Position numbers and translations under genes: made by a program | Notes under the pieces: generated by a model | What the model saw: only the letters and a program-made list of their open reading frames with translations | The model's database searches: none | What the model was told of the DNA's origin: nothing | Assembly (NCBI GenBank): GCA_913060865.1 | Contig: CAJXTU010000001.1 | Location: 248,001-312,000 of the forward strand | DNA length: 64,000 nucleotides | Reading direction: 5' to 3' | Source: an uncultured Cycloclasticus sp. | Lineage (GTDB): Bacteria; Pseudomonadota; Gammaproteobacteria; Methylococcales; Cycloclasticaceae | Shown here: positions 1 to 64,000 of the stretch, piece after piece | Layout of the letters: each line of letters opens with the position of its first letter | Position numbering within the stretch: position 1 is the stretch's first letter

Positions 1-354
1 TTTTGTACTGAAAGCCAAAAACGTTTTCCAATTGATAGAGATTTAACTAAAGAGGCGGTTTGTGAGTGTTGTGGGCAGGAGAATAATTTACGTCCAGATA
101 TCGTTTGGTTCGGCGAAATGCCATATCAAATGGATGCGATTTATGCAGCTCTTAGCCAGTGTGATTTATTTATATCAATAGGGACATCTGGAAATGTGTA
201 CCCTGCTGCAGGGTTTGTGCAAATAGCCAATCAAGCTGGAGCGCATACGGTGGAATTAAATCTTGAGCCATCTCAAGTTGAATCAGAGTTCAAAGAAAAA
301 ATTTATGGTCCAGCAACCAAGTTGGTTGCTAGCTATTTGGGCCAGATAGGCTAG
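1..354 (+). CDS. cobB: NAD-dependent protein deacylase (sirtuin), C-terminal part
   Basis: The open frame runs in from the left edge with no start, so only about the last 117 residues are present. Sirtuins remove acetyl or other acyl groups from lysines using NAD. Visible signs are the second half of the zinc module (a Cys at residue 2 of the fragment and a CECCG cluster), the following RPDIVWFGE segment, and the [11 protein letters not shown] segment that lines the NAD pocket. The WFGEMPY stretch is typical of bacterial class III CobB-type enzymes. The stop codon overlaps the end of the convergent downstream gene by four bases. The catalytic His and N-terminal Rossmann half lie outside the window. 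Confidence 0.88.
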
Positions 355-1883
355 TTTATTTGCTGAGAATGAACACTAGGTTCTGGGTAGGGCTGTAACT
401 CGTCTAAAGGGGTGGACATACCGTTTGGCATCACTATTCGGGCATGTTGCCGGTTCAAGCGTCTCGGTCCTGAAACACCGCACGAGTGAGCAATGGTTGA
501 GATTTCTTTCACAAGGTTTTTTTGATAATTGGCAACCCGATTGGCTTTATTAGCAGGGTCCAAACCGCGCTGAAGATCGACATCGTGAGTGGTTATTCCC
601 GTTGGGCAAGTGTTTTTATTGCATTGGAGTGCTTGGATGCAACCGAGTGCAAACATAAAGCCACGCGCTGAAGTCACAAAATCGGCACCTGCACATAACG
701 CCCAAGCGACTTCTGTAGGGTTGACGCGTTTCCCAGAGGCGATAATGCGGATGCGTTTACGAAGGCCGTATTTAAGCAATACATTCTCTACCGCAGGTAA
801 CGATTCGGTTAGTGTAAGCCCGACATTATCAATCAGTGACATGGGTGCGGCACCTGTTCCACCATCACCGCCGTCAATGGTAATAAAGTCGGGAGCAGAT
901 TCTTCACCTCGAGTATGAATGAGCTCACAAAGCTCTTCAAGCCACCGCCATGAGCTAACGACTGTTTTAAAGCCAACAGGTTTGCCGGTAACCTTGCGAA
1001 CATGGTTAATTAAGTCTAACAGCTCAGTGGGTGAGTCCACATCGATATGGCGGTTAGGACTAATAGAATCGAGGCCTGCTGGAATGCCGCGAATGCTGGC
1101 AATTTCTTTGGTCACTTTTAAGCCGGGTAAAATACCTCCCTTCCCGGGTTTAGCTCCTTGGCTAAGTTTAATCTCAAACATTTTAACTTGGTGGTGCTGT
1201 GCGACTTCTTTGAGTTTGTTATCACTTAAATTGCCGTGCGTATCGCGAACCCCATATTTAGCAGTACCGATTTGAAAAACAAGGTCGCAACCGCCTTCTA
1301 AGTGGTAAGGCGAAAGACCGCCCTCGCCTGTGTTATACCAACAGCCGGCTTTTTTAGCGCCGCGCGAAAGCGCCTGTACAGCAGGTTTGGAAATAGCACC
1401 AAAACTCATACCAGAAATATTAAAAACGGATGAGGTGGAATAAGGTTTATCACAATAAGGCCCAATCATGATAGGGCCTAGGGCAGCGTTCTCGTGCTCA
1501 AGTTTAGGGAATGGGCAGTTAACAAAAATAATGGCGCCAGGTTGTCGCAGGTCTTTGGTTGAACCAAACGCAACGGTTGAGTCTAAATTCTTTGCGGCTC
1601 GATATACCCAGCTTCGCTGAGCACGGTTAAAAGGCAACTCTTCTCGATCCATGGCAAAGAAATATTGCCGAAGAAACTCACCTGCCTTTTCAAATAAAAA
1701 CCTAAACCGGCCTATGAGCGGGTAGTTTCTTAAAATGGTAGATTCTTTTTGCGTACTATCTTTTACATAAAGAAGAAGTGAATATAAAAGGAATAAACCA
1801 AGGGCAAAGATAAAAAAAGCGCTTAAAAGCTCAATGGATCTCGATAAATAAAGTGCAACATCCATTGAAAATAAGCTGTCCAT
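351..1883 (-). CDS. FMN-binding glutamate synthase-like protein, membrane anchored
   Basis: This 510-residue protein matches the isolated FMN/synthase domain of glutamate synthase. It has the segment [19 protein letters not shown], a TGEGG element, a lysine- and glycine-rich [12 protein letters not shown] loop, IDGGDGGTG, and a late CNKNTCPTG cluster that could hold an iron-sulfur centre. It lacks the glutaminase domain of GltB, so it cannot be assumed to make glutamate from glutamine. A hydrophobic helix near residues 15-40 suggests anchoring in the inner membrane. It sits 6 bp downstream of the DoxX gene on the same strand, so the two may be cotranscribed. The family is real; the substrate of this stand-alone type is not clear. 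Confidence 0.82.
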
Positions 1884-1889
1884 AATAAA

Positions 1890-2483
1890 TTATTCCTTAA
1901 TCTTTTTTGCTATCCAGAAGTCTATGCTTAAATATTTTCCCGCGCCGATGAAAAATAAAGCAAGTAGCATGATGAAATAGGTACTCGCAAATTCAATACC
2001 ATTGTTAAGAATGACTAAACTACCATTCTCGGTAATCCAGTTGTAATTACCATGCTCACGAATAATACTTTTTGCGACGTTGAGACGATCAATCGCGCCA
2101 CTGGTTCGTTCGCTGGCAAAAAAACCGGTGCCTTCTGCAATGGCTAACCAGCCATTTTGTATATGGACCGTCACGGCGGCAACGACCATGGTCACCATTA
2201 AAGGAATTGAAACCCATCTAACGGCAAGGCCTAATAGCAAACAAACAGCGCCAATAATCTCTATCCAAGTGGCAGCACCTGCCATGAGGTAAGGAAATGG
2301 TAAGCCCAAGCCATAGTCAGCATTACCAAACCAATCTACAGTACTGTCAAAGGCGGCTAGTTTTTTAGTGCCAGCCATCCAGAAAATAGGAACAAGGTAG
2401 AGCCTAAGGGCAAGAGGGGCTAAGAAGTCGACGGAGCGGGTGCAGTCGAGCATAGATTGAAGTTTGTTCATGCATTTAATCAT
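1890..2483 (-). CDS. DoxX family membrane protein, HvfX-like
   Basis: A small integral membrane protein of 197 residues with about four hydrophobic helices. The N-terminal RLYLVPIFWMAGTKKL segment and the following WIEIIGAVCLLLGLAVRW helix fit the DoxX family, most closely the HvfX type found with HvfA/B/C copper-binding peptide (RiPP) genes. None of those partners is nearby; the neighbours are the glutamate-synthase-like gene downstream and a BASS transporter gene upstream. The first ATG is preceded by AAGAGAA at good spacing; a second Met five codons in is an alternative start. DoxX proteins have been linked to respiratory or redox membrane complexes, but the role here cannot be read from sequence. 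Confidence 0.75.
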   Translation of the reverse strand: MIKCMNKLQSMLDCTRSVDFLAPLALRLYLVPIFWMAGTKKLAAFDSTVDWFGNADYGLGLPFPYLMAGAATWIEIIGAVCLLLGLAVRWVSIPLMVTMVVAAVTVHIQNGWLAIAEGTGFFASERTSGAIDRLNVAKSIIREHGNYNWITENGSLVILNNGIEFASTYFIMLLALFFIGAGKYLSIDFWIAKKIKE

Positions 2484-2531
2484 GTTGTTCTCTTATTAAT
2501 TAAGGGTCAGTTATCTAGACCTCTATTAATG

Positions 2532-3539
2532 CTAAGTTCTTTCGAGCGACTTTAGGGTTTGTTCATTGGTGTTCTTACGCCTTAACCACGCACTCGCCCC
2601 AGCGCCTGTTAGTACGCACCAAACGGCAAATAACGCACCGGGTAAGGCTGTTTCTGGTGAGAAGTGCTTAAGCGCCAAAGCGACACCTAGTCCAGCGTTT
2701 TGCATACCAATTTCAATCGCCATCGTTAAGCGGTATGAAGCATTAAAATTGTATAACTTAGCGAATAACCAACCGAATAGATAACCCAGTGCATTGACTG
2801 TAATAATAATGAGAAACAGGCTGGTGCTAATATTGTTTAATCGTTCGTGATTAGCCGCAACGGCATAGGCGCAAATGATAATAATGGCGAGTGACGCCAT
2901 TGATGGAGCAAATTCAATGAGCGGAGCCGCTTTTTTAGCTAACAGCTTCCGGCAAGCCATACCTAACAATAACGGTGTTAGAACGGTGAGAAAGATTGTT
3001 TTCATCATCGACCAGAAAGGAACGGGTAAATACGCGCCACCTAGCCATTCTACTAATGTTGGGGTAAATAAAGGCGATAAGAATGTGGCAACAGTGGTTA
3101 ACGCTACCGAAAAGGCAACTGCGCCACCCGCTAAATAGACGATTACATTGCTGGCCATTGCGCCAGGCGCGCAACCGACAATAATGACGCCTAGAGCAAG
3201 CTCAGGTGGTAAATCAGCCAACCAAGCAGCGGCTGCACAAAGTAATGGCATGACGCTGTATTGTGTGCAAACACCGAGAAAGATGGAACGAGGTGTTTGT
3301 AACGTGGTTTTAAGCTCATCAGGCTTTAATACAATACCTAAGGCAAACATAGAGGCTGCAAATAACCAGAGAAAATAAGCTTTAAAGGGCAAAAAAATAG
3401 CCGGCTGGTAAAAGGCTATTAGTGCGCAAGCCAAGGTCAGTGGTGCCATGCCTTTCGATATAAAATGTAAAATATTTCTCATACAGTTAAGGATAAGTGT
3501 TTTAGGGATAAAAACAATATTTTTATCTTCATATGGCAT
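2532..3539 (-). CDS. bile acid:sodium symporter (BASS) family transporter
   Basis: A polytopic inner-membrane protein of 335 residues with about ten hydrophobic segments. The MFALGIVLKPDEL motif after the first helices and the CAPGAMASNVIVYLAGG segment (about residues 125-141) are characteristic of the BASS superfamily, whose members move organic anions with sodium. The bacterial substrate is usually unknown, and no adjacent gene identifies one. Start choice is uncertain: Met20 begins close to the first helix as in most family members, while the upstream Met1 has only a weak G-rich ribosome site. Neither has a strong Shine-Dalgarno sequence. Confidence 0.8.
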   Translation of the reverse strand: MPYEDKNIVFIPKTLILNCMRNILHFISKGMAPLTLACALIAFYQPAIFLPFKAYFLWLFAASMFALGIVLKPDELKTTLQTPRSIFLGVCTQYSVMPLLCAAAAWLADLPPELALGVIIVGCAPGAMASNVIVYLAGGAVAFSVALTTVATFLSPLFTPTLVEWLGGAYLPVPFWSMMKTIFLTVLTPLLLGMACRKLLAKKAAPLIEFAPSMASLAIIIICAYAVAANHERLNNISTSLFLIIITVNALGYLFGWLFAKLYNFNASYRLTMAIEIGMQNAGLGVALALKHFSPETALPGALFAVWCVLTGAGASAWLRRKNTNEQTLKSLERT

Positions 3540-3960
3540 GTCTGGGTGACCCCAAAGGACTTCCCTATAAGTACTTGCAACGTTGATCTATCTATGTGGT
3601 TGTTGGGGGGGGTGAGATTTTTTTCGACAGTTTTGCGTAATCACAAGCCGACTAGCGTGTGAGGTACCTTGCTGTTTTCACGTATTTGAATGGATAGGCA
3701 AACCGGCGTGGTAATAATACCTATCGCGCCGATTATTTCACCATAGCTGTTATAACGTCCCAAGTTATATAGCCTCTAGAGGTGTTTATTTTTTTGTTTT
3801 AACACGAATGGCTCAACGAGCGCGTAAGGACTGCGCAAACAATGAGCAGTTTTTTTGATGAGTGGGGTTAACCGAATGCGTTATTCAAGTTAAATAAAAT
3901 CAAGAGAAGCTGTAATTTTTGTCACTTGCCCCTCCGTTAATGTTGGCATAAGGCGGTGCG
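3540..3960. other. 421-bp intergenic region, no gene seen
   Basis: I find no coding frame with a recognisable product. It contains a run of eight G at about 3605-3612 and, at about 3829-3850, a short stem (ACTGC...GCAGT) followed by seven T, which could be a weak terminator. It must also hold the promoter of the leftward BASS transporter gene, but no promoter is clear. Confidence 0.4.
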
Positions 3961-5223
3961 TTATACCTCGAAAGGTGTATTAAGAATTTTTTGAACGGCA
4001 ATGTTTTTTAAACTGACGTAATTAGGTAAGCCATTTACAAACGGTGGGTAGTCTTCCCCCATAATCAGCGGGCGTAGGTATTCTTCGCACTCTGGTGTAA
4101 TGCCAAAACCATCTGCTGTGATGTAGTGAGGAGGGAGCATTTGTTCAACGTTAGCGACATCCTTTAACTCGCCAACACCAATTTCCCATTGATACGGGTT
4201 GTTACTGGTACGAACGATGGTTGGCATCACGGCTGTTCTTCCTTCAAGTGCTAACTCAACGGCTGCTTTGCCCATTGCGTAAGCTTGATCAACATCGGTT
4301 TTCGAAGCGATATGGCGCGCGGCGCGTTGTAGATAATCGGCTACGGCCCAGTGATACTTATAACCATGGGCGGTTTTGATCATGTCAGCCACGACGGGCG
4401 CAACGCCACCTAATTGAGCATGACCAAACGCATCGCGGGTGCCGGCTTCTGCCAGAAACGTCCCATCGGGATTTCTCACGCCTTCAGAAACAACGATGCA
4501 GCAGAAACCATGTTTTTTTACGGTTTCATCAACTTTAGAAAGGAATTTTTCTTGATCAAAGGTAATTTCGGGAAATAAGATGATATGTGGCGAATCGCCC
4601 TCTTTTTCTGCCGCTAAGCCGCCTGCTGCGGCAATCCAACCCGCGTGGCGTCCCATTACTTCTAATACAAATACTTTAGTGGATGTACGAGCCATCGAGG
4701 CAACGTCAAACCCTGCTTCACGGATGGATACAGCCACGTATTTGGCAACGGACCCGAAGCCTGGGCAGTTATCTGTCAAAGGTAAGTCGTTATCGACAGT
4801 TTTTGGTATGCCAATACATTGAATTTTTTGCCCTAAAGATTCGCTGAGCTGAGATAGCTTGTTGGTTGTATCCTGCGAATCACCGCCGCCGTTGTAAAAA
4901 AAGTAACCAATATTATGCGCTTTAAAAACTGCGATCAATCGTTCGTACTCGGCACGGTTTTCTTCAAAACTTTTAAGCTTGTAGCGACAAGAACCAAATG
5001 CGCCAGAAGGGGTATAGCGTAGAGCGGCTATATCTTCGGCAGATTCAAGGCTGGTATCAATAAGGTCTTCAGCCAATGCGCCAATAATGCCGTTTCGTCC
5101 GGCATATACCTTGCCTATTTTATCGCCATGTTGACGTGCAGTTTCAATTAGACCGCAAGCACTAGCATTGATAACGGCAGTAACGCCGCCAGATTGGGCG
5201 TAAAAAGCATTTTTGATAGACAT
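3961..5223 (-). CDS. pfp: 6-phosphofructokinase, diphosphate-dependent
   Basis: Interconverts fructose 6-phosphate and fructose 1,6-bisphosphate with pyrophosphate as phosphoryl donor, a reversible step. At 420 residues it is longer than ATP-type PfkA (about 320). The nucleotide loop reads NGGGDSQDT at residues 111-119; Asp115 falls where ATP enzymes carry the Gly needed for ATP binding. The catalytic motif is PKTVDND at 140-146, with the Lys typical of PPi enzymes in place of the Gly of ATP enzymes. It is divergently placed from lapD across about 220 bp. In methylotrophs and related bacteria such enzymes replace ATP-PFK and can also act on sedoheptulose phosphates; that extra activity is inference here. 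Confidence 0.9.
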   Translation of the reverse strand: MSIKNAFYAQSGGVTAVINASACGLIETARQHGDKIGKVYAGRNGIIGALAEDLIDTSLESAEDIAALRYTPSGAFGSCRYKLKSFEENRAEYERLIAVFKAHNIGYFFYNGGGDSQDTTNKLSQLSESLGQKIQCIGIPKTVDNDLPLTDNCPGFGSVAKYVAVSIREAGFDVASMARTSTKVFVLEVMGRHAGWIAAAGGLAAEKEGDSPHIILFPEITFDQEKFLSKVDETVKKHGFCCIVVSEGVRNPDGTFLAEAGTRDAFGHAQLGGVAPVVADMIKTAHGYKYHWAVADYLQRAARHIASKTDVDQAYAMGKAAVELALEGRTAVMPTIVRTSNNPYQWEIGVGELKDVANVEQMLPPHYITADGFGITPECEEYLRPLIMGEDYPPFVNGLPNYVSLKNIAVQKILNTPFEV

Positions 5224-5442
5224 AAAATTATAAGTTAGCTATTAGGTTTAGCGCATTATAAAGGGTGGCTTTATAAAATGCTTAATGGTTCTTAGGCTTA
5301 GTTCACAAATTTAGCGATATACGAAAATGAATAGTTAAGGATATGGGCTATAGTTAAAGTGATATGGTTCATTAAACTGATTATGGACCAGTATGATAAT
5401 GTATGTAGTCGATCATTAATTTATTTCACAAGGTACAAACGT

Positions 5443-7347
5443 ATGTCTTTATCGAAGCAATTACTAATACTAATATCCGCGTTGTTCTTGATAATTTTCA
5501 GCGTTAACTTTGTGTTGAGTGTTAATAATATTAGAGGTTATCTGGAAGGTGAATCAAAGATTCATGCCCAAGATACAGCAACATCGCTGGGCTTGTCGCT
5601 CAGCCCTTACATGGTGGATGATAAAGACCCTGTGCTTGAAACTATGATGAAAGCGATTTTTGACCGTGGATATTATAAGGAAATAAAGTTAGTCGACGTT
5701 GAGGGTAAGGAGTTAGTCGTATTAACGAACGATAAAGTATTTGACTCGGTACCCGAGTGGTTTATCAGGAATGTGCCCATGCAAGCTGCCATAGCTGAAA
5801 GTGAGATCAGTTCGGGTTGGAGTATTAGCGGTACAGTATTGGTGACGATTAACCCAGGTTATGCATATTTCAAACTTTATGAGCAAGTGAAGAGTAGTTT
5901 TTATTATTCACTGGCTACATTTGTTGCCTCCTTAATCGTGTTGTTCCTTGTGTTGCGGATCACATTGTCTTCGTTAAAAAGAATTGGTGGTATGGCAGAA
6001 ACTATTTCTAAAGGAAATTTCGATATTATTGAAAAGTTACCGTGGACAACGGAAGTGAGGAAAGTTGCAGCCTCGATGAACGTTATGTCGAGGAAGTTAG
6101 AACGGGTTATTCAGAATTTAAATAAAAAACTTGAGAGTATCGGTAAGAAGCTTCAATTGGACGATCTGACGGGCTTAAGCAAGAAGAGTAGTTTTGAAAT
6201 GGACATGAAAGAAGTGCTTGCTTCACATGGTGATGCGTTTGTCTTTATGATAAAAATTGATGCGTTAACGACTTTGGTTAAGGAGTTAGGTTCTGAAGCG
6301 ATTGACCAATTTATTAAGGATTTTGCCAGTATTTTGAAGTTACTACCCATGGCTGGGGGCTCAAGCGATGTTAGCGCATACCGTTTTGTTGGCTCCGAAT
6401 TCGTTCTGTTAATGCGAAGCGGTGATGTAGAGCAAGCGGAAGCATTGGCCAAATCGTTGAGCGTATCATTTACCGAGTTAGGGGAGGGCTATGACAAAGT
6501 GGATATAGCACATATCGGTGTGGCTACATTCGACGCGTTTAATTCAACAGATAATATTTTGTTAGCTGCCAATGAGGCCTATGAGCAAGCGCAACTCATT
6601 GGTGCAAATAGCTATTACCTTCGAAAGGGCGAAGATCGAGCGAAGGATATGGCTGAATGGAAAGAGTTGGTATTTGATATTGTTGATAACGAAGGCTACA
6701 AGGTGTCTTACATTGGAGAAACTGACAATCTTCAATCTGCTGGTGTATTGATGCGCGATGCGTTTTCTGAAGCCCTAGATAGAAATGGTGATGTGCTTTC
6801 AATAGGGACTTTTGTGTCTATTGCGGAGAAATTTGTAAAAATTGTGGATCTTGATAAAGGTGTTACCACTCGTGTTGTTGAGCATATTAAGACGAATAAT
6901 ATTTCTTATGAAATAGCTATTAATGTTTCTGGTAGAACAGTAAAGAGCAGTGATTTTAGAGTTTGGTTAACGACGTTGTTAACAGAAAATAAAGCGGTTG
7001 CTAAGCAACTGGTTTTTAGCTTATCGGCCTATGCAGTGACGAAAGAGATAGGTGTATATAAAGAATTTATTGATTTTATACAGGCGTTAAACGCGAAAGT
7101 GCTGATTAAGCGATTTGAAACACAGTCTATAGCGCCGGAAAAGATTAAAGAACTAAAGCCTGACTACATTCGTTTGGCGCGTGATATTGGCAATGGTGTT
7201 CAACACGATGCGGAGAAATACGAATTTGCCAAAACAATGGTTGAGATTGGCAATATATTGGATATCCACGTGTTAGCAGAAAATATTCAGTCGGATGATG
7301 ATGTTGCTTGCTTAAAAGCAGTAGGCGTTTTAGGGGCTAGTCGCTAG
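5443..7347 (+). CDS. lapD: LapD-like c-di-GMP receptor (degenerate GGDEF-EAL)
   Basis: An inner-membrane c-di-GMP receptor that, in the Lap system, binds and holds periplasmic LapG when c-di-GMP is high. Start taken at the ATG preceded by AAGG nine bases upstream, giving 634 residues. TM1 lies near residues 6-26, a periplasmic LapD/MoxY-type domain follows to about 150, TM2 is near 153-175, then a HAMP region, a helical linker, a GGDEF domain whose signature has decayed to VGSEF at 316-320, and an EAL domain in which the catalytic EAL motif is not recognisable. Loss of both catalytic motifs is expected for a receptor. The protein ends at LKAVGVLGASR, a little short of where many EAL domains end. 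lapG follows after 22 bp. Confidence 0.88.
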   Translation: MSLSKQLLILISALFLIIFSVNFVLSVNNIRGYLEGESKIHAQDTATSLGLSLSPYMVDDKDPVLETMMKAIFDRGYYKEIKLVDVEGKELVVLTNDKVFDSVPEWFIRNVPMQAAIAESEISSGWSISGTVLVTINPGYAYFKLYEQVKSSFYYSLATFVASLIVLFLVLRITLSSLKRIGGMAETISKGNFDIIEKLPWTTEVRKVAASMNVMSRKLERVIQNLNKKLESIGKKLQLDDLTGLSKKSSFEMDMKEVLASHGDAFVFMIKIDALTTLVKELGSEAIDQFIKDFASILKLLPMAGGSSDVSAYRFVGSEFVLLMRSGDVEQAEALAKSLSVSFTELGEGYDKVDIAHIGVATFDAFNSTDNILLAANEAYEQAQLIGANSYYLRKGEDRAKDMAEWKELVFDIVDNEGYKVSYIGETDNLQSAGVLMRDAFSEALDRNGDVLSIGTFVSIAEKFVKIVDLDKGVTTRVVEHIKTNNISYEIAINVSGRTVKSSDFRVWLTTLLTENKAVAKQLVFSLSAYAVTKEIGVYKEFIDFIQALNAKVLIKRFETQSIAPEKIKELKPDYIRLARDIGNGVQHDAEKYEFAKTMVEIGNILDIHVLAENIQSDDDVACLKAVGVLGASR

Positions 7348-7369
7348 TTCACAAAGCGAATTATTACTC

Positions 7370-8065
7370 ATGGGTGTCAGTAATCAAGAGTTTACAACGA
7401 TTTATGTAGCTCCTTATCGTAAAAACTGGCTAAGAATTAGTATCGTGCTGATGTTGTTAACCGCTGCAGCAGCACCTGCCGCGCTTAATTTTAGCGCAGA
7501 ACTTATTTCAAAAGTTAAAACAAAATATGGCGAACAGGCATCAGATAGAGTCTTAAGCTGGCAAGCGCTGATTAAATTGACGCGTAACCTTTCAGAACAA
7601 GAAAAATTAAAGCGAGTTAACGATTTTTTTAATCAACATATTGAGTTTGTAGATGATGATTATTTATGGGGAGTAACTGATTATTGGGCGACTCCATTAG
7701 AGGTATTAGCCAAAGGTGCGGGCGATTGCGAAGACTATTCAATTGCTAAGTACTTCACTCTTAAAGAATTGGGTGTACCTGAAAGCAAAATGCGGATCAC
7801 TTATGTTAAGGCGATTGAGTTGAATCAAGCGCATATGGTATTGACCTATTTTGAACGCCCAGGAGTTGTTCCTGTGGTGTTGGATAATTTGAATCCAGTC
7901 ATCAAGTTGGCCTCAAAGCGGCAAGACTTACTACCTGTCTATAGTTTTAATGGGTCAGGCTTATGGTTGGCAAAGTCACGTGGAATGGGTAAGAAACTAG
8001 GTGGCTCAAGCCGCTTAAATCAATGGAGCAGTCTTAACATTAGGATGTTGAGTAATGAGTTTTGA
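7370..8065 (+). CDS. lapG: LapG-like periplasmic transglutaminase-fold cysteine protease
   Basis: A bacterial transglutaminase-like cysteine proteinase (LapG type), 231 residues. An N-terminal hydrophobic segment near residues 22-42 fits export to the periplasm. The Cys-His-Asp triad is visible: Cys120 in GDCEDYS, His155 in QAHMVL and Asp172 in VLDNLNP; the GVTDYWATP segment before the Cys is also typical. LapG cleaves the N-terminal retention module of LapA-type adhesins at a TAAG site and frees them from the surface. Such a site exists in the protein encoded at 14998-16869. The order lapD-lapG is the reverse of the lapG-lapD order in Pseudomonas. LapG activity depends on calcium in studied cases; not testable here. 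Confidence 0.9.
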   Translation: MGVSNQEFTTIYVAPYRKNWLRISIVLMLLTAAAAPAALNFSAELISKVKTKYGEQASDRVLSWQALIKLTRNLSEQEKLKRVNDFFNQHIEFVDDDYLWGVTDYWATPLEVLAKGAGDCEDYSIAKYFTLKELGVPESKMRITYVKAIELNQAHMVLTYFERPGVVPVVLDNLNPVIKLASKRQDLLPVYSFNGSGLWLAKSRGMGKKLGGSSRLNQWSSLNIRMLSNEF

Positions 8066-8110
8066 TGTTTCAGTGATAGAGCAAGTTTAAATACTAACTC
8101 GTGTAAACAA

Positions 8111-8146
8111 AAAAGGCCATCAACATTGTTGATGGCCTTTTTTTAT
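8111..8146. terminator. bidirectional rho-independent terminator
   Basis: A 14-bp inverted repeat (AAAAGGCCATCAAC, loop ATT, then its complement) is flanked by A and T runs. It sits between the convergent lapG and tolC genes and can serve both strands. Confidence 0.9.
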
Positions 8147-8161
8147 TTCACTAGGTCGTTA

Positions 8162-9550
8162 TTACTCAGTGCTTGTTGCAGAGTAAGTAGGTGTTACTTT
8201 TCCCCTCTGTGAGCCACCAATCCAAGGTTGAACCTCAGGTAGAATAGCTGTTTCTTCAGGTAATGTAACATTAAGGTAATTATTTAAAGCGCCAGCACTG
8301 GCAAGAATTCTGAACTGAGAAAACAGCTCATCATATTTAGCATTGGCATAAGCACTTTTTGCAACAAACATTTCATTGGCTGAATCAAGTAAATCTAATA
8401 ATGAGCGTCGGCCAATATTGAATTGCTTTTGGTATGCTTCATTACTCTTAATACTTGAGTCTCGATGGCTTTCGAAAAACGCCATTTGGTTTTGAACCGT
8501 TTGATGGGCGATCCATGATAAACGCATGCTTTCAACAGCTTGTCTGTAAGTATTATCTCTAATGCTCTTTGCTTGATTGATTAGCTGAGCTGTTTCTTTA
8601 CGACGAGCAGCATCTTTGCCACCGTTGTATAGGTTGTAACGTAGGCGAACCATTGCGGAAGCATCTTCATTAACTTCCTCAATACCATCAATGTCTTTAT
8701 TGTGAGTCGCGCTAAGCTCAAGATCAACTCGCGGTAAAAATGCTGTTTTTGCTGTTGCGTGTTGAGCAATAGCCGATTTGATATCTGAATTAGCAGATTT
8801 TAGAATGGGATGGTTAGCAATGGCGCTATCAACAGCTTGGTCGAAAGTGGCAGGCAACGCATCACCTGGTGAACTCACGGGTTCTAATTCGTAAGGTAGC
8901 CGACCAACAATCCTTAGATAGGCAGTTTGAGCGTCTTTTAAATTACCGATTTCAGATAGAACATTTTTTTGCGCTAAGGATAATCGACCTGTCGATTGTT
9001 CAACATCTGCTTTACGGCCAACGCCACGATTACTTCGAGATGTGATTTGCTCGTTGGTGCTTTGGTGTAAGGCTAAGTTTTCTTCAGCTAAAGCGAGCAG
9101 CTCTTCACGACGTAAAACATTAATATAAGCTTCAACAGCGTTTAGCGCAGTTATTTCAGCTTGACCGAAAACGGTGTAAGAACGTGAATTTGTTCTAGCA
9201 GTTTGACGGTTAACTTCACTAGCGGTAGCAAACCCATCATAAATCATTTGCCTAACCTGAATAGACGCTTCATCTCGACCGAGTGATTTAGACTCTGAAC
9301 CATCCGCTTTAGTGGATGAGTTAAATGAGCGTTCCCAACCGGCGCCCACTGTAATGTCTACTGTTGGAAAGTAGCCTGCTTTTACTTGGCTGATTTCTTG
9401 TTCAACTGCTAAGCGCTCTGCTTTAGCAGATTGAATTTGTGGGTTCTCATTAATAGTATATTGAATTGCATCCTGCAACGTCTCAGCAGACACTGAGCCA
9501 TAGCTTAATGCCAGAATACCGCCGATAGCTATTTTTAATTTAAGACTCAT
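8162..9550 (-). CDS. lapE: TolC family outer membrane protein of the type I secretion system
   Basis: Outer-membrane exit duct for the LapB-LapC exporter. The 462-residue protein has a signal peptide ending near residue 22 (SVSA/E), then TLQDAIQYTINENPQIQSA, the usual start of a TolC outer membrane efflux domain, and two duplicated helical repeats with NANPQI/ANHPILKSA-like starts at each half. The IGRRSLLDLLDSANEMF segment near the end is also typical. It is the last gene of the leftward cluster that contains the LuxR regulator, lapC and lapB, and faces lapG across a shared terminator. Assignment as LapE rather than a general TolC rests on this context. Confidence 0.88.
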   Translation of the reverse strand: MSLKLKIAIGGILALSYGSVSAETLQDAIQYTINENPQIQSAKAERLAVEQEISQVKAGYFPTVDITVGAGWERSFNSSTKADGSESKSLGRDEASIQVRQMIYDGFATASEVNRQTARTNSRSYTVFGQAEITALNAVEAYINVLRREELLALAEENLALHQSTNEQITSRSNRGVGRKADVEQSTGRLSLAQKNVLSEIGNLKDAQTAYLRIVGRLPYELEPVSSPGDALPATFDQAVDSAIANHPILKSANSDIKSAIAQHATAKTAFLPRVDLELSATHNKDIDGIEEVNEDASAMVRLRYNLYNGGKDAARRKETAQLINQAKSIRDNTYRQAVESMRLSWIAHQTVQNQMAFFESHRDSSIKSNEAYQKQFNIGRRSLLDLLDSANEMFVAKSAYANAKYDELFSQFRILASAGALNNYLNVTLPEETAILPEVQPWIGGSQRGKVTPTYSATSTE

Positions 9551-9635
9551 CGTTCCCTCTCGAAATTTGTTTTATTATGTATAAAAATCAGTTAATTAGA
9601 TTCTAATATGAATTTAACTTAAGCGTATAGTAAGG

Positions 9636-10265
9636 TCAATCATATTCTTTAATGTATAAGGCTAGGTGCAACCTATCCGAAATTTTTAGTTTTTTAAAAA
9701 TGGACGTTAAATGAGCCTTGACGGTTCTCTCGGAGATATTGAGGCTATTTGCAATTGTTTTATTGCTTTTACCGTCTCGAATCATGTAAGCAACCTCTTT
9801 TTCTCGCGAAGACAACGTTGAAAGTAAACTTGATGACTCGATATATTTTGAACTAATTGAAGCATAAGTGTCATCAGACTTCATTTTTACTAATGTATCT
9901 ATAACGCGAGGGACCAGGTGGCGTTGGATCCATGTGTCGCCTTGTAGAATACTTGTGACGGCATGGAGCAAAAGCTTGGGTGGCACAGATTCATCACAGT
10001 AACCTGCGGCACCATTAACCAAGGCATTAATTTGTTTGTTTTCTGACCAGTCTTTACCCACCACAAGGAAACGAGTGGTGGAGTTTGAAAAAAGTGACTG
10101 TATGTCGATTTCTACATCGACTTTCTGAGCCTCGATGATGACAACAGGTGCATTTTGAAAATCTTGTTTGCTTGTGGCCGCGACTATTTCAAAATGATTG
10201 ATAAGAGCACGCGAGCAAAGCCTTACCAGTGCTGAATTGTCAGAAAAAATAGCAATGGATTGCAT
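9636..10265 (-). CDS. LuxR-type response regulator with atypical receiver domain
   Basis: A 209-residue transcription regulator. The C-terminal half holds a clear LuxR/FixJ helix-turn-helix: LSSREKEVAYMIRDGKSNKTIA at about 149-170, followed by SERTVKAHLTSIFKKLKISDR. The N-terminal half has the length and hydrophobic pattern of a receiver domain, but the phospho-acceptor region reads VVIIEAQ where an Asp is expected, and the acidic pocket at the N-terminus is poor. It may therefore work without phosphorylation. It lies between the outer-membrane and adaptor genes of the type I exporter, so control of adhesin export or synthesis is a fair inference. A related receiver-only protein is encoded at 14338-14742. 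Confidence 0.82.
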   Translation of the reverse strand: MQSIAIFSDNSALVRLCSRALINHFEIVAATSKQDFQNAPVVIIEAQKVDVEIDIQSLFSNSTTRFLVVGKDWSENKQINALVNGAAGYCDESVPPKLLLHAVTSILQGDTWIQRHLVPRVIDTLVKMKSDDTYASISSKYIESSSLLSTLSSREKEVAYMIRDGKSNKTIANSLNISERTVKAHLTSIFKKLKISDRLHLALYIKEYD

Positions 10266-10335
10266 TAACTTAGCCTTTTAAAGAAGGTAGGTGTTGTTGC
10301 AGGGAATAAATAACATTGGTAGATAAAGATATGCA

Positions 10336-11607
10336 TTAGCGTTCCCTTAAAGCGCGATCCCTAGCTTTTAAAATAGGCTTGAGAATGTAATCTAACACAG
10401 ATTTCTTACCGGTTAAAATATCAACATCCGCCGTCATGCCAGCGATAATATTTAATTTGTCACCGTTTTTTTCTAAATAGTTCTTATTAGTACGTAAGCG
10501 AATTATATAATAACTTTCGCCATCCTCTTCATTTATGATGCTATCTGCGCTGATATGTTCCAATTCTGCTTCGAGTCCACCATAGATAGAAAAATCATAA
10601 GCAGTCAATTTCACCATGGCCTTTTGACCCGGATGAAGGAAAGCAATATCAGCTGGCCTAATTTGGGCTTCAATAAGGAGCTTGTCTTCTAAGGGAACGA
10701 TTTCAACCAAGTCCATGCCTGGTTGAATAACGCCGCCAACGGTCGTCACTTTCAGTTGTTTAATAATGCCTTTCACGGGTGAAAGGACACGGGTTCGAGT
10801 AAGGCGATCCTCAAGTGCTAAGGTCGATTCGCTCGTTCTATCTAATTCTGCTTTTGTTTGATTGAGCTCTTCGAGGGCTTTGGTTTGAAAACTTATTTTT
10901 GTTTCTGCCAGTTTGTTTCTTGCTTCGGTTAGTTGACCTTTGATTTCGTTAAGCTCTCGTTTGATACGAAGCAGTTCAACTCTGGACATGGCGCCTTCTT
11001 CCACTAGAGGGGCCGACATGTCTAACTCTTCTTTTAACAGTGAGTAGCTTCTTAATCGTTGGCTGATTTGTTCGCGCAAAAACTTGGTGCCGGCATTAAA
11101 TTCGCTGCGACGAGAGTCAAAGAGTTGCTCTGCATTTTCTGCAATCTCAGGCGCAATGGCGAATACTTCAGGGGGGATGATGAGCGGTTTGTTTTCTACT
11201 TCTGCAGATAAACGTGCCGTTGCGGCGAGCAATTCATAGTACTTTAGTTTGTTTTCATTTAAAGACGATGAAAACCTAACGGCGTCGAGTTGCAAAAGAG
11301 GTTGGCCTTTTTCAACGATCTCGCCTTCTTTCACCAAAATTTCGGCTAAGATGCCACCTTCTAAGTTTTGAACAACTTGAATATGGCTTGAGGGTGTTGT
11401 TTTGCCTGAGCCTCTAGTTACTTCGTCTAGCTCAGCAAAGCTAGCCCAGATGATGGCCACGATGACAAAACTAAAAGAAACCCATAGCAGTATGTGGCTT
11501 TGAGTAGATGCACCGTACAGGCTGGCGGCGTTTACATCGGTGATGTAAATTTGATCTTCTGGGTGGAGCTGGCGCTTCATGTTGGTGTTTGGCATTTTAT
11601 CTGACAT
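10336..11607 (-). CDS. lapC: type I secretion periplasmic adaptor (HlyD/LapC family)
   Basis: Membrane-fusion subunit linking LapB in the inner membrane to TolC. The 423-residue protein has one hydrophobic helix near residues 39-58, a biotinyl-lipoyl-like segment (GSGKTTPSSHIQVVQNLEGGILAEILVKEGEIVEKGQPLLQLD), a long charged coiled coil at about 120-270, and the terminal beta-barrel region with SPVKGIIKQLKVTTVGGVIQPG, all standard for type I secretion adaptors. The start ATG lies one base after the lapB stop, so translation is likely coupled. It has the full family length and no visible defects. Confidence 0.92.
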   Translation of the reverse strand: MSDKMPNTNMKRQLHPEDQIYITDVNAASLYGASTQSHILLWVSFSFVIVAIIWASFAELDEVTRGSGKTTPSSHIQVVQNLEGGILAEILVKEGEIVEKGQPLLQLDAVRFSSSLNENKLKYYELLAATARLSAEVENKPLIIPPEVFAIAPEIAENAEQLFDSRRSEFNAGTKFLREQISQRLRSYSLLKEELDMSAPLVEEGAMSRVELLRIKRELNEIKGQLTEARNKLAETKISFQTKALEELNQTKAELDRTSESTLALEDRLTRTRVLSPVKGIIKQLKVTTVGGVIQPGMDLVEIVPLEDKLLIEAQIRPADIAFLHPGQKAMVKLTAYDFSIYGGLEAELEHISADSIINEEDGESYYIIRLRTNKNYLEKNGDKLNIIAGMTADVDILTGKKSVLDYILKPILKARDRALRER

Positions 11608-11608
11608 G

Positions 11609-13774
11609 TTAATTTGAAACCTTGATTTGACCTTTTTTCAAGGCTTCTAACACTTTGTCTTTAGGGCCATCGGCCATAATTTTAGAGCCGTCCATAACGA
11701 TCAAGCGGTCCACTAAGGTTAATAAAGAGGCGCGATGAGTGACTAGAATAAGGGTTTGTGTGCCGAGTTGTTCCGCTAACTTTTGTTTGAACCGTTCTTC
11801 CGTGCTGTTATCCATCGAATTGCTGGGCTCATCCATAATGTAGATGGGTGGAGAAAGCAGCAAAGATCTTGCAACAGCAACGCTCTGCCGCTGTCCGCCA
11901 GATAAAGAAGCGCCACGTTCACCAACGGGCATATCAAAGCCTTCGGGGTGGCGGTTCACAAATTGAGTGACGCCAGCGACTTCGGCAGCGTGCAAAATAG
12001 AGGCGTCGTCAGCATAGCGTGAGCCGAGCGTGATATTGTCTTTAACGCTACCAAACATCAGTGAAATATCTTGTGGCACATAGCCTATTTGTCGGCGAAG
12101 GTCGGAGGGGTCGATCTGTCTAATATCAGTACCATCAATAAGAATAGAGCCTTCTTGTGGCTCATACATGCCTAGCATGAGTTTCTCAATGGTGCTTTTA
12201 CCGGAGCCGATACGTCCAATGAATGCAACCCGCTCGCCAGCTTTGATTTTGAATGAAATATTGTCAAGCGCCTTAACCGGCTGTTCTGGGTAGTTAAATG
12301 AAATGCCCTTAAATTCAATATCGCCTTTAAAGGTTGGACGGTGTAAGTACTTTTTGCCCGGCTCACGTTCCACGGGTAACGACATCATATTGGTTAACGT
12401 GTCCAGCGATGTGCGAGCCTGATGGTAGCGGGTTAATAAAGAAGCGACTTGCCCGATAGGTGCTAGTGCGCGTCCCGTTAAAATAGTGCAGGCAATTAAG
12501 CCACCGGTTGTTAGATTACCTTCAGATATTTTATAAACTCCAAAAATAACCACTGAAATGGATGCCATTTGCGTTAAAAAGGCGGTTAAATTGACGGCAA
12601 TAGACGAATAAAAACGTGACTTAAGACCTAGGCGAGAAATATGACCAATATTTTGTTCCCATTTGCTTTGCATTTGGCCTTCTGCGCCGGCGCTTTTAAT
12701 GGAGCTTAAATTGCTGAGGGATTCAATCAGTGTTGCGCCTTTTTGAGCTGAATGCTTAAAGAGCTCATTGATCGTGTTCTTTAGCGGTTTTTGAACGATG
12801 ACACCGCCTAATATAGCCAGTGGCAAAACAACCAAGGGGACGAGTGCCAAGTCCCCGCCGATCATGTAAATGACGGCCAGAAAGATAAATAGGAAAGGCA
12901 GGTCGATCAGCGTGGTGAGCGTCGCTGAGGTGAGAAAATCTCTAAAGGATTCGAATTCGCTTAAATTGTTGGCAAAGGCACCGACAGATTTAGGTCGGTT
13001 TTCCATTTTAATGCCCATGACTTTTTCAAAAATCGTGGCAGATAGAATCACATCAGATCGTTTGCCTGCGACGTCAATAAAGTAACCGCGTAAGCCCTTC
13101 ATGACGAAATCAAAGGTAAAAACAATTGTGACACCAATCGCTAGCACCCAGAGTGTTTCCAGCGCATGGTTTGGTACGACTCGATCGTATACATTCATTA
13201 TAAATAGTGGAGACGCAAGGGCGAACAAGTTGATGAGCAAGGAGGCCGCTAATACTTCGCCGTAAATAGGCCAAGATTTAAAAATGACATCCCAAAACCA
13301 ATGTTTTGCTTTAGGGATGGCGGAGTCAGCAGTTTGGTCATTAAACGTATGGTTGATTTGAATAAAGAAGGCCGAGCCGCTGTAAATTTCTTCTATAACA
13401 TTCAGGTGGACGGTTTTCTCGCCGCTGTCGGTTTCCGGCAAAATAAGCGTGCACGTACCATCTTGCTGCTTGGACACTAACACGCAGGTTTTGTTGTCCT
13501 TCAATAACAAAACAGCCGGCAACACTAAGTTAGAAATTTCAGCCAAAGGGCGGCGGACTAAACCGGTAGAAAAACCCGCGCGCTGGGCGGCTCTAATAAA
13601 TAGAGACGGTGTTAGCTTATTGTTGACCAGCGGTAATCCAGAGGTTAAAGAATCAGCCGAATGAGGAGAGTTCAATAGCTTGCACACAGATAGAAGCGCC
13701 AATAACAAAGGATCATCTTGGCTTGTCATCGTAGAGATGTTTTCGGTCGTTTCTTTTAGCACAGCAGCGGTCAT
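11609..13774 (-). CDS. lapB: type I secretion system permease/ATPase (LapB family)
   Basis: ABC exporter that drives secretion of the adhesin. Domains in order: a C39-like domain (about residues 20-145) without the catalytic Cys, so it should bind the substrate but not cut it; a six-helix transmembrane domain (about 165-445); and a nucleotide-binding domain with Walker A GRIGSGKST near residue 518, the signature LSGGQRQSVAVARSLL, Walker B IYIMDEPS and the H-loop THR. Length of 721 residues is usual for the LapB/LssB/BapA-exporter group. First gene of the leftward lapB-lapC-luxR-tolC cluster; the divergent gene at 13897 shares its upstream region of about 120 bp. Confidence 0.93.
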   Translation of the reverse strand: MTAAVLKETTENISTMTSQDDPLLLALLSVCKLLNSPHSADSLTSGLPLVNNKLTPSLFIRAAQRAGFSTGLVRRPLAEISNLVLPAVLLLKDNKTCVLVSKQQDGTCTLILPETDSGEKTVHLNVIEEIYSGSAFFIQINHTFNDQTADSAIPKAKHWFWDVIFKSWPIYGEVLAASLLINLFALASPLFIMNVYDRVVPNHALETLWVLAIGVTIVFTFDFVMKGLRGYFIDVAGKRSDVILSATIFEKVMGIKMENRPKSVGAFANNLSEFESFRDFLTSATLTTLIDLPFLFIFLAVIYMIGGDLALVPLVVLPLAILGGVIVQKPLKNTINELFKHSAQKGATLIESLSNLSSIKSAGAEGQMQSKWEQNIGHISRLGLKSRFYSSIAVNLTAFLTQMASISVVIFGVYKISEGNLTTGGLIACTILTGRALAPIGQVASLLTRYHQARTSLDTLTNMMSLPVEREPGKKYLHRPTFKGDIEFKGISFNYPEQPVKALDNISFKIKAGERVAFIGRIGSGKSTIEKLMLGMYEPQEGSILIDGTDIRQIDPSDLRRQIGYVPQDISLMFGSVKDNITLGSRYADDASILHAAEVAGVTQFVNRHPEGFDMPVGERGASLSGGQRQSVAVARSLLLSPPIYIMDEPSNSMDNSTEERFKQKLAEQLGTQTLILVTHRASLLTLVDRLIVMDGSKIMADGPKDKVLEALKKGQIKVSN

Positions 13775-13896
13775 TATTTATCCATTTGTGTATAAAACTA
13801 AAGCGCCAACATCTTGTTGTGTGCAGTAAGTTTGATTATTGTTTTTTATTTAGTGATACTAGAACAAATTAAGGAAAATGCAAATGGAGCTGAGAT

Positions 13897-14235
13897 ATGC
13901 CTTACGTTAACCGCAATTCTGAAGGTAAAATCATTAAATTGTTGGATGCGCCGTCCGGCTCTGACAGTGAATGGTTAGAGCTAGGTCAAGTGGAAGTGAT
14001 GGAGTTTTTGCAGAAGCTAAATAATAAGGTTGAATTAAAGGAATCCTTGCTCAGCTCTGATGGTGAAATGGTGCGCGTAGTTGAGGATTTGGTAGATATG
14101 TTGATGGAAAAACAGGTATTCGTTTTTACTGAATTGCCTGAAGCAGTACAGGATAAACTCAATAAGCGAAAAAAGTTGCGTCACGATGTTAATGCTTTAA
14201 GTAACTTGATTGGAGATGATGATAATGTTTTGTAG
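13897..14235 (+). CDS. conserved hypothetical protein beside the type I exporter
   Basis: A 112-residue soluble, acidic protein starting MPYVNRNSEGKII and ending in a DDD tail. It resembles a small family in gammaproteobacteria that carries the misleading label 'tryptophan synthase subunit beta like protein'. The conserved parts are the N-terminal MPYV.R...GKI, a EWLELGQVEVMEFL segment, a MVRVVEDLVDMLMEKQVFVFTELPEAVQ centre, and a KLR...NAL tail. There is no tryptophan synthase domain. It is divergent from lapB. The function is unknown; a role in the adhesion module is suggested only by position. Confidence 0.7.
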   Translation: MPYVNRNSEGKIIKLLDAPSGSDSEWLELGQVEVMEFLQKLNNKVELKESLLSSDGEMVRVVEDLVDMLMEKQVFVFTELPEAVQDKLNKRKKLRHDVNALSNLIGDDDNVL

Positions 14236-14337
14236 TTTCAAAGAAATTAAAATTAATACTAATACCTTTGTACAGTAGTTAAATTTTAAATCCCTGCTAG
14301 ACTTTAATTCAATGAACTCCTTTATGCAGAAAAGGCG

Positions 14338-14742
14338 ATGATTGACATATTAATAGTCGAAGAAAAAGATCAAATTCAAAGGGCTTGCTCACAGCTTGGT
14401 CCTAGGGTGTCTGTATGCGATAGCGAAATGATTGCACTAAGCATATTGAGTGAGCTCTCATCGCCAATTGTATTACTGAATCATAATGTGATGAAAAACG
14501 GCACACCAGAATATATAAAGATGTTATTTGGTGCGTGTTCAAGCTGCAAAATCATTGTGATTGGAGATGCGTTGAGTGAAAAAGAAATATTGAGTTGTTT
14601 ATTGGTTGGTGCAAGAGGCTATCAGCAATTGGACCAATTACAGAAATACTCTAGTAGGTTAGTAGAGGCAGTGGATACAGGTGAGGCCTGGATAACAAGG
14701 CGAATGACGGCCTTATTACTTGATACATTGCGAAACTGTTAG
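14338..14742 (+). CDS. receiver-like protein lacking an output domain
   Basis: A 134-residue protein with the alternating pattern of a response-regulator receiver (MIDILIVEEKDQIQ, IVLLNHNVM, KIIVIGD, LLVGARGYQQL). Its end, AWITRRMTALLLDTLRNC, lines up with the receiver-HTH linker of the LuxR protein at 9636-10265 (TWIQRHLVPRVIDTL), but the reading frame stops there and no helix-turn-helix follows. The phospho-acceptor position reads LLNHNVM, again without a clear Asp. It may be a stand-alone partner of that regulator or a truncated duplicate. It lies between the small conserved gene and the adhesin gene on the same strand. Confidence 0.6.
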   Translation: MIDILIVEEKDQIQRACSQLGPRVSVCDSEMIALSILSELSSPIVLLNHNVMKNGTPEYIKMLFGACSSCKIIVIGDALSEKEILSCLLVGARGYQQLDQLQKYSSRLVEAVDTGEAWITRRMTALLLDTLRNC

Positions 14743-14997
14743 GCGGGTACGGTTAGTGACAATTGATATTGAACAAGTGAAGCATAACTTAAAGAAAGTT
14801 CCTTTTGATTTAGGTAGCGATGTTATGAATTTGCTTGAATTGGATTTTCTTAGCTGCCTAGTAAGCACGTCACGGCAGAGGGTTGATTAGCCTTTTAATT
14901 GCTCAATGTTGGTAATGGAAGGCACTAGAGAAACCACTAAACCTAAATAACATATTACGTTTATTAACGTATCAGAATGACTGGAACGGAGAATATC

Positions 14998-16869
14998 ATG
15001 GCTAACATAGGCACAGTACAATCAGTAACAGGGCTTGTAAGGGCAATCGCAGAAGATGGAACGGAGCGCATCTTAAGCGTCGGCGACACAGTTGCAGAAA
15101 ATGAGCGCGTCGTCACAGGCGATGGCGTTATCGTTATCGCATTTACAGATGGCACAGTCATGGACTTGGGTAGCAACTCAAGCATCGTGCTGAATGATGA
15201 CGTACTTAATCAAGAAAAAGGCGAGCAAACAGTGCAAAGCCGTGCAGATGCAGAAGACGAAGTAGCCGCATTGCAAGAAGCCATAGCGAATAACCCAAAC
15301 TTTGACCCAAATGAATTGCCAGCCACAGCGGCGGGTGGAGATGGTGGAAACAATGGTCATACCGTTGTAAGTGTAGATTATTTAAACCCAGAGGCACCTG
15401 TAACATCAGGACACGATACAGCCGGAATAAGCCAGGAGTTCTTGCAGCCAGATGAAGAGCTGCCCCCTGTTGAAGATGAATCTGATGAGTTGGATGCAGT
15501 GCCAACAATTAGTGTGACAAGTGGCATAGTTGATGAGCGAGGCCTAGCGACAGGTACTGGTGAGTTAGCTGATGGTGATGCAACTAATAATAGTGATGGG
15601 TCAGAAACGACCACGGGCATATTTACTTATGATGTGGGGAATAACACGCTTGGGAAAATTGAAATTCAAGGCAAAGATGGTGCTTGGGTGATTGTGAGCA
15701 ATGGTAGTGTTATACAGGGTAATAATGGTATTTTAACTATCAGTGAATCTGGAGGTGTCTATAGTTGGAGTTACACGCTAGAGAATAATGTAACGCATGC
15801 CGGTATAAATGTAACAGGTGTGGACGACCAAGTATTAGGTGAGTCGTTTGCTGTGCGCGTCTCGGGTTTAGATTCAAAGGCATCAGCGATAGCTAAACTA
15901 GAAATTACTATTAATGATGATGGCCCTGTTCTTGTGAAAGAACAATCTAGTTCGGATGCTTCCGAGTTTACAATCGTTAATCATGATGAGGTCAGTTCGG
16001 CAGGCTACCATAATAGTTATGGTTACTATGTTAAAACACTGAACCCTGATGGAACGGTTAGTTCCAATAACCCAACCTCTGGGGTTATTATTGCCACTGA
16101 TGTTCATCATACTCATGCGGGGTTTGATCCGATAACGATTACTGGTTATAGTCAAGAGCAGATAGGGTCTTTTTTGATTCCTAATGGGGGTCAGCTTAAC
16201 AAGATAGATAATGATCAAACAGTCACGTTTCAAGAAGTAGGTGGGCAGTGGCAAGCTTTTGCAGGCGCGACACCTCTTTTGGGTAGTGGTTCTCATGTTC
16301 TATTTGATTTTGCAGAGCTCAATAAAGATGGCCAAAACCATGTGGAAGATAATGTATTACTCGGCAATCAGAATTGGGAAGACTTGCAAATTCCTAATGG
16401 TGATGGCGATTTCAATGATGTTAATACAAATGTGGACTGGACAAAGGTCACTGTGACAGGAGAGGTGGTAGAGTCTGTTTCATTTGGCGCTGATGGGCCG
16501 GGAGTTGGTGAAGCTCTCAACTTTACTTTTGACGCTACCGATATAGAGTCAACAGGGGTGGTTAAATCAAATGGTAACGACATTGTTTTTCAGCCTAAAG
16601 ATACAGATGATGACGGGGTTAATGATCAAATCGTTGGTCTGGCAGATGGTGATGAGGTGCTTACAATCGATGGGGTTTTAGAGGGTGATTATCAAATTAG
16701 CATATTGGGCCCAATTGATGATGGAACTGGTGATGTAGATGTAGGTATCGATGTTCATGTTGCTGCATCAGATGGTGATGGTGACTTGGTAACAACGGTT
16801 TTAAATGTCAATATAAACTTTGATCTTAATCAAGTGTTGAGCGAATCAGCACCCATGGATTTACCCTGA
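14998..16869 (+). CDS. short LapA-like adhesin with retention module and LapG site
   Basis: Predicted type I secreted surface protein of 623 residues. Start chosen at the ATG after CGGAG (six bases upstream); it gives MANIGTVQSVTGLVRAIAEDG, the usual start of a LapA-type retention module, which holds such proteins in the TolC pore. A TAAG motif follows at residues 110-113, the position and sequence cleaved by LapG. Then come Asp/Asn-rich repeats of the T1SS-143/VCBS kind (about 175-310 and 510-610) and a DUF4114-like segment (about 400-485) with the acidic GDGDFNDVN element that may bind calcium. Typical LapA proteins have thousands of residues and C-terminal RTX repeats; neither is seen here. 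Its substrate relation to LapB and LapG is inferred from these motifs and its position. Confidence 0.83.
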   Translation: MANIGTVQSVTGLVRAIAEDGTERILSVGDTVAENERVVTGDGVIVIAFTDGTVMDLGSNSSIVLNDDVLNQEKGEQTVQSRADAEDEVAALQEAIANNPNFDPNELPATAAGGDGGNNGHTVVSVDYLNPEAPVTSGHDTAGISQEFLQPDEELPPVEDESDELDAVPTISVTSGIVDERGLATGTGELADGDATNNSDGSETTTGIFTYDVGNNTLGKIEIQGKDGAWVIVSNGSVIQGNNGILTISESGGVYSWSYTLENNVTHAGINVTGVDDQVLGESFAVRVSGLDSKASAIAKLEITINDDGPVLVKEQSSSDASEFTIVNHDEVSSAGYHNSYGYYVKTLNPDGTVSSNNPTSGVIIATDVHHTHAGFDPITITGYSQEQIGSFLIPNGGQLNKIDNDQTVTFQEVGGQWQAFAGATPLLGSGSHVLFDFAELNKDGQNHVEDNVLLGNQNWEDLQIPNGDGDFNDVNTNVDWTKVTVTGEVVESVSFGADGPGVGEALNFTFDATDIESTGVVKSNGNDIVFQPKDTDDDGVNDQIVGLADGDEVLTIDGVLEGDYQISILGPIDDGTGDVDVGIDVHVAASDGDGDLVTTVLNVNINFDLNQVLSESAPMDLP

Positions 16870-17395
16870 ATTATGAGTTTGAGCAAGTAGTTAGAGAAAA
16901 GGGGCTTGTTTGATTGAAGTGATCGATTATTGCGAAGGTGGTTGGTTAAACGTATGAAAGTGTGTGTTGAAGTGCGCTATATGTAGCTTTAAATTTTCTC
17001 GCATTTCTTTTATGCGTAGTTCTTTGATTTTTATTAACTTTAGAATAATTGACTAGCAGAGAGGTACTTAGCATTTTAAGCTATATTTATGTTGTGTGCT
17101 TATATCTAATATTTTGTTTTCACGGCTGTTGAGCTCTACTTATACATGGGTATAGTCATAAAGTTGTATGCTTGATGCGATACGTATAATGTAGCTCGCG
17201 GGTGAGATTCGAAATATTTAAATGCCAATAGTCTTTTTTCTTTAATTCTTTTTTAGTGTGTGCCTAGCAAAGGAACCCTCGATTGTTTTGTCGTTTTTAA
17301 GTATTGTCCGGCAATAACAATGTTATTAAGCCCGATTATGGTGACTATTTAACATGGGGGGATTGGATAATGGGAGGTATTTCGATAGGTAAGTT
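16870..17395. other. 526-bp intergenic region, no gene seen
   Basis: This AT-rich stretch between the adhesin stop and the tRNA gene has no frame that continues the adhesin in any of the three forward phases: each meets stops within about 45 bases. No RTX-like remnant is recognisable. T-rich runs at about 17230-17252 could contribute to termination but lack a stem. I see nothing else that can be named. Confidence 0.4.
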
Positions 17396-17472
17396 TGGCG
17401 CGCTCGGCGGGAGTCGAACCCACGACCTTCGCCTTCGGAGGGCGACACTCTATCCAGCTGAGCTACGAGCGC
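17396..17472 (-). tRNA. tRNA-Arg (anticodon CCG)
   Basis: Read on the minus strand, 77 nt including an encoded CCA. The acceptor arms GCGCTCG and CGAGCGC pair fully, the D arm is AGCTCAGCTGGATAGAGT, the anticodon stem TCGCC/GGCGA encloses the loop CTCCGAA (anticodon CCG, reading CGG), and the T arm GTGGG-TTCGACT-CCCGC is intact. Confidence 0.96.
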
Positions 17473-17494
17473 TTTGAATACATACGGACGGGGT

Positions 17495-17500
17495 ATTATA
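17495..17500 (-). promoter_or_regulatory. -10 element of the tRNA-Arg promoter
   Basis: On the minus strand this is a perfect TATAAT, 22 bases before the tRNA, followed by the GC-rich stretch ACCCCGTCCG typical of discriminators at stable-RNA promoters. A good -35 element is not evident. Confidence 0.5.
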
Positions 17501-17597
17501 ACGTGATATGTTGATGAAATATTGAAGTGTTTTTATTTCGGGTTTATAAGCTTAGGGTTTATAATTGTTACAAAATATCACTAAATGGAGTCAGTAC

Positions 17598-18077
17598 GTG
17601 AGTGAAGATAAGAAAATTTTAAGCGATCTAGGTGTGACGATAGGTGTGTTAGTTGTTATTGCTATTGTGATTTCTATGGTTGCTATTAATCTGGTTGACG
17701 ATAAACCGATGTCTGCATCGGAAGAAAAGAATATTTTAGATAGAATTAAACCATTAGGTGAGCTGGCAACCACGTTGGAAGAGGCTCAAAAAGCGAGCCC
17801 TATTGTTGAAGAGCCTGTAGTTGTAGCTGCTGAACCTATGACGGCGGAACAGGTTTATAACACGGCTTGTATGGCTTGCCATGCGACAGGTGTGGCGAAT
17901 GCGCCAAAATTAGGCGATATAGCGGCGTGGGCACCACGTATTGCTCAAGGAGTCGATACGTTGTTTGAGCATGCTGTTAAAGGTTTTAAGGGCATGCCTC
18001 CTCGAGGTGGCTCTTCTCAGTTAAGTGACGAAGATGTTAGCGCTGCCCTTGATTATATGGTTGAGAGAAGTCAATAA
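17598..18077 (+). CDS. cytochrome c5 family protein, membrane anchored
   Basis: A c-type cytochrome of 159 residues held in the inner membrane by an N-terminal helix (about residues 10-32), with an acidic/alanine-rich linker and a periplasmic haem domain. The haem attachment motif is C91-M-A-C94-H95; Met133 in KGMPPRGG is the likely sixth ligand. Start chosen at the GTG that follows GGAG by seven bases; it gives MSEDKKIL. A longer frame from a TTG upstream has no ribosome site. Such proteins pass electrons to terminal oxidases or other periplasmic acceptors. The stop codon lies one base from the convergent rep stop. Confidence 0.88.
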   Translation: MSEDKKILSDLGVTIGVLVVIAIVISMVAINLVDDKPMSASEEKNILDRIKPLGELATTLEEAQKASPIVEEPVVVAAEPMTAEQVYNTACMACHATGVANAPKLGDIAAWAPRIAQGVDTLFEHAVKGFKGMPPRGGSSQLSDEDVSAALDYMVERSQ

Positions 18078-18078
18078 A

Positions 18079-20082
18079 TTAGTTTAGTAAGCTTTTCATA
18101 AGGGCTAGGCTTTCCTGGCCCTTTTTCTTTTGTTCCTCAGGGTTTTTCTTATTGACAGCTGCCCAGTCTAAATCCTCAATCGGTAGTTCGGTTAAAAAAC
18201 GACTTGGTTCGGTTGAGGAGACGTCTCCATATTTTTTTCGCTGAGCACAATAACTAAAGGTGAGTTGCTGTTGAGCTCTGGTAATGCCCACGTAAGCTAG
18301 TCGTCGTTCTTCTTCTATTTGTTCGGTATCAATGCTGTTTTGATGAGGCAAAATACCTTCTTCCATACCAATTAAGTAAACGTAAGGGAACTCTAGCCCT
18401 TTTGCAGCATGTAAGGTCATGAGTTTTATTTGATCTGTTTTTTCTTCTTCCTCATTTCGTTCCAGGCTATCGAGCAGCATCATGCGAGAGACAATGTCAC
18501 CTAAGCTCCGTTCTTCTTGTGATTTTTTAGCACTATTTTCAATCCACTTAATCAGTTCTAGTACATTGTTTATTTTACGTTCAGCCTGCTTGTCACTATT
18601 TGCATGGGCTTTAATCCAGTCGTAATACTCGATGTGTTGAACCATCTCGTGAAGTATGGCAATAGGGTCTTCTTGTTGAGTCCTGTCTGATAGAGCAACA
18701 ATCCAGTCGCAAAAAGAGCGCAGTTTATGATAAGTCCGTTCGTTTAGCTGTTGTTCAAGCCCTATTTCGAAGCAAGCATCGAACAAACTGATGTGGCGAT
18801 TGTTAGCGTAAAGGGCTAGTTTTTCGACTGTACTGGTACCAATTTCTCGGCGAGGTGTATTAATAACGCGCAGAAAGGCGCTGTTGTCATCCGGGTTAAT
18901 AAGCAGTTTGATATAACAGAGTGTGTCTTTTATTTCTGCATGCGAGAAAAACGAAGTGCCGCCGCTGATGGCATAAGGTAATGATAGCTCTCGCAAACTT
19001 TTTTCTAACAGCCGTGCTTGGTGGTTGCTTCGGTAGAGAATGGCAAAGTCGGCGTTATTAGCGCGGTGTTTAAATTTTATGCGGGAAATTTCAGCCGCGA
19101 TTTGTTGTGCCTCCGAAAACTCATCTTTGCATTTGATGACGTTAATTTTTTCGTCACTTTTGATGTTGCTCCACAGATTTTTTTCATATAAATGTGGGTT
19201 GTTACTAATAAGTTGGTTGGCTGCTTTTAGAATACGCTGATTAGACCGATAGTTTTGTTCTAACTTAATGATATCTAGCCGTGGAAAATCCTTTTTGAGT
19301 GTAAACAGGTTTTCTGGATTAGCGCCTCGCCAAGCATAAATGGACTGGTCGTCATCACCAACGACGGTGAACTGCCCGACGGAGCCAACTAAATGCTTAA
19401 AGAATTCGTATTGAGTGGTATTGGTGTCTTGATACTCATCGAGTAAAAGGTAACGGGTGCTATTTTGCCATTTTTCTAATACCGACGGGTGTTCATTGAA
19501 TAGAACCAGCGGTGTAAGGATTAAGTCATCAAAGTCCACGGCGTTACACACGCGGTTATATTGCTGATATTGCTCATATAATGCAGCGGCAAATTGTTGC
19601 TGAGCATCTTCGGCTAAAGACATGGCTTGAGCTGGCAAAATGGCTTGGTTCTTCCAATCAGATATTTGCCATGAAAGGGGCGATATTTGAGCCTTGTCTA
19701 ACTGATGCTGACTGTTTTCTAGGATATCTTGTAGCACCTTATATTTGTCTTGTTCATCTAAGATGCTGATGTTCTTTTTAAGCCCCAGTGTTTGATATTC
19801 CTTACGAATAATATCTAGGCCTAAGGAATGAAACGTTGATATGCGAATGCCTTTTGTTTTTTTTGTTGAGCAAAGCTTATCAACACGTGAGCGCATTTCT
19901 CTTGCCGCTTTATTAGTAAATGTAACGGCGGTAATATGTTTCGCCTCAACGCCAGTGCTAATGAGGTGTGAAATTTTTTCGGTAATGACGCGAGTTTTTC
20001 CGCTGCCAGCGCCCGCAATGACTAATAAAGGGGTGTCTGTCGTAATAACAGCTTTTTGTTGCTCAGGATTTAATTTGGGCAC
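18079..20082 (-). CDS. rep: ATP-dependent DNA helicase Rep
   Basis: Superfamily 1A helicase, 667 residues, close to the length of E. coli Rep (about 670). It has the N-terminal LNPEQQKAV Q-motif, Walker A AGAGSGKTRV near residue 25, TFTNKAAREM, the ISTFHSLGLDII segment that favours Rep over UvrD, DEYQDTN, GDDDQSIYAWRGA, LEQNYRSN, and the C-terminal MTLHAAKGLEF and VGITRAQ motifs. Rep clears proteins ahead of the replication fork and helps restart. The start codon is GTG. It faces cytochrome c5 tail to tail and is followed, reading leftward from comM, by a 71-bp gap. Confidence 0.95.
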   Translation of the reverse strand: MPKLNPEQQKAVITTDTPLLVIAGAGSGKTRVITEKISHLISTGVEAKHITAVTFTNKAAREMRSRVDKLCSTKKTKGIRISTFHSLGLDIIRKEYQTLGLKKNISILDEQDKYKVLQDILENSQHQLDKAQISPLSWQISDWKNQAILPAQAMSLAEDAQQQFAAALYEQYQQYNRVCNAVDFDDLILTPLVLFNEHPSVLEKWQNSTRYLLLDEYQDTNTTQYEFFKHLVGSVGQFTVVGDDDQSIYAWRGANPENLFTLKKDFPRLDIIKLEQNYRSNQRILKAANQLISNNPHLYEKNLWSNIKSDEKINVIKCKDEFSEAQQIAAEISRIKFKHRANNADFAILYRSNHQARLLEKSLRELSLPYAISGGTSFFSHAEIKDTLCYIKLLINPDDNSAFLRVINTPRREIGTSTVEKLALYANNRHISLFDACFEIGLEQQLNERTYHKLRSFCDWIVALSDRTQQEDPIAILHEMVQHIEYYDWIKAHANSDKQAERKINNVLELIKWIENSAKKSQEERSLGDIVSRMMLLDSLERNEEEEKTDQIKLMTLHAAKGLEFPYVYLIGMEEGILPHQNSIDTEQIEEERRLAYVGITRAQQQLTFSYCAQRKKYGDVSSTEPSRFLTELPIEDLDWAAVNKKNPEEQKKKGQESLALMKSLLN

Positions 20083-20153
20083 AGCGACTCGAAAGGTTAG
20101 TTTGGTAACGAATTTTACTCGTTCTGTCTGATCTTTTCAGAGCTTTTAGTGGT

Positions 20154-21668
20154 TTACCCGATGCGTTTATCCATGCGGCGGTAGCTAAGTGCTTCAGTTA
20201 GGTGGTGGCGTTGGATATTGGTTTGATTGTCCATGTCGGCTATTGTGCGAGAGACACGTAAAATTCGATGATAAGCGCGATGTGAGAGACCTAGTTTTTC
20301 GATGGCTTGCTCTAATAAATGGTGATCTTCATCACTTATATGACAATGTTGTTTGATTTGAGCGGTTGTTAAGAGATGATTTGGCTGACTTTGCCGGGCC
20401 AGTGCTTGTTGTTGAGATAGTTGTACTCTCTTGGCAATATTAGCGCTGCTTTCTTCGCCCCCAGTAGAGCCTTTTCGAAGCATTTCAGTTGATATCCTAG
20501 GTACTTCGATATGCATATCAATTCGATCAAGCAAAGGGCCAGATATTTTGTTGCGGTAGCGTGCAATTTGCGGCGGAGTGCACCGGCATCTTTGGGAGAC
20601 ATCGCCTAAGTAACCGCACGGGCATGGATTCATCGCGGCAATGAGTTGGAATTGGGCCGGAAAATCAGTTTGGTGATTGGCACGTGAGATCGATATCGTT
20701 CCGTTTTCAATCGGTTCGCGAAGTACCTCTAAAACCTTGCGGTCGAACTCCGGTAATTCATCAAGAAACAAAACCCCATGGTGTGCGAGCGAAACCTCTC
20801 CAGGTTTAGGTGGGTTACCGCCACCAACTAATGCAACAGCTGATGCGGTGTGATGCGGGGACCTGAAAGGGGGTATTTGCCATTGTTGAATGTTAATGCT
20901 GTGCTGGCTTATTGAATAAATGGAGGCTGTTTCAATGGCTTCTTGTTCATTAAGAATAGGCAAAATGCTGGGTAATCGCGCTGCGAGCATAGATTTACCG
21001 GTACCAGGTGGGCCCAGCATGAGTAAACTGTGGCGCCCAGCGGCCGCAATTTCTAATGCGCGTTTTGTGTGTTGTTGTCCATGCACGTCAGAAAAGTCAG
21101 TTTTTACGTTAGTAGTTTTACTTAATTGATTTGCTGGGGCAACAATAGGCAAGGCTTGTTGCCCACGAAGGTGCGCACAAACGGCGAGTAGGTGTGGAGC
21201 GCCCAAAATATCAACACTAGAAATGAGCGACGCTTCGTGCTGATTCGGCATGGGTAAACAAAGCGTACGTTTGTCAGCTCCGCAAGCAATAGCAGAGGGT
21301 AATGCACCTTGAATAGCTCGTAGTTCGCCACCGAGGGATAATTCGCCAAGAAATTCGTATTGCGCAATGTCTTTAGTGGGGATTTGACCTGAGGCGGCTA
21401 GAATACTAAGTGCTATAGGGAGGTCAAGCCGCCCACCTTCTTTAGGTAAGTCTGCGGGTGCTAAGTTGATGGTAATGCGTTTTGCGGGGAACTCAAATTG
21501 ACAGTTAATAATAGCGCTGCGGACACGGTCCTTACTTTCTTTAACGGCAGCTTCAGGAAGGCCAACAATATTTAGGCTAGGTAATCCATTAGCAAGGTGC
21601 GCCTCAACGGTAACGAGTGGTGCATTAATACCAGAAGAAGAGCGTGTATATATAGTAGCAAGTGACAT
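20154..21668 (-). CDS. comM: YifB/ComM family Mg-chelatase-like AAA+ ATPase
   Basis: Hexameric branch-migration helicase that helps integrate foreign DNA during natural transformation in several gammaproteobacteria. The 504-residue protein shows the N-terminal Lon-like ChlI domain (GLPSLNIVGLPEAAVKESKDRVRSAI), Walker A GPPGTGKSMLAARLP near 220, FRSPHHTASAVALVGGG, Walker B GVLFLDELPEF, the cysteine-rich MNPCPCGYLGD element near 350, and the C-terminal Mg_chelatase_C segment ending SYRRMDKRIG. It is full length. It lies downstream of ubiK on the minus strand, with 48 bp between them, a common gammaproteobacterial arrangement. Confidence 0.95.
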   Translation of the reverse strand: MSLATIYTRSSSGINAPLVTVEAHLANGLPSLNIVGLPEAAVKESKDRVRSAIINCQFEFPAKRITINLAPADLPKEGGRLDLPIALSILAASGQIPTKDIAQYEFLGELSLGGELRAIQGALPSAIACGADKRTLCLPMPNQHEASLISSVDILGAPHLLAVCAHLRGQQALPIVAPANQLSKTTNVKTDFSDVHGQQHTKRALEIAAAGRHSLLMLGPPGTGKSMLAARLPSILPILNEQEAIETASIYSISQHSINIQQWQIPPFRSPHHTASAVALVGGGNPPKPGEVSLAHHGVLFLDELPEFDRKVLEVLREPIENGTISISRANHQTDFPAQFQLIAAMNPCPCGYLGDVSQRCRCTPPQIARYRNKISGPLLDRIDMHIEVPRISTEMLRKGSTGGEESSANIAKRVQLSQQQALARQSQPNHLLTTAQIKQHCHISDEDHHLLEQAIEKLGLSHRAYHRILRVSRTIADMDNQTNIQRHHLTEALSYRRMDKRIG

Positions 21669-21716
21669 GGTGGAATCCTTTCCTTTGTAGTCATGGTGTT
21701 AAAGAAGGGTATCTTA

Positions 21717-21959
21717 TTATTTTTTGGTGCTTAGCTCAGTGAGTAATTTTTCAAGCTCTTCGAGCTTTTCGCGTGTTCGAAGCAGTACTGCATTTTGTGT
21801 ATCAAATTCTTCGCGTGTGACTAAGTCTAATTTAGTAAATTGTTGTTGTAAGATCAATTTAAAGTTCTTCTCAGCTTCATCCTTAAAACTGGAGAGGCTT
21901 TGAGGTAAATGGCCGCTTAGCGACTGCGCGAGGCTTTCAATAACGTTTGCATTAATCAT
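21717..21959 (-). CDS. ubiK: ubiquinone biosynthesis accessory factor UbiK
   Basis: A small membrane-fusogenic coiled-coil protein (BMFP/YqiC family), 80 residues from the ATG at MINAN. The N-terminal amphipathic part INANVIESLAQSLSGHLP is followed by a LVTREEFDTQNAVLLRTREKLEELEKLLTEL coiled coil at about 44-76, both family hallmarks. UbiK works with UbiJ as an accessory factor of aerobic ubiquinone synthesis. A TTG four codons earlier would add MSKP, but neither start has a strong ribosome site and ATG is preferred. It is upstream of comM on the same strand and diverges from the porin gene. Confidence 0.88.
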   Translation of the reverse strand: MINANVIESLAQSLSGHLPQSLSSFKDEAEKNFKLILQQQFTKLDLVTREEFDTQNAVLLRTREKLEELEKLLTELSTKK

Positions 21960-21996
21960 GGGTTTGCTCAAGGTTTGTTAGTGGGATAAGCTTTAT

Positions 21997-22013
21997 TGCA
22001 CCAATTTGATGCA
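21997..22013. promoter_or_regulatory. NtrC-type palindrome upstream of the porin gene
   Basis: TGCACCAATTTGATGCA is an imperfect 17-bp palindrome matching the NtrC consensus GCACCA-N3-TGGTGC with one mismatch. It lies about 160 bp before the porin start and 40 bp before ubiK. No sigma-54 promoter with correct GG-N10-GC spacing is seen between it and the porin gene; the nearest candidate has N11. Confidence 0.6.
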
Positions 22014-22174
22014 ATAAAAAGTAAATTAGGTTGTTGTTAGTGCATTTTTGTTGTTTTTTATTAAATAAAAAGTAGGTTTTATGCTAATCTATCTGTCATG
22101 AACGTTAGCCTTATCTCGTACTTAAAGAGTAAGGGGATATGATCAATAAGTTTAACAACAAATAAGGAAAGAAA

Positions 22175-22831
22175 ATGAAATTATTACAAACAACGGCAGT
22201 AGCAGGTTTATTAGTAGCGTCGAGTGCGGCAAGTGCTTTAGAGTTAAGCGGTAATGTTGCTTTAACATCTGATTACATCTGGCGTGGTATTTCACAAACA
22301 GACGGTGCCCCAGCTATTCAAGGTGGATTTGATGCTGATTTAGGTAACGGCGTATACGCGGGTGTTTGGGCGTCTAATGTTGATTTTGGTGATGATACCA
22401 GTATTGAAACTGACCTGTACGCTGGTTGGGCTGGCGAGTTTAATGGTGTTGGTGTTGATGTGGGTTATATTCACTATCATTATTCAACTGAAGGTTACCA
22501 GTTAGATGAGTTATATGCTGGTGTGTCATTTGGCCCTGCAAGCTTAACGTTTTACTACGATTTAGGTTTGGCTGAAGATGAGCTAGGTAACTACACAGAT
22601 CTTGGTTTAGACCTTGGTGAGTATAATGGTGTTGCATTCTCAGCGCATGCTGGCTTCTACGATGTTGATAGTAAAGCAGGCGGCGATGATTATTGGGACT
22701 ATAAATTAGCGGCCTCAACTTCAATGTTTAGCGTTGATTGGGAATTGGCGTTGACTGGAACTGATGAAAATGTATCAGACGGTGATGCGGCTGATGAAGC
22801 GGTGGTATTAACAGTTTCTAAGTCTCTATAA
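22175..22831 (+). CDS. TorF family putative porin
   Basis: An outer-membrane beta-barrel protein of 218 residues from the Gcw_chp/TorF family. A signal peptide runs to about residue 21 (AASA/LELSG). The mature start, LSGNVALTSDYIWRGISQTDGAPAIQGGFD, is the family signature, and the rest alternates short amphipathic strands rich in Gly, Asp, Tyr and Trp. A ribosome site AAGGAAAG precedes the ATG. Members often sit beside P-II and Amt genes, as here, which suggests a role in outer-membrane passage of small nitrogen compounds; the substrate is not established. An NtrC-type site lies upstream and a strong terminator follows. Confidence 0.85.
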   Translation: MKLLQTTAVAGLLVASSAASALELSGNVALTSDYIWRGISQTDGAPAIQGGFDADLGNGVYAGVWASNVDFGDDTSIETDLYAGWAGEFNGVGVDVGYIHYHYSTEGYQLDELYAGVSFGPASLTFYYDLGLAEDELGNYTDLGLDLGEYNGVAFSAHAGFYDVDSKAGGDDYWDYKLAASTSMFSVDWELALTGTDENVSDGDAADEAVVLTVSKSL

Positions 22832-22895
22832 GGTTGAAGTAGGCAGAGGGTTTCCTTGCTGCTTATAGGTTAAAGCAACTCAATCGCTTTAAGAG

Positions 22896-22921
22896 CGCCC
22901 CTCAACGAGGGGCGTTTTTTT
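22896..22921 (+). terminator. rho-independent terminator after the porin gene
   Basis: Stem CGCCCCT/AGGGGCG with loop CAACG followed by seven T. It separates porin transcription from the glnK promoter region. Confidence 0.9.
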
Positions 22922-22965
22922 ATGCGTGATAATAATATAACGGCGAATGTTGCTGAGGGAAAATC

Positions 22966-22980
22966 GCACCAATCTGGTGC
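22966..22980. promoter_or_regulatory. perfect NtrC-type site upstream of glnK
   Basis: GCACCAATCTGGTGC matches the NtrC binding consensus (GCACCA-N3-TGGTGC) exactly. It lies about 110 bp before the start point expected from the sigma-54 promoter at 23056, a normal distance for an NtrC enhancer. Confidence 0.8.
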
Positions 22981-23055
22981 TCAATTATATAGGCAATATC
23001 GTTGAGTAGAGGTTTAATTTATTTAACTACTTGATATTTAAGATAATTATATGTT

Positions 23056-23073
23056 TGGCATATAGTATGCATT
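23056..23073 (+). promoter_or_regulatory. sigma-54 promoter of glnK-amtB
   Basis: TGGCATATAGTATGCATT carries the -24 GG (23057-23058) and -12 GC (23069-23070) with the required ten bases between. Expected transcription start is near 23082, 36 bp before glnK. Together with the upstream NtrC site it indicates induction under nitrogen limitation. Confidence 0.75.
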
Positions 23074-23108
23074 AATAAATGCGTCAATAAGACGAATTTT
23101 AGAAATAA

Positions 23109-23456
<348 letters not shown>

Positions 23457-23481
23457 TTTAAAATAATTGGAGGATCTCATC

Positions 23482-24762
23482 GTGGATCAAATACTAGAGT
23501 TACAATATGCGCTAGATACATTTTATTTCTTAATGTGTGGTGCGCTTGTTATGTGGATGGCAGCAGGCTTCTCAATGTTAGAAGCGGGCCTTGTCCGTTC
23601 AAAAAATACAGCAGAAATCTTAACTAAGAACGTGGCGTTATTTGCAGTTTCTTGCATCATGTACTTAGTTTATGGATATGAAATTATGTACGGCGGTGGT
23701 GCAATGCTGAGCGGTATTGAGCTAGATGGCGCTGCAACGGCCGATGCGTTAACAGCGACGGTGCTAGCAGAGTCAAAAGAAGCTGGCTTTGATGGTGGCT
23801 CGGTTTATTCAAATGCATCGGACTTCTTTTTCCAAGTTGTGTTCGTTGCAACAGCAATGTCTATTGTTTCGGGCGCGGTTGCTGAGCGTATGAAACTTTG
23901 GTCATTCCTTGCCTTTGCAGTAGTCATGACGGGTGTTATCTACCCGATGGAAGGCTCATGGACATGGAATGGTGCTGATGTTTTTGGCATGTATAACCTA
24001 GGTGACCTTGGCTTTTCAGATTTTGCTGGCTCGGGCATTGTTCATATGGCTGGTGCTGCTGCTGCTTTAGCAGGTGTTTTATTGCTAGGCGCTCGTAAAG
24101 GTAAATATGGTGCCAATGGTGAAATTCACCCTATTCCAGGTGCAAACTTGCCGTTAGCAACATTAGGTACATTTATTTTATGGATGGGTTGGTTTGGTTT
24201 TAACGGTGGATCTGTGTTGAAACTAGGTGATATCGCCAGTGCTAACTCAGTAGCGATGGTTTTCTTGAACACCAATGCGGCGGCAGCAGGTGGTGCAATG
24301 GCGTCATTAATTGTTGCTCGTTTGATGTTTGGTAAAGCTGATTTAACCATGTTGTTAAACGGTGCGTTAGCAGGTCTTGTGGCTATTACGGCTGAACCTT
24401 CAACCCCTACGGCTCTTCAAGCGACCTTATTTGGTGCTGCGGGTGGTGTATTGGTTGTGCTATCAATTGTTGGGTTAGATAAACTTAAAATTGATGATCC
24501 TGTTGGAGCAATTTCAGTCCATGGTACATGTGGTTTGTTAGGCCTTTTATTGGTGCCGCTAACAAATGATGGTTCTAGCTTTTCTGGTCAATTGATTGGC
24601 GCAGCGACCATCTTTGGTTGGGTATTCGTCACCAGCTTCGTTGTTTGGGGTGTTCTGAAAGCGATAATGGGTATTCGAGTAACAGCAGAAGAAGAGTACG
24701 AAGGTGTCGACCTTAGTGAGTGTGGTATGGAGGCATACCCAGAGTTTATGAATAAATCATAG
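23482..24762 (+). CDS. amtB: ammonium transporter Amt
   Basis: Trimeric inner-membrane ammonium channel, 426 residues, about eleven helices. Start chosen at the GTG eight bases after GGAGG; a TTG five codons upstream lies over the ribosome site. Key elements are the FSMLEAGLVRSKN segment, IYPMEGSWTWN, the first pore His in DFAGSGIVHMAGAAAAL, WFGFNGGS, and the second pore His in VHGTCGLLG. The C-terminal tail VTAEEEYEGVDLSECGMEAYPEF is the region that signals between subunits and contacts GlnK. There is no extra signal peptide region. Second gene of the glnK-amtB operon. Confidence 0.95.
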   Translation: MDQILELQYALDTFYFLMCGALVMWMAAGFSMLEAGLVRSKNTAEILTKNVALFAVSCIMYLVYGYEIMYGGGAMLSGIELDGAATADALTATVLAESKEAGFDGGSVYSNASDFFFQVVFVATAMSIVSGAVAERMKLWSFLAFAVVMTGVIYPMEGSWTWNGADVFGMYNLGDLGFSDFAGSGIVHMAGAAAALAGVLLLGARKGKYGANGEIHPIPGANLPLATLGTFILWMGWFGFNGGSVLKLGDIASANSVAMVFLNTNAAAAGGAMASLIVARLMFGKADLTMLLNGALAGLVAITAEPSTPTALQATLFGAAGGVLVVLSIVGLDKLKIDDPVGAISVHGTCGLLGLLLVPLTNDGSSFSGQLIGAATIFGWVFVTSFVVWGVLKAIMGIRVTAEEEYEGVDLSECGMEAYPEFMNKS

Positions 24763-24776
24763 ACTGTATTAAGTAT

Positions 24777-24805
24777 AAAAAATGGGCGCTTAGGCGCCCA
24801 TTTTT
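24777..24805. terminator. bidirectional terminator between amtB and purC
   Basis: ATGGGCGC and GCGCCCAT form an 8-bp stem around TTAG, with A residues before and five T after. It serves the convergent amtB and purC genes. Confidence 0.88.
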
Positions 24806-24822
24806 ACGTTTACGTAGGAAGT

Positions 24823-25713
24823 TTATTCAGTTAACAATGTTTGAACTTCGCGGTATTTGGCAGCCGTTTTGTCCGTTATTTCCGTTGGTAAGCTAGGCCC
24901 GGGGTTTGTTTTGTCCCAGTCTAGCGTTTCTAAATAGTCACGAACAATTTGTTTATCGAAGCTCGCTGGGCTGGTGCCTACTTGATATTCTTTTGCATCC
25001 CAAAAGCGTGATGAGTCGGGTGTTAGTACTTCGTCGATAAGGTGTAAAACGCCGTCATTATCGAGGCCGAATTCAAATTTTGTATCAGCAATAATGATGT
25101 TACGTTCTAGTGCATATTTAGCAGCCGTTGTGTACAAGGTTAAGCTAATGTCACGTACTTGCTTGGCTAAATCTTCACCTAATAACTGAATGGTTTCTTG
25201 GTAAGAGATGTTTTCATCGTGATCGCCAACCGCAGCCTTAGTTGATGGTGTGAAGATGGGCTCGGGGAGTTGCGAGGCCTGCTGTAAATCTTCAGCTAAC
25301 TGAATGCCGCAAACCTGCCCAGTTTTTTGGTAGTCTTTCCAACCTGAGCCGATGAGGTAACCACGAACGATAGCTTCGATAGGCAAAGGCTTTAATTTTT
25401 TGACAATAATGCCGCGTTTTTCAAGACGTTCGCAATCTTGCTTATTATCGAGAACTTGGTCGAGTGTTAAGTCTGATAGTTGGTTTGGAATAAGGTCTGA
25501 AAGCTTTTCAAACCAAAAGTTAGAGACTTCGTTTAGCACAATGCCCTTGCCTGGAATGGGATCGGGTAGAATAACATCGAAGGCAGACAAGCGATCTGTG
25601 GTGACAATCAGCATGTGTTTGTCGTCAATATCGTAAATGTCACGAACTTTTCCCTTATGAATAAGTGGTAGGCTGTTTAGGTTCGCGTCGAGTAAGGAAG
25701 CTGGAATAGTCAT
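24823..25713 (-). CDS. purC: phosphoribosylaminoimidazole-succinocarboxamide synthase
   Basis: SAICAR synthase of purine synthesis: joins aspartate to CAIR using ATP. At 296 residues it is the longer, ADE1-like form rather than the about 237-residue E. coli form. Motifs include [13 protein letters not shown], the [20 protein letters not shown] loop, [20 protein letters not shown], and [14 protein letters not shown] near residue 230. It is a single gene, convergent with amtB and divergent from djlA. Confidence 0.95.
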
Positions 25714-25791
25714 TTGTTATGTTATAGGTAATAAAAAAGCTGCTAATGATCTAATTTTATTAATAATTTTGCAAGTAAAAGGTGTTGAACG

Positions 25792-26568
25792 ATGAGATGG
25801 ACGGGTAAATTACTGGGTGGAGTGTTTGGTTATATGGCATTTGGTACGCTAGGTGCGCTACTGGGTGTCTATATTGGTCATAAGTTTGATACCGGTATGG
25901 CGCAAAACCCGTTCGACCCAGCACGCCAGCAGCGAATTAAAAAAACGTTTTTTAAATCGACGTTTGCCATTATGGGCCATATTGCTAAGGCAGATGGGCA
26001 GGTTTCGCAGGAAGAAATACAAATGGCGAAAAGAGTCATGGCTCAAATGGAGCTGTCTGCGAGTATGCAAAATGAGGCGATTGCGGAATTTAATCGTGGT
26101 AAAGGGGATGGCTTTAACTTAGATGCCGAGTTGGAGGAGTTTAAGCAAGCGTGTCAGCATCAGAAAAATTTAATTCGAATGTTTATTGAAGTGCAGCTTC
26201 AAGCAGCGTTTGCAGATGGTGTGCTGGATGATACAGAAGATGAGATTCTTCAGCATATTTGTGGGCGTTTAGGTATTCCGCAGTTTGCCTATGAGCAGTT
26301 GAAACGTATGTTAGGTGCTAGCCAACGGCGTGGAACACATCAGCAAAGTAGGTCTACACCTGAAGAGGCGTATGCCATTTTGGGCGTGAGCGAATCGGCC
26401 AGTGATGCGGAGGTTAAAAAAGCGTACAGGCGTCTTATTAGTCAGCACCACCCTGATAAGTTGGTTTCAAAAGGTCTGCCCGATGAAATGATGAAAATTG
26501 CAAAAGAAAAGACGCAGCAAATCACTGAGGCTTACGATACCATCAGAGAAATGCGTAAGCAGGCTTGA
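25792..26568 (+). CDS. djlA: co-chaperone DjlA
   Basis: Membrane-anchored J-domain partner of DnaK, 258 residues. An N-terminal glycine-rich helix (LLGGVFGYMAFGTLGALLGVYIGH, about 7-30) is followed by a TerB-like helical domain (about 45-180, with AKADGQVSQEEI and AFADGVLDDTEDEIL) and a C-terminal J domain (about 195-258) with the HPD motif at residues 220-222 and the usual AYAILGVSESASDAEVKKAYRRL start. The GT-rich N-terminal helix is typical of DjlA dimerisation. It lies alone between purC and the GGDEF-EAL gene. Confidence 0.93.
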   Translation: MRWTGKLLGGVFGYMAFGTLGALLGVYIGHKFDTGMAQNPFDPARQQRIKKTFFKSTFAIMGHIAKADGQVSQEEIQMAKRVMAQMELSASMQNEAIAEFNRGKGDGFNLDAELEEFKQACQHQKNLIRMFIEVQLQAAFADGVLDDTEDEILQHICGRLGIPQFAYEQLKRMLGASQRRGTHQQSRSTPEEAYAILGVSESASDAEVKKAYRRLISQHHPDKLVSKGLPDEMMKIAKEKTQQITEAYDTIREMRKQA

Positions 26569-26655
26569 GAATTTTAAAATTTGGTCTATATTTACAGATG
26601 TAAGGTATTAATTAATAAGGATTTGCTAGGGATTAGCTAAGGGCTCAAACTTTTT

Positions 26656-29190
26656 ATGGATGAAAAGCACCTCAATTTAATGTCAACGTCAGGGGGAATG
26701 AATCACTATTTTAGTGATGATATTCGCCATTATCAGCAACTGTTTGATTTAAACCCCAACCCCATGTTGGTGTGTGGAGAACAGGGCCTGATAGAGTTGA
26801 ATGCGGCAACGTTAAACATGTTCAACGTGTCTTCACGAAATGAGTTTTTTGGTCTTCATTTATTTTCGCTTGCGCCAGAGTTTCAACCTAATGGTGTTAG
26901 AACAAAAGAATTGTTTAGTCACTTGGTTTTAGATGCTAATGCTGCAGGCAGCGCGAGCATTAAATGTTTATGTAAGAGATTAGACAGTGGTGACGAGTTC
27001 CCCGTGGAAATGGTGATGAGCTTGTTGGATTTTCCCGATCAAATATTGCATCAAGTAACACTCATTGATTTATCACATCAGCAACGTTGGCAAAATGCGC
27101 TTCAAATCGAAAAAAAACGGGTTGAATTAACGTTAAATTCTGTCGATAGCGGGGTGGTGACAACATCAAAAGACGGCTTGATTACCTATATAAATGAAGC
27201 AGCATGTGGGTTAACAGGCTGGACTAATGCCGAAGCGATGGGTGTGTTGGTAGAACGTGTCGTTCAGCTAGAAAAAAAGACATCAGGAAGCTTTGTCAGC
27301 TATTGTTACGACGGAGATGTCGGTGAGCGTAAAGGCGTTAGGCGATTCCCTCATGATGCCGTTCTTATAACAAAGAATGGTCAGCGATTACCTGTGCAGG
27401 GAACAGCGTCAACTCAGAGTACCTCAAGTGAGCCTAATATTGGATGTGTTATTACGTTGGTTGACGCTAGTGAGCGTTCATCTATCAGTGAAGAAATGAA
27501 GTGGCACGCAACACACGATATGTTAACACGGTTACCGAACAGAACCTTGTTAACTGACCGATTTGAGCAAGCTCTTCATTTAGCAGCAAGACACAGCACT
27601 AATTTAGCCGTTTGTATGATGGATTTAGATGAGTTTAAGCCGGTTAATGATCAGTATGGTCACGCAGTAGGCGATGAGCTGTTGATAGAAGTTGCGAGCC
27701 GGCTAAAAAAGCAGCTTCGACAGGAAGATACGGTTGCTCGATTAGGCGGTGATGAGTTTGTTATTCTGATTGGAGAGGTAGGTCATAGAGCAGAATTATC
27801 TCAAGCATTGCATCGTTTAAAGACAGCGGTGTCTGCCCCATATTTTATTGATAATAATAATATAAAAATCTCTTGTAGCATTGGCGTGGCCAATTATTCA
27901 GACGAAAAGGTTGATGCGGATACCTTGTTACGACAAGCCGATCAAGCAATGTATATTGCTAAACAATCGGGCCGTAATAGAGTTCATTGGTTTGATGTAG
28001 ATCAGGATCAGAAAGAAAACGGTTCTCAGAAAATTATTAAGGAAATTGAGGAGGCGCTAACGAACGATGAGTTCGAACTGCATTATCAACCTAAAGTGAA
28101 TATGCGGACGGCTGAGATAGTTGGTATGGAGGCGTTATTACGATGGCGACACCCAAAAAAAGGTTTGGTGTTTCCAATGGAGTTTTTGCCTATCATCGAG
28201 CAGCATGAGTTAATTATAACGTTAGGTGATTGGGTCATAGAGTCAGCATTAGAGCAACTAGATATTTGGCGGCAACAGGATAAAAAGTGGTCTGTGAGCG
28301 TCAATATTGCGGCAAAACACTTTCATTTGCCCAGTTTCTATATGCGCTTGAAAAATATCTTGCAGCGATATTCTAGCGTTGCTCCGAATAAGCTTGAAAT
28401 AGAAATCTTAGAGTCGGCCGCGTTGGGCGATATTCAGCACGTGCAAACTGTGATTTCTAAATGCAGAGGGTTAGGTGTGCGTTTTGCTTTAGATGATTTT
28501 GGTACGGGGTATTCATCGTTAAGTTATTTGAAACGGTTGCCTGCGAATACGCTAAAAATAGATCAATCATTTATTCACGATATTTTAGATGACAAAGAGG
28601 ACCTAGCGCTGGTGCAAGCGATTATTGGTCTGGCTGCTACTTTCGGACGAGATGTATTGGCTGAAGGTGTTGAAACGGTTGAGCAGGGCGTGCTATTAAT
28701 GCGCTTGGGTTGTGATGTGGCACAAGGGCGTGGAATTGCAGAGGCCATGCCACCTGAAGAGGTGGTTGTCTGGTCAGATGAGTTTACTCCTGATGCTAAG
28801 TGGGCCGTATGGTCAAAGGCTGAGTGGGACCTTAAAGTGTTTCCATTATTGGTCGCGCAGCACGATATTCGTGAATGGGTTGAGAATGTGATAAACCCCA
28901 TTGAAGATGCGACTTTGCCTATTGAAAAAGCGAAATTGAATGAGGAAAGTAAGTGCCGTTTTGGTGTGTGGTATCACTCGGATGGATTAAAACGATACGG
29001 CCATTTGCCCAGTTTTGGGGCTATTGACCCGGTGCACCGGCGTTTGCACAAAACCGGCGATGACATTATTCAATTGTATAAGGGAGATCATAGACAAGAT
29101 GCTAAAGCGAAGTGTGCTGAGCTCTATGAAATTGAAAACACGCTGTTATTGATGCTAGATGAGTTACAGTTAAAGGTGTTTTCTAGTTAA
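26656..29190 (+). CDS. PAS-PAS-GGDEF-EAL protein with C-terminal CZB domain
   Basis: A cytoplasmic c-di-GMP enzyme of 844 residues without membrane segments. Two PAS-like domains (about 20-145 and 150-275) precede a GGDEF domain with an intact RLGGDEF at 362-368 and an EAL domain with intact GMEALLRWR at 490-498, DDFGTGYSSL and QSFIHDIL. Both activities are therefore possible. The last 110 residues look like a chemoreceptor zinc-binding (CZB) domain: a His in AQHDIREW, KCRFGVWYHSDG, and the paired His of PVHRRLH provide the expected 3-His/1-Cys set. CZB domains sense zinc or hypochlorous acid in other proteins, so this enzyme may tune c-di-GMP to such signals. Confidence 0.87.
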   Translation: MDEKHLNLMSTSGGMNHYFSDDIRHYQQLFDLNPNPMLVCGEQGLIELNAATLNMFNVSSRNEFFGLHLFSLAPEFQPNGVRTKELFSHLVLDANAAGSASIKCLCKRLDSGDEFPVEMVMSLLDFPDQILHQVTLIDLSHQQRWQNALQIEKKRVELTLNSVDSGVVTTSKDGLITYINEAACGLTGWTNAEAMGVLVERVVQLEKKTSGSFVSYCYDGDVGERKGVRRFPHDAVLITKNGQRLPVQGTASTQSTSSEPNIGCVITLVDASERSSISEEMKWHATHDMLTRLPNRTLLTDRFEQALHLAARHSTNLAVCMMDLDEFKPVNDQYGHAVGDELLIEVASRLKKQLRQEDTVARLGGDEFVILIGEVGHRAELSQALHRLKTAVSAPYFIDNNNIKISCSIGVANYSDEKVDADTLLRQADQAMYIAKQSGRNRVHWFDVDQDQKENGSQKIIKEIEEALTNDEFELHYQPKVNMRTAEIVGMEALLRWRHPKKGLVFPMEFLPIIEQHELIITLGDWVIESALEQLDIWRQQDKKWSVSVNIAAKHFHLPSFYMRLKNILQRYSSVAPNKLEIEILESAALGDIQHVQTVISKCRGLGVRFALDDFGTGYSSLSYLKRLPANTLKIDQSFIHDILDDKEDLALVQAIIGLAATFGRDVLAEGVETVEQGVLLMRLGCDVAQGRGIAEAMPPEEVVVWSDEFTPDAKWAVWSKAEWDLKVFPLLVAQHDIREWVENVINPIEDATLPIEKAKLNEESKCRFGVWYHSDGLKRYGHLPSFGAIDPVHRRLHKTGDDIIQLYKGDHRQDAKAKCAELYEIENTLLLMLDELQLKVFSS

Positions 29191-29278
29191 TGTGGGTTTT
29201 GCACGATAAAAAAACTATTTTTCTATAAGGCTAGTCGCTAAAATCTGATTTATTGTAATTAAATGGATAGGAGGCGTT

Positions 29279-29761
29279 ATGCCGTCGTTTGATGTGGTTT
29301 CAGAAGTAGATAAACACGAATTAACTAATGCAGTGGATCAAGCAAATAAAGAAGTAACAACACGGTTTGATTTTAAAGGAACGGATGCTAAGTTCGAGCA
29401 AGTAGGGAACGATGTCACCTTGACAGGCGACTCTAAATTTCAACTAGGCCAAATGCTGGATATTTTTCGTATTAAGTTATCCCGTCGAGGCGTTGATGTT
29501 GACTGTATGGATGTGCAAGCCGCTGAAGAAACTGGTTTGAAAGTTAAGCAGAAAGTGGTTATAAAAGAAGGTTTGGACAGTGAGTCGGCAAAAAAAATTA
29601 CGAAACTGATAAAAGAAAAGAAGCTGAAGGTTCAGGCGCAAATTCAAAACGAACAAGTGCGTGTGACAGGCAAGAAACGTGATGACCTACAAGCGGTTAT
29701 GGCAATGCTTAAAGCAGAACAAACGGGCCTTCCGTTACAATATAAAAATTTTCGTGATTAA
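29279..29761 (+). CDS. yajQ: YajQ family c-di-GMP/nucleotide-binding protein
   Basis: A 160-residue protein with two ferredoxin-like halves. It starts [26 protein letters not shown] with the TRFDFKGT segment, and ends [17 protein letters not shown], all strongly conserved in YajQ. Family members bind c-di-GMP in Xanthomonas and Pseudomonas and act through a transcription partner. AGGAGG-like GATAGGAGGCGTT lies directly before the ATG. It follows the GGDEF-EAL gene by 88 bp on the same strand, so a shared c-di-GMP theme is possible, though yajQ is widely conserved in unrelated settings. Confidence 0.94.
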
Positions 29762-29852
29762 AAAACGGCATTTTTTGATTTAAACTCCTCTCAATAGTAG
29801 TTAGAGATATCCAAGGTTAAGTGACTTATAACCTACAATTCGTCGCCATTAA

Positions 29853-29890
29853 TGTCATCTAAATGTCAATGGAGCGTCACTTAATTGTCA
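29853..29890 (+). promoter_or_regulatory. tandem Pho boxes and promoter upstream of the phosphatase gene
   Basis: Four direct half-sites recur every 11 bp: TGTCA at 29853, TGTCA at 29864, CGTCA at 29875 and TGTCA at 29886. This is the PhoB pattern, enough for two dimers. A -10-like CATAAT follows at 29903-29908, 12 bp after the last half-site, as in PhoB-activated promoters. The start codon of the PhoX-like gene is about 120 bp downstream. Confidence 0.8.
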
Positions 29891-30026
29891 TAACAATCCC
29901 AGCATAATAATAGCCTAAAGGACACGTATGTTAGGGATGACTCGCACAGCGGAAGTGCACTTTCGTCCTCTCCTATATAAAGTTTGATATTTATTCAACG
30001 GCTATTTTTATTAGAGGATTCATATT

Positions 30027-31397
30027 ATGTTTAAGAGAAAATTATTACCTACGTTAACCACGGCATTATTAAGTAGCACATTAATAACAGGTGTAGCCTG
30101 TGCTGGAAAGGGCAGTCAAACAGGGCCTTTCGCGTTTTCACCGATTGCAGGGTCAGCCTATAACGCTGCACATAACCCAGCACAACCCTGGGTTATTCCG
30201 ATGGGTTTCGAGCAAGAGCTGGTTTCTGGCGAAGGCGATCTTGATATTTATAATTCAGATGATACCGACCCAACATTTGACCCTGATGGAAAAAATGTTA
30301 ATGGTGACGGTTATGTTAATACGTTTTATAACGATTGGCATGATATGAACACGGTCAATGAAAGCGGACCTCATACAGGGCGTTTTTTATTCCGAACACA
30401 TGAGGTGCGCGGTGTTGCTCCAGGTGGTGCTGTTTCTATGGTGGATTTAAAAACAGGATCAGCAACAACAATCATATTGGGCGCACATAGTAGTAATCCT
30501 AATCGCCCCTATGATGCTCTAGATGGTATTCGTTGGACACCGTGGGGAACCATGCTATTTGCAGAAGAAACGACTGCCGGTCGCTTGTTTGAAGTTGTGT
30601 TTGCATATGATGAAAATGGCATACCAAACCAAGCGTCTGTCTATGATCGCCCAGCAGTGGGTCGTGTCGCACACGAAGGTATTGATATTGATGATGAAGG
30701 AAATATCTATATCGTTGATGAATTCCGTGGGCAGCGTGATGGTGAAGGCGGTGGGATCTATAAATTTGTGCCGGATAGTTTTGGTGACTTATCAACAGGT
30801 AATCTTTATGTGTTGAAAGCCGTGGATAATGGCAATGAAGAAGGCCTAGGTGAAGCTGAGTGGGTTGGCCCTATTGACCCTTTAACGGCTCGCCAATCAG
30901 GTACGGCTGAAGGCGGTACCTCGTATAACCGCCCTGAAGATTTGGAGATTATTGAGAACACGTTGTATGTTGCGGTAACAGAAGGCACGTATACCGATGG
31001 CGAACAAAATTATGATGGCCGCATCATCGCCGTTAATTTAGACACCATGATGATTACTGATTTTGTTAAACCGGGTGTTAATGCGCCGCTTGAAAGTGGC
31101 AATGATACGGGGTTTGATAACCCCGATAACCTAGCGCAAACACCGGATGGTAAATTAATTATTATTGAAGATAATATACCGTCAGATATTTGGATCGCAC
31201 AAGATGATAATAAAGATGGTAAAGCCGACGGTGTTTGGTTGTTTGCCTCGCTGACGGACCCTAAAGCTGAAGGAACAGGTATTTATTTCGGCCAAGATCC
31301 GCATACTATGTTCGTTAATATTCAGCACTCAGTGATTGATGATGGTGACGGTACTTGGGCCATTAGAAAAGTGATGCCCGGTAAGAAAAAAGACTAA
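30027..31397 (+). CDS. PhoX-like (DUF839) secreted phosphatase
   Basis: A periplasmic or secreted beta-propeller protein of 456 residues related to the calcium/iron alkaline phosphatase PhoX. The signal peptide ends near residue 26 (GVACA/GKG) and contains no twin-arginine pair, whereas classical PhoX is a Tat substrate. Family motifs visible are FLFRTHEVRG, GTMLFAEE, AHEGIDIDDEGNIYIVDEF, NRPEDLEI and NPDNLAQTPDGKLIIIED, with acidic groups that can hold metal. It is shorter than most PhoX proteins. Four Pho half-sites upstream support induction by phosphate starvation and a phosphatase role. The exact substrate is not known. A strong terminator follows. Confidence 0.82.
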   Translation: MFKRKLLPTLTTALLSSTLITGVACAGKGSQTGPFAFSPIAGSAYNAAHNPAQPWVIPMGFEQELVSGEGDLDIYNSDDTDPTFDPDGKNVNGDGYVNTFYNDWHDMNTVNESGPHTGRFLFRTHEVRGVAPGGAVSMVDLKTGSATTIILGAHSSNPNRPYDALDGIRWTPWGTMLFAEETTAGRLFEVVFAYDENGIPNQASVYDRPAVGRVAHEGIDIDDEGNIYIVDEFRGQRDGEGGGIYKFVPDSFGDLSTGNLYVLKAVDNGNEEGLGEAEWVGPIDPLTARQSGTAEGGTSYNRPEDLEIIENTLYVAVTEGTYTDGEQNYDGRIIAVNLDTMMITDFVKPGVNAPLESGNDTGFDNPDNLAQTPDGKLIIIEDNIPSDIWIAQDDNKDGKADGVWLFASLTDPKAEGTGIYFGQDPHTMFVNIQHSVIDDGDGTWAIRKVMPGKKKD

Positions 31398-31430
31398 TGG
31401 CTAAATAAACGTTTAGCGTTAAGTGCTATT

Positions 31431-31463
31431 AAGCCGAAGCAGTTAGTTGCTTCGGCTTTTTTT
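31431..31463 (+). terminator. rho-independent terminator after the PhoX-like gene
   Basis: An 11-bp stem AAGCCGAAGCA/TGCTTCGGCTT with loop GTTAGT and a run of seven T. Confidence 0.92.
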
Positions 31464-31642
31464 ATGTTGGTTAGCCGTCAAACGCTTAACACGGCTGAAT
31501 GTTGCCGCTATTAGCAGCAAAAAAACTAAAATATCGGTAATGCCCGTATTGATTTTAATTTAAGCTTTTGTTTTTTCAGGTTAATAATTTCTGGGCATAG
31601 CAATTGCTTGCTGACTTGTTATGAATCTTAATTTAGGTTAAT

Positions 31643-32494
31643 TTGATGCGATTATTTACTATGTTCAACACCACGCTGCTCATGTTACTCGGTTCGGTCG
31701 TGGTACTAATTTCACCTAGCCACTTATTTGCTTTAATAAACCTGCCGGGGCTCTTGGTGGTGCTAGGGGGGACCTTATGTGCTGTTTTATTGAGTAAGCC
31801 TCAGCATAAAGTGTTGAGCCTTATCCGTGAATTACCCGCTATTGTAAAAGGCCAGCCAGCAGATTTTAATGGCTTGGCGGAGTTTAAACAGCTACTTCGT
31901 TGTGCGCATTTGTACCGTTCATCACAGGTTAGAGTATTAGAGCAAGAAATAACGCTAGCCACGCAGCCGATTCTCATTAAGGGCGTTCAACTGATACTTG
32001 ATAGGTGTTCATTAGGCGATATTAATAATATTCTGCGAAAAGAGTGTGCGCGGCTGTTATTGCCTGTACAAGAGAAGTCGCAACTGTTGCGTTTGATGTC
32101 GAGTTACGCGCCAGCGTTTGGCATGCTAGGCACCTTATTGGGCATGATTCATATGTTGTATGGCTTGGGTGAGGTGGGTTTAGAGCAAGTGGGTGCAACA
32201 ATGGGCTTTGCTTTATTAACAACGCTGTACGGTTTAGTGGTGGCAAACTTAGTTTGTAAACCCTTAGCGATTAAACTTGAAAAAAGAACAGCTGAGCATG
32301 CTTCTCATTTGAATACCCTGCTAGAGGGGCTAGCCATGATGCAGGAAAAAACTCACCCCTTAGTGATTAGGGATATGTTGGAGGCGCATGGTATTCCGGT
32401 AGAGCGTGTGGCTGAGAAGCAATCAAAACTAAAACCAAGCTTAAGAAGTAAGTGGCTAAAATTATTGCCACTCGCAGCCAGCCATGCTGATTGA
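31643..32494 (+). CDS. motA: MotA/TolQ/ExbB-type channel protein
   Basis: A 283-residue inner-membrane protein of the MotA/PomA type. Two N-terminal helices (about 8-25 and 33-50, the latter NLPGLLVVLGGTLCAVLLS) are followed by a cytoplasmic loop and two more helices (about 153-175 and 183-205). The APAFGMLGTLLGMIHMLYGL segment and its following GATMGFALLTTLYGLVVANLV are typical. With the overlapping downstream gene it should form a cation-driven stator-like complex. No flagellar genes occur in the window, so it may serve a flagellum encoded elsewhere or another motile system. Confidence 0.8.
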   Translation: MMRLFTMFNTTLLMLLGSVVVLISPSHLFALINLPGLLVVLGGTLCAVLLSKPQHKVLSLIRELPAIVKGQPADFNGLAEFKQLLRCAHLYRSSQVRVLEQEITLATQPILIKGVQLILDRCSLGDINNILRKECARLLLPVQEKSQLLRLMSSYAPAFGMLGTLLGMIHMLYGLGEVGLEQVGATMGFALLTTLYGLVVANLVCKPLAIKLEKRTAEHASHLNTLLEGLAMMQEKTHPLVIRDMLEAHGIPVERVAEKQSKLKPSLRSKWLKLLPLAASHAD

Positions 32495-33125
32495 GCGACG
32501 GTCAAAAAGCAACTTAGGTGAAGGCCTAACACAAGAGAGGGAGCATGATACATGGGCATTGAGTTATATAGACCTTCTGTTGTTAATGGTTACACTGTTT
32601 GTTTTATTACTCAGTTATCAACAAAACGAAATACAACAAACAGCTGTTGAGTTGGAGGCCAAACAAGCTGTTAAAGCTCAAGCTGAGCCAGATAATCGTG
32701 CTTTTCTGGATCAGGTCTATATGAGCCATTTAAAAGATCGGGTGAGTGTTATTGAGGAAAAAAACACGATTAAACTGGCGATGAGTGATAGTATTTTATT
32801 TTTCCCGGCGGATGCTACCTTGAGTCAGTCAGGCGAGCAGGTTCTAAATGAGCTGGCGGTTATGTTGAAGCAGCGTCCGTGGCATATTTTGGTAGAAGGG
32901 CATACCGATAATCAGCCAATTTCAACACCACGGTACGCATCTAATTGGGAGCTTTCTTCTTCAAGGGCGACGAGCGTAACACGGTATTTGATCGGCCGAG
33001 GTATTTCTCCTCAGCGCTTAAGTGCTATCGGTTATGCCGATACCCGCCCAATTACAAGTAATAACGATGAAATTGGGCGAGGTAAAAATAGACGGGTGGC
33101 GTTAATTTTACGCGCCCCGGATTGA
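32484..33125 (+). CDS. motB: MotB-like OmpA family protein
   Basis: A 213-residue partner of the preceding channel, overlapping it by 11 bp, which suggests coupled translation. It has one N-terminal helix with the sequence WALSYIDLLLLMVTLFVLLLS (about 25-45), where the Asp occupies the ion-binding position of MotB. A linker leads to a peptidoglycan-binding OmpA domain (about 85-205) with VEGHTDNQPIS, NWELSSSRATSV and a final NRRVALIL. It is shorter than E. coli MotB (about 300 residues), mainly in the linker and C-terminus. An intact channel Asp and peptidoglycan domain point to a working stator subunit. Confidence 0.8.
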   Translation: MLIERRSKSNLGEGLTQEREHDTWALSYIDLLLLMVTLFVLLLSYQQNEIQQTAVELEAKQAVKAQAEPDNRAFLDQVYMSHLKDRVSVIEEKNTIKLAMSDSILFFPADATLSQSGEQVLNELAVMLKQRPWHILVEGHTDNQPISTPRYASNWELSSSRATSVTRYLIGRGISPQRLSAIGYADTRPITSNNDEIGRGKNRRVALILRAPD

Positions 33126-33149
33126 TTGCCTATGGGGGCGGCGCGCATG

Positions 33150-33887
33150 TTAAATAAAGCTAAAACCAAGGCCAATGAGGCCGCCAAATACGCCGCCCCA
33201 AACAACTAGCCAACCTAGGTGTTCTTTAATCATTTGTTGGATAATAGTTTTGACCATGTCGGGCGTTAATTCGTCGAGCCTTTTTTCAACAATGGCTTCA
33301 ATATCATTGATTAAATCACCGCTTATTTGCTGTGCATTAATACCCTCGTGTATTGCTTCGATGAAAGCTTCACTTTGGGTCATCTCAGTGAGGGTCAAAC
33401 GGATTTTTTTACAAACAGGTTCTTTCAGAGGGTCAAGCGCGGCAACACCACCAACCATCGCCAGCATGCTGCCAAATGATGATTCGGCAATGGCATCGAC
33501 GAGTCCTTGGAAAAGTTGGTCATAATCAAGCCGATCCAGCAGCGGGTCTACGTTAAATAATTGTTGAGCAGAATCTTCCTCACGTTGTAAGAAACGTTCG
33601 ATATTTTCTTGTGTAAAGAATTGCCGCATTATCAATTCTTGAATGCCACGTTTGAATTCTTCAAAATGAGCGGGAATAACACCAGAGCCATACAAAAAAG
33701 GTACTTTTTCGAAGAGCATATGGATAGCAATCCAATTGGTAACAGCGCCAGATAGCGCAAAAACACCCACAGCTTTAATATTTTCGGTATAGAGCGGGGT
33801 AAAAAAGCTGGCGATAATAATCCCAATAGCAATGAGGTTGGTGATTAAACTTTTATTCACAGGGGAAGAGCGTTTTTCAGCGTTCAT
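33150..33887 (-). CDS. DUF445 family membrane protein
   Basis: About 245 residues from the ATG at MNAEKRSSP. A longer frame would run into the neighbouring CopD-like gene and adds non-family residues, so the shorter start is used, although no good ribosome site precedes it. The SLITNLIAIGIIIASFF helix, the GAVTNWIAIHMLFEKVPFLYGSGVIPAHFEEFK segment and the C-terminal helix WLVVWGGVFGGLIGLGFSF fit DUF445 (YheB/YjiN-like) proteins. The function of the family is unknown. Third gene of a leftward set with the CopD-like and DUF3530 genes. Confidence 0.8.
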   Translation of the reverse strand: MNAEKRSSPVNKSLITNLIAIGIIIASFFTPLYTENIKAVGVFALSGAVTNWIAIHMLFEKVPFLYGSGVIPAHFEEFKRGIQELIMRQFFTQENIERFLQREEDSAQQLFNVDPLLDRLDYDQLFQGLVDAIAESSFGSMLAMVGGVAALDPLKEPVCKKIRLTLTEMTQSEAFIEAIHEGINAQQISGDLINDIEAIVEKRLDELTPDMVKTIIQQMIKEHLGWLVVWGGVFGGLIGLGFSFI

Positions 33888-33916
33888 GATGTATGGATAA
33901 AGGTGAGGTTGATTAA

Positions 33917-34381
33917 CTAAATAAATAAGTAGCGACCACTGGTTGCGATGACCACAACGGCAACTCCAATGATGAGGTTTAAGCCAATGAGGATACGAAT
34001 TTGAGCCAATTTCTTGCCCGCCTCTTCCCAATTACTCTCGGCCACTGCCTTTGCTAGTTTGCGTGTAGGTGCAAAGAAAACGTGCATGAAAATAAGCGCC
34101 ATGATGATGCCCATGCTCATCATAATATGAATATGCACGCCTACGTTTTTCATACCGCCGAATTTATTGGTAATAAGCCAAAAGCCAGTGCCGATAAGCA
34201 GTACAACAGCGACCCAAACCCAAGGAAAGAACTTAGAAAATACATTTGACCATAACGTTAATCGTTGAGGGGGCTCAAATTGAATAGCTGCAATGGGGCG
34301 TAAGACAAGGTAGGCGAAAAACATTCCGCCGACCCAAATGACAGACGATAAAACGTGAAGACTAATTGCTAGAGGGATCAT
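33917..34381 (-). CDS. CopD family integral membrane protein
   Basis: A 154-residue four-helix membrane protein. The first helix, ISLHVLSSVIWVGGMFFAYLVLRP, carries the His, Trp and Gly pattern of CopD/YnjJ-type proteins; another conserved His lies in GVHIHIMMSMG and one in FMHVFFAP. Such stand-alone CopD-like proteins have been linked with copper handling or haem-type redox functions, but no copper gene is adjacent. It overlaps the upstream DUF3530 gene by 20 bp, so the two are very likely cotranscribed. Confidence 0.77.
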   Translation of the reverse strand: MIPLAISLHVLSSVIWVGGMFFAYLVLRPIAAIQFEPPQRLTLWSNVFSKFFPWVWVAVVLLIGTGFWLITNKFGGMKNVGVHIHIMMSMGIIMALIFMHVFFAPTRKLAKAVAESNWEEAGKKLAQIRILIGLNLIIGVAVVVIATSGRYLFI

Positions 34382-35204
34382 GTGTATTCCTTTTTAATGT
34401 GATGGAAGGGGGGTGTTTAAAGACGTGTGTAAGCCAATTGTGTATTGAGAGAACCAATGCGTCATCTAAGCCATTAAATGCGTGGTCGGCACCGGAAATT
34501 TCAATTTGGCGGTTAAGAGAGTTGTTTTTAATGAGAGCGAACTTCCGTGTTGGAGCTGTTTTTTTAACACTGTCTAAATCTTGGCTACCAAAAATATCAA
34601 GTACTGGGATAGATATCTTTTGTAATAGTTCGGTTGATTGAGCCTCAGCTAGCGTTGAGGGAAGTGTTGGTAAACCGATTAACACGAGGGCATCGCAGAC
34701 AAGCTTTTCTTGGTGAGCAAAATAATCAGTGGCCATAATGGCACCTAAACTGTGGGCGATGACGACGCAAGGGCTGTTTTTAAAGTTCTCGCGCATGTAA
34801 TTTAGCGTAGCTTCAATTCTTGGGCCGCTCTCTTTAATTAAGGCCAAGTTATCATCAACAGAGGCACCATGAGCGGCGATAGGCAGCTGAATGGACGCGG
34901 TGATCCAGCCAAGCTCAGCAAGTTGACTACGAAGCGGGTAAACGATGTGTGGTGCGTTTGGGTTAGATCCCATGCCATGTAAAATAATGATGCTGCCGCG
35001 TGGTGTAACTGGTTCTTCGTTACTCAACAATCCAATGAATTCGGCATCTGCTGTTTTTAAACTGATTACTTCGCCAATGATAATACTATCTTGAACGCTT
35101 TCTGCGATACGTTTTTCACGTTCTAAGTCGGACGACAACGCCATACCGCTGACGAATAAGCAGCAACTGAATATTAAAAAAGATAATAGCGCTTTAGATA
35201 TCAC
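34362..35204 (-). CDS. DUF3530 family alpha/beta hydrolase, exported
   Basis: A 280-residue protein with an N-terminal signal peptide (hydrophobic residues about 5-22). The body has the alpha/beta hydrolase fold: oxyanion-side segment IILHGMGSNPN near residue 74, nucleophile elbow VIAHSLGA with the Ser near 151, an Asp in LDIFGSQDLD and a His in SGADHAF near the end. These four features place it in the DUF3530 family, predicted periplasmic esterases of unknown substrate. First gene of a leftward group, overlapping the CopD-like gene. Confidence 0.78.
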   Translation of the reverse strand: MISKALLSFLIFSCCLFVSGMALSSDLEREKRIAESVQDSIIIGEVISLKTADAEFIGLLSNEEPVTPRGSIIILHGMGSNPNAPHIVYPLRSQLAELGWITASIQLPIAAHGASVDDNLALIKESGPRIEATLNYMRENFKNSPCVVIAHSLGAIMATDYFAHQEKLVCDALVLIGLPTLPSTLAEAQSTELLQKISIPVLDIFGSQDLDSVKKTAPTRKFALIKNNSLNRQIEISGADHAFNGLDDALVLSIHNWLTHVFKHPPSITLKRNTHDPSSN

Positions 35205-35354
35205 AGAGAGTTACTAAGACAGTTAATTGAATCGGTCATGGTGCATTAGTCAACATAAAAAATCCAGAGTAAAGCTTGTTTTAGTAACGCGTGATTTTTT
35301 AATTTAAAGTATCTCGGTTGGATTCAAGCGACATTTTTTAGGTAAAATTGGCAA

Positions 35355-35582
35355 ATGACAGGACAACGACTCATTTTTAAATTGGCGATTTCAGCAGAGG
35401 CTTATCTGGCTGTTTATAAGGGTCATGCAAAAAAAATCTCCACACGGGCAACGGATGGACGACGAGTTGAATTTTCTGCGGATAAAGTACGGAAATTTTT
35501 AACACATGATGGAATTTATGGTGTGTTTGAAATGGAAATTACGGCAGAACAAAAGTTTTTATCTATCAGGCGCTTAAGATAA
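35355..35582 (+). CDS. DUF2835 family small protein
   Basis: A 75-residue basic protein. ISAEAYLAVYKGHAKKISTRATDGRRVEFSADKVRKFLTHDGIYG is the conserved body of the DUF2835 family, restricted mainly to gammaproteobacteria. It is complete, has no membrane segment and no known activity. It stands alone between the divergent DUF3530 gene and rpe. Confidence 0.75.
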   Translation: MTGQRLIFKLAISAEAYLAVYKGHAKKISTRATDGRRVEFSADKVRKFLTHDGIYGVFEMEITAEQKFLSIRRLR

Positions 35583-35670
35583 GCGATTATAAAAGGCCTT
35601 AAGGGGTAATAGAGGTGAAATATATCGCAATTTCGGGTACTCTTCTTTTTTTATCAATATAGTGTTAAAA

Positions 35671-36345
35671 ATGAAAACACCATTAATTGCCCCCTCTATT
35701 TTATCAGCGGACTTTGCCCGTTTAGGTGAAGAGGTGGATAACGTTCTAGCAGCAGGTGCGGATATCGTACATTTTGATGTGATGGATAATCACTACGTGC
35801 CGAACCTAACAATTGGCCCTTTAGTCTGCGAGGCATTACGCAAGCACGGTGTTACGGCGCCCATTGATGTCCACCTAATGGTTAAACCGGTAGATAGAAT
35901 TATTCCTGATTTTGCCAAAGCAGGTGCCACTTATATTACCTTTCACCCAGAAGCGTCCGAGCATATTGATCGTAGCCTAGGCCTGATAAAAGAACTGGGT
36001 TGCAAAGCAGGCTTGGTTTTCAATCCTGCAACGTCACTTAGCTATTTAGACCACGTGATGGATAAGCTTGATGTGATTTTATTAATGTCGGTAAACCCTG
36101 GTTTCGGTGGGCAAAGTTTTATTCCCTCAACCCTTGATAAATTAAGTCAGGTGCGTCAGCGTATTGATGACAGTGGTTTTGATATTCGTTTGGAAGTGGA
36201 TGGTGGTGTAAAAATCGACAACATTGGCGAGATTGCCGCGGCAGGTGCCGATATGTTTGTGGCTGGATCGGCTATTTTTAATACCGATGATTACGCCGAA
36301 ACAATCGCCGATATGCGCAGCCAAATAGCCAAGGCAGTCGATTGA
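35671..36345 (+). CDS. rpe: ribulose-phosphate 3-epimerase
   Basis: Interconverts ribulose 5-phosphate and xylulose 5-phosphate in the pentose phosphate pathway. A (beta/alpha)8 barrel of 224 residues from the ATG at [15 protein letters not shown]; a GTG three codons upstream is a less likely start. Motifs are the Ser and Asp of [52 protein letters not shown] and VAGSAIF. Its TGA stop overlaps the TTG start of gph by four bases, so the pair is translationally coupled. Confidence 0.94.
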
Positions 36346-37034
36346 AACGATTGCAGGAAAATTGCCAAATTAAACTAATAGCGTTTGATTTAGATGGCAC
36401 GCTACTAGATAGCGTGCCTGATTTGACCAAAGCTATTCAGTTAACCTTGGCTGAATTGAACTTACCGAATCAGCAGCTAGACAGCGTACGCGGTTGGGTT
36501 GGAAACGGTGCGCGTGTTTTAGTAAAGCGAGCTTTATCCGGCAATATGAAAGCAGAGGTACCCAGTGACCTATTTGAAAGGGCGTACCCGATTTTTTTAA
36601 AGCACTATGCTGAACATCTTAATGAAAATAGTGTGCTATATAACGGTGTTGAGCAAACCTTACAGGCTTTAAAAGACGCCGATATCTTATTGGCATGTAT
36701 AACCAATAAGCCAGAACAATTCACGTTGCCTTTGCTAAAGGAGCTTGGTCTTTTAGAATTGTTTGATAGGGTGGTTTGTGGCGATACGTTTCAGCACCGA
36801 AAGCCTCATCCGATGCCGTTGTTAGAAACGGCCAAGTTTTTTAATGTGTCGCCGGCCCAGGCCATTATGGTGGGTGACTCGGTGAATGATATTGCCGCCG
36901 CTCAAGCGGCAGGCTTTTATTCTATTTGTGTTGATTACGGTTATCACGGTGAAGATGATGTGAGCGAACTGGGAGCGGATGTCGTTATTAGCCATTTTTC
37001 AGAAATAAACCAGTTGCTTCAGCAGGCAGCTTAA
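36342..37034 (+). CDS. gph: phosphoglycolate phosphatase
   Basis: HAD-superfamily phosphatase that removes 2-phosphoglycolate, a product of DNA repair and oxygenase side reactions. The 230-residue protein has motif [15 protein letters not shown] near residue 15, motif II ITNKP, and motif [19 protein letters not shown]. The start is a TTG overlapping the rpe stop (TTGA). The rpe-gph-trpE order is well known in gammaproteobacteria, so the name Gph is preferred over other HAD phosphatases. Confidence 0.9.
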
Positions 37035-37049
37035 AAAATAGTCTTTAAA

Positions 37050-37100
37050 ATGATGGGTGAAATAAAACTGATGAAAAAACGATGGCGGTTCGGCTGGTAG
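37050..37100 (+). promoter_or_regulatory. possible trp leader peptide
   Basis: A 16-codon frame encodes MMGEIKLMKKRWRFGW, with two Trp in its last six residues, ending 50 bp before trpE. Alternatively it starts at the third Met. The position fits an attenuation leader peptide. I cannot find a clear terminator hairpin with a U run in the remaining 50 bp, and the ribosome site is poor, so this is tentative. Confidence 0.3.
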
Positions 37101-37150
37101 TTTTAAGAGTAAGAACCTAACCATTGATGAAGTAATAACGAGACAGTGAT

Positions 37151-38653
37151 ATGACACCCGAACAATTTAAACAATACGCAGATCAAGGCTATAACAAAAT
37201 CCCCTTGATGAAAACTATCCTAGCTGATTTGGAAACACCCCTTAGCGCCTATATGAAATTGGCGAATGGCCCTTATAGTTACCTTTTTGAATCGGTTCAG
37301 GGGGGTGAAAATTGGGGGCGATATTCCATCATCGGTCTGCCCTGTAAAGACGTTATTAAAATTAGCGGTAACACGATTAGCTTACAGTCAAACGGTCGTG
37401 TAACCGACACAGTCAGTAGCGATGACCCATTAGACTGGATTCGTCAACATGCGTTGAAGTTTACGATGCCAGATGTTGACGGTTTACCACGCTTTAGTGG
37501 TGGTTTGGTGGGTTACTTCGGTTACGAAACGATTCACTATATTGAACCAAAAGTAGTGGAAAAAAGTCAGCAGAACAAAAAAGAAGACCCTATCGGTTCG
37601 CCTGATATTTTATTAATGGTCTCTGAAGAGGTCTTGGTCTTCGACAATGTTAATAATCAATTAATGATTGTGACGCATGTTGACCCAACGGTGGAAAATG
37701 CTTACGAGAATGGTTTGGCTCGTTTGGACGAGTTGGTCAATACCTTGAGCACGTCAGAAATTCATTCAACATTTGGGCAAAGTCAGGCAACAGAGGTGGG
37801 TGAAGGCGATTTTATTTCTGGCTTTACTCAGCAAGGTTTTCAAGATGCGGTTAAAAGGGTCAAAGAATATATTGTTGAAGGTGATGTGATGCAAGTGGTG
37901 TTGTCGCAACGGATGACGATTCCCTACGAAGATTCGCCTATTGACCTATATCGAGCCTTGCGTTGCTTAAACCCCTCGCCCTATATGTACCATTTGAATT
38001 TAGACGATACGTACGTTGTAGGGTCATCACCTGAAATTTTAACTCGTTTAGAAGATGATCAAGTGACGGTTCGACCCATTGCGGGCACTCGACCAAGAGG
38101 TGCAACGCGCGAAGAAGATGAGGCATTGGAAAAAGAACTATTGGCGGACCCTAAAGAATGTGCAGAACATTTAATGCTGATAGATTTAGGTCGCAATGAT
38201 GCTGGTCGAGTATCAAAAACAAATACAGTAGAACTCACCGATAAAATGGTGATTGAACGTTATTCTCATGTTATGCATATTGTGTCGAATGTGACGGGCG
38301 AGTTGATACCGGGTCTTGATGCGATAGATGTGCTGGAGGCGACTTTTCCAGCCGGTACGGTGAGTGGTGCGCCAAAAATTCGAGCGATGCAAATTATTGA
38401 TGAATTAGAGCCAGTTAAACGAGGCATTTATTCAGGTGCGGTGGGTTACGTGTCTTGGTCAGGTAATTTAGATACGGCGATTGCTATTCGAACGGCCGTT
38501 ATAAAAGATGGTAAGTTAAATATTCAAGCGGGCGCAGGTATTGTGCATGACTCTGTGCCAGAAAATGAATGGGCAGAAACAATGAACAAAGGGCGTGCGA
38601 TCTTCAAAGCAGTGGCAATGGCACAACACGGTTTAACAAAAGGTGAATATTAA
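37151..38653 (+). CDS. trpE: anthranilate synthase component I
   Basis: Large subunit that converts chorismate to anthranilate with ammonia from TrpG. The 500-residue protein has the N-terminal regulatory half with the tryptophan-binding type element [23 protein letters not shown], and the chorismate-binding half with [40 protein letters not shown], and [22 protein letters not shown]. Its stop overlaps the trpG start by one base (TAATG). First gene of trpEGDC; feedback by tryptophan and possibly attenuation are expected controls. Confidence 0.96.
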
Positions 38654-39246
38654 TGGCTACGTGTAAATTAGTCATGATCGATAATTACGATTCGTTTACG
38701 TACAACCTTGTGCAATATTTTGCCGAATTAGGGGCGGATGTGCACGTTGTTCGGAATGATCAGGTGAGTATTGATGATGTGGTGGCGATGCAGGCTGATA
38801 AATTAGTGATCTCGCCCGGGCCATGTACGCCAACGCAAGCTGGAATTTCTGTTGAGTTGATCAAGCGAATGGCCGGGGTTGTGCCCATTTTAGGTGTCTG
38901 TTTGGGGCACCAAAGTATTGGCGAAGTGTTTGGCGGAAAAGTGGTTCATGCAAAGCAAATTATGCACGGTAAAACATCGGATATGTATCATAATAATACG
39001 GGTGTTTTTAAGAATTTAAGTAACCCATTTAAAGCCACGCGCTATCATTCTCTTGTGGTTGAAAAAGACTCTTTGCCAGATTGTTTGGAAATAACGGCGT
39101 GGACAGAAACCGCGCAAGGTGAGGTGGATGAAATTATGGGTATTAAACACCGTGAGTTAGCTATTGAAGGTGTGCAATTTCATCCAGAATCTATTTTGAC
39201 CGAGCATGGACACGATTTATTAAGAAACTTCCTAGACAGGACTTAG
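38653..39246 (+). CDS. trpG: anthranilate synthase component II (glutamine amidotransferase)
   Basis: Class I glutamine amidotransferase of 197 residues that supplies ammonia to TrpE. The catalytic Cys83 lies in GVCLGHQ, and the His-Glu pair in [14 protein letters not shown]. It begins [23 protein letters not shown], the family start, and is not fused to TrpD. It may also serve para-aminobenzoate synthesis if no separate PabA exists; that cannot be judged here. Translationally coupled to trpE. Confidence 0.96.
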
Positions 39247-39249
39247 CAG

Positions 39250-40278
39250 ATGGATATTAAACAGGCGCTTGAAGCCGCTATTAATCACCAGGACTTATCC
39301 ACCCAGCAGATGATAGCGGTGATGCGCCAGATCATGCTCGGTGAAGCAACGTCAGCGCAGATCGGCGGTTTTCTGGTGGCCTTACGAATGAAAGGTGAGT
39401 CGCTGGATGAAATTGAAGGTGCGGCGATCGTCATGCGTGAGTTAGCAACTAAGGTTAACGTAGAGGGTGATTTTCTGGTGGACACCTGCGGTACCGGAGG
39501 AGACGGCTCGGATTTGTTTAATGTTTCAACAGCGAGCGCGTTTATTGTCGCGGCGGCTGGTGGACAAGTGGCAAAACATGGTAATCGCTCGGTATCTAGC
39601 TCAACGGGTAGTGCTGATGTATTAGAAGCAGCGGGCATTAATTTGAATTTGACACCTGATCAAGTGGCGCAATGCGTTGAAAAGGTAGGCATAGGGTTTA
39701 TGTTTGCGCCGGCTCACCATAGCGCAATGAAACATGCCATTGGCCCACGTAAAGAGTTAGCCCAGCGCACAATCTTCAATATGTTAGGGCCGATGACCAA
39801 CCCAGCGGCTGTGAAGTCACAAGTGATTGGTGTGTTTAACGAAGCACTGTGCAAGCCCATTGCGAATGTTTTACAACGCTTAGGTAGTGAGCACGTGTTA
39901 GTTGTGCATGCACAAGATGGGCTGGATGAAATTAGCTTGGCGACACCAACTCACGTTGCAGAACTAAAAGATGGTGTTGTTAGTGAATATAAAATAATGC
40001 CTGAAGAGCTAGGGGTCGCGAGCCAAAGTTTGATCGGATTGACGGTTGATAGCGCAGCTGAGTCACTTGACTTAATAACAGATGCGCTGGGATCACAAAA
40101 AACGGCTGAAGGTAAAAAAGCGGCAGATATGCTGGCGTTAAATGCTGGGGCTGCACTGTATGTTTGTGGTAAATCAGACAGTATTAAATCGGGCGTAAAA
40201 CGAGCCTTTGAGGTCATTCAATCTGGCCAAGCACTACAAAAAATAACTGACTTAAAAGAACAAACACAGAGCTACTAA
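39250..40278 (+). CDS. trpD: anthranilate phosphoribosyltransferase
   Basis: Transfers the phosphoribosyl group of PRPP to anthranilate. The 342-residue protein has the helical N-terminus (about 1-70), the PRPP loop [18 protein letters not shown] near 79-95, [19 protein letters not shown], and GPMTNPA. It lies three bases after trpG and one base before trpC, so the four trp genes form one tight operon. Confidence 0.96.
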
Positions 40279-40279
40279 A

Positions 40280-41077
40280 ATGAGTGACACGCCAGACGTT
40301 TTAAAAAAAATTCTAGCCAGAAAGCATGAAGAGATTGCTGAACGACTTAAACATACCTCTATTGATGACCTGAAACGGAAGATAGCCGTTGCATCACCGG
40401 TTCGTGGGTTTGTTAAGTCGATTAAAAAAAAGTTAGACCAGGGTGAGACGGCGATTATTGCAGAAGTAAAAAAAGCGTCACCGAGCAAAGGCTTATTACG
40501 TGAAAATTTCGTACCAGCCGACATTGCGATAAGTTATGAGGCAGGTGGTGCGGCTTGTTTATCGGTACTAACGGATAAAGATTTTTTTCAAGGCTCTGAA
40601 ACCTATTTAAAAGAAGCTAGAGCAGCGTGTAGTCTCCCGGTCATTCGTAAAGATTTTATTGTTGCCCCCTATCAAGTGTATGAAGCACGTGCGATGGGTG
40701 CAGATTGTATTTTATTAATTGTTGCCGCGCTCGATGACGAGGCCTTGCATGACTTGTATCAATTAGCAGGTGAGTTAGGCTTAGATGTATTGGTTGAGGT
40801 TCACGATGCCGATGAATTAGAACGTGCGTTGCGTTTGAATTTAGCGTTGGTCGGTATCAATAACAGAAACTTAAGAACATTTGAGACTTCATTGCAAACG
40901 ACCGTTAGTTTGCTAGACCGTATTCCTGATGGCGTTATTGTCGTGAGTGAAAGTGGCATACATCAATCTGACGATATCGTGATGCTAAAAGAGCATAATG
41001 TGCATACATTTTTGATTGGTGAAGCCTTTATGCGTTGCGATGATCCGGGTGTAGCTTTAAAAGAGCTGATTGCTTAG
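40280..41077 (+). CDS. trpC: indole-3-glycerol phosphate synthase
   Basis: Closes the indole ring from CdRP in tryptophan synthesis. A monofunctional (beta/alpha)8 enzyme of 265 residues: [58 protein letters not shown] and VSESGI are the conserved elements. TrpF is not fused. Last gene of the operon; it overlaps the convergent vfr-type gene by 21 bp at the 3' end. Confidence 0.96.
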
Positions 41078-41749
41078 CGATTGCTCTTTTATTAAGATTG
41101 TTTTACCGCTTACTTCGATGAGCCCTTCTTCGCCCATTGTCTTAAGAACGCGGCCGGCCATTTCGCGTGAACAACCCACCATTCGCCCAATATCTTGACG
41201 GGTAATCCTAATTTGCAAGCCCTCTGGGTGGGTCATGGCTTCGGGTGCTTCTGTTAAGTCGATTAGCGTTCTGGCGATTCGCCCACTGACATCCAAGAAT
41301 GCCAAGTGACCGGCTTTTCGGCTAGTGTGTAGTAAACGTTTAGCCAATTGCCTGCCTAGTGCAGTAATTATTTCTCTGCTTTGCGCTTTAAGTTCATTAT
41401 CCAATAACGAACTTAAACGGCTATAACTAATACCGGCCAGTTGGCACACTGAACACGTTTGCACATAAACGTCACGCTTGTCTCGGCTACCGCTGGGCTC
41501 AAAGAAACCGGCCTCACCAATAAAGTCACCACGACTAAGGTTGGCAATGATAAATTCATGCCCATCAACCTCATCAACACGCACGTACGCAGACCCCTCT
41601 ATAAAATAATATAAAGTATTAACGTCATCACCGGGTTGGATGATATCGGTTTTGTTAGGGTATTCGTGGCGGTGACAAAAGCTGATGAAGCGAGCAAATG
41701 TTTCATCAGACATGCCAGAGAGATTGAGAATGGGTTTTTGTTTACTCAT
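41057..41749 (-). CDS. vfr: CRP/Vfr family cAMP-responsive regulator
   Basis: A 230-residue transcription factor; start taken at MSKQKP, preceded by GGAAACT, rather than an upstream Met that adds 30 non-family residues. The N-terminal cyclic nucleotide domain has the [17 protein letters not shown] and [10 protein letters not shown] segments and an R-x-x-x-R pattern near the phosphate pocket; the C-terminal winged helix has [24 protein letters not shown], the CRP-type recognition helix. It sits convergent with trpC and divergent from the OsmC gene, as vfr does in Pseudomonas. Whether it uses cAMP cannot be proved from sequence, but the family is clear. Confidence 0.9.
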
Positions 41750-41847
41750 AGTTTCCAGTTTAGCAGAGATTCTTAAAATTACAGCTACCGTTAAGTTGAG
41801 GGTTTTATGATATTCTTGCTGCCTAATTTTAAACAGCAAGGTGTGTT

Positions 41848-42273
41848 ATGGACGTAAGAATTAAATGGGTTGAAGGTGCTATGTTTCTTGGTGAATCAGG
41901 TAGCGGACATACCGTTGTGATGGATGGTGCGCCTGAGAATGGCGGTAGAAATTTAGGCCTTCGCCCGATGGAAATGTTGTTAACTGGCATGGGCGGTTGT
42001 ACCGCGTTTGATGTGAAAATGATATTAGATAAAGCACGTCAAAATGTGACCGATTGTGTGGCAGAAATACAGGCAGAACGTGCTGATACGGTACCGGCCG
42101 TATTCACTAAAATTCACGTGCATTTTATTATTTCAGGCAAAGGCTTAACCGATAAAGCAGTGGCTCGTGCGGTGAACCTTTCAGCCGAGAAATACTGCTC
42201 TGCCTCCATCATGCTAAGTAAAGCCGTAGACATTACGCATGATTATGAAATAGTGGATGTTGACGCTCAATGA
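41848..42273 (+). CDS. OsmC/Ohr family protein (YhfA-like)
   Basis: A 141-residue protein of the OsmC superfamily, thiol-dependent peroxide-reducing proteins. Two conserved Cys are present: Cys51 in GGCTAFDV and Cys117 in EKYCSASIM, the latter typical of the YhfA branch found next to crp/vfr genes. Ribosome site AAGGTG lies before the ATG. Its stop overlaps the start of the VOC gene (ATGA), showing a two-gene operon. Confidence 0.88.
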   Translation: MDVRIKWVEGAMFLGESGSGHTVVMDGAPENGGRNLGLRPMEMLLTGMGGCTAFDVKMILDKARQNVTDCVAEIQAERADTVPAVFTKIHVHFIISGKGLTDKAVARAVNLSAEKYCSASIMLSKAVDITHDYEIVDVDAQ

Positions 42274-42662
42274 AGCGTCCTAACCCAACAACAGGCTTAA
42301 GGCATGTGGCGCTGAATGTGCAAAACCTCGCGAAGGCCGAGCACTTCTACGTAGAACTAATGGGTATGACGATTGAATGGAGACCCGATCCTGACAATGT
42401 ATACCTCACCTCAGGCAATGATAATTTAGCCTTGCACGTTGTAACGGGTGAAGAAAAGGGTGTTCCGAAACTAGACCACATCGGTTTTTTTCTAGACCGC
42501 GAAGAAGATGTAGATGATTGGTTTGAGTTTTTAAAGCATCACGGCATTAAAATGAAAACCCAGCCGAGAAAACACCGCGATGGTGCAAAAAGTTTTTATT
42601 GCTATGACCCAGATGGCATTACAGTACAAATTATTTGTCATCCGCCGTTGGTTGGGAAGTAG
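42270..42662 (+). CDS. VOC (glyoxalase/dioxygenase) superfamily protein
   Basis: A 130-residue metal-site protein with paired beta-alpha-beta-beta-beta modules: GLRHVALNVQNLAKAEHFYVELMGM at the N-terminus and KLDHIGFFL...FYCYDPDGITVQIIC at the C-terminus. His13, and the Asp-His/Glu region near 70-75, could bind the metal; substrate unknown. It is coupled to the OsmC gene. Its last eight codons are duplicated at 43123-43146 (see repeats). Confidence 0.82.
   Translation: MKRPNPTTGLRHVALNVQNLAKAEHFYVELMGMTIEWRPDPDNVYLTSGNDNLALHVVTGEEKGVPKLDHIGFFLDREEDVDDWFEFLKHHGIKMKTQPRKHRDGAKSFYCYDPDGITVQIICHPPLVGK
42639..42662 (+). repeat. 24-bp direct repeat, left copy (end of VOC gene)
   Basis: CATCCGCCGTTGGTTGGGAAGTAG, the last seven sense codons and stop of the VOC gene. 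It recurs with one mismatch (23/24) in the same orientation at 43123-43146. The two copies bracket the mazF segment. Confidence 0.9.
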
Positions 42663-42756
42663 CGTTTTACTAAGAGGTATTTAAAGTGACAGTTTTTGCG
42701 TAAGCAAAACAAGTGACGTTTTAAAATGTCCGTTGAACTTACTGGTTAGCTCAACT

Positions 42757-43080
42757 TTAATATGTGAATAACTCCTGTAGTGTATTGCATAACGCTACTT
42801 GAGTTTTCTCATCAATTGAGCCTAGTTTTTTTATTAACCTCGATTTATCAACAGCTCTCACTTGATCTAAAAGTATCAATCCGTTTTTATTTTTAAATTG
42901 ACACTTAACTCTGCAAGGGAAGTTAAAACCCTGGGTGGTCATGGGTGCAACGAGTACAGTTGATAATGCAGATATTTCATTTGGAGAGATGACAACGCAA
43001 GGTCTTGTTTCGTTTATTTCTTTCCCTTTAGTTGGATTTAAGCTGACGAGCCAAACCTGAAATCGGGTAACGGGTGACAT
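42757..43080 (-). CDS. mazF: MazF/PemK family mRNA interferase toxin
   Basis: A 107-residue ribonuclease toxin that cleaves mRNA. The start is the ATG that overlaps the stop of the antitoxin remnant (TAATG). Family features are VWLVSLNPTKGKEINETRPCVVIS with the catalytic Arg26, the VLVAPMTTQ strand with Thr48/Thr49, and LLDQVRAVDKSRLIKKLG. No inactivating change is visible. The expected antitoxin gene upstream is truncated, leaving only its last codons, so this toxin appears to be without its own antitoxin. It lies between two copies of a direct repeat derived from the VOC gene. Confidence 0.88.
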   Translation of the reverse strand: MSPVTRFQVWLVSLNPTKGKEINETRPCVVISPNEISALSTVLVAPMTTQGFNFPCRVKCQFKNKNGLILLDQVRAVDKSRLIKKLGSIDEKTQVALCNTLQELFTY

Positions 43081-43253
43081 TACCACTCTAGGTTTTCATC
43101 TGAGGTTAATGCTGCATCTAGCCATCCGCCGTTGGTTGGGAGGTAGTCGGGCCAGTATAGGTTTAACGTTGTCGCTGAAAAGTGCGCAGTGCTTTCGGCG
43201 TACCTTGTACTTAGCGCTTCATAAAAGCTTGATTCAATGATTTGTTGGCCTGG
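43080..43253 (-). pseudogene. truncated antitoxin (MazE/PemI-like) remnant
   Basis: An open frame runs into mazF with the typical TAATG overlap. Its last 13 residues (LDAALTSDENLEW) are acidic and end in a Trp, like an antitoxin tail. Upstream of 43122 the frame crosses the second copy of the VOC-derived repeat, so those codons are not original antitoxin sequence. The frame has no ATG, GTG or TTG before the in-frame stop at 43254-43256. The DNA-binding N-terminal half of an antitoxin is missing. Confidence 0.6.
43123..43146 (+). repeat. 24-bp direct repeat, right copy
   Basis: CATCCGCCGTTGGTTGGGAGGTAG, a near copy of the end of the VOC gene 484 bp to the left. The similarity stops abruptly on both sides. 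The pair looks like a duplicated target or recombination end at the boundary of inserted DNA. Confidence 0.88.
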
Positions 43254-43576
43254 TTAAGTGTAGGACTGATTATTTAGTATTAGGCTCCATGGTTCGCATA
43301 CGCTCATGAATTACGTATGTGCATAGGCTCAGCTGTTTAGCAATCTTAAAACAATGATTGTTTAAAGGTGTTAAGTATTGGCCTCACAGATTTATTAAGC
43401 GACTCAAGCTTGCCCGGTTACGCTGTTAGTCACCTAGTAGAAAAGCTAGAGAATAACTCATCCACGCCTTTAAGTTCATGCCGTGTTGGAACGCTGTGTA
43501 TGCCTTGCAATCAATTGAGCAATGCCTGATGATTTGACTACCGGGGCAAATAAATTAGTAAAGGTTATTATTCAAC
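43147..43576. other. 430-bp region without a recognisable gene
   Basis: Apart from the non-original part of the antitoxin frame (to 43253) I see no supported gene. The short rightward frame at 43522-43764 overlaps the RND adaptor start in another phase and is not credible. The stretch could be a decayed remnant of the insertion or the promoter region of the RND pair; a weak AAAGG lies 12 bases before the adaptor start. Confidence 0.4.
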
Positions 43577-44947
43577 ATGAAAATAAATTTAAAGCATTAT
43601 TTCTCACTGTTTATAGCGATCGCCTTGGCGCTTATTTTAGCCATTATATTGGTAAAATTGAAACCAACGATTCAGCACGTGGCAACCGAAATGCCGAGCA
43701 AAGCAGTGGAAATCATTACGGCAAAAAGCATTCCATTTCGTGCTCGTCTTACCGCTTATGGTAATGTCAAACCTGCCATCACGTTAAACAGTATGGCTGA
43801 GGTGAGTGGGGAAATTAGTTATGTGCACCCCAACCTAAAAGCGGGCGAAAAGATTCTTGCCGATACCGTGGTCGTGCGAATTGATGCCAAAGACTATGCA
43901 AGCACATTGATACAGACCGAAGCCGATCTCTCTGGCAGTCGTTCTGCTTTAAAGGAGTTAGAGGAGGAAGAAAAATCCACGCGACGCTCGCTAAAACTAG
44001 CAAAAAGTAATCTCAGGGTGGGAGAAGCTGAATATGCTCGAATTAGGAGTGGCTATGAAAAAGAAGCGATTAGTAAGTCTGCACTGGATACAGAGGAGCA
44101 AAAAGTAATACAACTAAAACAACAGGTAGAAGAGTTACAGGGCAAGATAAACGGTTTTGATAGTCGTGGACAATCTATTAAAGCGCAAATTGCTCGCGCA
44201 GAACAGGAAGTACAAAACCGGGAAACTATTCTTGGTCGCACCGAAATATCCTTGCCTTTTGATGCTCGCATCGGGACGGTTAATATTGATAGGAACGAGT
44301 TTGTGGCTATCGGTTCACCACTGTTTGAGGCGATTGATCTTAAAGGTGTCGAAATTACCGCGCAGTTACCGATCGATTCCATGCGAAAACTGGTAAGTCA
44401 CTTAGAAGGCACTATTAAAATCAATAAGTTGCCCCCTCGGACCGGCGGAGGCATTAATGATCGCCTGAAACTCAGTGCGAAAGTTCGACTCGTGAACGGC
44501 ATGCCCAGTGCTGTCTGGAAAGCCCGCGTGTTACGCATCAGTGACTCCATTGATCCCATTCGTCAGACCATGGGCATCGTTGTCGGGGTAGAGGATTCTT
44601 ACGATAAAAGGATTCCCGGCAAAAGGCCCCCTCTTATCAAAGGCATGCATACCTCCATCGATATTTTTGCACCAGAACACCCCGCGCTGGTGATACCACG
44701 TAAAGCCTTGCATCAGGGACGAGTGTATATCGTTGATGCTGATAACCGGCTTGAAATTCGCTCAGTCGATATCCAGTTGATGCAAGGCGACCTTGTTGTT
44801 ATTAGCGGCGGAATCGAACCAGGCGAGAAAGTCATCATTACCGACCTTATTCCCGTCATCGAAGGCATGCCTTTGCAAATGATTGCTAACCCTGATTTTG
44901 AAAAGGATATGTATCAACGTGCCCTTGGCGAAGATGTGGGAGCGTAA
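43577..44947 (+). CDS. RND efflux periplasmic adaptor subunit
   Basis: Membrane-fusion protein of 456 residues for the RND pump encoded next. One N-terminal helix (about 8-27) anchors it. The lipoyl-like halves (VSGEISYVHPNLKAGEKILADTVVVRID near 75-102 and RTEISLPFDARIGTVNIDRNEFVAIGSPLF near 222-252) flank a long coiled-coil hairpin (about 105-215). Family length and order are complete. Codon use is more G+C-rich than in neighbouring genes (many CTG, GCC, ACC), a possible sign of transfer. Four bases separate it from the permease gene. No outer-membrane partner is in the pair. Confidence 0.9.
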   Translation: MKINLKHYFSLFIAIALALILAIILVKLKPTIQHVATEMPSKAVEIITAKSIPFRARLTAYGNVKPAITLNSMAEVSGEISYVHPNLKAGEKILADTVVVRIDAKDYASTLIQTEADLSGSRSALKELEEEEKSTRRSLKLAKSNLRVGEAEYARIRSGYEKEAISKSALDTEEQKVIQLKQQVEELQGKINGFDSRGQSIKAQIARAEQEVQNRETILGRTEISLPFDARIGTVNIDRNEFVAIGSPLFEAIDLKGVEITAQLPIDSMRKLVSHLEGTIKINKLPPRTGGGINDRLKLSAKVRLVNGMPSAVWKARVLRISDSIDPIRQTMGIVVGVEDSYDKRIPGKRPPLIKGMHTSIDIFAPEHPALVIPRKALHQGRVYIVDADNRLEIRSVDIQLMQGDLVVISGGIEPGEKVIITDLIPVIEGMPLQMIANPDFEKDMYQRALGEDVGA

Positions 44948-44951
44948 ATAA

Positions 44952-47900
44952 ATGATTCGTTATTTTGCGGCTCACCCTACTGCCGCCAACATTCTGATGT
45001 TTATTATTGTATTGCTGGGCATCACCTCGCTACCCAATCTAAATAAGGAAACCTTTCCAGACATAGATGCTTATAGAGTACAAGTAAGCGTACCCTACCC
45101 TGGAGCCAGTACCAGCGAAGTCGAAGAAGGCATCTGTAATCGACTAGAAGACAGCACCGATGGCATCAGTTTTCTTGAAGAGCGACGTTGCGAAGCGCGG
45201 GACAATATCGGCACCATGGTATTGGATATGCAAGAAACCGGTGACCTGCAGCAATTCATTAATGATGTGAATTCTGCTGTTGATGCCATCACTGATTTTC
45301 CGGAAGATGCAGAGGACCCGATTATAAAAGAATTGGGGCGTACCAGACCCGTCGTTAGTGTTGCGATTAATGCCGACCTGTCACAGCCCGAACTTAAAGC
45401 ACTGGCGGAATATTATCGCGAGCGTTTATTGGCATTACCGCAAGTACCTATGGTCGATGTCAGCGGTTTTTCTACTCATGAATTCAGTGTGCTCATCAAG
45501 GCAGAATCGCTACACCGTTATCGGTTAAGTATTCAGGATATCGCTAATTTAATTCAACAACAGGCGGTCGATTTACCTGCAGGCATACTGGAAGCAGAGT
45601 TACGCTCTTACCAAATCCGTATCGAAAATGAACGTCGCAGTGTAGAAGAGCTTGCCGACTTAGTAATACTCAATGACGACAAAGGTGGGCGTATACGATT
45701 AGGCGACATCGCAACCATCGTCGATGAATTTACCGATGAGGAAGTACGTGTTGAACTTAATGGCCGGCCCGCTGCCCTGCTCAAAGTAAGTAAAAACACC
45801 AGTGATGATACGTTAACCGTGTATAACGCTGTGAACGATTTTGTAACGGCCGAAAATGCGATGTTACCGGAGTCTACCCGACTGGTCATCACGCAAGATT
45901 CTGCCGCTATTGTGCAGGATCGCCTTAGCTTATTACTTAGAAATGGCTGGCAGGGGCTGTTACTTGCCACCATCACGCTGTTCGTTTTTTTTAGTTGGCG
46001 CTATACCTTCTGGTTAGCACTGGGATTACCCATCTCCTTTATTGGTGGGCTCATGGTAATGAGTGTTGTGGGTATTAGCATTAATATGATATCCATGGTC
46101 GCCCTGCTTATGGCCATCGGCATCCTCATGGATGATGCCATCGTCATCTCTGAAAGCATTGAGCAGGAATACCGTCATGGTCAATCACCATTACAGGCAA
46201 CGGTGGACGGCATCGCTAAAGTTGGCCGTGGTGTTCTATCGTCTTTTGCCACCTCCGCGATGTTGTTTGGTAGCTTGTTGTTTCTAAAAGGTGACATGGG
46301 GCAAGTGATGGGCGTATTACCCGTCGTGTTACTCTCGGTACTCACCATTAGCTTGGTAGAAGCCTTTTTAATTCTGCCCCACCACTTAAAATGTTCACTG
46401 GAAAAACATCAAGATCAATTTAAAACCACCGACACAAAAAACTGGCGTCACACATTTGAACAAAAATTTGATCGGCTACGTAACGCCGTCGGTAAACTGG
46501 CAGACACAGCGATTCAATACCGTTACCTGACGGTGGGAATGGCTGTCGGTTTACTCATTATTACTCTCAGCCTGTTTCCTGCTGGCCTAATTAAATTTAA
46601 GGCTTTCCCCGACCTCGAAGGTAATCTACTAGAGGCGCGTATCCTTATGCCGCAAGGTACTCCCTTCGATCGTACTGAAGCGGTGGTTGCAGAATTACTG
46701 GCTAGCCTGCAACGGACAAAGAGTGAGCTCCCCCCGGAAGATGGTGCAGAGCTTATCAAACACATTCAGGTTTTCTATAGCAACAATGCCGATGCGGGTG
46801 AAGAAGGTGCGCATCTTGCCACCATCAGTCTGGATTTGCTTGATTCTGAAACACGTCACACCTCCTTAAATGAATTACGCCGCCTATGGCGACAATCGAC
46901 CCCTCCAATTGCAGATGCTATTTCTATCCAGTACAAGGAACCCAAGTTAGGGCCGGCTGGTCAAGCTATTTCCATCCGTTTGCAAGGCAATGATCTGCAA
47001 CAACTATCCAAAGCCTCTTGGGAACTTCAAACCTGGCTTAATGGTTACCCCGGCGTATCTAACGTTATGGATGATCTTCGTCCGGGAAAACCTCAGTTCA
47101 CCGTCAGCCTGCACCCAGGATCATTGGTCTCCGGTCTTAACGCACAACAACTGGCGCAACAGTTACGCGCAGCCTATCAGGGTGTAAAAGTAGATGATGT
47201 GTATCAGGGACGTGAAGCCTATGAAATCAATGTCAAACTAAAAACAGATCGAAAAAATGCCCTGAAAGATTTTGAACAACTCAGTTTGTTCAATAACAAG
47301 GGCGTTGATATTCCGTTAAGCGCAATCGCCGAGGTCAGCGATAAACGCGAGTTTTCCAAAATCATTCGTATCAATCATCAGCGCACGGTTACTATCTCAG
47401 GCGACATTGATGCCGCTATTGCAAACACCAATGAAATAATCAACGACACGCGCAAACGTTTCCTTAGTGAACTGCAACAACGCTACCCGGACATATATAT
47501 CAGTTTGGAAGGTGAAGTAAAAAACAGCCAAGAAACCAATAGCTCGGTACTCATCGGTTTTATTCTAGGGATTAGTGGTGTGTATTTTTTACTCAGTTTT
47601 CAGTTCAGAAATTACCTCGAACCGCTAGTTGTGTTAATGAACATTCCATTGGCATTGATCGGCGTTGTTTGGGGGCATAAACTGATGGGGCTAGATATCA
47701 CTATGCCCAGCATGATCGGTTTTGTTTCTCTAGCGGGTATCGTGGTGAATGATTCTATTTTATTAGTCGAATACGTAAAACGCAGAAGTCGTGAAGGCAT
47801 GCCGTTGCATGAAGCCGCAGGTCAGGCCGTACGTGATAGGTTCCGTGCTATTTTTCTCACCTCGATCACCACCATCGCAGGTATGTTACCGCTATTATCA

Positions 47901-48089
47901 GAAACCAGTCTGCAAGCACAGGTACTCATACCATTAGTCGCCAGTGTGGTGTTCGGTATGATCTCATCAACCATTCTACTGTTATTGGTATTACCTGCAG
48001 CGTACGCGATCATGGAAGATTTAGGCGTGCGAGAAATAGAAGAAGACGAGTTGGTGACGGCTAATAATAAACTCACTGACTCAGCGTAA
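44952..48089 (+). CDS. RND efflux transporter permease (AcrB family)
   Basis: Proton-driven inner-membrane pump of 1045 residues with twelve helices and two large periplasmic loops. It begins MIRYFAAHPTAANILMFIIVLLG and has the helix-4 motif MAIGILMDDAIVISESIE with the paired Asp needed for proton transfer. The Lys of AcrB helix 10 is replaced in GIVVNDSILLVEYVKRR, as in several non-AcrB subgroups, so drug specificity should not be assumed. It shares the higher G+C codon use of the adaptor gene. The pair interrupts a block (OsmC, coq7) often found close together, which supports later insertion. Confidence 0.92.
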   Translation: MIRYFAAHPTAANILMFIIVLLGITSLPNLNKETFPDIDAYRVQVSVPYPGASTSEVEEGICNRLEDSTDGISFLEERRCEARDNIGTMVLDMQETGDLQQFINDVNSAVDAITDFPEDAEDPIIKELGRTRPVVSVAINADLSQPELKALAEYYRERLLALPQVPMVDVSGFSTHEFSVLIKAESLHRYRLSIQDIANLIQQQAVDLPAGILEAELRSYQIRIENERRSVEELADLVILNDDKGGRIRLGDIATIVDEFTDEEVRVELNGRPAALLKVSKNTSDDTLTVYNAVNDFVTAENAMLPESTRLVITQDSAAIVQDRLSLLLRNGWQGLLLATITLFVFFSWRYTFWLALGLPISFIGGLMVMSVVGISINMISMVALLMAIGILMDDAIVISESIEQEYRHGQSPLQATVDGIAKVGRGVLSSFATSAMLFGSLLFLKGDMGQVMGVLPVVLLSVLTISLVEAFLILPHHLKCSLEKHQDQFKTTDTKNWRHTFEQKFDRLRNAVGKLADTAIQYRYLTVGMAVGLLIITLSLFPAGLIKFKAFPDLEGNLLEARILMPQGTPFDRTEAVVAELLASLQRTKSELPPEDGAELIKHIQVFYSNNADAGEEGAHLATISLDLLDSETRHTSLNELRRLWRQSTPPIADAISIQYKEPKLGPAGQAISIRLQGNDLQQLSKASWELQTWLNGYPGVSNVMDDLRPGKPQFTVSLHPGSLVSGLNAQQLAQQLRAAYQGVKVDDVYQGREAYEINVKLKTDRKNALKDFEQLSLFNNKGVDIPLSAIAEVSDKREFSKIIRINHQRTVTISGDIDAAIANTNEIINDTRKRFLSELQQRYPDIYISLEGEVKNSQETNSSVLIGFILGISGVYFLLSFQFRNYLEPLVVLMNIPLALIGVVWGHKLMGLDITMPSMIGFVSLAGIVVNDSILLVEYVKRRSREGMPLHEAAGQAVRDRFRAIFLTSITTIAGMLPLLSETSLQAQVLIPLVASVVFGMISSTILLLLVLPAAYAIMEDLGVREIEEDELVTANNKLTDSA

Positions 48090-48357
48090 AAATTGCTCTT
48101 TGATTCTTTCGGTAGGGAATACTTGGGTTGATTGAAATGAGCTTTTTTTCTGTATTCCTAGTAGGTGCTGAATCCCTTAAAACATTAACATATAAAGCGA
48201 GAATAAAATTGACTGCTACAAGCCTAAAAGAACAAAATGGCCGTTAACAATTTGTTGGTTTCCCTGCTTCTGATAACCCTTCGCCCAGATGGGCACTACC
48301 TTGTTCAAACGATAGTATTGTTTGGTTCGGGTTTATTGTTCAAGGGTGACTTACTTT

Positions 48358-49659
48358 TTAGGGCGAAGTCTCAGTAATTTCTGATACGACCTGCTTTATG
48401 GCAGACGTGACACGAGACAAGTCCGCTGGTTCAATGATATACGGCGGCATTACGTACACTAAATTAGAGAAGGGGCGAACCCAAACGCCCAGTTCAACAA
48501 AGCGCGGTTGCATCCAATGTATGTCAAGGGCTTGGTGTAATTCAATGACGCCAATGGCGCCTTTAACGCGAACATCTTTAACCGATGTAAATGTTCGGCA
48601 AATAGACAACTCGGTAATGAGTTGTTGTTCGATTTGATTAACGTTTTCCTGCCAGGGTGAATTGAGTAATAGGTCTAGGCTGGCATTGGCTACCGCGCAA
48701 GCTAATGGGTTAGCCATAAAGGTTGGGCCATGCATTAAGGTGGGGTGTTGCCCGTCACCAATGCCATTGGCGACTTTGCTGGAACATAGTGTTGCGGCTA
48801 GGCTCAAATATCCGCCGGTTAGGGCTTTACCTACGCATAAAATATCGGGGGCAATATGGGCTTGTTCGTAGGCGAATAGTGTTCCCGTCCGTCCAAACCC
48901 AGTCGCTATTTCATCCAAAATCAACAGTACGTTATAGTCTGTACACAATTCACGTACTTTTTTAAGATAAGCAGCGCTGTAAAACCGCATACCGCCTGCA
49001 CCTTGAACGAGGGGTTCAATGATCACGGCTGCAATGGCGCCTACATTGTTTTTTAATAAATGCTCAAAGTCATCAATAGCGGTTTGATCGTATGTTGTTT
49101 GGCCTGAGCAGTTAGGGCTTTGTGCAAATAAATGCTGAGCCAGAACGTTACTAAACAAATGGTGCATGCCGTTATCGGGGTCGCAAACGGCCATCGCGCC
49201 AAAGGTATCGCCGTGATAACCATTTTTGATGGTGAGCAAGCGTTGTTTTTGGGGTTGGCCTTGAGAGGCCCAATACTGAATAGCCATTTTGATGGCGACT
49301 TCAACGGCTACCGAGCCAGAATCGGCAAAGAATACGTGTTGTAAATCATCGTGGGTGATGTTGATCAGCTTTTTTGCTAGGTCAACAGCAGGCTTGTGTG
49401 TTAAGCCACCAAACATAACGTGCGACATGGATTTAAGTTGGTTCTCAATCGCAGCATTTAAGGCAGGATGGTTGTAGCCATGAATGGCGGCCCACCAAGA
49501 AGACATGCCATCAATCAGTTCGCGCCCATCTTCCAGCGTTAAACGTACGCCAGAGGCTGACTTTACCGGGAAAACGGGTGTTGGGTGGTTTAGGCTCGTA
49601 TAAGGGTGCCAAAGGTGTTGTTGGTCAAACGTAACGAGGGCGTCCCAGTTATTACTCAT
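48358..49659 (-). CDS. bioA: adenosylmethionine-8-amino-7-oxononanoate transaminase
   Basis: Biotin-pathway PLP enzyme, 433 residues, that makes DAPA from KAPA with S-adenosylmethionine as amino donor. The N-terminal HLWHPYTSLNHP, GRELIDGMSSWWAAIHGYNHP, ITIKNGYHGDTFGAM-like segment, LILDEIATGFGRTG and the PLP lysine in CVGKALTGGYLSLAATL are all present. No other bio gene is in the window. Six bases separate its start from the coq7 stop on the same strand, so the two may be cotranscribed. Confidence 0.94.
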   Translation of the reverse strand: MSNNWDALVTFDQQHLWHPYTSLNHPTPVFPVKSASGVRLTLEDGRELIDGMSSWWAAIHGYNHPALNAAIENQLKSMSHVMFGGLTHKPAVDLAKKLINITHDDLQHVFFADSGSVAVEVAIKMAIQYWASQGQPQKQRLLTIKNGYHGDTFGAMAVCDPDNGMHHLFSNVLAQHLFAQSPNCSGQTTYDQTAIDDFEHLLKNNVGAIAAVIIEPLVQGAGGMRFYSAAYLKKVRELCTDYNVLLILDEIATGFGRTGTLFAYEQAHIAPDILCVGKALTGGYLSLAATLCSSKVANGIGDGQHPTLMHGPTFMANPLACAVANASLDLLLNSPWQENVNQIEQQLITELSICRTFTSVKDVRVKGAIGVIELHQALDIHWMQPRFVELGVWVRPFSNLVYVMPPYIIEPADLSRVTSAIKQVVSEITETSP

Positions 49660-49665
49660 TTGAGG

Positions 49666-50307
49666 CTAAATCCAAAAAGATGTTTTCGTCATAATTTTTG
49701 AAACAAATCGCATGCCTTGTTTTATTGGTTCAGGCAACTCAGCGCCACCTTGCTCGATAGCGGTGGTTGCGTGTTGGTTTTCATCTTTGTGCATTTGCTC
49801 AAGAATAGCGCGTGTTTTAAGGTCGGTATCCGGTAATTTATCTAGATGGCTTTCAATATGTTGAACGACCTGTTTTTCCGTTTCGGCTAAAAAGCCAAGG
49901 TTCCATTTGTCGCCCGCTAGACCGGCAGTTGCGCCAATGGCCAAAGAGCCTAAGTACCAAGCAGGGTCTAGAACACTGGTTTTCTCGCCAAGTTGGTTAA
50001 TACGTTTCCTACACCATGCAAGGTGGTCGTTTTCTTCTTCGGCGGCTTGCGTTAGTTTTTCTTGCACATTTTTATTTCGCGCGGTGAGGGATTGACCTTG
50101 GTATAACGCTTGCGCGGCTACTTCGCCAGCATGGTTAACGCGCATTAACTGCGCCGATAATTTAGCCTCATCGTCATTAAGCTCGTTATCTTCAACCGTA
50201 TCAGCAGGGTTTTCTCGCCCAGTTGTTATGGCGTGCCCAGCCAAAGTACGTAACACGCGGTCGGCATGAGTGATGAGTGTGTCGGCAGGGGAAAAAGCTC
50301 GTTGCAT
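49666..50307 (-). CDS. coq7: Coq7-type demethoxyubiquinone hydroxylase
   Basis: Di-iron monooxygenase of ubiquinone synthesis, used in many gammaproteobacteria in place of UbiF. The 213-residue protein has two repeats with iron ligands: MRVNHAGEVAAQALYQGQ with E..H spacing and AAEEENDHLAW, then ETEKQVVQHIESHL and QMHKDENQHATTAIEQGG. All expected Glu and His ligands are present. It lies between bioA and the Fe-S gene on the same strand, with a two-base gap from the latter. Confidence 0.93.
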   Translation of the reverse strand: MQRAFSPADTLITHADRVLRTLAGHAITTGRENPADTVEDNELNDDEAKLSAQLMRVNHAGEVAAQALYQGQSLTARNKNVQEKLTQAAEEENDHLAWCRKRINQLGEKTSVLDPAWYLGSLAIGATAGLAGDKWNLGFLAETEKQVVQHIESHLDKLPDTDLKTRAILEQMHKDENQHATTAIEQGGAELPEPIKQGMRFVSKIMTKTSFWI

Positions 50308-50309
50308 GG

Positions 50310-51485
50310 CTAAACCTTCAATTGTTGTGCGAGTAATGATACCGGATGTAAGGCGATGGTGTTAAGCCCCGCTTGTTTTAAACCGGCGCGTAAATGCATA
50401 GCGCAACCAACATTACTTGTTAATAGGTAATCGCTTACGTTTTGTTTGAGTGGCTCTAGCGTTTTATCGCGTAGGTTATTCGCCGTTTCTTTATGAGTTA
50501 GCATATACGTGCCAGCTGCGCCGCAGCACATTTGATCGGTCTTGAAAGAGTGGGTGCTTAGTTCGCTAATATTGGAGAGCGAGTCGGCAATGTTGGCACC
50601 TTTCGATTGAGCGTTTTTTAAGGTGCAGGGGGTGTGAAGCCACGCCGATGCTTTCAGTGGCTTGAACGATAGTGTGGATAAATAAGGGGCGATGAAATCG
50701 CTGATATCGATAACCTTGTTTGCAAGTGGCGAGGCATATTCAGTTAAGGTTGAGCCGCAACCGCTGGCGACCGTAATGACCGCATCATATTTCTCAGAAG
50801 AAAAAGTTAACTGGTTTTCTTGTGCTAATTCAAGAGCTTTGCTTTTATTGCCGGCGTGTAAATCAATTGCACCGCAGCAGCGTTGGTTTTGAGGAATGCT
50901 GATATCAAAACCACAATGCTGTAGTAAGAATATGGCGTCTTTTAATGTTTTTGAATCTAATAGGTCAGTAGCGCAGCCTGTAAATAGTGCAACGTGCCCT
51001 TGCTTTGTTGGGGCGAGGGAAGGGTATGTTTTGTGAAAATTATTGGAAGAAATTTTTGCGGGTAAGTACTTGTTAAACTCTAAGGGAAGTTTGTTTAAGC
51101 CGAGTTTTTGGTAAAAACGCAAAAGTGTATTTAGGCTTTTGCGATACGGCTTGGTTAAGTAGTGAATGGCTGCATGTTCTGCCCATTTTAATTTGTTATG
51201 GGTTGGGGTGGATGTTTCGTCGCGAAAATCGTTTATAAGTTGTGCGTAAGGTACTTGAGCGGGGCACATTTTTTCGCAAGCTCTACAGGTTAAGCAATTG
51301 TCGATGTGTTCGGTGAGCGTATTAGTTAGTTCCAATTGGCCTTCGGACCAACCTTGAATAAGTGCTAACCGACCGCGCGGTGATTCACTTTCGTTTTTGC
51401 TTAGGGTGTACGTAGGGCATGATGGCAGGCATAATCCGCATTTAACGCAAAGATCTGTGCCAGTAAATTTAGCTTGAGTAGTCAA
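50310..51485 (-). CDS. (Fe-S)-binding oxidoreductase, GlcF-like
   Basis: A 391-residue cytoplasmic protein resembling the iron-sulfur subunit of glycolate oxidase. Two 4Fe-4S ferredoxin motifs occur near the N-terminus (C13, C16, C19, C23 and C64, C67, C70, C74), followed by two CCG-type domains: CCGAID near 205 and CCGAAG near 325. No GlcD or GlcE flavoprotein gene is nearby, so its electron partner must be encoded elsewhere. It lies just upstream of coq7 and divergent from cysD. The name GlcF is the closest fit, but substrate use is not shown. Confidence 0.82.
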   Translation of the reverse strand: MTTQAKFTGTDLCVKCGLCLPSCPTYTLSKNESESPRGRLALIQGWSEGQLELTNTLTEHIDNCLTCRACEKMCPAQVPYAQLINDFRDETSTPTHNKLKWAEHAAIHYLTKPYRKSLNTLLRFYQKLGLNKLPLEFNKYLPAKISSNNFHKTYPSLAPTKQGHVALFTGCATDLLDSKTLKDAIFLLQHCGFDISIPQNQRCCGAIDLHAGNKSKALELAQENQLTFSSEKYDAVITVASGCGSTLTEYASPLANKVIDISDFIAPYLSTLSFKPLKASAWLHTPCTLKNAQSKGANIADSLSNISELSTHSFKTDQMCCGAAGTYMLTHKETANNLRDKTLEPLKQNVSDYLLTSNVGCAMHLRAGLKQAGLNTIALHPVSLLAQQLKV

Positions 51486-51558
51486 AATAATAAATTAAGC
51501 AAGAATGCGGATAATTCGTTATAATTAATTATTATATATTTCATTTAAAACTAACATT

Positions 51559-52473
51559 ATGGTTATAAGTAAAAAACAACTGACACATTTAAAGCGACTA
51601 GAAGCCGAGTCGGTGCATATTATACGTGAAGTGATAGCTGAGTTTGATAATCCAGCGATGCTTTATAGCGTGGGCAAAGACTCCTCGGTGATGTTGCACC
51701 TAGCGCAAAAAGCCTTCTTTCCTGCAAAACCACCGTTTCCCTTGGTGCATGTGGACACGACATGGAAATTTAAAGAGATGATTGAGTTCCGTAACAAGCG
51801 CGCTGAAGAAGTAGGTATGGAGCTATTGGTGTACATCAACCCTAAAGGTAAGGAGCTGAATATTTCTCCGTTTGAGCACGGCTCGTCCATGCACACGGAT
51901 ATTATGAAAACAGAAGGCTTGCGTCAGATGTTGGACCTTTATAAATACGATGCAGTGTTTGGTGGTGCAAGACGTGATGAAGAAAAGTCTCGCGCGAAAG
52001 AGCGAATTTACTCGTTCCGTGATAAAAATCATCGCTGGGACCCAAAAGCGCAACGTCCGGAGTTATGGGATACCTACAATGGTCGCCATCAAAAAGGCGA
52101 GTCTATTCGCGTATTTCCCTTGTCCAACTGGACTGAGTTAGATATTTGGCAATATATCTATTTAGAGAGTATTCCCATTCCCGATTTGTATTTTGCAAAA
52201 GAACGCCCAGTGGTTGAGTACGGCGGTACTAAAATTATGGTCGATGATGATCGTATGCCTGAAGAATTGCGTGCCAAAGCAGTGATGGAGAAAGTACGTT
52301 TTAGAACATTAGGCTGTTACCCATTAACGGGTGCGGTTGAGTCAAACGCTGAAACCTTGCCTGAAATTATTCAAGAGATGCTGCTAACTAAAGTATCGGA
52401 GCGTCAGGGTCGATTGATTGACCATGACGAATCAGGCTCTATGGAAAAGAAAAAGATTGAGGGGTATTTCTAA
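51559..52473 (+). CDS. cysD: sulfate adenylyltransferase subunit 2
   Basis: Catalytic subunit that makes adenosine 5'-phosphosulfate (APS) from sulfate and ATP. The 304-residue protein has the PP-loop-like [18 protein letters not shown] near 35-52, [39 protein letters not shown] and the C-terminal KKKIEGYF. It is full length. The stop overlaps the cysN start by one base, so the heterodimer is produced in coupled fashion. It heads a rightward block of PAPS-related genes that leads into sulfotransferase genes. Confidence 0.96.
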
Positions 52474-53915
52474 TGGCTGTTGAGCAAAATAATCTGATCG
52501 CCTCTGATATCGAAGCGTATCTTAAACAACATGAGAACAAAGAATTACTGCGGTTTATTACCTGCGGTAGTGTGGATGATGGCAAAAGCACCTTAATTGG
52601 CCGTTTATTGCACGACAGTAAAATGATCTTTGAAGATCAGTTGGCGGCAATTAATAGCGATTCAAAAAAACACGGCACAACGGGTGATAACGTTGACTTA
52701 GCGTTATTGGTTGACGGGCTGCAATCTGAACGGGAACAAGGTATTACGATAGATGTGGCGTACCGTTTTTTTGCCACAGATAAACGTAAATTTATCATCG
52801 CCGACACACCGGGTCATGAGCAGTACACGAGGAACATGGCAACGGGTGCTTCTACAGCAGATTTAGCGATTATTCTGATTGATGCACGCTATGGTGTGCA
52901 GACGCAAACGCGTCGTCACAGCTTTATCACCAATTTATTAGGCATAAAGCACATCGTGGTAGCCGTGAATAAAATGGATTTGGTTGATTTTAGCGAGCAA
53001 CGCTTCAACGAAATTAAAGAGCAATACCAAGCGTTTGCTGAAGAAGTTGGCATCAGCAAGCCTGTGTTTGTGCCAGTATCTGCTTTAACAGGCGATAACG
53101 TCGTTAATGCCAGTGCAAACATGCCGTGGAATACCGATGCACCGCTGATGGAACAGCTAGATACTATTCCGTTAGAAGATACCGTTAACCTAGAGAGCTT
53201 CCGTTTGCCGGTTCAATACGTCAATCGTCCGCATTTGGATTTTAGAGGGTTCTGCGGCACCATTGCAGGTGGTTCAATTAAGACCGGTGATCAGGTAACG
53301 GTATTGCCTTCCAATAAAACCTCCACTGTGAAGCAAATTATTCAGCCGTCGACTGACGAACAAAGCATGGTGATAAATGAAGCGTATGCGCCAATGGCCA
53401 TAACGCTAACGCTAGACGATGAAGTAGACATTAGTCGTGGCGATATGATTGTTAAAACGGCGGATATTCCAGAGGTGGCCGATCAGCTAGACGTTATGCT
53501 GGTATGGATGAATGAAGCCGCGATGAATACAGGGGTTGATTATCTGATCAAAAGAGCGAGTAATGTGGTGCCAGGCAGGTTTGAGCAAATAAGTCATAAG
53601 ATTGATGTTAATACGTTAGAAAAAATGGAAGCCAGTGAATTGCAGTTAAATGAAATTGCTCAATGTCGCTTATCGCTAAAACAGGCGATAGCCTTTGATG
53701 CTTATGCTGATGTAAAGGGAACAGGCAGTTTTATTGTGATTGATAAATACACGCACGCGACCTTGGCGGCGGGCATGATTCAAGGTAAATCTAATATTGA
53801 AGCAAAGAACATATCAACAAAAGAATACAGTGCCTTTGAAAAAGATTTAAACGCGCTGGTTAGGCAGCACTTTCCAGAATGGGGTTGTCAGTCAATAGAT
53901 GATTTGCTGTCATAA
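52473..53915 (+). CDS. cysN: sulfate adenylyltransferase subunit 1 (GTPase)
   Basis: GTP-hydrolysing partner that drives APS formation by CysD. The 480-residue protein is an EF-Tu-like GTPase: P-loop GSVDDGKST at 32-40, DTPGHEQYTRNM from 111, NKMD at 166-169, and two beta-barrel domains after about residue 240. It is not fused to CysC; the kinase is encoded separately downstream. A 117-bp tandem repeat follows its stop. Confidence 0.96.
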   Translation: MAVEQNNLIASDIEAYLKQHENKELLRFITCGSVDDGKSTLIGRLLHDSKMIFEDQLAAINSDSKKHGTTGDNVDLALLVDGLQSEREQGITIDVAYRFFATDKRKFIIADTPGHEQYTRNMATGASTADLAIILIDARYGVQTQTRRHSFITNLLGIKHIVVAVNKMDLVDFSEQRFNEIKEQYQAFAEEVGISKPVFVPVSALTGDNVVNASANMPWNTDAPLMEQLDTIPLEDTVNLESFRLPVQYVNRPHLDFRGFCGTIAGGSIKTGDQVTVLPSNKTSTVKQIIQPSTDEQSMVINEAYAPMAITLTLDDEVDISRGDMIVKTADIPEVADQLDVMLVWMNEAAMNTGVDYLIKRASNVVPGRFEQISHKIDVNTLEKMEASELQLNEIAQCRLSLKQAIAFDAYADVKGTGSFIVIDKYTHATLAAGMIQGKSNIEAKNISTKEYSAFEKDLNALVRQHFPEWGCQSIDDLLS

Positions 53916-53922
53916 TAGTCGG

Positions 53923-54300
53923 TTGGTGCTGAGAATGTTGGGGTTCCTGCAGCCACCTCCAACCTACGATATGTGTTTAGTCTCGTAGGTTGGCGCTGAG
54001 TTTGCGAAGCCCAACAGCTTCTGATCAGAAAGGGGTGGATTGGCGCTGAGAATGTTGGGGTTCCTGCCGTCGTCTCCAACCTACAGTACGTATTTAGTTC
54101 CGTAGGTTGGTGCTGAGTTTACGAAGCCCAACAGCTTCTGATCAGAAAGAGGTGGGTTGGCGCTGAGAATATTGAGGCTCCTGCCGTCACCTCCAATCTA
54201 CAATATGTGTTTAGTCTCGTAGGTTGATGCTGACGACTGCATGGACGCAGGAGGTAGAGTAAAGCAGGAGCAGTTACCGCATTTACGAAGCCCAACAAGC
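53923..54300. repeat. three-copy 117-bp tandem repeat with internal hairpins
   Basis: Copies begin at 53923, 54040 and 54157, spaced exactly 117 bp. Each holds an inverted repeat CCAACCTAC...GTAGGTTGG (first copy 53959-53993), and a second, TTGGCGCT...AGCCCAA. The third copy is more diverged and carries about 48 extra bases at 54234-54281 (a CATGGACGCAGGAGGTAGAG-containing segment). The GTAGGTTGG...GAAGCCCAAC unit resembles short palindromic repeats dispersed in many proteobacterial genomes. It fills the cysN to APS-kinase-like gap; the leftward frame through it is not a gene. Confidence 0.9.
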
Positions 54301-54386
54301 CAAAGGACGTTTAAATAAATATCAACAAAATATTGGTATAAGAATATTTAGTGAAAAACGCTAGGGATAGGACGTAAAATAAAGGG

Positions 54387-55112
54387 ATGTATAAAGAAAC
54401 CAATAAACGTTCAATTGTAAAAGGGGTCACATGGCGGGTTGTTGCTACAACCACCACCATGATTATTGTCTATGTCTTTTTTGGCCGGCTTGATCTTGCT
54501 ATTGCAACGGGCCTGCTTGAAAGCGTTTTAAAAATTGGGCTTTTTTGGCTGCACGAAAAAGCTTGGTTTAAAGTGCGATGGGGTAAAAAAAGAATAGAAC
54601 CGTTTAACTTATGGTTTACCGGGCTACCGCTGAGTGGGAAAACAACGATAGCTGACAAGGTTTTTGAAGCCTTGGAACAACTACAAATTCCGATGGAACG
54701 CATTGACTCAAAGGATATTCGTGACCTGATTCCAGATATTGGATATGAAAGAGAGGATCGAAACCGCCACATGCACCGTATCGGGAACCTTATTTGCACC
54801 TTACAGAATAATTCAATTTCCACCGTTGCATCGTTTGTTTCTCCATACAAAGAGTCGCGTAAGGCCATCCGCGACATGGTGAAAAATAACATTGTTGTCT
54901 ATATTAAAGCGGATGTTGAAACGTGCAAAAGTCGTGACTATAAAGGCGCTTATGCAAAAGCATTAGCCGGTGAATTTAAGAACTTTCCAGGTGTTGATGG
55001 GGTTTATGAGGAGCCGCAGCGCGCTGAGCTTGTTATCGACACCGATACTACAAGCGTAGACGAGGCAGTGTCGACTATAGTTAAATACGTTAAGAAGAAT
55101 TACGTTAGATAG
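54387..55112 (+). CDS. DUF2061-APS kinase-like fusion, membrane anchored
   Basis: A 241-residue fusion. Residues 1-60 form a DUF2061 domain with two hydrophobic helices (RSIVKGVTWRVVATTTTMIIVYVFF and LAIATGLLESVLKIGLFWLHEKAW), and residues 70-241 form an APS-kinase-like domain. The P-loop GLPLSGKTT at 79-87 is intact, as are SFVSPYKESRKAIR and the KGAYAKALAGEFKNFPGVDGVYE segment. The substrate motif DGDNVR of true CysC is changed to DSKDIR at 107-112, so APS may not be its substrate. A canonical cysC follows 67 bp downstream, which argues for a separate role for this copy. Confidence 0.83.
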   Translation: MYKETNKRSIVKGVTWRVVATTTTMIIVYVFFGRLDLAIATGLLESVLKIGLFWLHEKAWFKVRWGKKRIEPFNLWFTGLPLSGKTTIADKVFEALEQLQIPMERIDSKDIRDLIPDIGYEREDRNRHMHRIGNLICTLQNNSISTVASFVSPYKESRKAIRDMVKNNIVVYIKADVETCKSRDYKGAYAKALAGEFKNFPGVDGVYEEPQRAELVIDTDTTSVDEAVSTIVKYVKKNYVR

Positions 55113-55179
55113 TGATTCTCAAATCACAGGCGCGATCCGCGCAATGAATAGTTTGGTAATGTAAAAGGAGTTTTTAATC

Positions 55180-55773
55180 ATGACGAGTAATACAGTCTGG
55201 CACGAGCACCATGTTAGCCAACAACAGCGAGCAATTCTAAAGCAACAAAAGCCCTGTATTTTATGGTTTACCGGCTTGAGTGGTAGTGGTAAATCGACCG
55301 TTGCAAATGCAGTAGAAAACATGCTGTTTGGTATGAAGAAGCACACGTATTTGCTCGATGGTGACAATGTTCGCCAGGGCTTAAATAAAGGGCTGAGTTT
55401 CAGTGAGGAAGACCGTATAGAAAACATTCGTCGGGTAGGCGAGGTCGCCAATCTATTTTGTGATGCAGGCTTAGTTGTTGTTACGGCGTTTATATCTCCG
55501 TTTGAGAAAGACAGAAAAATGGTTCGAAAAATGGCCATGTCAGGGCAATTTGTTGAAGTATTTATAGACGCGCCGCTAAGCGTCTGTGAGCAAAGAGATC
55601 CTAAGGGTTTATATAAAAAGGCACGAGCTGGAGAGATTAAAGATTTTACGGGTATAGATTCGCCTTACGAAGTGCCTGTTAACCCAGAGCTGCATATCGT
55701 CAATGACGGCATCAGTATCGAAGAAGCGGCAACACAAGTCGTGGATTATCTTAAGCGACACGCCTACATCTAA
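55180..55773 (+). CDS. cysC: adenylylsulfate (APS) kinase
   Basis: Phosphorylates APS to PAPS, the sulfate donor for sulfotransferases and the substrate for assimilatory reduction. The 197-residue protein has the P-loop GLSGSGKST at 32-40, DGDNVR at 60-65, the EDRIENIRRVGEVANLF helix, FISPFEKDRK and KGLYKKARAGEIKDFTGIDSPYE. All canonical elements are intact. A ribosome site AAAGGAG lies before the ATG. cysQ begins two bases after its stop. Confidence 0.96.
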   Translation: MTSNTVWHEHHVSQQQRAILKQQKPCILWFTGLSGSGKSTVANAVENMLFGMKKHTYLLDGDNVRQGLNKGLSFSEEDRIENIRRVGEVANLFCDAGLVVVTAFISPFEKDRKMVRKMAMSGQFVEVFIDAPLSVCEQRDPKGLYKKARAGEIKDFTGIDSPYEVPVNPELHIVNDGISIEEAATQVVDYLKRHAYI

Positions 55774-55774
55774 T

Positions 55775-56563
55775 ATGTTAAATAAAATAGACGTACAAGA
55801 CGTTGTAGCACTGGCAAGAAAAGCCGGTGAAGCTATTATGGCGATTTACCGAAAAGACTTTAAAGTTGAATTTAAGGCCGATGAATCACCATTAACAGAG
55901 GCAGATAAAGCAGCGCATAATATTATTGAACAAGGCTTAAAGGAGCTGGATCAAAAGAATGGTGCCGCGATACCCATCATGTCAGAAGAGGGAAAAAACA
56001 TCCCTTACGAAGACAGAAAGAACTGGGACTATTTTTGGATGGTAGACCCTGTTGATGGCACCAAAGAATTCATCAAAAAGAATGGAGAGTTTACCGTCAA
56101 TATTGCATTGATTCACAATGGATCGCCGGTACTGGGTGTGGTGTACGCACCCGCACTTGGTCAAGTGTATTGGGCTAAACAAGGCGAGGGTGCTTTTAAA
56201 GATGGGCAGGCTCTACCGTTACAGAGCGAAGCTCAACGAGAGAATTTTAAAATAGTAGCGAGCCGTTCGCACATGTCTGACGAGACTCGAGAATTTATCG
56301 AGAACATTGAAACGGATAAAACGAAAGAGTTAGTTTCGATAGGTAGTTCTTTGAAAATTTGCTTGGTCGCAGAAGGTGAAGCGGATATTTATCCTAGATT
56401 AGGCCCGACAATGGAATGGGACACAGCCGCAGCCCACGCAGTTTTATTAGAGGCGGGGATGGCTATAAAAGCGTATAAAAATGGAACGGTACTCAGTCAG
56501 TTAACATACAATAAACATAGTTTATTGAACCCGTTTTTTATCGTAGCAGCATTTTCCAATTAA
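55775..56563 (+). CDS. cysQ: 3'(2'),5'-bisphosphate nucleotidase CysQ
   Basis: Breaks down 3'-phosphoadenosine 5'-phosphate (PAP), the by-product of every sulfotransferase reaction. Start set at the ATG just after the cysC stop (MLNKIDVQDVV), giving 262 residues; an earlier in-frame start lies inside cysC. Magnesium-site elements are SPLTEADKAAH, MSEEGKNIP, the MVDPVDGTKEF motif near 90 and MEWDTAAAHAVLLEAG near the end. Its position between the PAPS kinase and a sulfotransferase cluster fits a role in clearing PAP. Confidence 0.94.
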   Translation: MLNKIDVQDVVALARKAGEAIMAIYRKDFKVEFKADESPLTEADKAAHNIIEQGLKELDQKNGAAIPIMSEEGKNIPYEDRKNWDYFWMVDPVDGTKEFIKKNGEFTVNIALIHNGSPVLGVVYAPALGQVYWAKQGEGAFKDGQALPLQSEAQRENFKIVASRSHMSDETREFIENIETDKTKELVSIGSSLKICLVAEGEADIYPRLGPTMEWDTAAAHAVLLEAGMAIKAYKNGTVLSQLTYNKHSLLNPFFIVAAFSN

Positions 56564-56573
56564 GGTTAGCCCT

Positions 56574-56882
56574 ATGTCGTACTACAAGCATCACATCTTT
56601 TTTTGTACCAATCAACGCACAGACGGTCGTGCAAGTTGCCAAGACCATAATGCACAAGAAATGCGGGACTATCTTAAAAAGCGTGTTAAAGAAGCAGGGT
56701 TAGCTGGCCCCGGCGGCATTAGGATTAATAACGCCGGTTGTTTAGACCGTTGTGGACAAGGGCCGGTTTTGGTGGTTTACCCTGAAGAGACGTGGTATCA
56801 ATATAATAGTAAAGAAGATGTAGACGAAATACTTGAGCAGCATATTAAAAGTAATCAGCGGTTATCAAGACTATTAATATAA
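56574..56882 (+). CDS. thioredoxin-like [2Fe-2S] ferredoxin
   Basis: A 102-residue protein related to the 2Fe-2S thioredoxin-like ferredoxins (Shethna type). It starts KHHIFFCTNQR with Cys11, then Cys22 in RASCQD, and Cys56 and Cys60 in NAGCLDRCGQGP, four candidate cluster ligands. The GPVLVVYPEETWYQY segment is typical. It follows cysQ by 10 bp and is likely cotranscribed; its electron partner is unknown. Confidence 0.85.
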   Translation: MSYYKHHIFFCTNQRTDGRASCQDHNAQEMRDYLKKRVKEAGLAGPGGIRINNAGCLDRCGQGPVLVVYPEETWYQYNSKEDVDEILEQHIKSNQRLSRLLI

Positions 56883-57095
56883 ATAGTTACATTTTCTACG
56901 GCATATTTGCCGAAATATGTTCGTGTGGTGTTAGCAACAGATTGCGATGCGTTTGATTATTAATGGTAGATCTGTTCAGTTGCAGGTTGGTACGCATGGG
57001 TGTTACCGCTTGCTGAATGGTACAATAGGCGTTTTTCATTTAGCTGTAGCTGCAGTAACCGGTGCGGCCCTCTTCAATGTTGATTTAGTTTTTAT

Positions 57096-57908
57096 ATGAA
57101 TGCTCAACTACCTAAAAACACACTTCAGAAACTAAATGAAGGGAAAGTTTTTTTCTTCAAATTTTCAAGGTTTTTGCTAACGTTAGATTTTAAGGGTTTC
57201 AGTTTAGGCGTTATGTCTAGACTGTTAGTGCAAGTGTTGACTCTCGTGGCGGCGCTGCTTCCGATAAAGATACTGTTGTTTCTTGCGCCTAATAGGCCCA
57301 TGCCAGATATCCTGGCCGAATTCTTTGATAGTAAAGGGCAGCTTGTGATTGCCTTATGTGTGCTTATGTTCGTGTTTATGTTTCTGGCTTACTTTTTTTC
57401 AAAGTTAGCAACCAAAATTTCTGACGTAAAAGTGAATAAGATCGTTGCTAGATTAAAAACTGTATCCATCAAATCGAAAACAAAAAGGATAAAGAAGAGT
57501 GTTGATGCTTGCCTGTTAATTAGCTCATCAGGCTTGTTTGTCATGTGTTGTGTGGCATTGGAGTTTTTTGTCTATAGAGACCTCTTATTTATTTTAATGG
57601 CTGCTTTATTCATTTCTTTTATGGTGTTTTTGGCTGAAAAAAATGGCAGGTTTGATGCGTTGAAAACGATGAAGATTCCCCTTTATAAGTTATTCGGCAA
57701 CATTGCAAAAAGCATATTTATAATGGCGTTTTTATTCATAGTTTATGATGTACTTATTAACGAGGTAGGCCGTAGCTTTATTGAGCTTATCGTAGGGTTA
57801 ATTTTGATAAGGCAGTCTAGTATGCTGATTGCCATGATATGTTCCACATTTACTGAGCTTGATAAGGAGAAGCAGTTGATGGAGGAATTACTGGGGGATG
57901 TTAAATGA
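57096..57908 (+). CDS. polytopic membrane protein of unknown function in the sulfotransferase cluster
   Basis: A 270-residue protein with about six hydrophobic segments (roughly 36-60, 80-105, 145-162, 163-182, 205-222 and 228-250). I recognise no enzyme motif. The spacing of helix pairs vaguely recalls the transmembrane half of an ABC exporter, but there is no nucleotide-binding domain. The downstream sulfotransferase start overlaps its stop (ATGA), so the two are translationally coupled and may act together at the membrane. The sequence is AT-rich like the genes that follow. Confidence 0.6.
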   Translation: MNAQLPKNTLQKLNEGKVFFFKFSRFLLTLDFKGFSLGVMSRLLVQVLTLVAALLPIKILLFLAPNRPMPDILAEFFDSKGQLVIALCVLMFVFMFLAYFFSKLATKISDVKVNKIVARLKTVSIKSKTKRIKKSVDACLLISSSGLFVMCCVALEFFVYRDLLFILMAALFISFMVFLAEKNGRFDALKTMKIPLYKLFGNIAKSIFIMAFLFIVYDVLINEVGRSFIELIVGLILIRQSSMLIAMICSTFTELDKEKQLMEELLGDVK

Positions 57909-58579
57909 AAGGATATGTTTCAAAAAACGGGAAAATGGGGTATAGAGATTTCCCCAAAGTGGCGTGTACAACGATTAAGCTTGCTCTTTATGAAATGGAA
58001 GAGGAGGAAGAGTTTTCGTCACATGAGCATGGGTTTCATATTCATCAATATGTTACCAGAAGAAAGACGTCGACAATGGATCAGTGCGAAAGGCGGTTTG
58101 TTGTGCTTAGAGACCCTGTAAAACGCTTTTTGTCGGCCTATGGAAATAGGGTTACTTTTTATGAGGAGCTAAGCAAAGAAAAAGTCCCGAAGGGGCTTCA
58201 CCATTTAATGCCTCATTTTAACCCTACTCTTGATCAGTTTATAGAGAACCTTGATGCGTATTTAAATCAAAAGGCTATTTATCATCACACGCGACCAATC
58301 AGCGACTTTATGGAAGGTGAGAGCCTGAGTTATTTTTCGGATATTTATAAGTTTGAAGAACTAGCTAACCTCGAAACAGAGTTTTGTAGCTTATTTGGAA
58401 GTAGTGTTTCATTTAAGCTTACACAAACAGGGGGAAAGAAATTTTTCTTGAACGACCTAAGCAAAAGCCAGATGGTTAAATTGATTGGATACTATGAGCA
58501 AGATTATAAGCTACTGCAAGGTTATTATTCTGAGGGGGCAATATGGCATGAGTGGGAAGAAGCGAATAACAGCTCATAA
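57905..58579 (+). CDS. sulfotransferase (family 2, carbohydrate type)
   Basis: Transfers sulfate from PAPS, probably to a sugar. The 224-residue protein has the 5'-phosphosulfate loop RDFPKVACTTIK at 14-25, the usual PKVACT form of family-2 carbohydrate sulfotransferases, and the 3'-phosphate motif VVLRDPVKRFLSAY at 66-79. A catalytic His could be among His40, His42 and His45. It has no signal peptide or membrane segment, so it should act in the cytoplasm where PAPS is made. It overlaps the membrane-protein gene by four bases and is followed by a glycosyltransferase. Confidence 0.82.
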   Translation: MKGYVSKNGKMGYRDFPKVACTTIKLALYEMEEEEEFSSHEHGFHIHQYVTRRKTSTMDQCERRFVVLRDPVKRFLSAYGNRVTFYEELSKEKVPKGLHHLMPHFNPTLDQFIENLDAYLNQKAIYHHTRPISDFMEGESLSYFSDIYKFEELANLETEFCSLFGSSVSFKLTQTGGKKFFLNDLSKSQMVKLIGYYEQDYKLLQGYYSEGAIWHEWEEANNSS

Positions 58580-58600
58580 TTAATAGAGGGTTAAAAATTA

Positions 58601-59674
58601 GTGTCTGAGATAAAGATTAGTGAGGCCTTGAATGCTCCGATGATTTCAGTATTGTTGCCAGCCTATAATGCTGAAGTTTCGATATGCCAAGCCATAAATA
58701 GTATCCTTTCGCAAACGTATAGTGATTTTGAATTAATAATAATTGATGATGGTTCGACAGACAAAACAGCAGAAATTGTAACGGCTAATTACGACGACTC
58801 CAGAATAAAGTTTGTTTCTTTGGTGAAAAATCTCGGAATAGTCAACGCGTTAAACACGGCTATTTCAATATCAAGTGGTAACTATATTGCAAGAATGGAT
58901 GCTGATGATGTTTCTCGGCCAGAACGTTTTTTGCGCCAAATTGAGTTCTTAGAGGTGAATCCTGACCATGTCGCATGTGGGACAGCGGTAACTATTTTTA
59001 ATGATAATACTTCTTATGATGTGGTGTATCCTCACGCACACGGTCAAATAATGGCTGCTTTACAGTTGTTTCATAGAAGTGTCTGTCATCCAAGTGTGAT
59101 GATGCGATCTGCGGTAATTCATAAACATAATATTCGGTACTCTAGCGAATACCCGCATGCTGAAGATTATGCTCTTTGGAAGGAACTTTCAAACTATGGT
59201 AAGTTGTTCAACCTTAATGACAGTCATCTTTTATATCGTTATCACGAGGAACAAATTTCTTCAAAATATTATAAAACCCAGATAACGAGCAGTAGGAAGT
59301 TACTTGAAGCATTTCTTAAGGCGTTTTTAGAAAAAGGTCATCTGAATTTTGAAAGGAGTGTTTATATCAACTTCTTAGTTCAGGAAGGTAATGCTGATCA
59401 TATCGCTTTATCCCATTATGAGGCCAAGCACGTTTACGAAGACCTACTTGTGTACGTTAAACAAAGCGCTGATATTGACGTAGTCTTTGCAAGAAAAATA
59501 TTACTCTCCAAGTATTGTTTAGCGGGTTTACACTATCATCATTCGTTTTTTAATAAAATTAAAGCGTGTCTCCATGGTTTGTTTTCAAGCCCTTATCTGA
59601 TGGTGCAGATCTTTAAAGAAAATTATCGCCACTTTTATTTTAAAAAAATAAATGGCTTTTTTAAAAGGCTCTGA
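58601..59674 (+). CDS. glycosyltransferase family 2
   Basis: GT-A fold sugar transferase of 357 residues. It opens MISVLLPAYNAEVSICQAINSILSQTYSDFELIIIDDGSTD and has the metal-binding MDADD near residue 99 followed by RPERF, plus a downstream EDYALWKEL segment that fits the acceptor/catalytic region. The start is GTG; the AGAGGG upstream is a reasonable ribosome site. It lies between two sulfotransferases, so it probably helps build the sulfated glycan. Sugar donor and linkage cannot be read. Confidence 0.88.
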   Translation: MSEIKISEALNAPMISVLLPAYNAEVSICQAINSILSQTYSDFELIIIDDGSTDKTAEIVTANYDDSRIKFVSLVKNLGIVNALNTAISISSGNYIARMDADDVSRPERFLRQIEFLEVNPDHVACGTAVTIFNDNTSYDVVYPHAHGQIMAALQLFHRSVCHPSVMMRSAVIHKHNIRYSSEYPHAEDYALWKELSNYGKLFNLNDSHLLYRYHEEQISSKYYKTQITSSRKLLEAFLKAFLEKGHLNFERSVYINFLVQEGNADHIALSHYEAKHVYEDLLVYVKQSADIDVVFARKILLSKYCLAGLHYHHSFFNKIKACLHGLFSSPYLMVQIFKENYRHFYFKKINGFFKRL

Positions 59675-59708
59675 ACGTTAAAGGGCGCAATACTGGTTAG
59701 AGGTTTTA

Positions 59709-60542
59709 ATGAAATTACATTTGCATTTAGGGGCGCATAAGACGGGAACAACACATTTCCAGGAAGTGTTAAAAGTTAACAGTGGTTTGTATGATAGTAG
59801 AGTTAGTTACATCGAGATGGAAGAGTTTCGGCGTAATCTGCAATGGAAAAATGACTGGGTAGATTTTGCATCTTGCGGCCCGTATTTGGATAAAATTAAG
59901 GGTTCGAACTCTACGTTGCTCATCTCAGAAGAGAACTTGACGGGCGAAACTAAGGATATATATAGAGACTTATTTCTATATTCGAACTTAGAAAAAAGGG
60001 TGGGTAGTTTTAGGAAATTTACAGAAGATTTTGGGGATATTGAGGTGTGGTTCAGTATACGAAGTATGGATGGTTTTTTGCCGTCAATTTACTGTGAATC
60101 ATTAAGGCACTGGAAGTATAAGAAATTTAACAAGGTATATGGAAATAATCTCAATCAAAGTTGGCTACCAGTTATTAAGCGTATTCGCCATATTTTTCCA
60201 AAGGCAAGAATTAACGTAATTCGGTATGAAAATTATATGATGGTGCTTCCAGAAGTAGTAAATAGAATTTTTGGTGATAATGAACAATGGGATTATCTAA
60301 AGGAAGAAAGGCCAAGGGCCTCAATGAACCACTATGCGTGCGGCCTAATGTCGAATATAGGGCCATATATTCCAGCCAGTATATCGCCTCGGTTGCTACA
60401 AGGGTTGTCGAACTTTCTAGATGACTTTGGAGTAGGGCATAAATTTTCCCCATTTAATAAAAAACAAATAGATGATTTTTCGAATCTCTACAAAAAAGAC
60501 ATAAACGCAATAAAGCAATTAGAGCAAGTATTCGTTTATTAG
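59709..60542 (+). CDS. sulfotransferase-like protein
   Basis: A 277-residue PAPS-binding protein. Residues 3-15 (LHLHLGAHKTGTT) form the 5'-phosphosulfate loop of the sulfotransferase superfamily, and VWFSIRSMDGFLPSIYCESLR at about 117-137 occupies the 3'-phosphate site, with Arg and Ser present. The remainder is variable, as usual for substrate domains. No membrane segment is seen. It shares the loop pattern with the broken gene at 62587 (LHIRTEKTGTM), suggesting related genes in this locus. Confidence 0.76.
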   Translation: MKLHLHLGAHKTGTTHFQEVLKVNSGLYDSRVSYIEMEEFRRNLQWKNDWVDFASCGPYLDKIKGSNSTLLISEENLTGETKDIYRDLFLYSNLEKRVGSFRKFTEDFGDIEVWFSIRSMDGFLPSIYCESLRHWKYKKFNKVYGNNLNQSWLPVIKRIRHIFPKARINVIRYENYMMVLPEVVNRIFGDNEQWDYLKEERPRASMNHYACGLMSNIGPYIPASISPRLLQGLSNFLDDFGVGHKFSPFNKKQIDDFSNLYKKDINAIKQLEQVFVY

Positions 60543-60567
60543 GCAATAAATTGAAAAGGAAGGATGT

Positions 60568-62535
60568 ATGAGTGGGGTTAAAGTTAGTGTTGTTATACCG
60601 GTGCATAATACTCAGCAGTACCTAAAACAGTGTTTAGAGTCTGTATTGACGCAAACCTTGGATGATATTGAGATTATTATTGTTAATGATTGTTCGCCTG
60701 ATGGGTCCGCTGACATTATAGATAGTTATGTTGCAAACGATGTGCGTGTTACCTGTGTAACTCATGATGTAAATAAAGGGTTACCAGCGGCACGTAATAC
60801 CGGCGTCTTAGCTGCACAAGGCCAGTATTTAATTCATTTAGATAGTGACGATTATTGGCGCGATGAAACTATGTTGCAGACGCTTTATCAAACGGCAGAA
60901 ATTGATGGTTGCGATATCTTAAGGTTTAATGGGTTGCATGATATTGAGGGTGAGCACTCTCAACTAATTATTGGTCCCGTGGATATAATTAACGGAACAT
61001 TTGCAGATAATGAGCAATTTTGGAATTACAGATCTATTTTTTTGTATTTTTTGAGAAAGAGTTTTTTAGATGAGTATGATCTGAAGTTTATGCCGGGTCT
61101 GAACTTAGGGGAGGACGCGATATTTATTTCTTCGGCTTTACCACATGCAAAGAGAATTTCATCTATATCGGATCCATTCTACGCCTATCGAGTAGATAAC
61201 TTAAGCTTAATGCGTAAGCAGTGGTCACTTGATAATTTCATGCAAGAAGAAAAAGCGGCGCGCATCGTCTCAAAAAACATCATGTGCGTAGAAGGTGCTT
61301 ATAGAAAATATTGGTCTTATCGATTAAGTCATTATTGGAGTACTAAATTGATGGCACGAACTATTGAAGAGCTAGATGCCATAGAGAGGAAGAAGCTCTT
61401 AGAGTTTGTGATAGAAACAGTCGGTGATTTGGATACCGTTGATTTGGAGAAAAATGCACAGATGAGCCCTGTTGGGAAAAAGGTGCTGAGCTTGTTGTTA
61501 GCAAAAGACCTTGCCAGCCTAGAAGAGTATTTAAGTCAGTTGGCTATATCGCCTCCGTCCATCACTGCTCGCAAGATAATGAGATATTATTACGGCGTTA
61601 AATGGAGAGTTAAATATTTTTCAAAAATTGGCTATAAAAAGGCTATACAAATCGGTGGTAAAGTAACGGGAAGGCTTGGTATTAGACGAAGAATAGCTTA
61701 CTTTCGCATGCAAGATAGGGCATTTAATAACCTTGAGGGACGTGTTGATTACAACTTTACTTTAATAAAAAAAGGCAAGCCTCGTGGAGCTAGTGCCATG
61801 TTAAGGGTGAAAAATGAAGAAATAAATATCATTAACTGCTTGGAGTCAATCATCGAGTGTTTCGATGAAATTATAGTGATTGATAATGGAAGTACCGATG
61901 GGACGGCAGCGTTAGTTAGTGACTTTAAGTCTAGTCACCCTTTGGGTTCAAGGGTCGGTTTACACTCATACCCTTTTGAAGTGGCAAGGTGTGGCGCGGA
62001 TCATCAGGCTACAGAAGAGAGTTCATTAAGCAATCTAGCGTATTATTATAATTGGTGCATGAGCCGCTGCCAATATAGCCTGATTTGTAAGTGGGATGCC
62101 GATATGCTGCTAAGTTCCAAGATGGAAAACAGGGAGATATTCAAACGTTTTATTTTAAGCGTGGCTAAGTCAATAAGTTTATGTACGGGAAGCATCCCAG
62201 TGCAAACTGTATATATTGATGATGCTGATAACAAGTTCATATCGAAAAATGAGGTGCACGAAGAAGTGAGGTTTTTCCCAAACATACCTGCGGTTTATTT
62301 TGTAAAAGCTTGGAATTGGGAGGTTTTGAAAATGACATTCCCAATTCGTAATAAGGTTTTAAAGAAAGTTGTGGTGTATGAAATGAAGGATGTTAAACAA
62401 GATGAGTTTTCACATTGGTCTAGTGAAAATTATACAGATGAAAGGAAAATAAAAGAGTTCAGAAACTTTATGCATGTAAAGAAAAGGATGCATTTACATG
62501 CCCCTGCCAAATTTGTAAGCACAGACAGGCTTTAA
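60568..62535 (+). CDS. two-domain glycosyltransferase family 2 protein
   Basis: A 655-residue protein with two GT-A domains. The first (about 1-300) has VSVVIPVHNTQQYLKQCLESVL, VNDCSPDGS and the DXD-like LDSDDYW at 91-97. The second (from about 410) begins RGASAMLRVKNEEINIINCLESI, with DNGSTDGT and KWDAD at about 508-512. Two domains could add two sugars in turn or alternate residues, as in some glycan polymerases, but that is inference. A linker of about 100 residues joins them. It sits between sulfotransferase genes. Confidence 0.87.
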   Translation: MSGVKVSVVIPVHNTQQYLKQCLESVLTQTLDDIEIIIVNDCSPDGSADIIDSYVANDVRVTCVTHDVNKGLPAARNTGVLAAQGQYLIHLDSDDYWRDETMLQTLYQTAEIDGCDILRFNGLHDIEGEHSQLIIGPVDIINGTFADNEQFWNYRSIFLYFLRKSFLDEYDLKFMPGLNLGEDAIFISSALPHAKRISSISDPFYAYRVDNLSLMRKQWSLDNFMQEEKAARIVSKNIMCVEGAYRKYWSYRLSHYWSTKLMARTIEELDAIERKKLLEFVIETVGDLDTVDLEKNAQMSPVGKKVLSLLLAKDLASLEEYLSQLAISPPSITARKIMRYYYGVKWRVKYFSKIGYKKAIQIGGKVTGRLGIRRRIAYFRMQDRAFNNLEGRVDYNFTLIKKGKPRGASAMLRVKNEEINIINCLESIIECFDEIIVIDNGSTDGTAALVSDFKSSHPLGSRVGLHSYPFEVARCGADHQATEESSLSNLAYYYNWCMSRCQYSLICKWDADMLLSSKMENREIFKRFILSVAKSISLCTGSIPVQTVYIDDADNKFISKNEVHEEVRFFPNIPAVYFVKAWNWEVLKMTFPIRNKVLKKVVVYEMKDVKQDEFSHWSSENYTDERKIKEFRNFMHVKKRMHLHAPAKFVSTDRL

Positions 62536-62586
62536 ATTTTATTTAATTATAACTTTGCACATAAATTGTGTGTTGTAGGATTTTAA

Positions 62587-62777
62587 ATGAGAAAACTATA
62601 TCTTCATATTAGGACAGAAAAGACGGGCACAATGTCTGTACAGGTTTTTTGAATAAAAACAGAGGAGAATTGACTAATAAAGGCTTTCAACCTTTTAAGG
62701 TGGGGTGGTCTAAAGAACCAACAGGTAATATAAGCATATTGCATGTGACCAGTGCAGAGTATGTAAAGAGACTGTGA
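62587..62777 (+). pseudogene. frameshifted, truncated sulfotransferase
   Basis: An ATG frame begins MRKLYLHIRTEKTGTMSVQ, a sulfotransferase 5'-phosphosulfate loop, and stops after 21 codons at a TGA following a run of six T (62645-62650). Adding one T would join it to FLNKNRGELTNKGFQPFKVGW and onward for about 43 codons, a typical continuation, until another stop at 62775-62777. No 3'-phosphate motif follows. A single-base deletion in the T run plus loss of the rest explains it. Confidence 0.75.
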
Positions 62778-62835
62778 AGTTTCTTAGAAATGATTTTTTA
62801 CACCTGAGGCGTAATCATTAACAATGGGAGGGTAA

Positions 62836-63702
62836 GTGAGGACATTTATTTTAGGGCTTGGTGCCCAAAAAGCGGGGACGACATGGTTTTTTAAACAGCT
62901 TGTTGAATCTAAAAGGTTTGTTCCAGGAATGGCTAAGGAATACCATGTATTTGATTCTTTGTATCTAGGTGGTGGCGAGTTCGCTGAAACTAAGAGTATT
63001 ACGACTAGGCTTAGAAACTACAGTAAATTAGCTGATGAAAGGGTTATTTTAAAGAACCTAGAAATAATGAAGAGCTTTTATCAAGATGATCAGAATTATT
63101 TTGATTATTTTGATTCTCTGTTGAAGGGCGAAGATGACTTTACTTCAGATATTTCACCTGCTTATTCAGGGCTTTCCAGAGAAGTGCTAGCTAAAATAAA
63201 AAAAGAATTTAATCAGAGGGGAATTGCTGTCAAAGTTGTTTTCATAATGCGAGAGCCGATAGGAAGGTTGGAAAGTGCAATAAGGATGGGTTTGAGAAGA
63301 AAAAAAATCTTACGGGAAATAAGTGAGGCGGAAGTAATTTTACGGATAAATAACCAATTAGGTTCTAAGGATGAATTGCAGCGAGCTAATTATTTGTACA
63401 CGAGCCAACAAATTGACCGAGTATTTCCAGCAAAAGACGTTTTTTATGGTTTTTACGAAACTTTATTCTCTGAAAATCAAATACAGAGGCTGAGTGATTT
63501 TTGTAACCTGGAGCCTGAAGAATTCGATAGTTCAGCTGTATTTAATGCTACACCGAGGCTTTTTAAATACCCTTTAGATGAGATAGAAAAGCTTAAGGGA
63601 AAGGTACAAGATAGGTATCAGTTTGTTTCAGAGCGATTTGATTTTGATGTGTCGATATGGGATGAAGCCATTTATAAGATGGTGAAACTAAAAGAAGGGT
63701 GA
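62836..63702 (+). CDS. sulfotransferase
   Basis: A 288-residue PAPS-dependent sulfotransferase. The 5'-phosphosulfate loop GLGAQKAGTTWFFKQL lies at residues 7-22, and the 3'-phosphate motif VVFIMREPIGRLESAIRMGLR near 136-156. A conserved KEYHVFD segment near 34-40 and SDISPAYSG near 105-113 also match bacterial heparan-type sulfotransferases. The start is GTG, preceded by GGGAGGG. Last rightward gene in the window; a small possible terminator stem lies 25 bp after it. Confidence 0.85.
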   Translation: MRTFILGLGAQKAGTTWFFKQLVESKRFVPGMAKEYHVFDSLYLGGGEFAETKSITTRLRNYSKLADERVILKNLEIMKSFYQDDQNYFDYFDSLLKGEDDFTSDISPAYSGLSREVLAKIKKEFNQRGIAVKVVFIMREPIGRLESAIRMGLRRKKILREISEAEVILRINNQLGSKDELQRANYLYTSQQIDRVFPAKDVFYGFYETLFSENQIQRLSDFCNLEPEEFDSSAVFNATPRLFKYPLDEIEKLKGKVQDRYQFVSERFDFDVSIWDEAIYKMVKLKEG

Positions 63703-63841
63703 ATTTAAGGTGCTTGCTAATTATTAACTCATCAGACAATGAGTAAGTTAATATTTTTTTCTGTGATAGCTTCGCTTCAGAATTTGTTAGCCCACGTGGG
63801 TTTTAGATGACAGAGGTAATGCGGGCATTTCTGTGGTGCCC

Positions 63842-64000
63842 TTATAACCCCAACTGCTTACGAAATACATCAATTATTAAGTACTCAGGGTTCCTAAAAA
63901 CTGACGGTTCAAACATATAATCAAAAGAATCTCTTTTTAAACGAAGAGAGTTGCTTCCTGCCAGCATGCGTTTGATATAAGGTAAATTTAGTACTTCCAG
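63842..64000 (-). CDS. C-terminal end of an unidentified protein (partial)
   Basis: A leftward open frame enters from the right edge and ends at the TAA at 63844-63842, giving 52 residues that close with YLIIDVFRKQLGL. No motif is recognisable. Codon use is plausible and there is no alternative gene in the stretch, but the assignment as a real gene rests only on the open frame. It is convergent with the last sulfotransferase. Confidence 0.5.
   Translation of the reverse strand: MEVLNLPYIKRMLAGSNSLRLKRDSFDYMFEPSVFRNPEYLIIDVFRKQLGL

Follow-up and report, generated by a model that had tools for sequence, protein, structure and literature searches.

The VOC–bioA interval and its insert

The insert described here lies directly behind a VOC (glyoxalase-fold) gene in the window, i.e. 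the whole 64-kb stretch of DNA that was analysed. The genes and features of this region, in their order along the window, are the following:

42270–42662, plus strand: VOC gene, intact, 130 aa (PF00903, E 5e-21)
42639–42662, plus strand: repeat copy R1, the final 24 bp of the VOC gene itself; its outer edge is the attC crossover junction
42663–42751, minus strand: decayed attC of a mazEF cassette, immediately following mazF; base 42663 is complementary to the crossover G
42757–43080, minus strand: mazF-type toxin gene, 107 aa from its ATG, frame intact, with the substitution K24E (PF02452, E 2.8e-27)
43080–43124, minus strand: mazE remnant, comprising the last 13 codons, a straddling W codon and the TAA stop, without a usable start
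43123–43146, plus strand: repeat copy R2, duplicating the VOC 3' end, with 2–3 bp in common with mazE at its inner edge
43147–43576, no strand given: sequence native to the VOC–RND allele, homologous to the post-VOC sequence in G001
43577–48089, plus strand: RND adaptor and pump genes; G001 has RND genes in the same place between VOC and bioA
48358–49659, minus strand: bioA, the far border of the variable VOC–bioA interval, placed by synteny

The gene order in the genus is osmC, VOC, then bioA and coq7 on the opposite strand, with close orthologues of the VOC gene in 14 of the 17 other genus members, and it is the content between VOC and bioA that varies. The two genes adjoin in G015 and G011. 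G001 is the nearest relative across most of this region; there, an RND adaptor gene follows 170 bp after VOC and the cassette is absent. The post-VOC spacer of G001 aligns with the window sequence after R2 with a local score of 46 (at most 37 in 500 shuffles), as opposed to 16 with the sequence after R1, so that G001 provides what an earlier note on this DNA had asked for, namely a relative in which VOC runs directly into sequence resembling that beyond 43146. G003, considered as a further empty-site comparison, was dropped, its RND genes being in another place.

R1 and R2 are identical at 23 of 24 positions and 484 bp apart, exactly as the earlier note had reported. The best other match to R1 within the window reaches 16/24, and a genome-wide search with its first 19 bases, allowing up to two mismatches, returned R1 and R2 with no third copy; the uniqueness of the pair thus rules out a chance origin. 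The 460-bp insert unit was itself found in a single copy, and no second copy of the 24-bp repeat was found in the relatives searched. As for mazEF, the 460 bp between the repeats contain mazF intact but, of its antitoxin gene, no more than the last 13–14 codons. The frame that had been called an intact-looking mazF is indeed one: its match to the PemK/MazF family extends over 100 residues, far above the cut-off, and the protein also matched 23 solved MazF/PemK-type sequences.

The mazE remnant reads LDAALTSDENLEW before its stop (13 codons), with a W codon across the boundary, and its frame ends in TAATG, the base A at 43080 being common to the mazF start. The full antitoxins of close relatives are AbrB/MazE-type proteins of 84 aa that end in EWLDAVLTSDEDLEW and likewise show the TAATG overlap with mazF. 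The 13 codons and the TAATG had already been recognized, together with an antitoxin break placed exactly at 43122/43123; this edge is in fact fuzzy by 2–3 bp, since CAT at 43123–43125 fits both mazE and the repeat, and the W codon straddles it. More specifically, the mazF-strand sequence across the joint is GGATGGCTAG, with 2–3 bases in common with full mazE genes, which at the equivalent point read GAGTGGCTAG in G011 and GAATGGCTAG in OFTM61. A non-ATG antitoxin start had been considered too, but the 57-codon remnant frame, which runs on through the repeat, contains no ATG, GTG or TTG. A search of the genome turned up no further relative of MazE and no complete cognate mazE.

An integron cassette at a recurrent place

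The sequence directly behind mazF is related to integron recombination sites. A strict attC regular expression run over the window gave mostly noise, and homology to attC sites of known arrays was used instead. The window attC core (42663–42748) is identical at 69 of 88 positions, in a global alignment, to an attC of the integron array of G016, scoring 113, while none of 2000 shuffles exceeded 48; positions 42679–42748 match contig C218 of this genome with an E-value of 7e-14, at 2–3 kb from the G016 integron integrase. The homology stops at the CG that precedes the integrase crossover, where the array goes on with TTAGC and the window with the reverse complement of the VOC end, so that beyond the crossover G the R' box is replaced by the VOC end. 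The R1 edge and the attC crossover, which were located independently, coincide at 42662/42663, and this outer edge is more important than the edge at R2 that the earlier note had stressed. The window attC hairpin folds no better than shuffles on either strand (z +0.4), while its G016 counterpart does (z −5.7).

The nearest mazEF (90% protein identity) is that of G011, where it forms a complete cassette among attC-bounded cassettes carrying other small toxin–antitoxin genes; the mazF genes of relatives likewise have attC-like sites behind them. The insert, for its part, is not a complete crossover-to-crossover cassette, its 5' side being truncated inside mazE. Integron integrases above the curated cut-off are present in 13 of the 18 genus genomes, including the source genome, which carries an intact integron integrase, together with an array, on a different contig. 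The lone mazF is what remains, in a decaying state, of the end of an integron gene cassette which originally held toxin and antitoxin together.

Sister species show what such a cassette could have belonged to. The VOC–bioA intervals of G007, G008 and G013 (loci L115, L118 and L117) contain an attI-like site (scores of 58, 90 and 75, respectively, versus shuffle maxima near 36), with no integrase gene beside it; the corresponding scores in the window's own interval, 25–27, are within the range of shuffles. In all three genomes, the cassettes read toward VOC, i.e. in the same inverted orientation as the window mazF: in G007 there is a single BrnTA cassette, the attC of which folds well (z −4.4), in G008 a row of small genes with attC-like sites between them, and in G013 a single gene of 235 aa with its terminal CG at a distance of one base from the VOC stop. 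The orientation and the position of the window mazF are those of the last cassette in such an array. Altogether, the insert is a terminal integron cassette that has been truncated, at a place where cassettes recur; it is ordinary in kind and no new type of element, yet informative. We tentatively propose, as an idea that may well prove wrong, that the VOC–bioA interval serves the genus repeatedly as a second docking place for cassettes, where an integrase-less attI-like site is served remotely by the chromosomal integrase, and where the last cassette can be trapped as a hybrid joint at allele exchange, leaving antitoxin-less toxins behind. The use of an attI-like site without an adjoining integrase at one chromosomal place in several species means that remote action of the integrase can be put to the test.

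Two known arrangements of cassettes come close to this one. The toxin–antitoxin cassettes of sedentary chromosomal integrons, of the Vibrio cholerae type (PMC11023631), consist of a small operon with its own upstream region that ends in an attC, and the G011 array holds a full relative of the window mazEF; the window itself has only the toxin, the attC and an antitoxin stub, outside any integrase-adjoined array. Integrase-less cassette clusters (CALIN) and cassettes at attG sites (PMC12444791, PMC12901181) are alike in having attC cassettes without an adjoining integrase gene, but the sister-species copies additionally keep an attI-like site, and the window has just one truncated stub, fused to an RND locus.

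Two of the arrays examined have features of their own. In the source genome (L114, G000:C5, 6362–17000), the 344-aa integrase is followed by a first cassette that is class D beta-lactamase-like and then by several toxin–antitoxin-like cassettes; within this array, a reverse transcriptase that is split into two frames at 13564–14681 could be a broken group II intron. The array on contig C22 of G011 (L129) includes four cassettes with near-identical short ORFs (VVNRTRVHINTRRPRTAEL...).

Origin of the insert

Most likely, the mazF insert is a leftover from an imprecise joining of two versions of this chromosomal site. We favor, with a probability of roughly 0.55, an illegitimate exchange that joined an array allele to an RND allele, R2 being the VOC end of the latter. 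In the ancestral array, an attI and its cassettes would have lain between bioA and VOC without an adjoining integrase, as in the sister species today, and the integrase crossover (42662/42663) would have been the point where the last attC met the VOC stop codon. The exchange would then have connected the array allele, at a point inside mazE, to the RND allele (VOC–RND–bioA) at a point 24 bp before its VOC stop, using 2–3 bp of common sequence (ATG on the mazF strand). Both VOC ends would have been kept, that of the array allele as R1 and that of the RND allele as R2, and what remains of the cassette would be its VOC-proximal end, namely the 3' tip of mazE, mazF and the attC. A possible vehicle is DNA taken up by the cell, recombining homologously at one end and illegitimately at the other: homology-anchored illegitimate joining occurs at DNA uptake, and a long homologous side together with a 2–3 bp joint would yield the pattern seen in the window.

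The hybrid joint would explain the repeat, its single mismatch and the RND spacer after R2, and, among explanations restricted to alleles observed in the genus, it is the simplest. The evidence for it comprises the attC homology, the G011 cassette, the integrases, the arrays of the sister species, the RND allele of G001, the lack of a second mazE and the relaxed state of mazF. Since no strain with a full mazEF cassette at VOC–bioA was found among the genus genomes, the array allele is deduced from other species; neither parental allele was found in the source species, and the window's interval has not retained an attI. The VOC end of G001 matches R2 at only 19 of 24 positions, which would require a closer, unsampled relative as the donor of the RND allele. 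In the VOC gene tree, the G001 gene groups with those of G005/G014 (100/99), in contrast to the adjacent genes trpC, crp and bioA, and was probably itself exchanged (L153/L152). An import of VOC into the source genome, at first considered on the basis of a mosaic test, was dropped; the strongly supported outlier being G001, the gene trees do not show such an import. The suggestion in the earlier note that the locus is an insertion or recombination end thus holds insofar as it is recombination debris, with the antitoxin cut at R2 and the toxin frame kept; what had been missed is the integron cassette, the attC crossover at R1 and the sister arrays.

The insertion of a cassette at genomic attG sites is documented (PMC12444791, PMC12901181), which opens a somewhat unlikely alternative: an off-target, attG-type integrase reaction would have placed a single mazEF cassette into the VOC stop codon of a VOC–RND chromosome, after which copying at the joint, or a later template switch to the empty sister chromosome, would have deleted most of mazE and duplicated 24 bp of VOC. 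The coincidence of the attC edge with the VOC stop and the integrase of the source genome fit this scenario, and so would the minimal integrase target motif, reported to be GNT (PMC10127599), if the base after VOC had once been C, as in G001 (G-CT); the base after R2 is now T, however, giving A-CT. Moreover, integrase insertion alone gives no 24-bp duplication, and the attI–cassette arrays at VOC–bioA in three sister species make a separate single insertion unneeded. Transposition of a mazF-carrying element with a 24-bp target site duplication would likewise account for direct repeats bounding the insert, but it is very improbable and was rejected: neither a transposase gene nor a terminal inverted repeat was found at the insert, whose ORFs besides mazF are short, one of its edges lies inside the mazE frame and the other at the attC crossover, and 24 bp is unusually long for a target site duplication. 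The repeat makes more sense as the VOC end contributed by a second allele at a hybrid joint.

State of the mazF gene

By joining the two alleles, the exchange would have deprived mazF of both the cassette promoter and the antitoxin. Promoter-like matches upstream of mazF are no more numerous than in shuffles. Where a column is conserved in 90% or more of the relatives compared (up to 62), the sole departure is K24E: column 24 is K in 60 of 62 relatives and lies two residues ahead of the invariant arginine of the RP motif, which is kept, as are the other invariant positions. Changes specific to the window mazF comprise nine nonsynonymous and six synonymous ones, versus six and 28 in two intact cassettes (Fisher p 0.006). 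On the grounds of this ratio, of K24E and of the shuffle-level promoter matches, the most fitting view of mazF is that of a toxin relic without a promoter and under relaxed constraint, probably little expressed and drifting.

The family, the conserved residues and the gene overlap of the window toxin are those of MazEF/PemIK type II systems; these have a cognate antitoxin, which is absent beside the window mazF. The C-terminal part of other MazE proteins contacts the toxin, and the remnant corresponds to that part. It is conceivable, although improbable, that the orphan toxin still works and is kept for a function such as regulated RNA cleavage, possibly checked by a short C-terminal antitoxin peptide made from the remnant frame. 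The mazF frame is indeed still open after 15 lineage-specific changes; yet the remnant frame lacks any ATG, GTG or TTG start, and both the shuffle-level promoter matches and the signs of relaxed constraint, including a substitution so close to the invariant arginine, argue against a working toxin.

Toxin–antitoxin cassettes are thought to stabilise integron arrays via the killing of cells that lose them. The window offers a natural case of a toxin that has survived the loss of its antitoxin and shows signs of relaxed constraint, and the insert would be a readable relic of genome shuffling. Note that three mazF cassettes (L046, L041 and the window, at 42745–42756) are alike up to the R'' box of the attC (TTGAGCTAAC) and have unrelated attC bodies behind it, which look as if the attC sites had been swapped.
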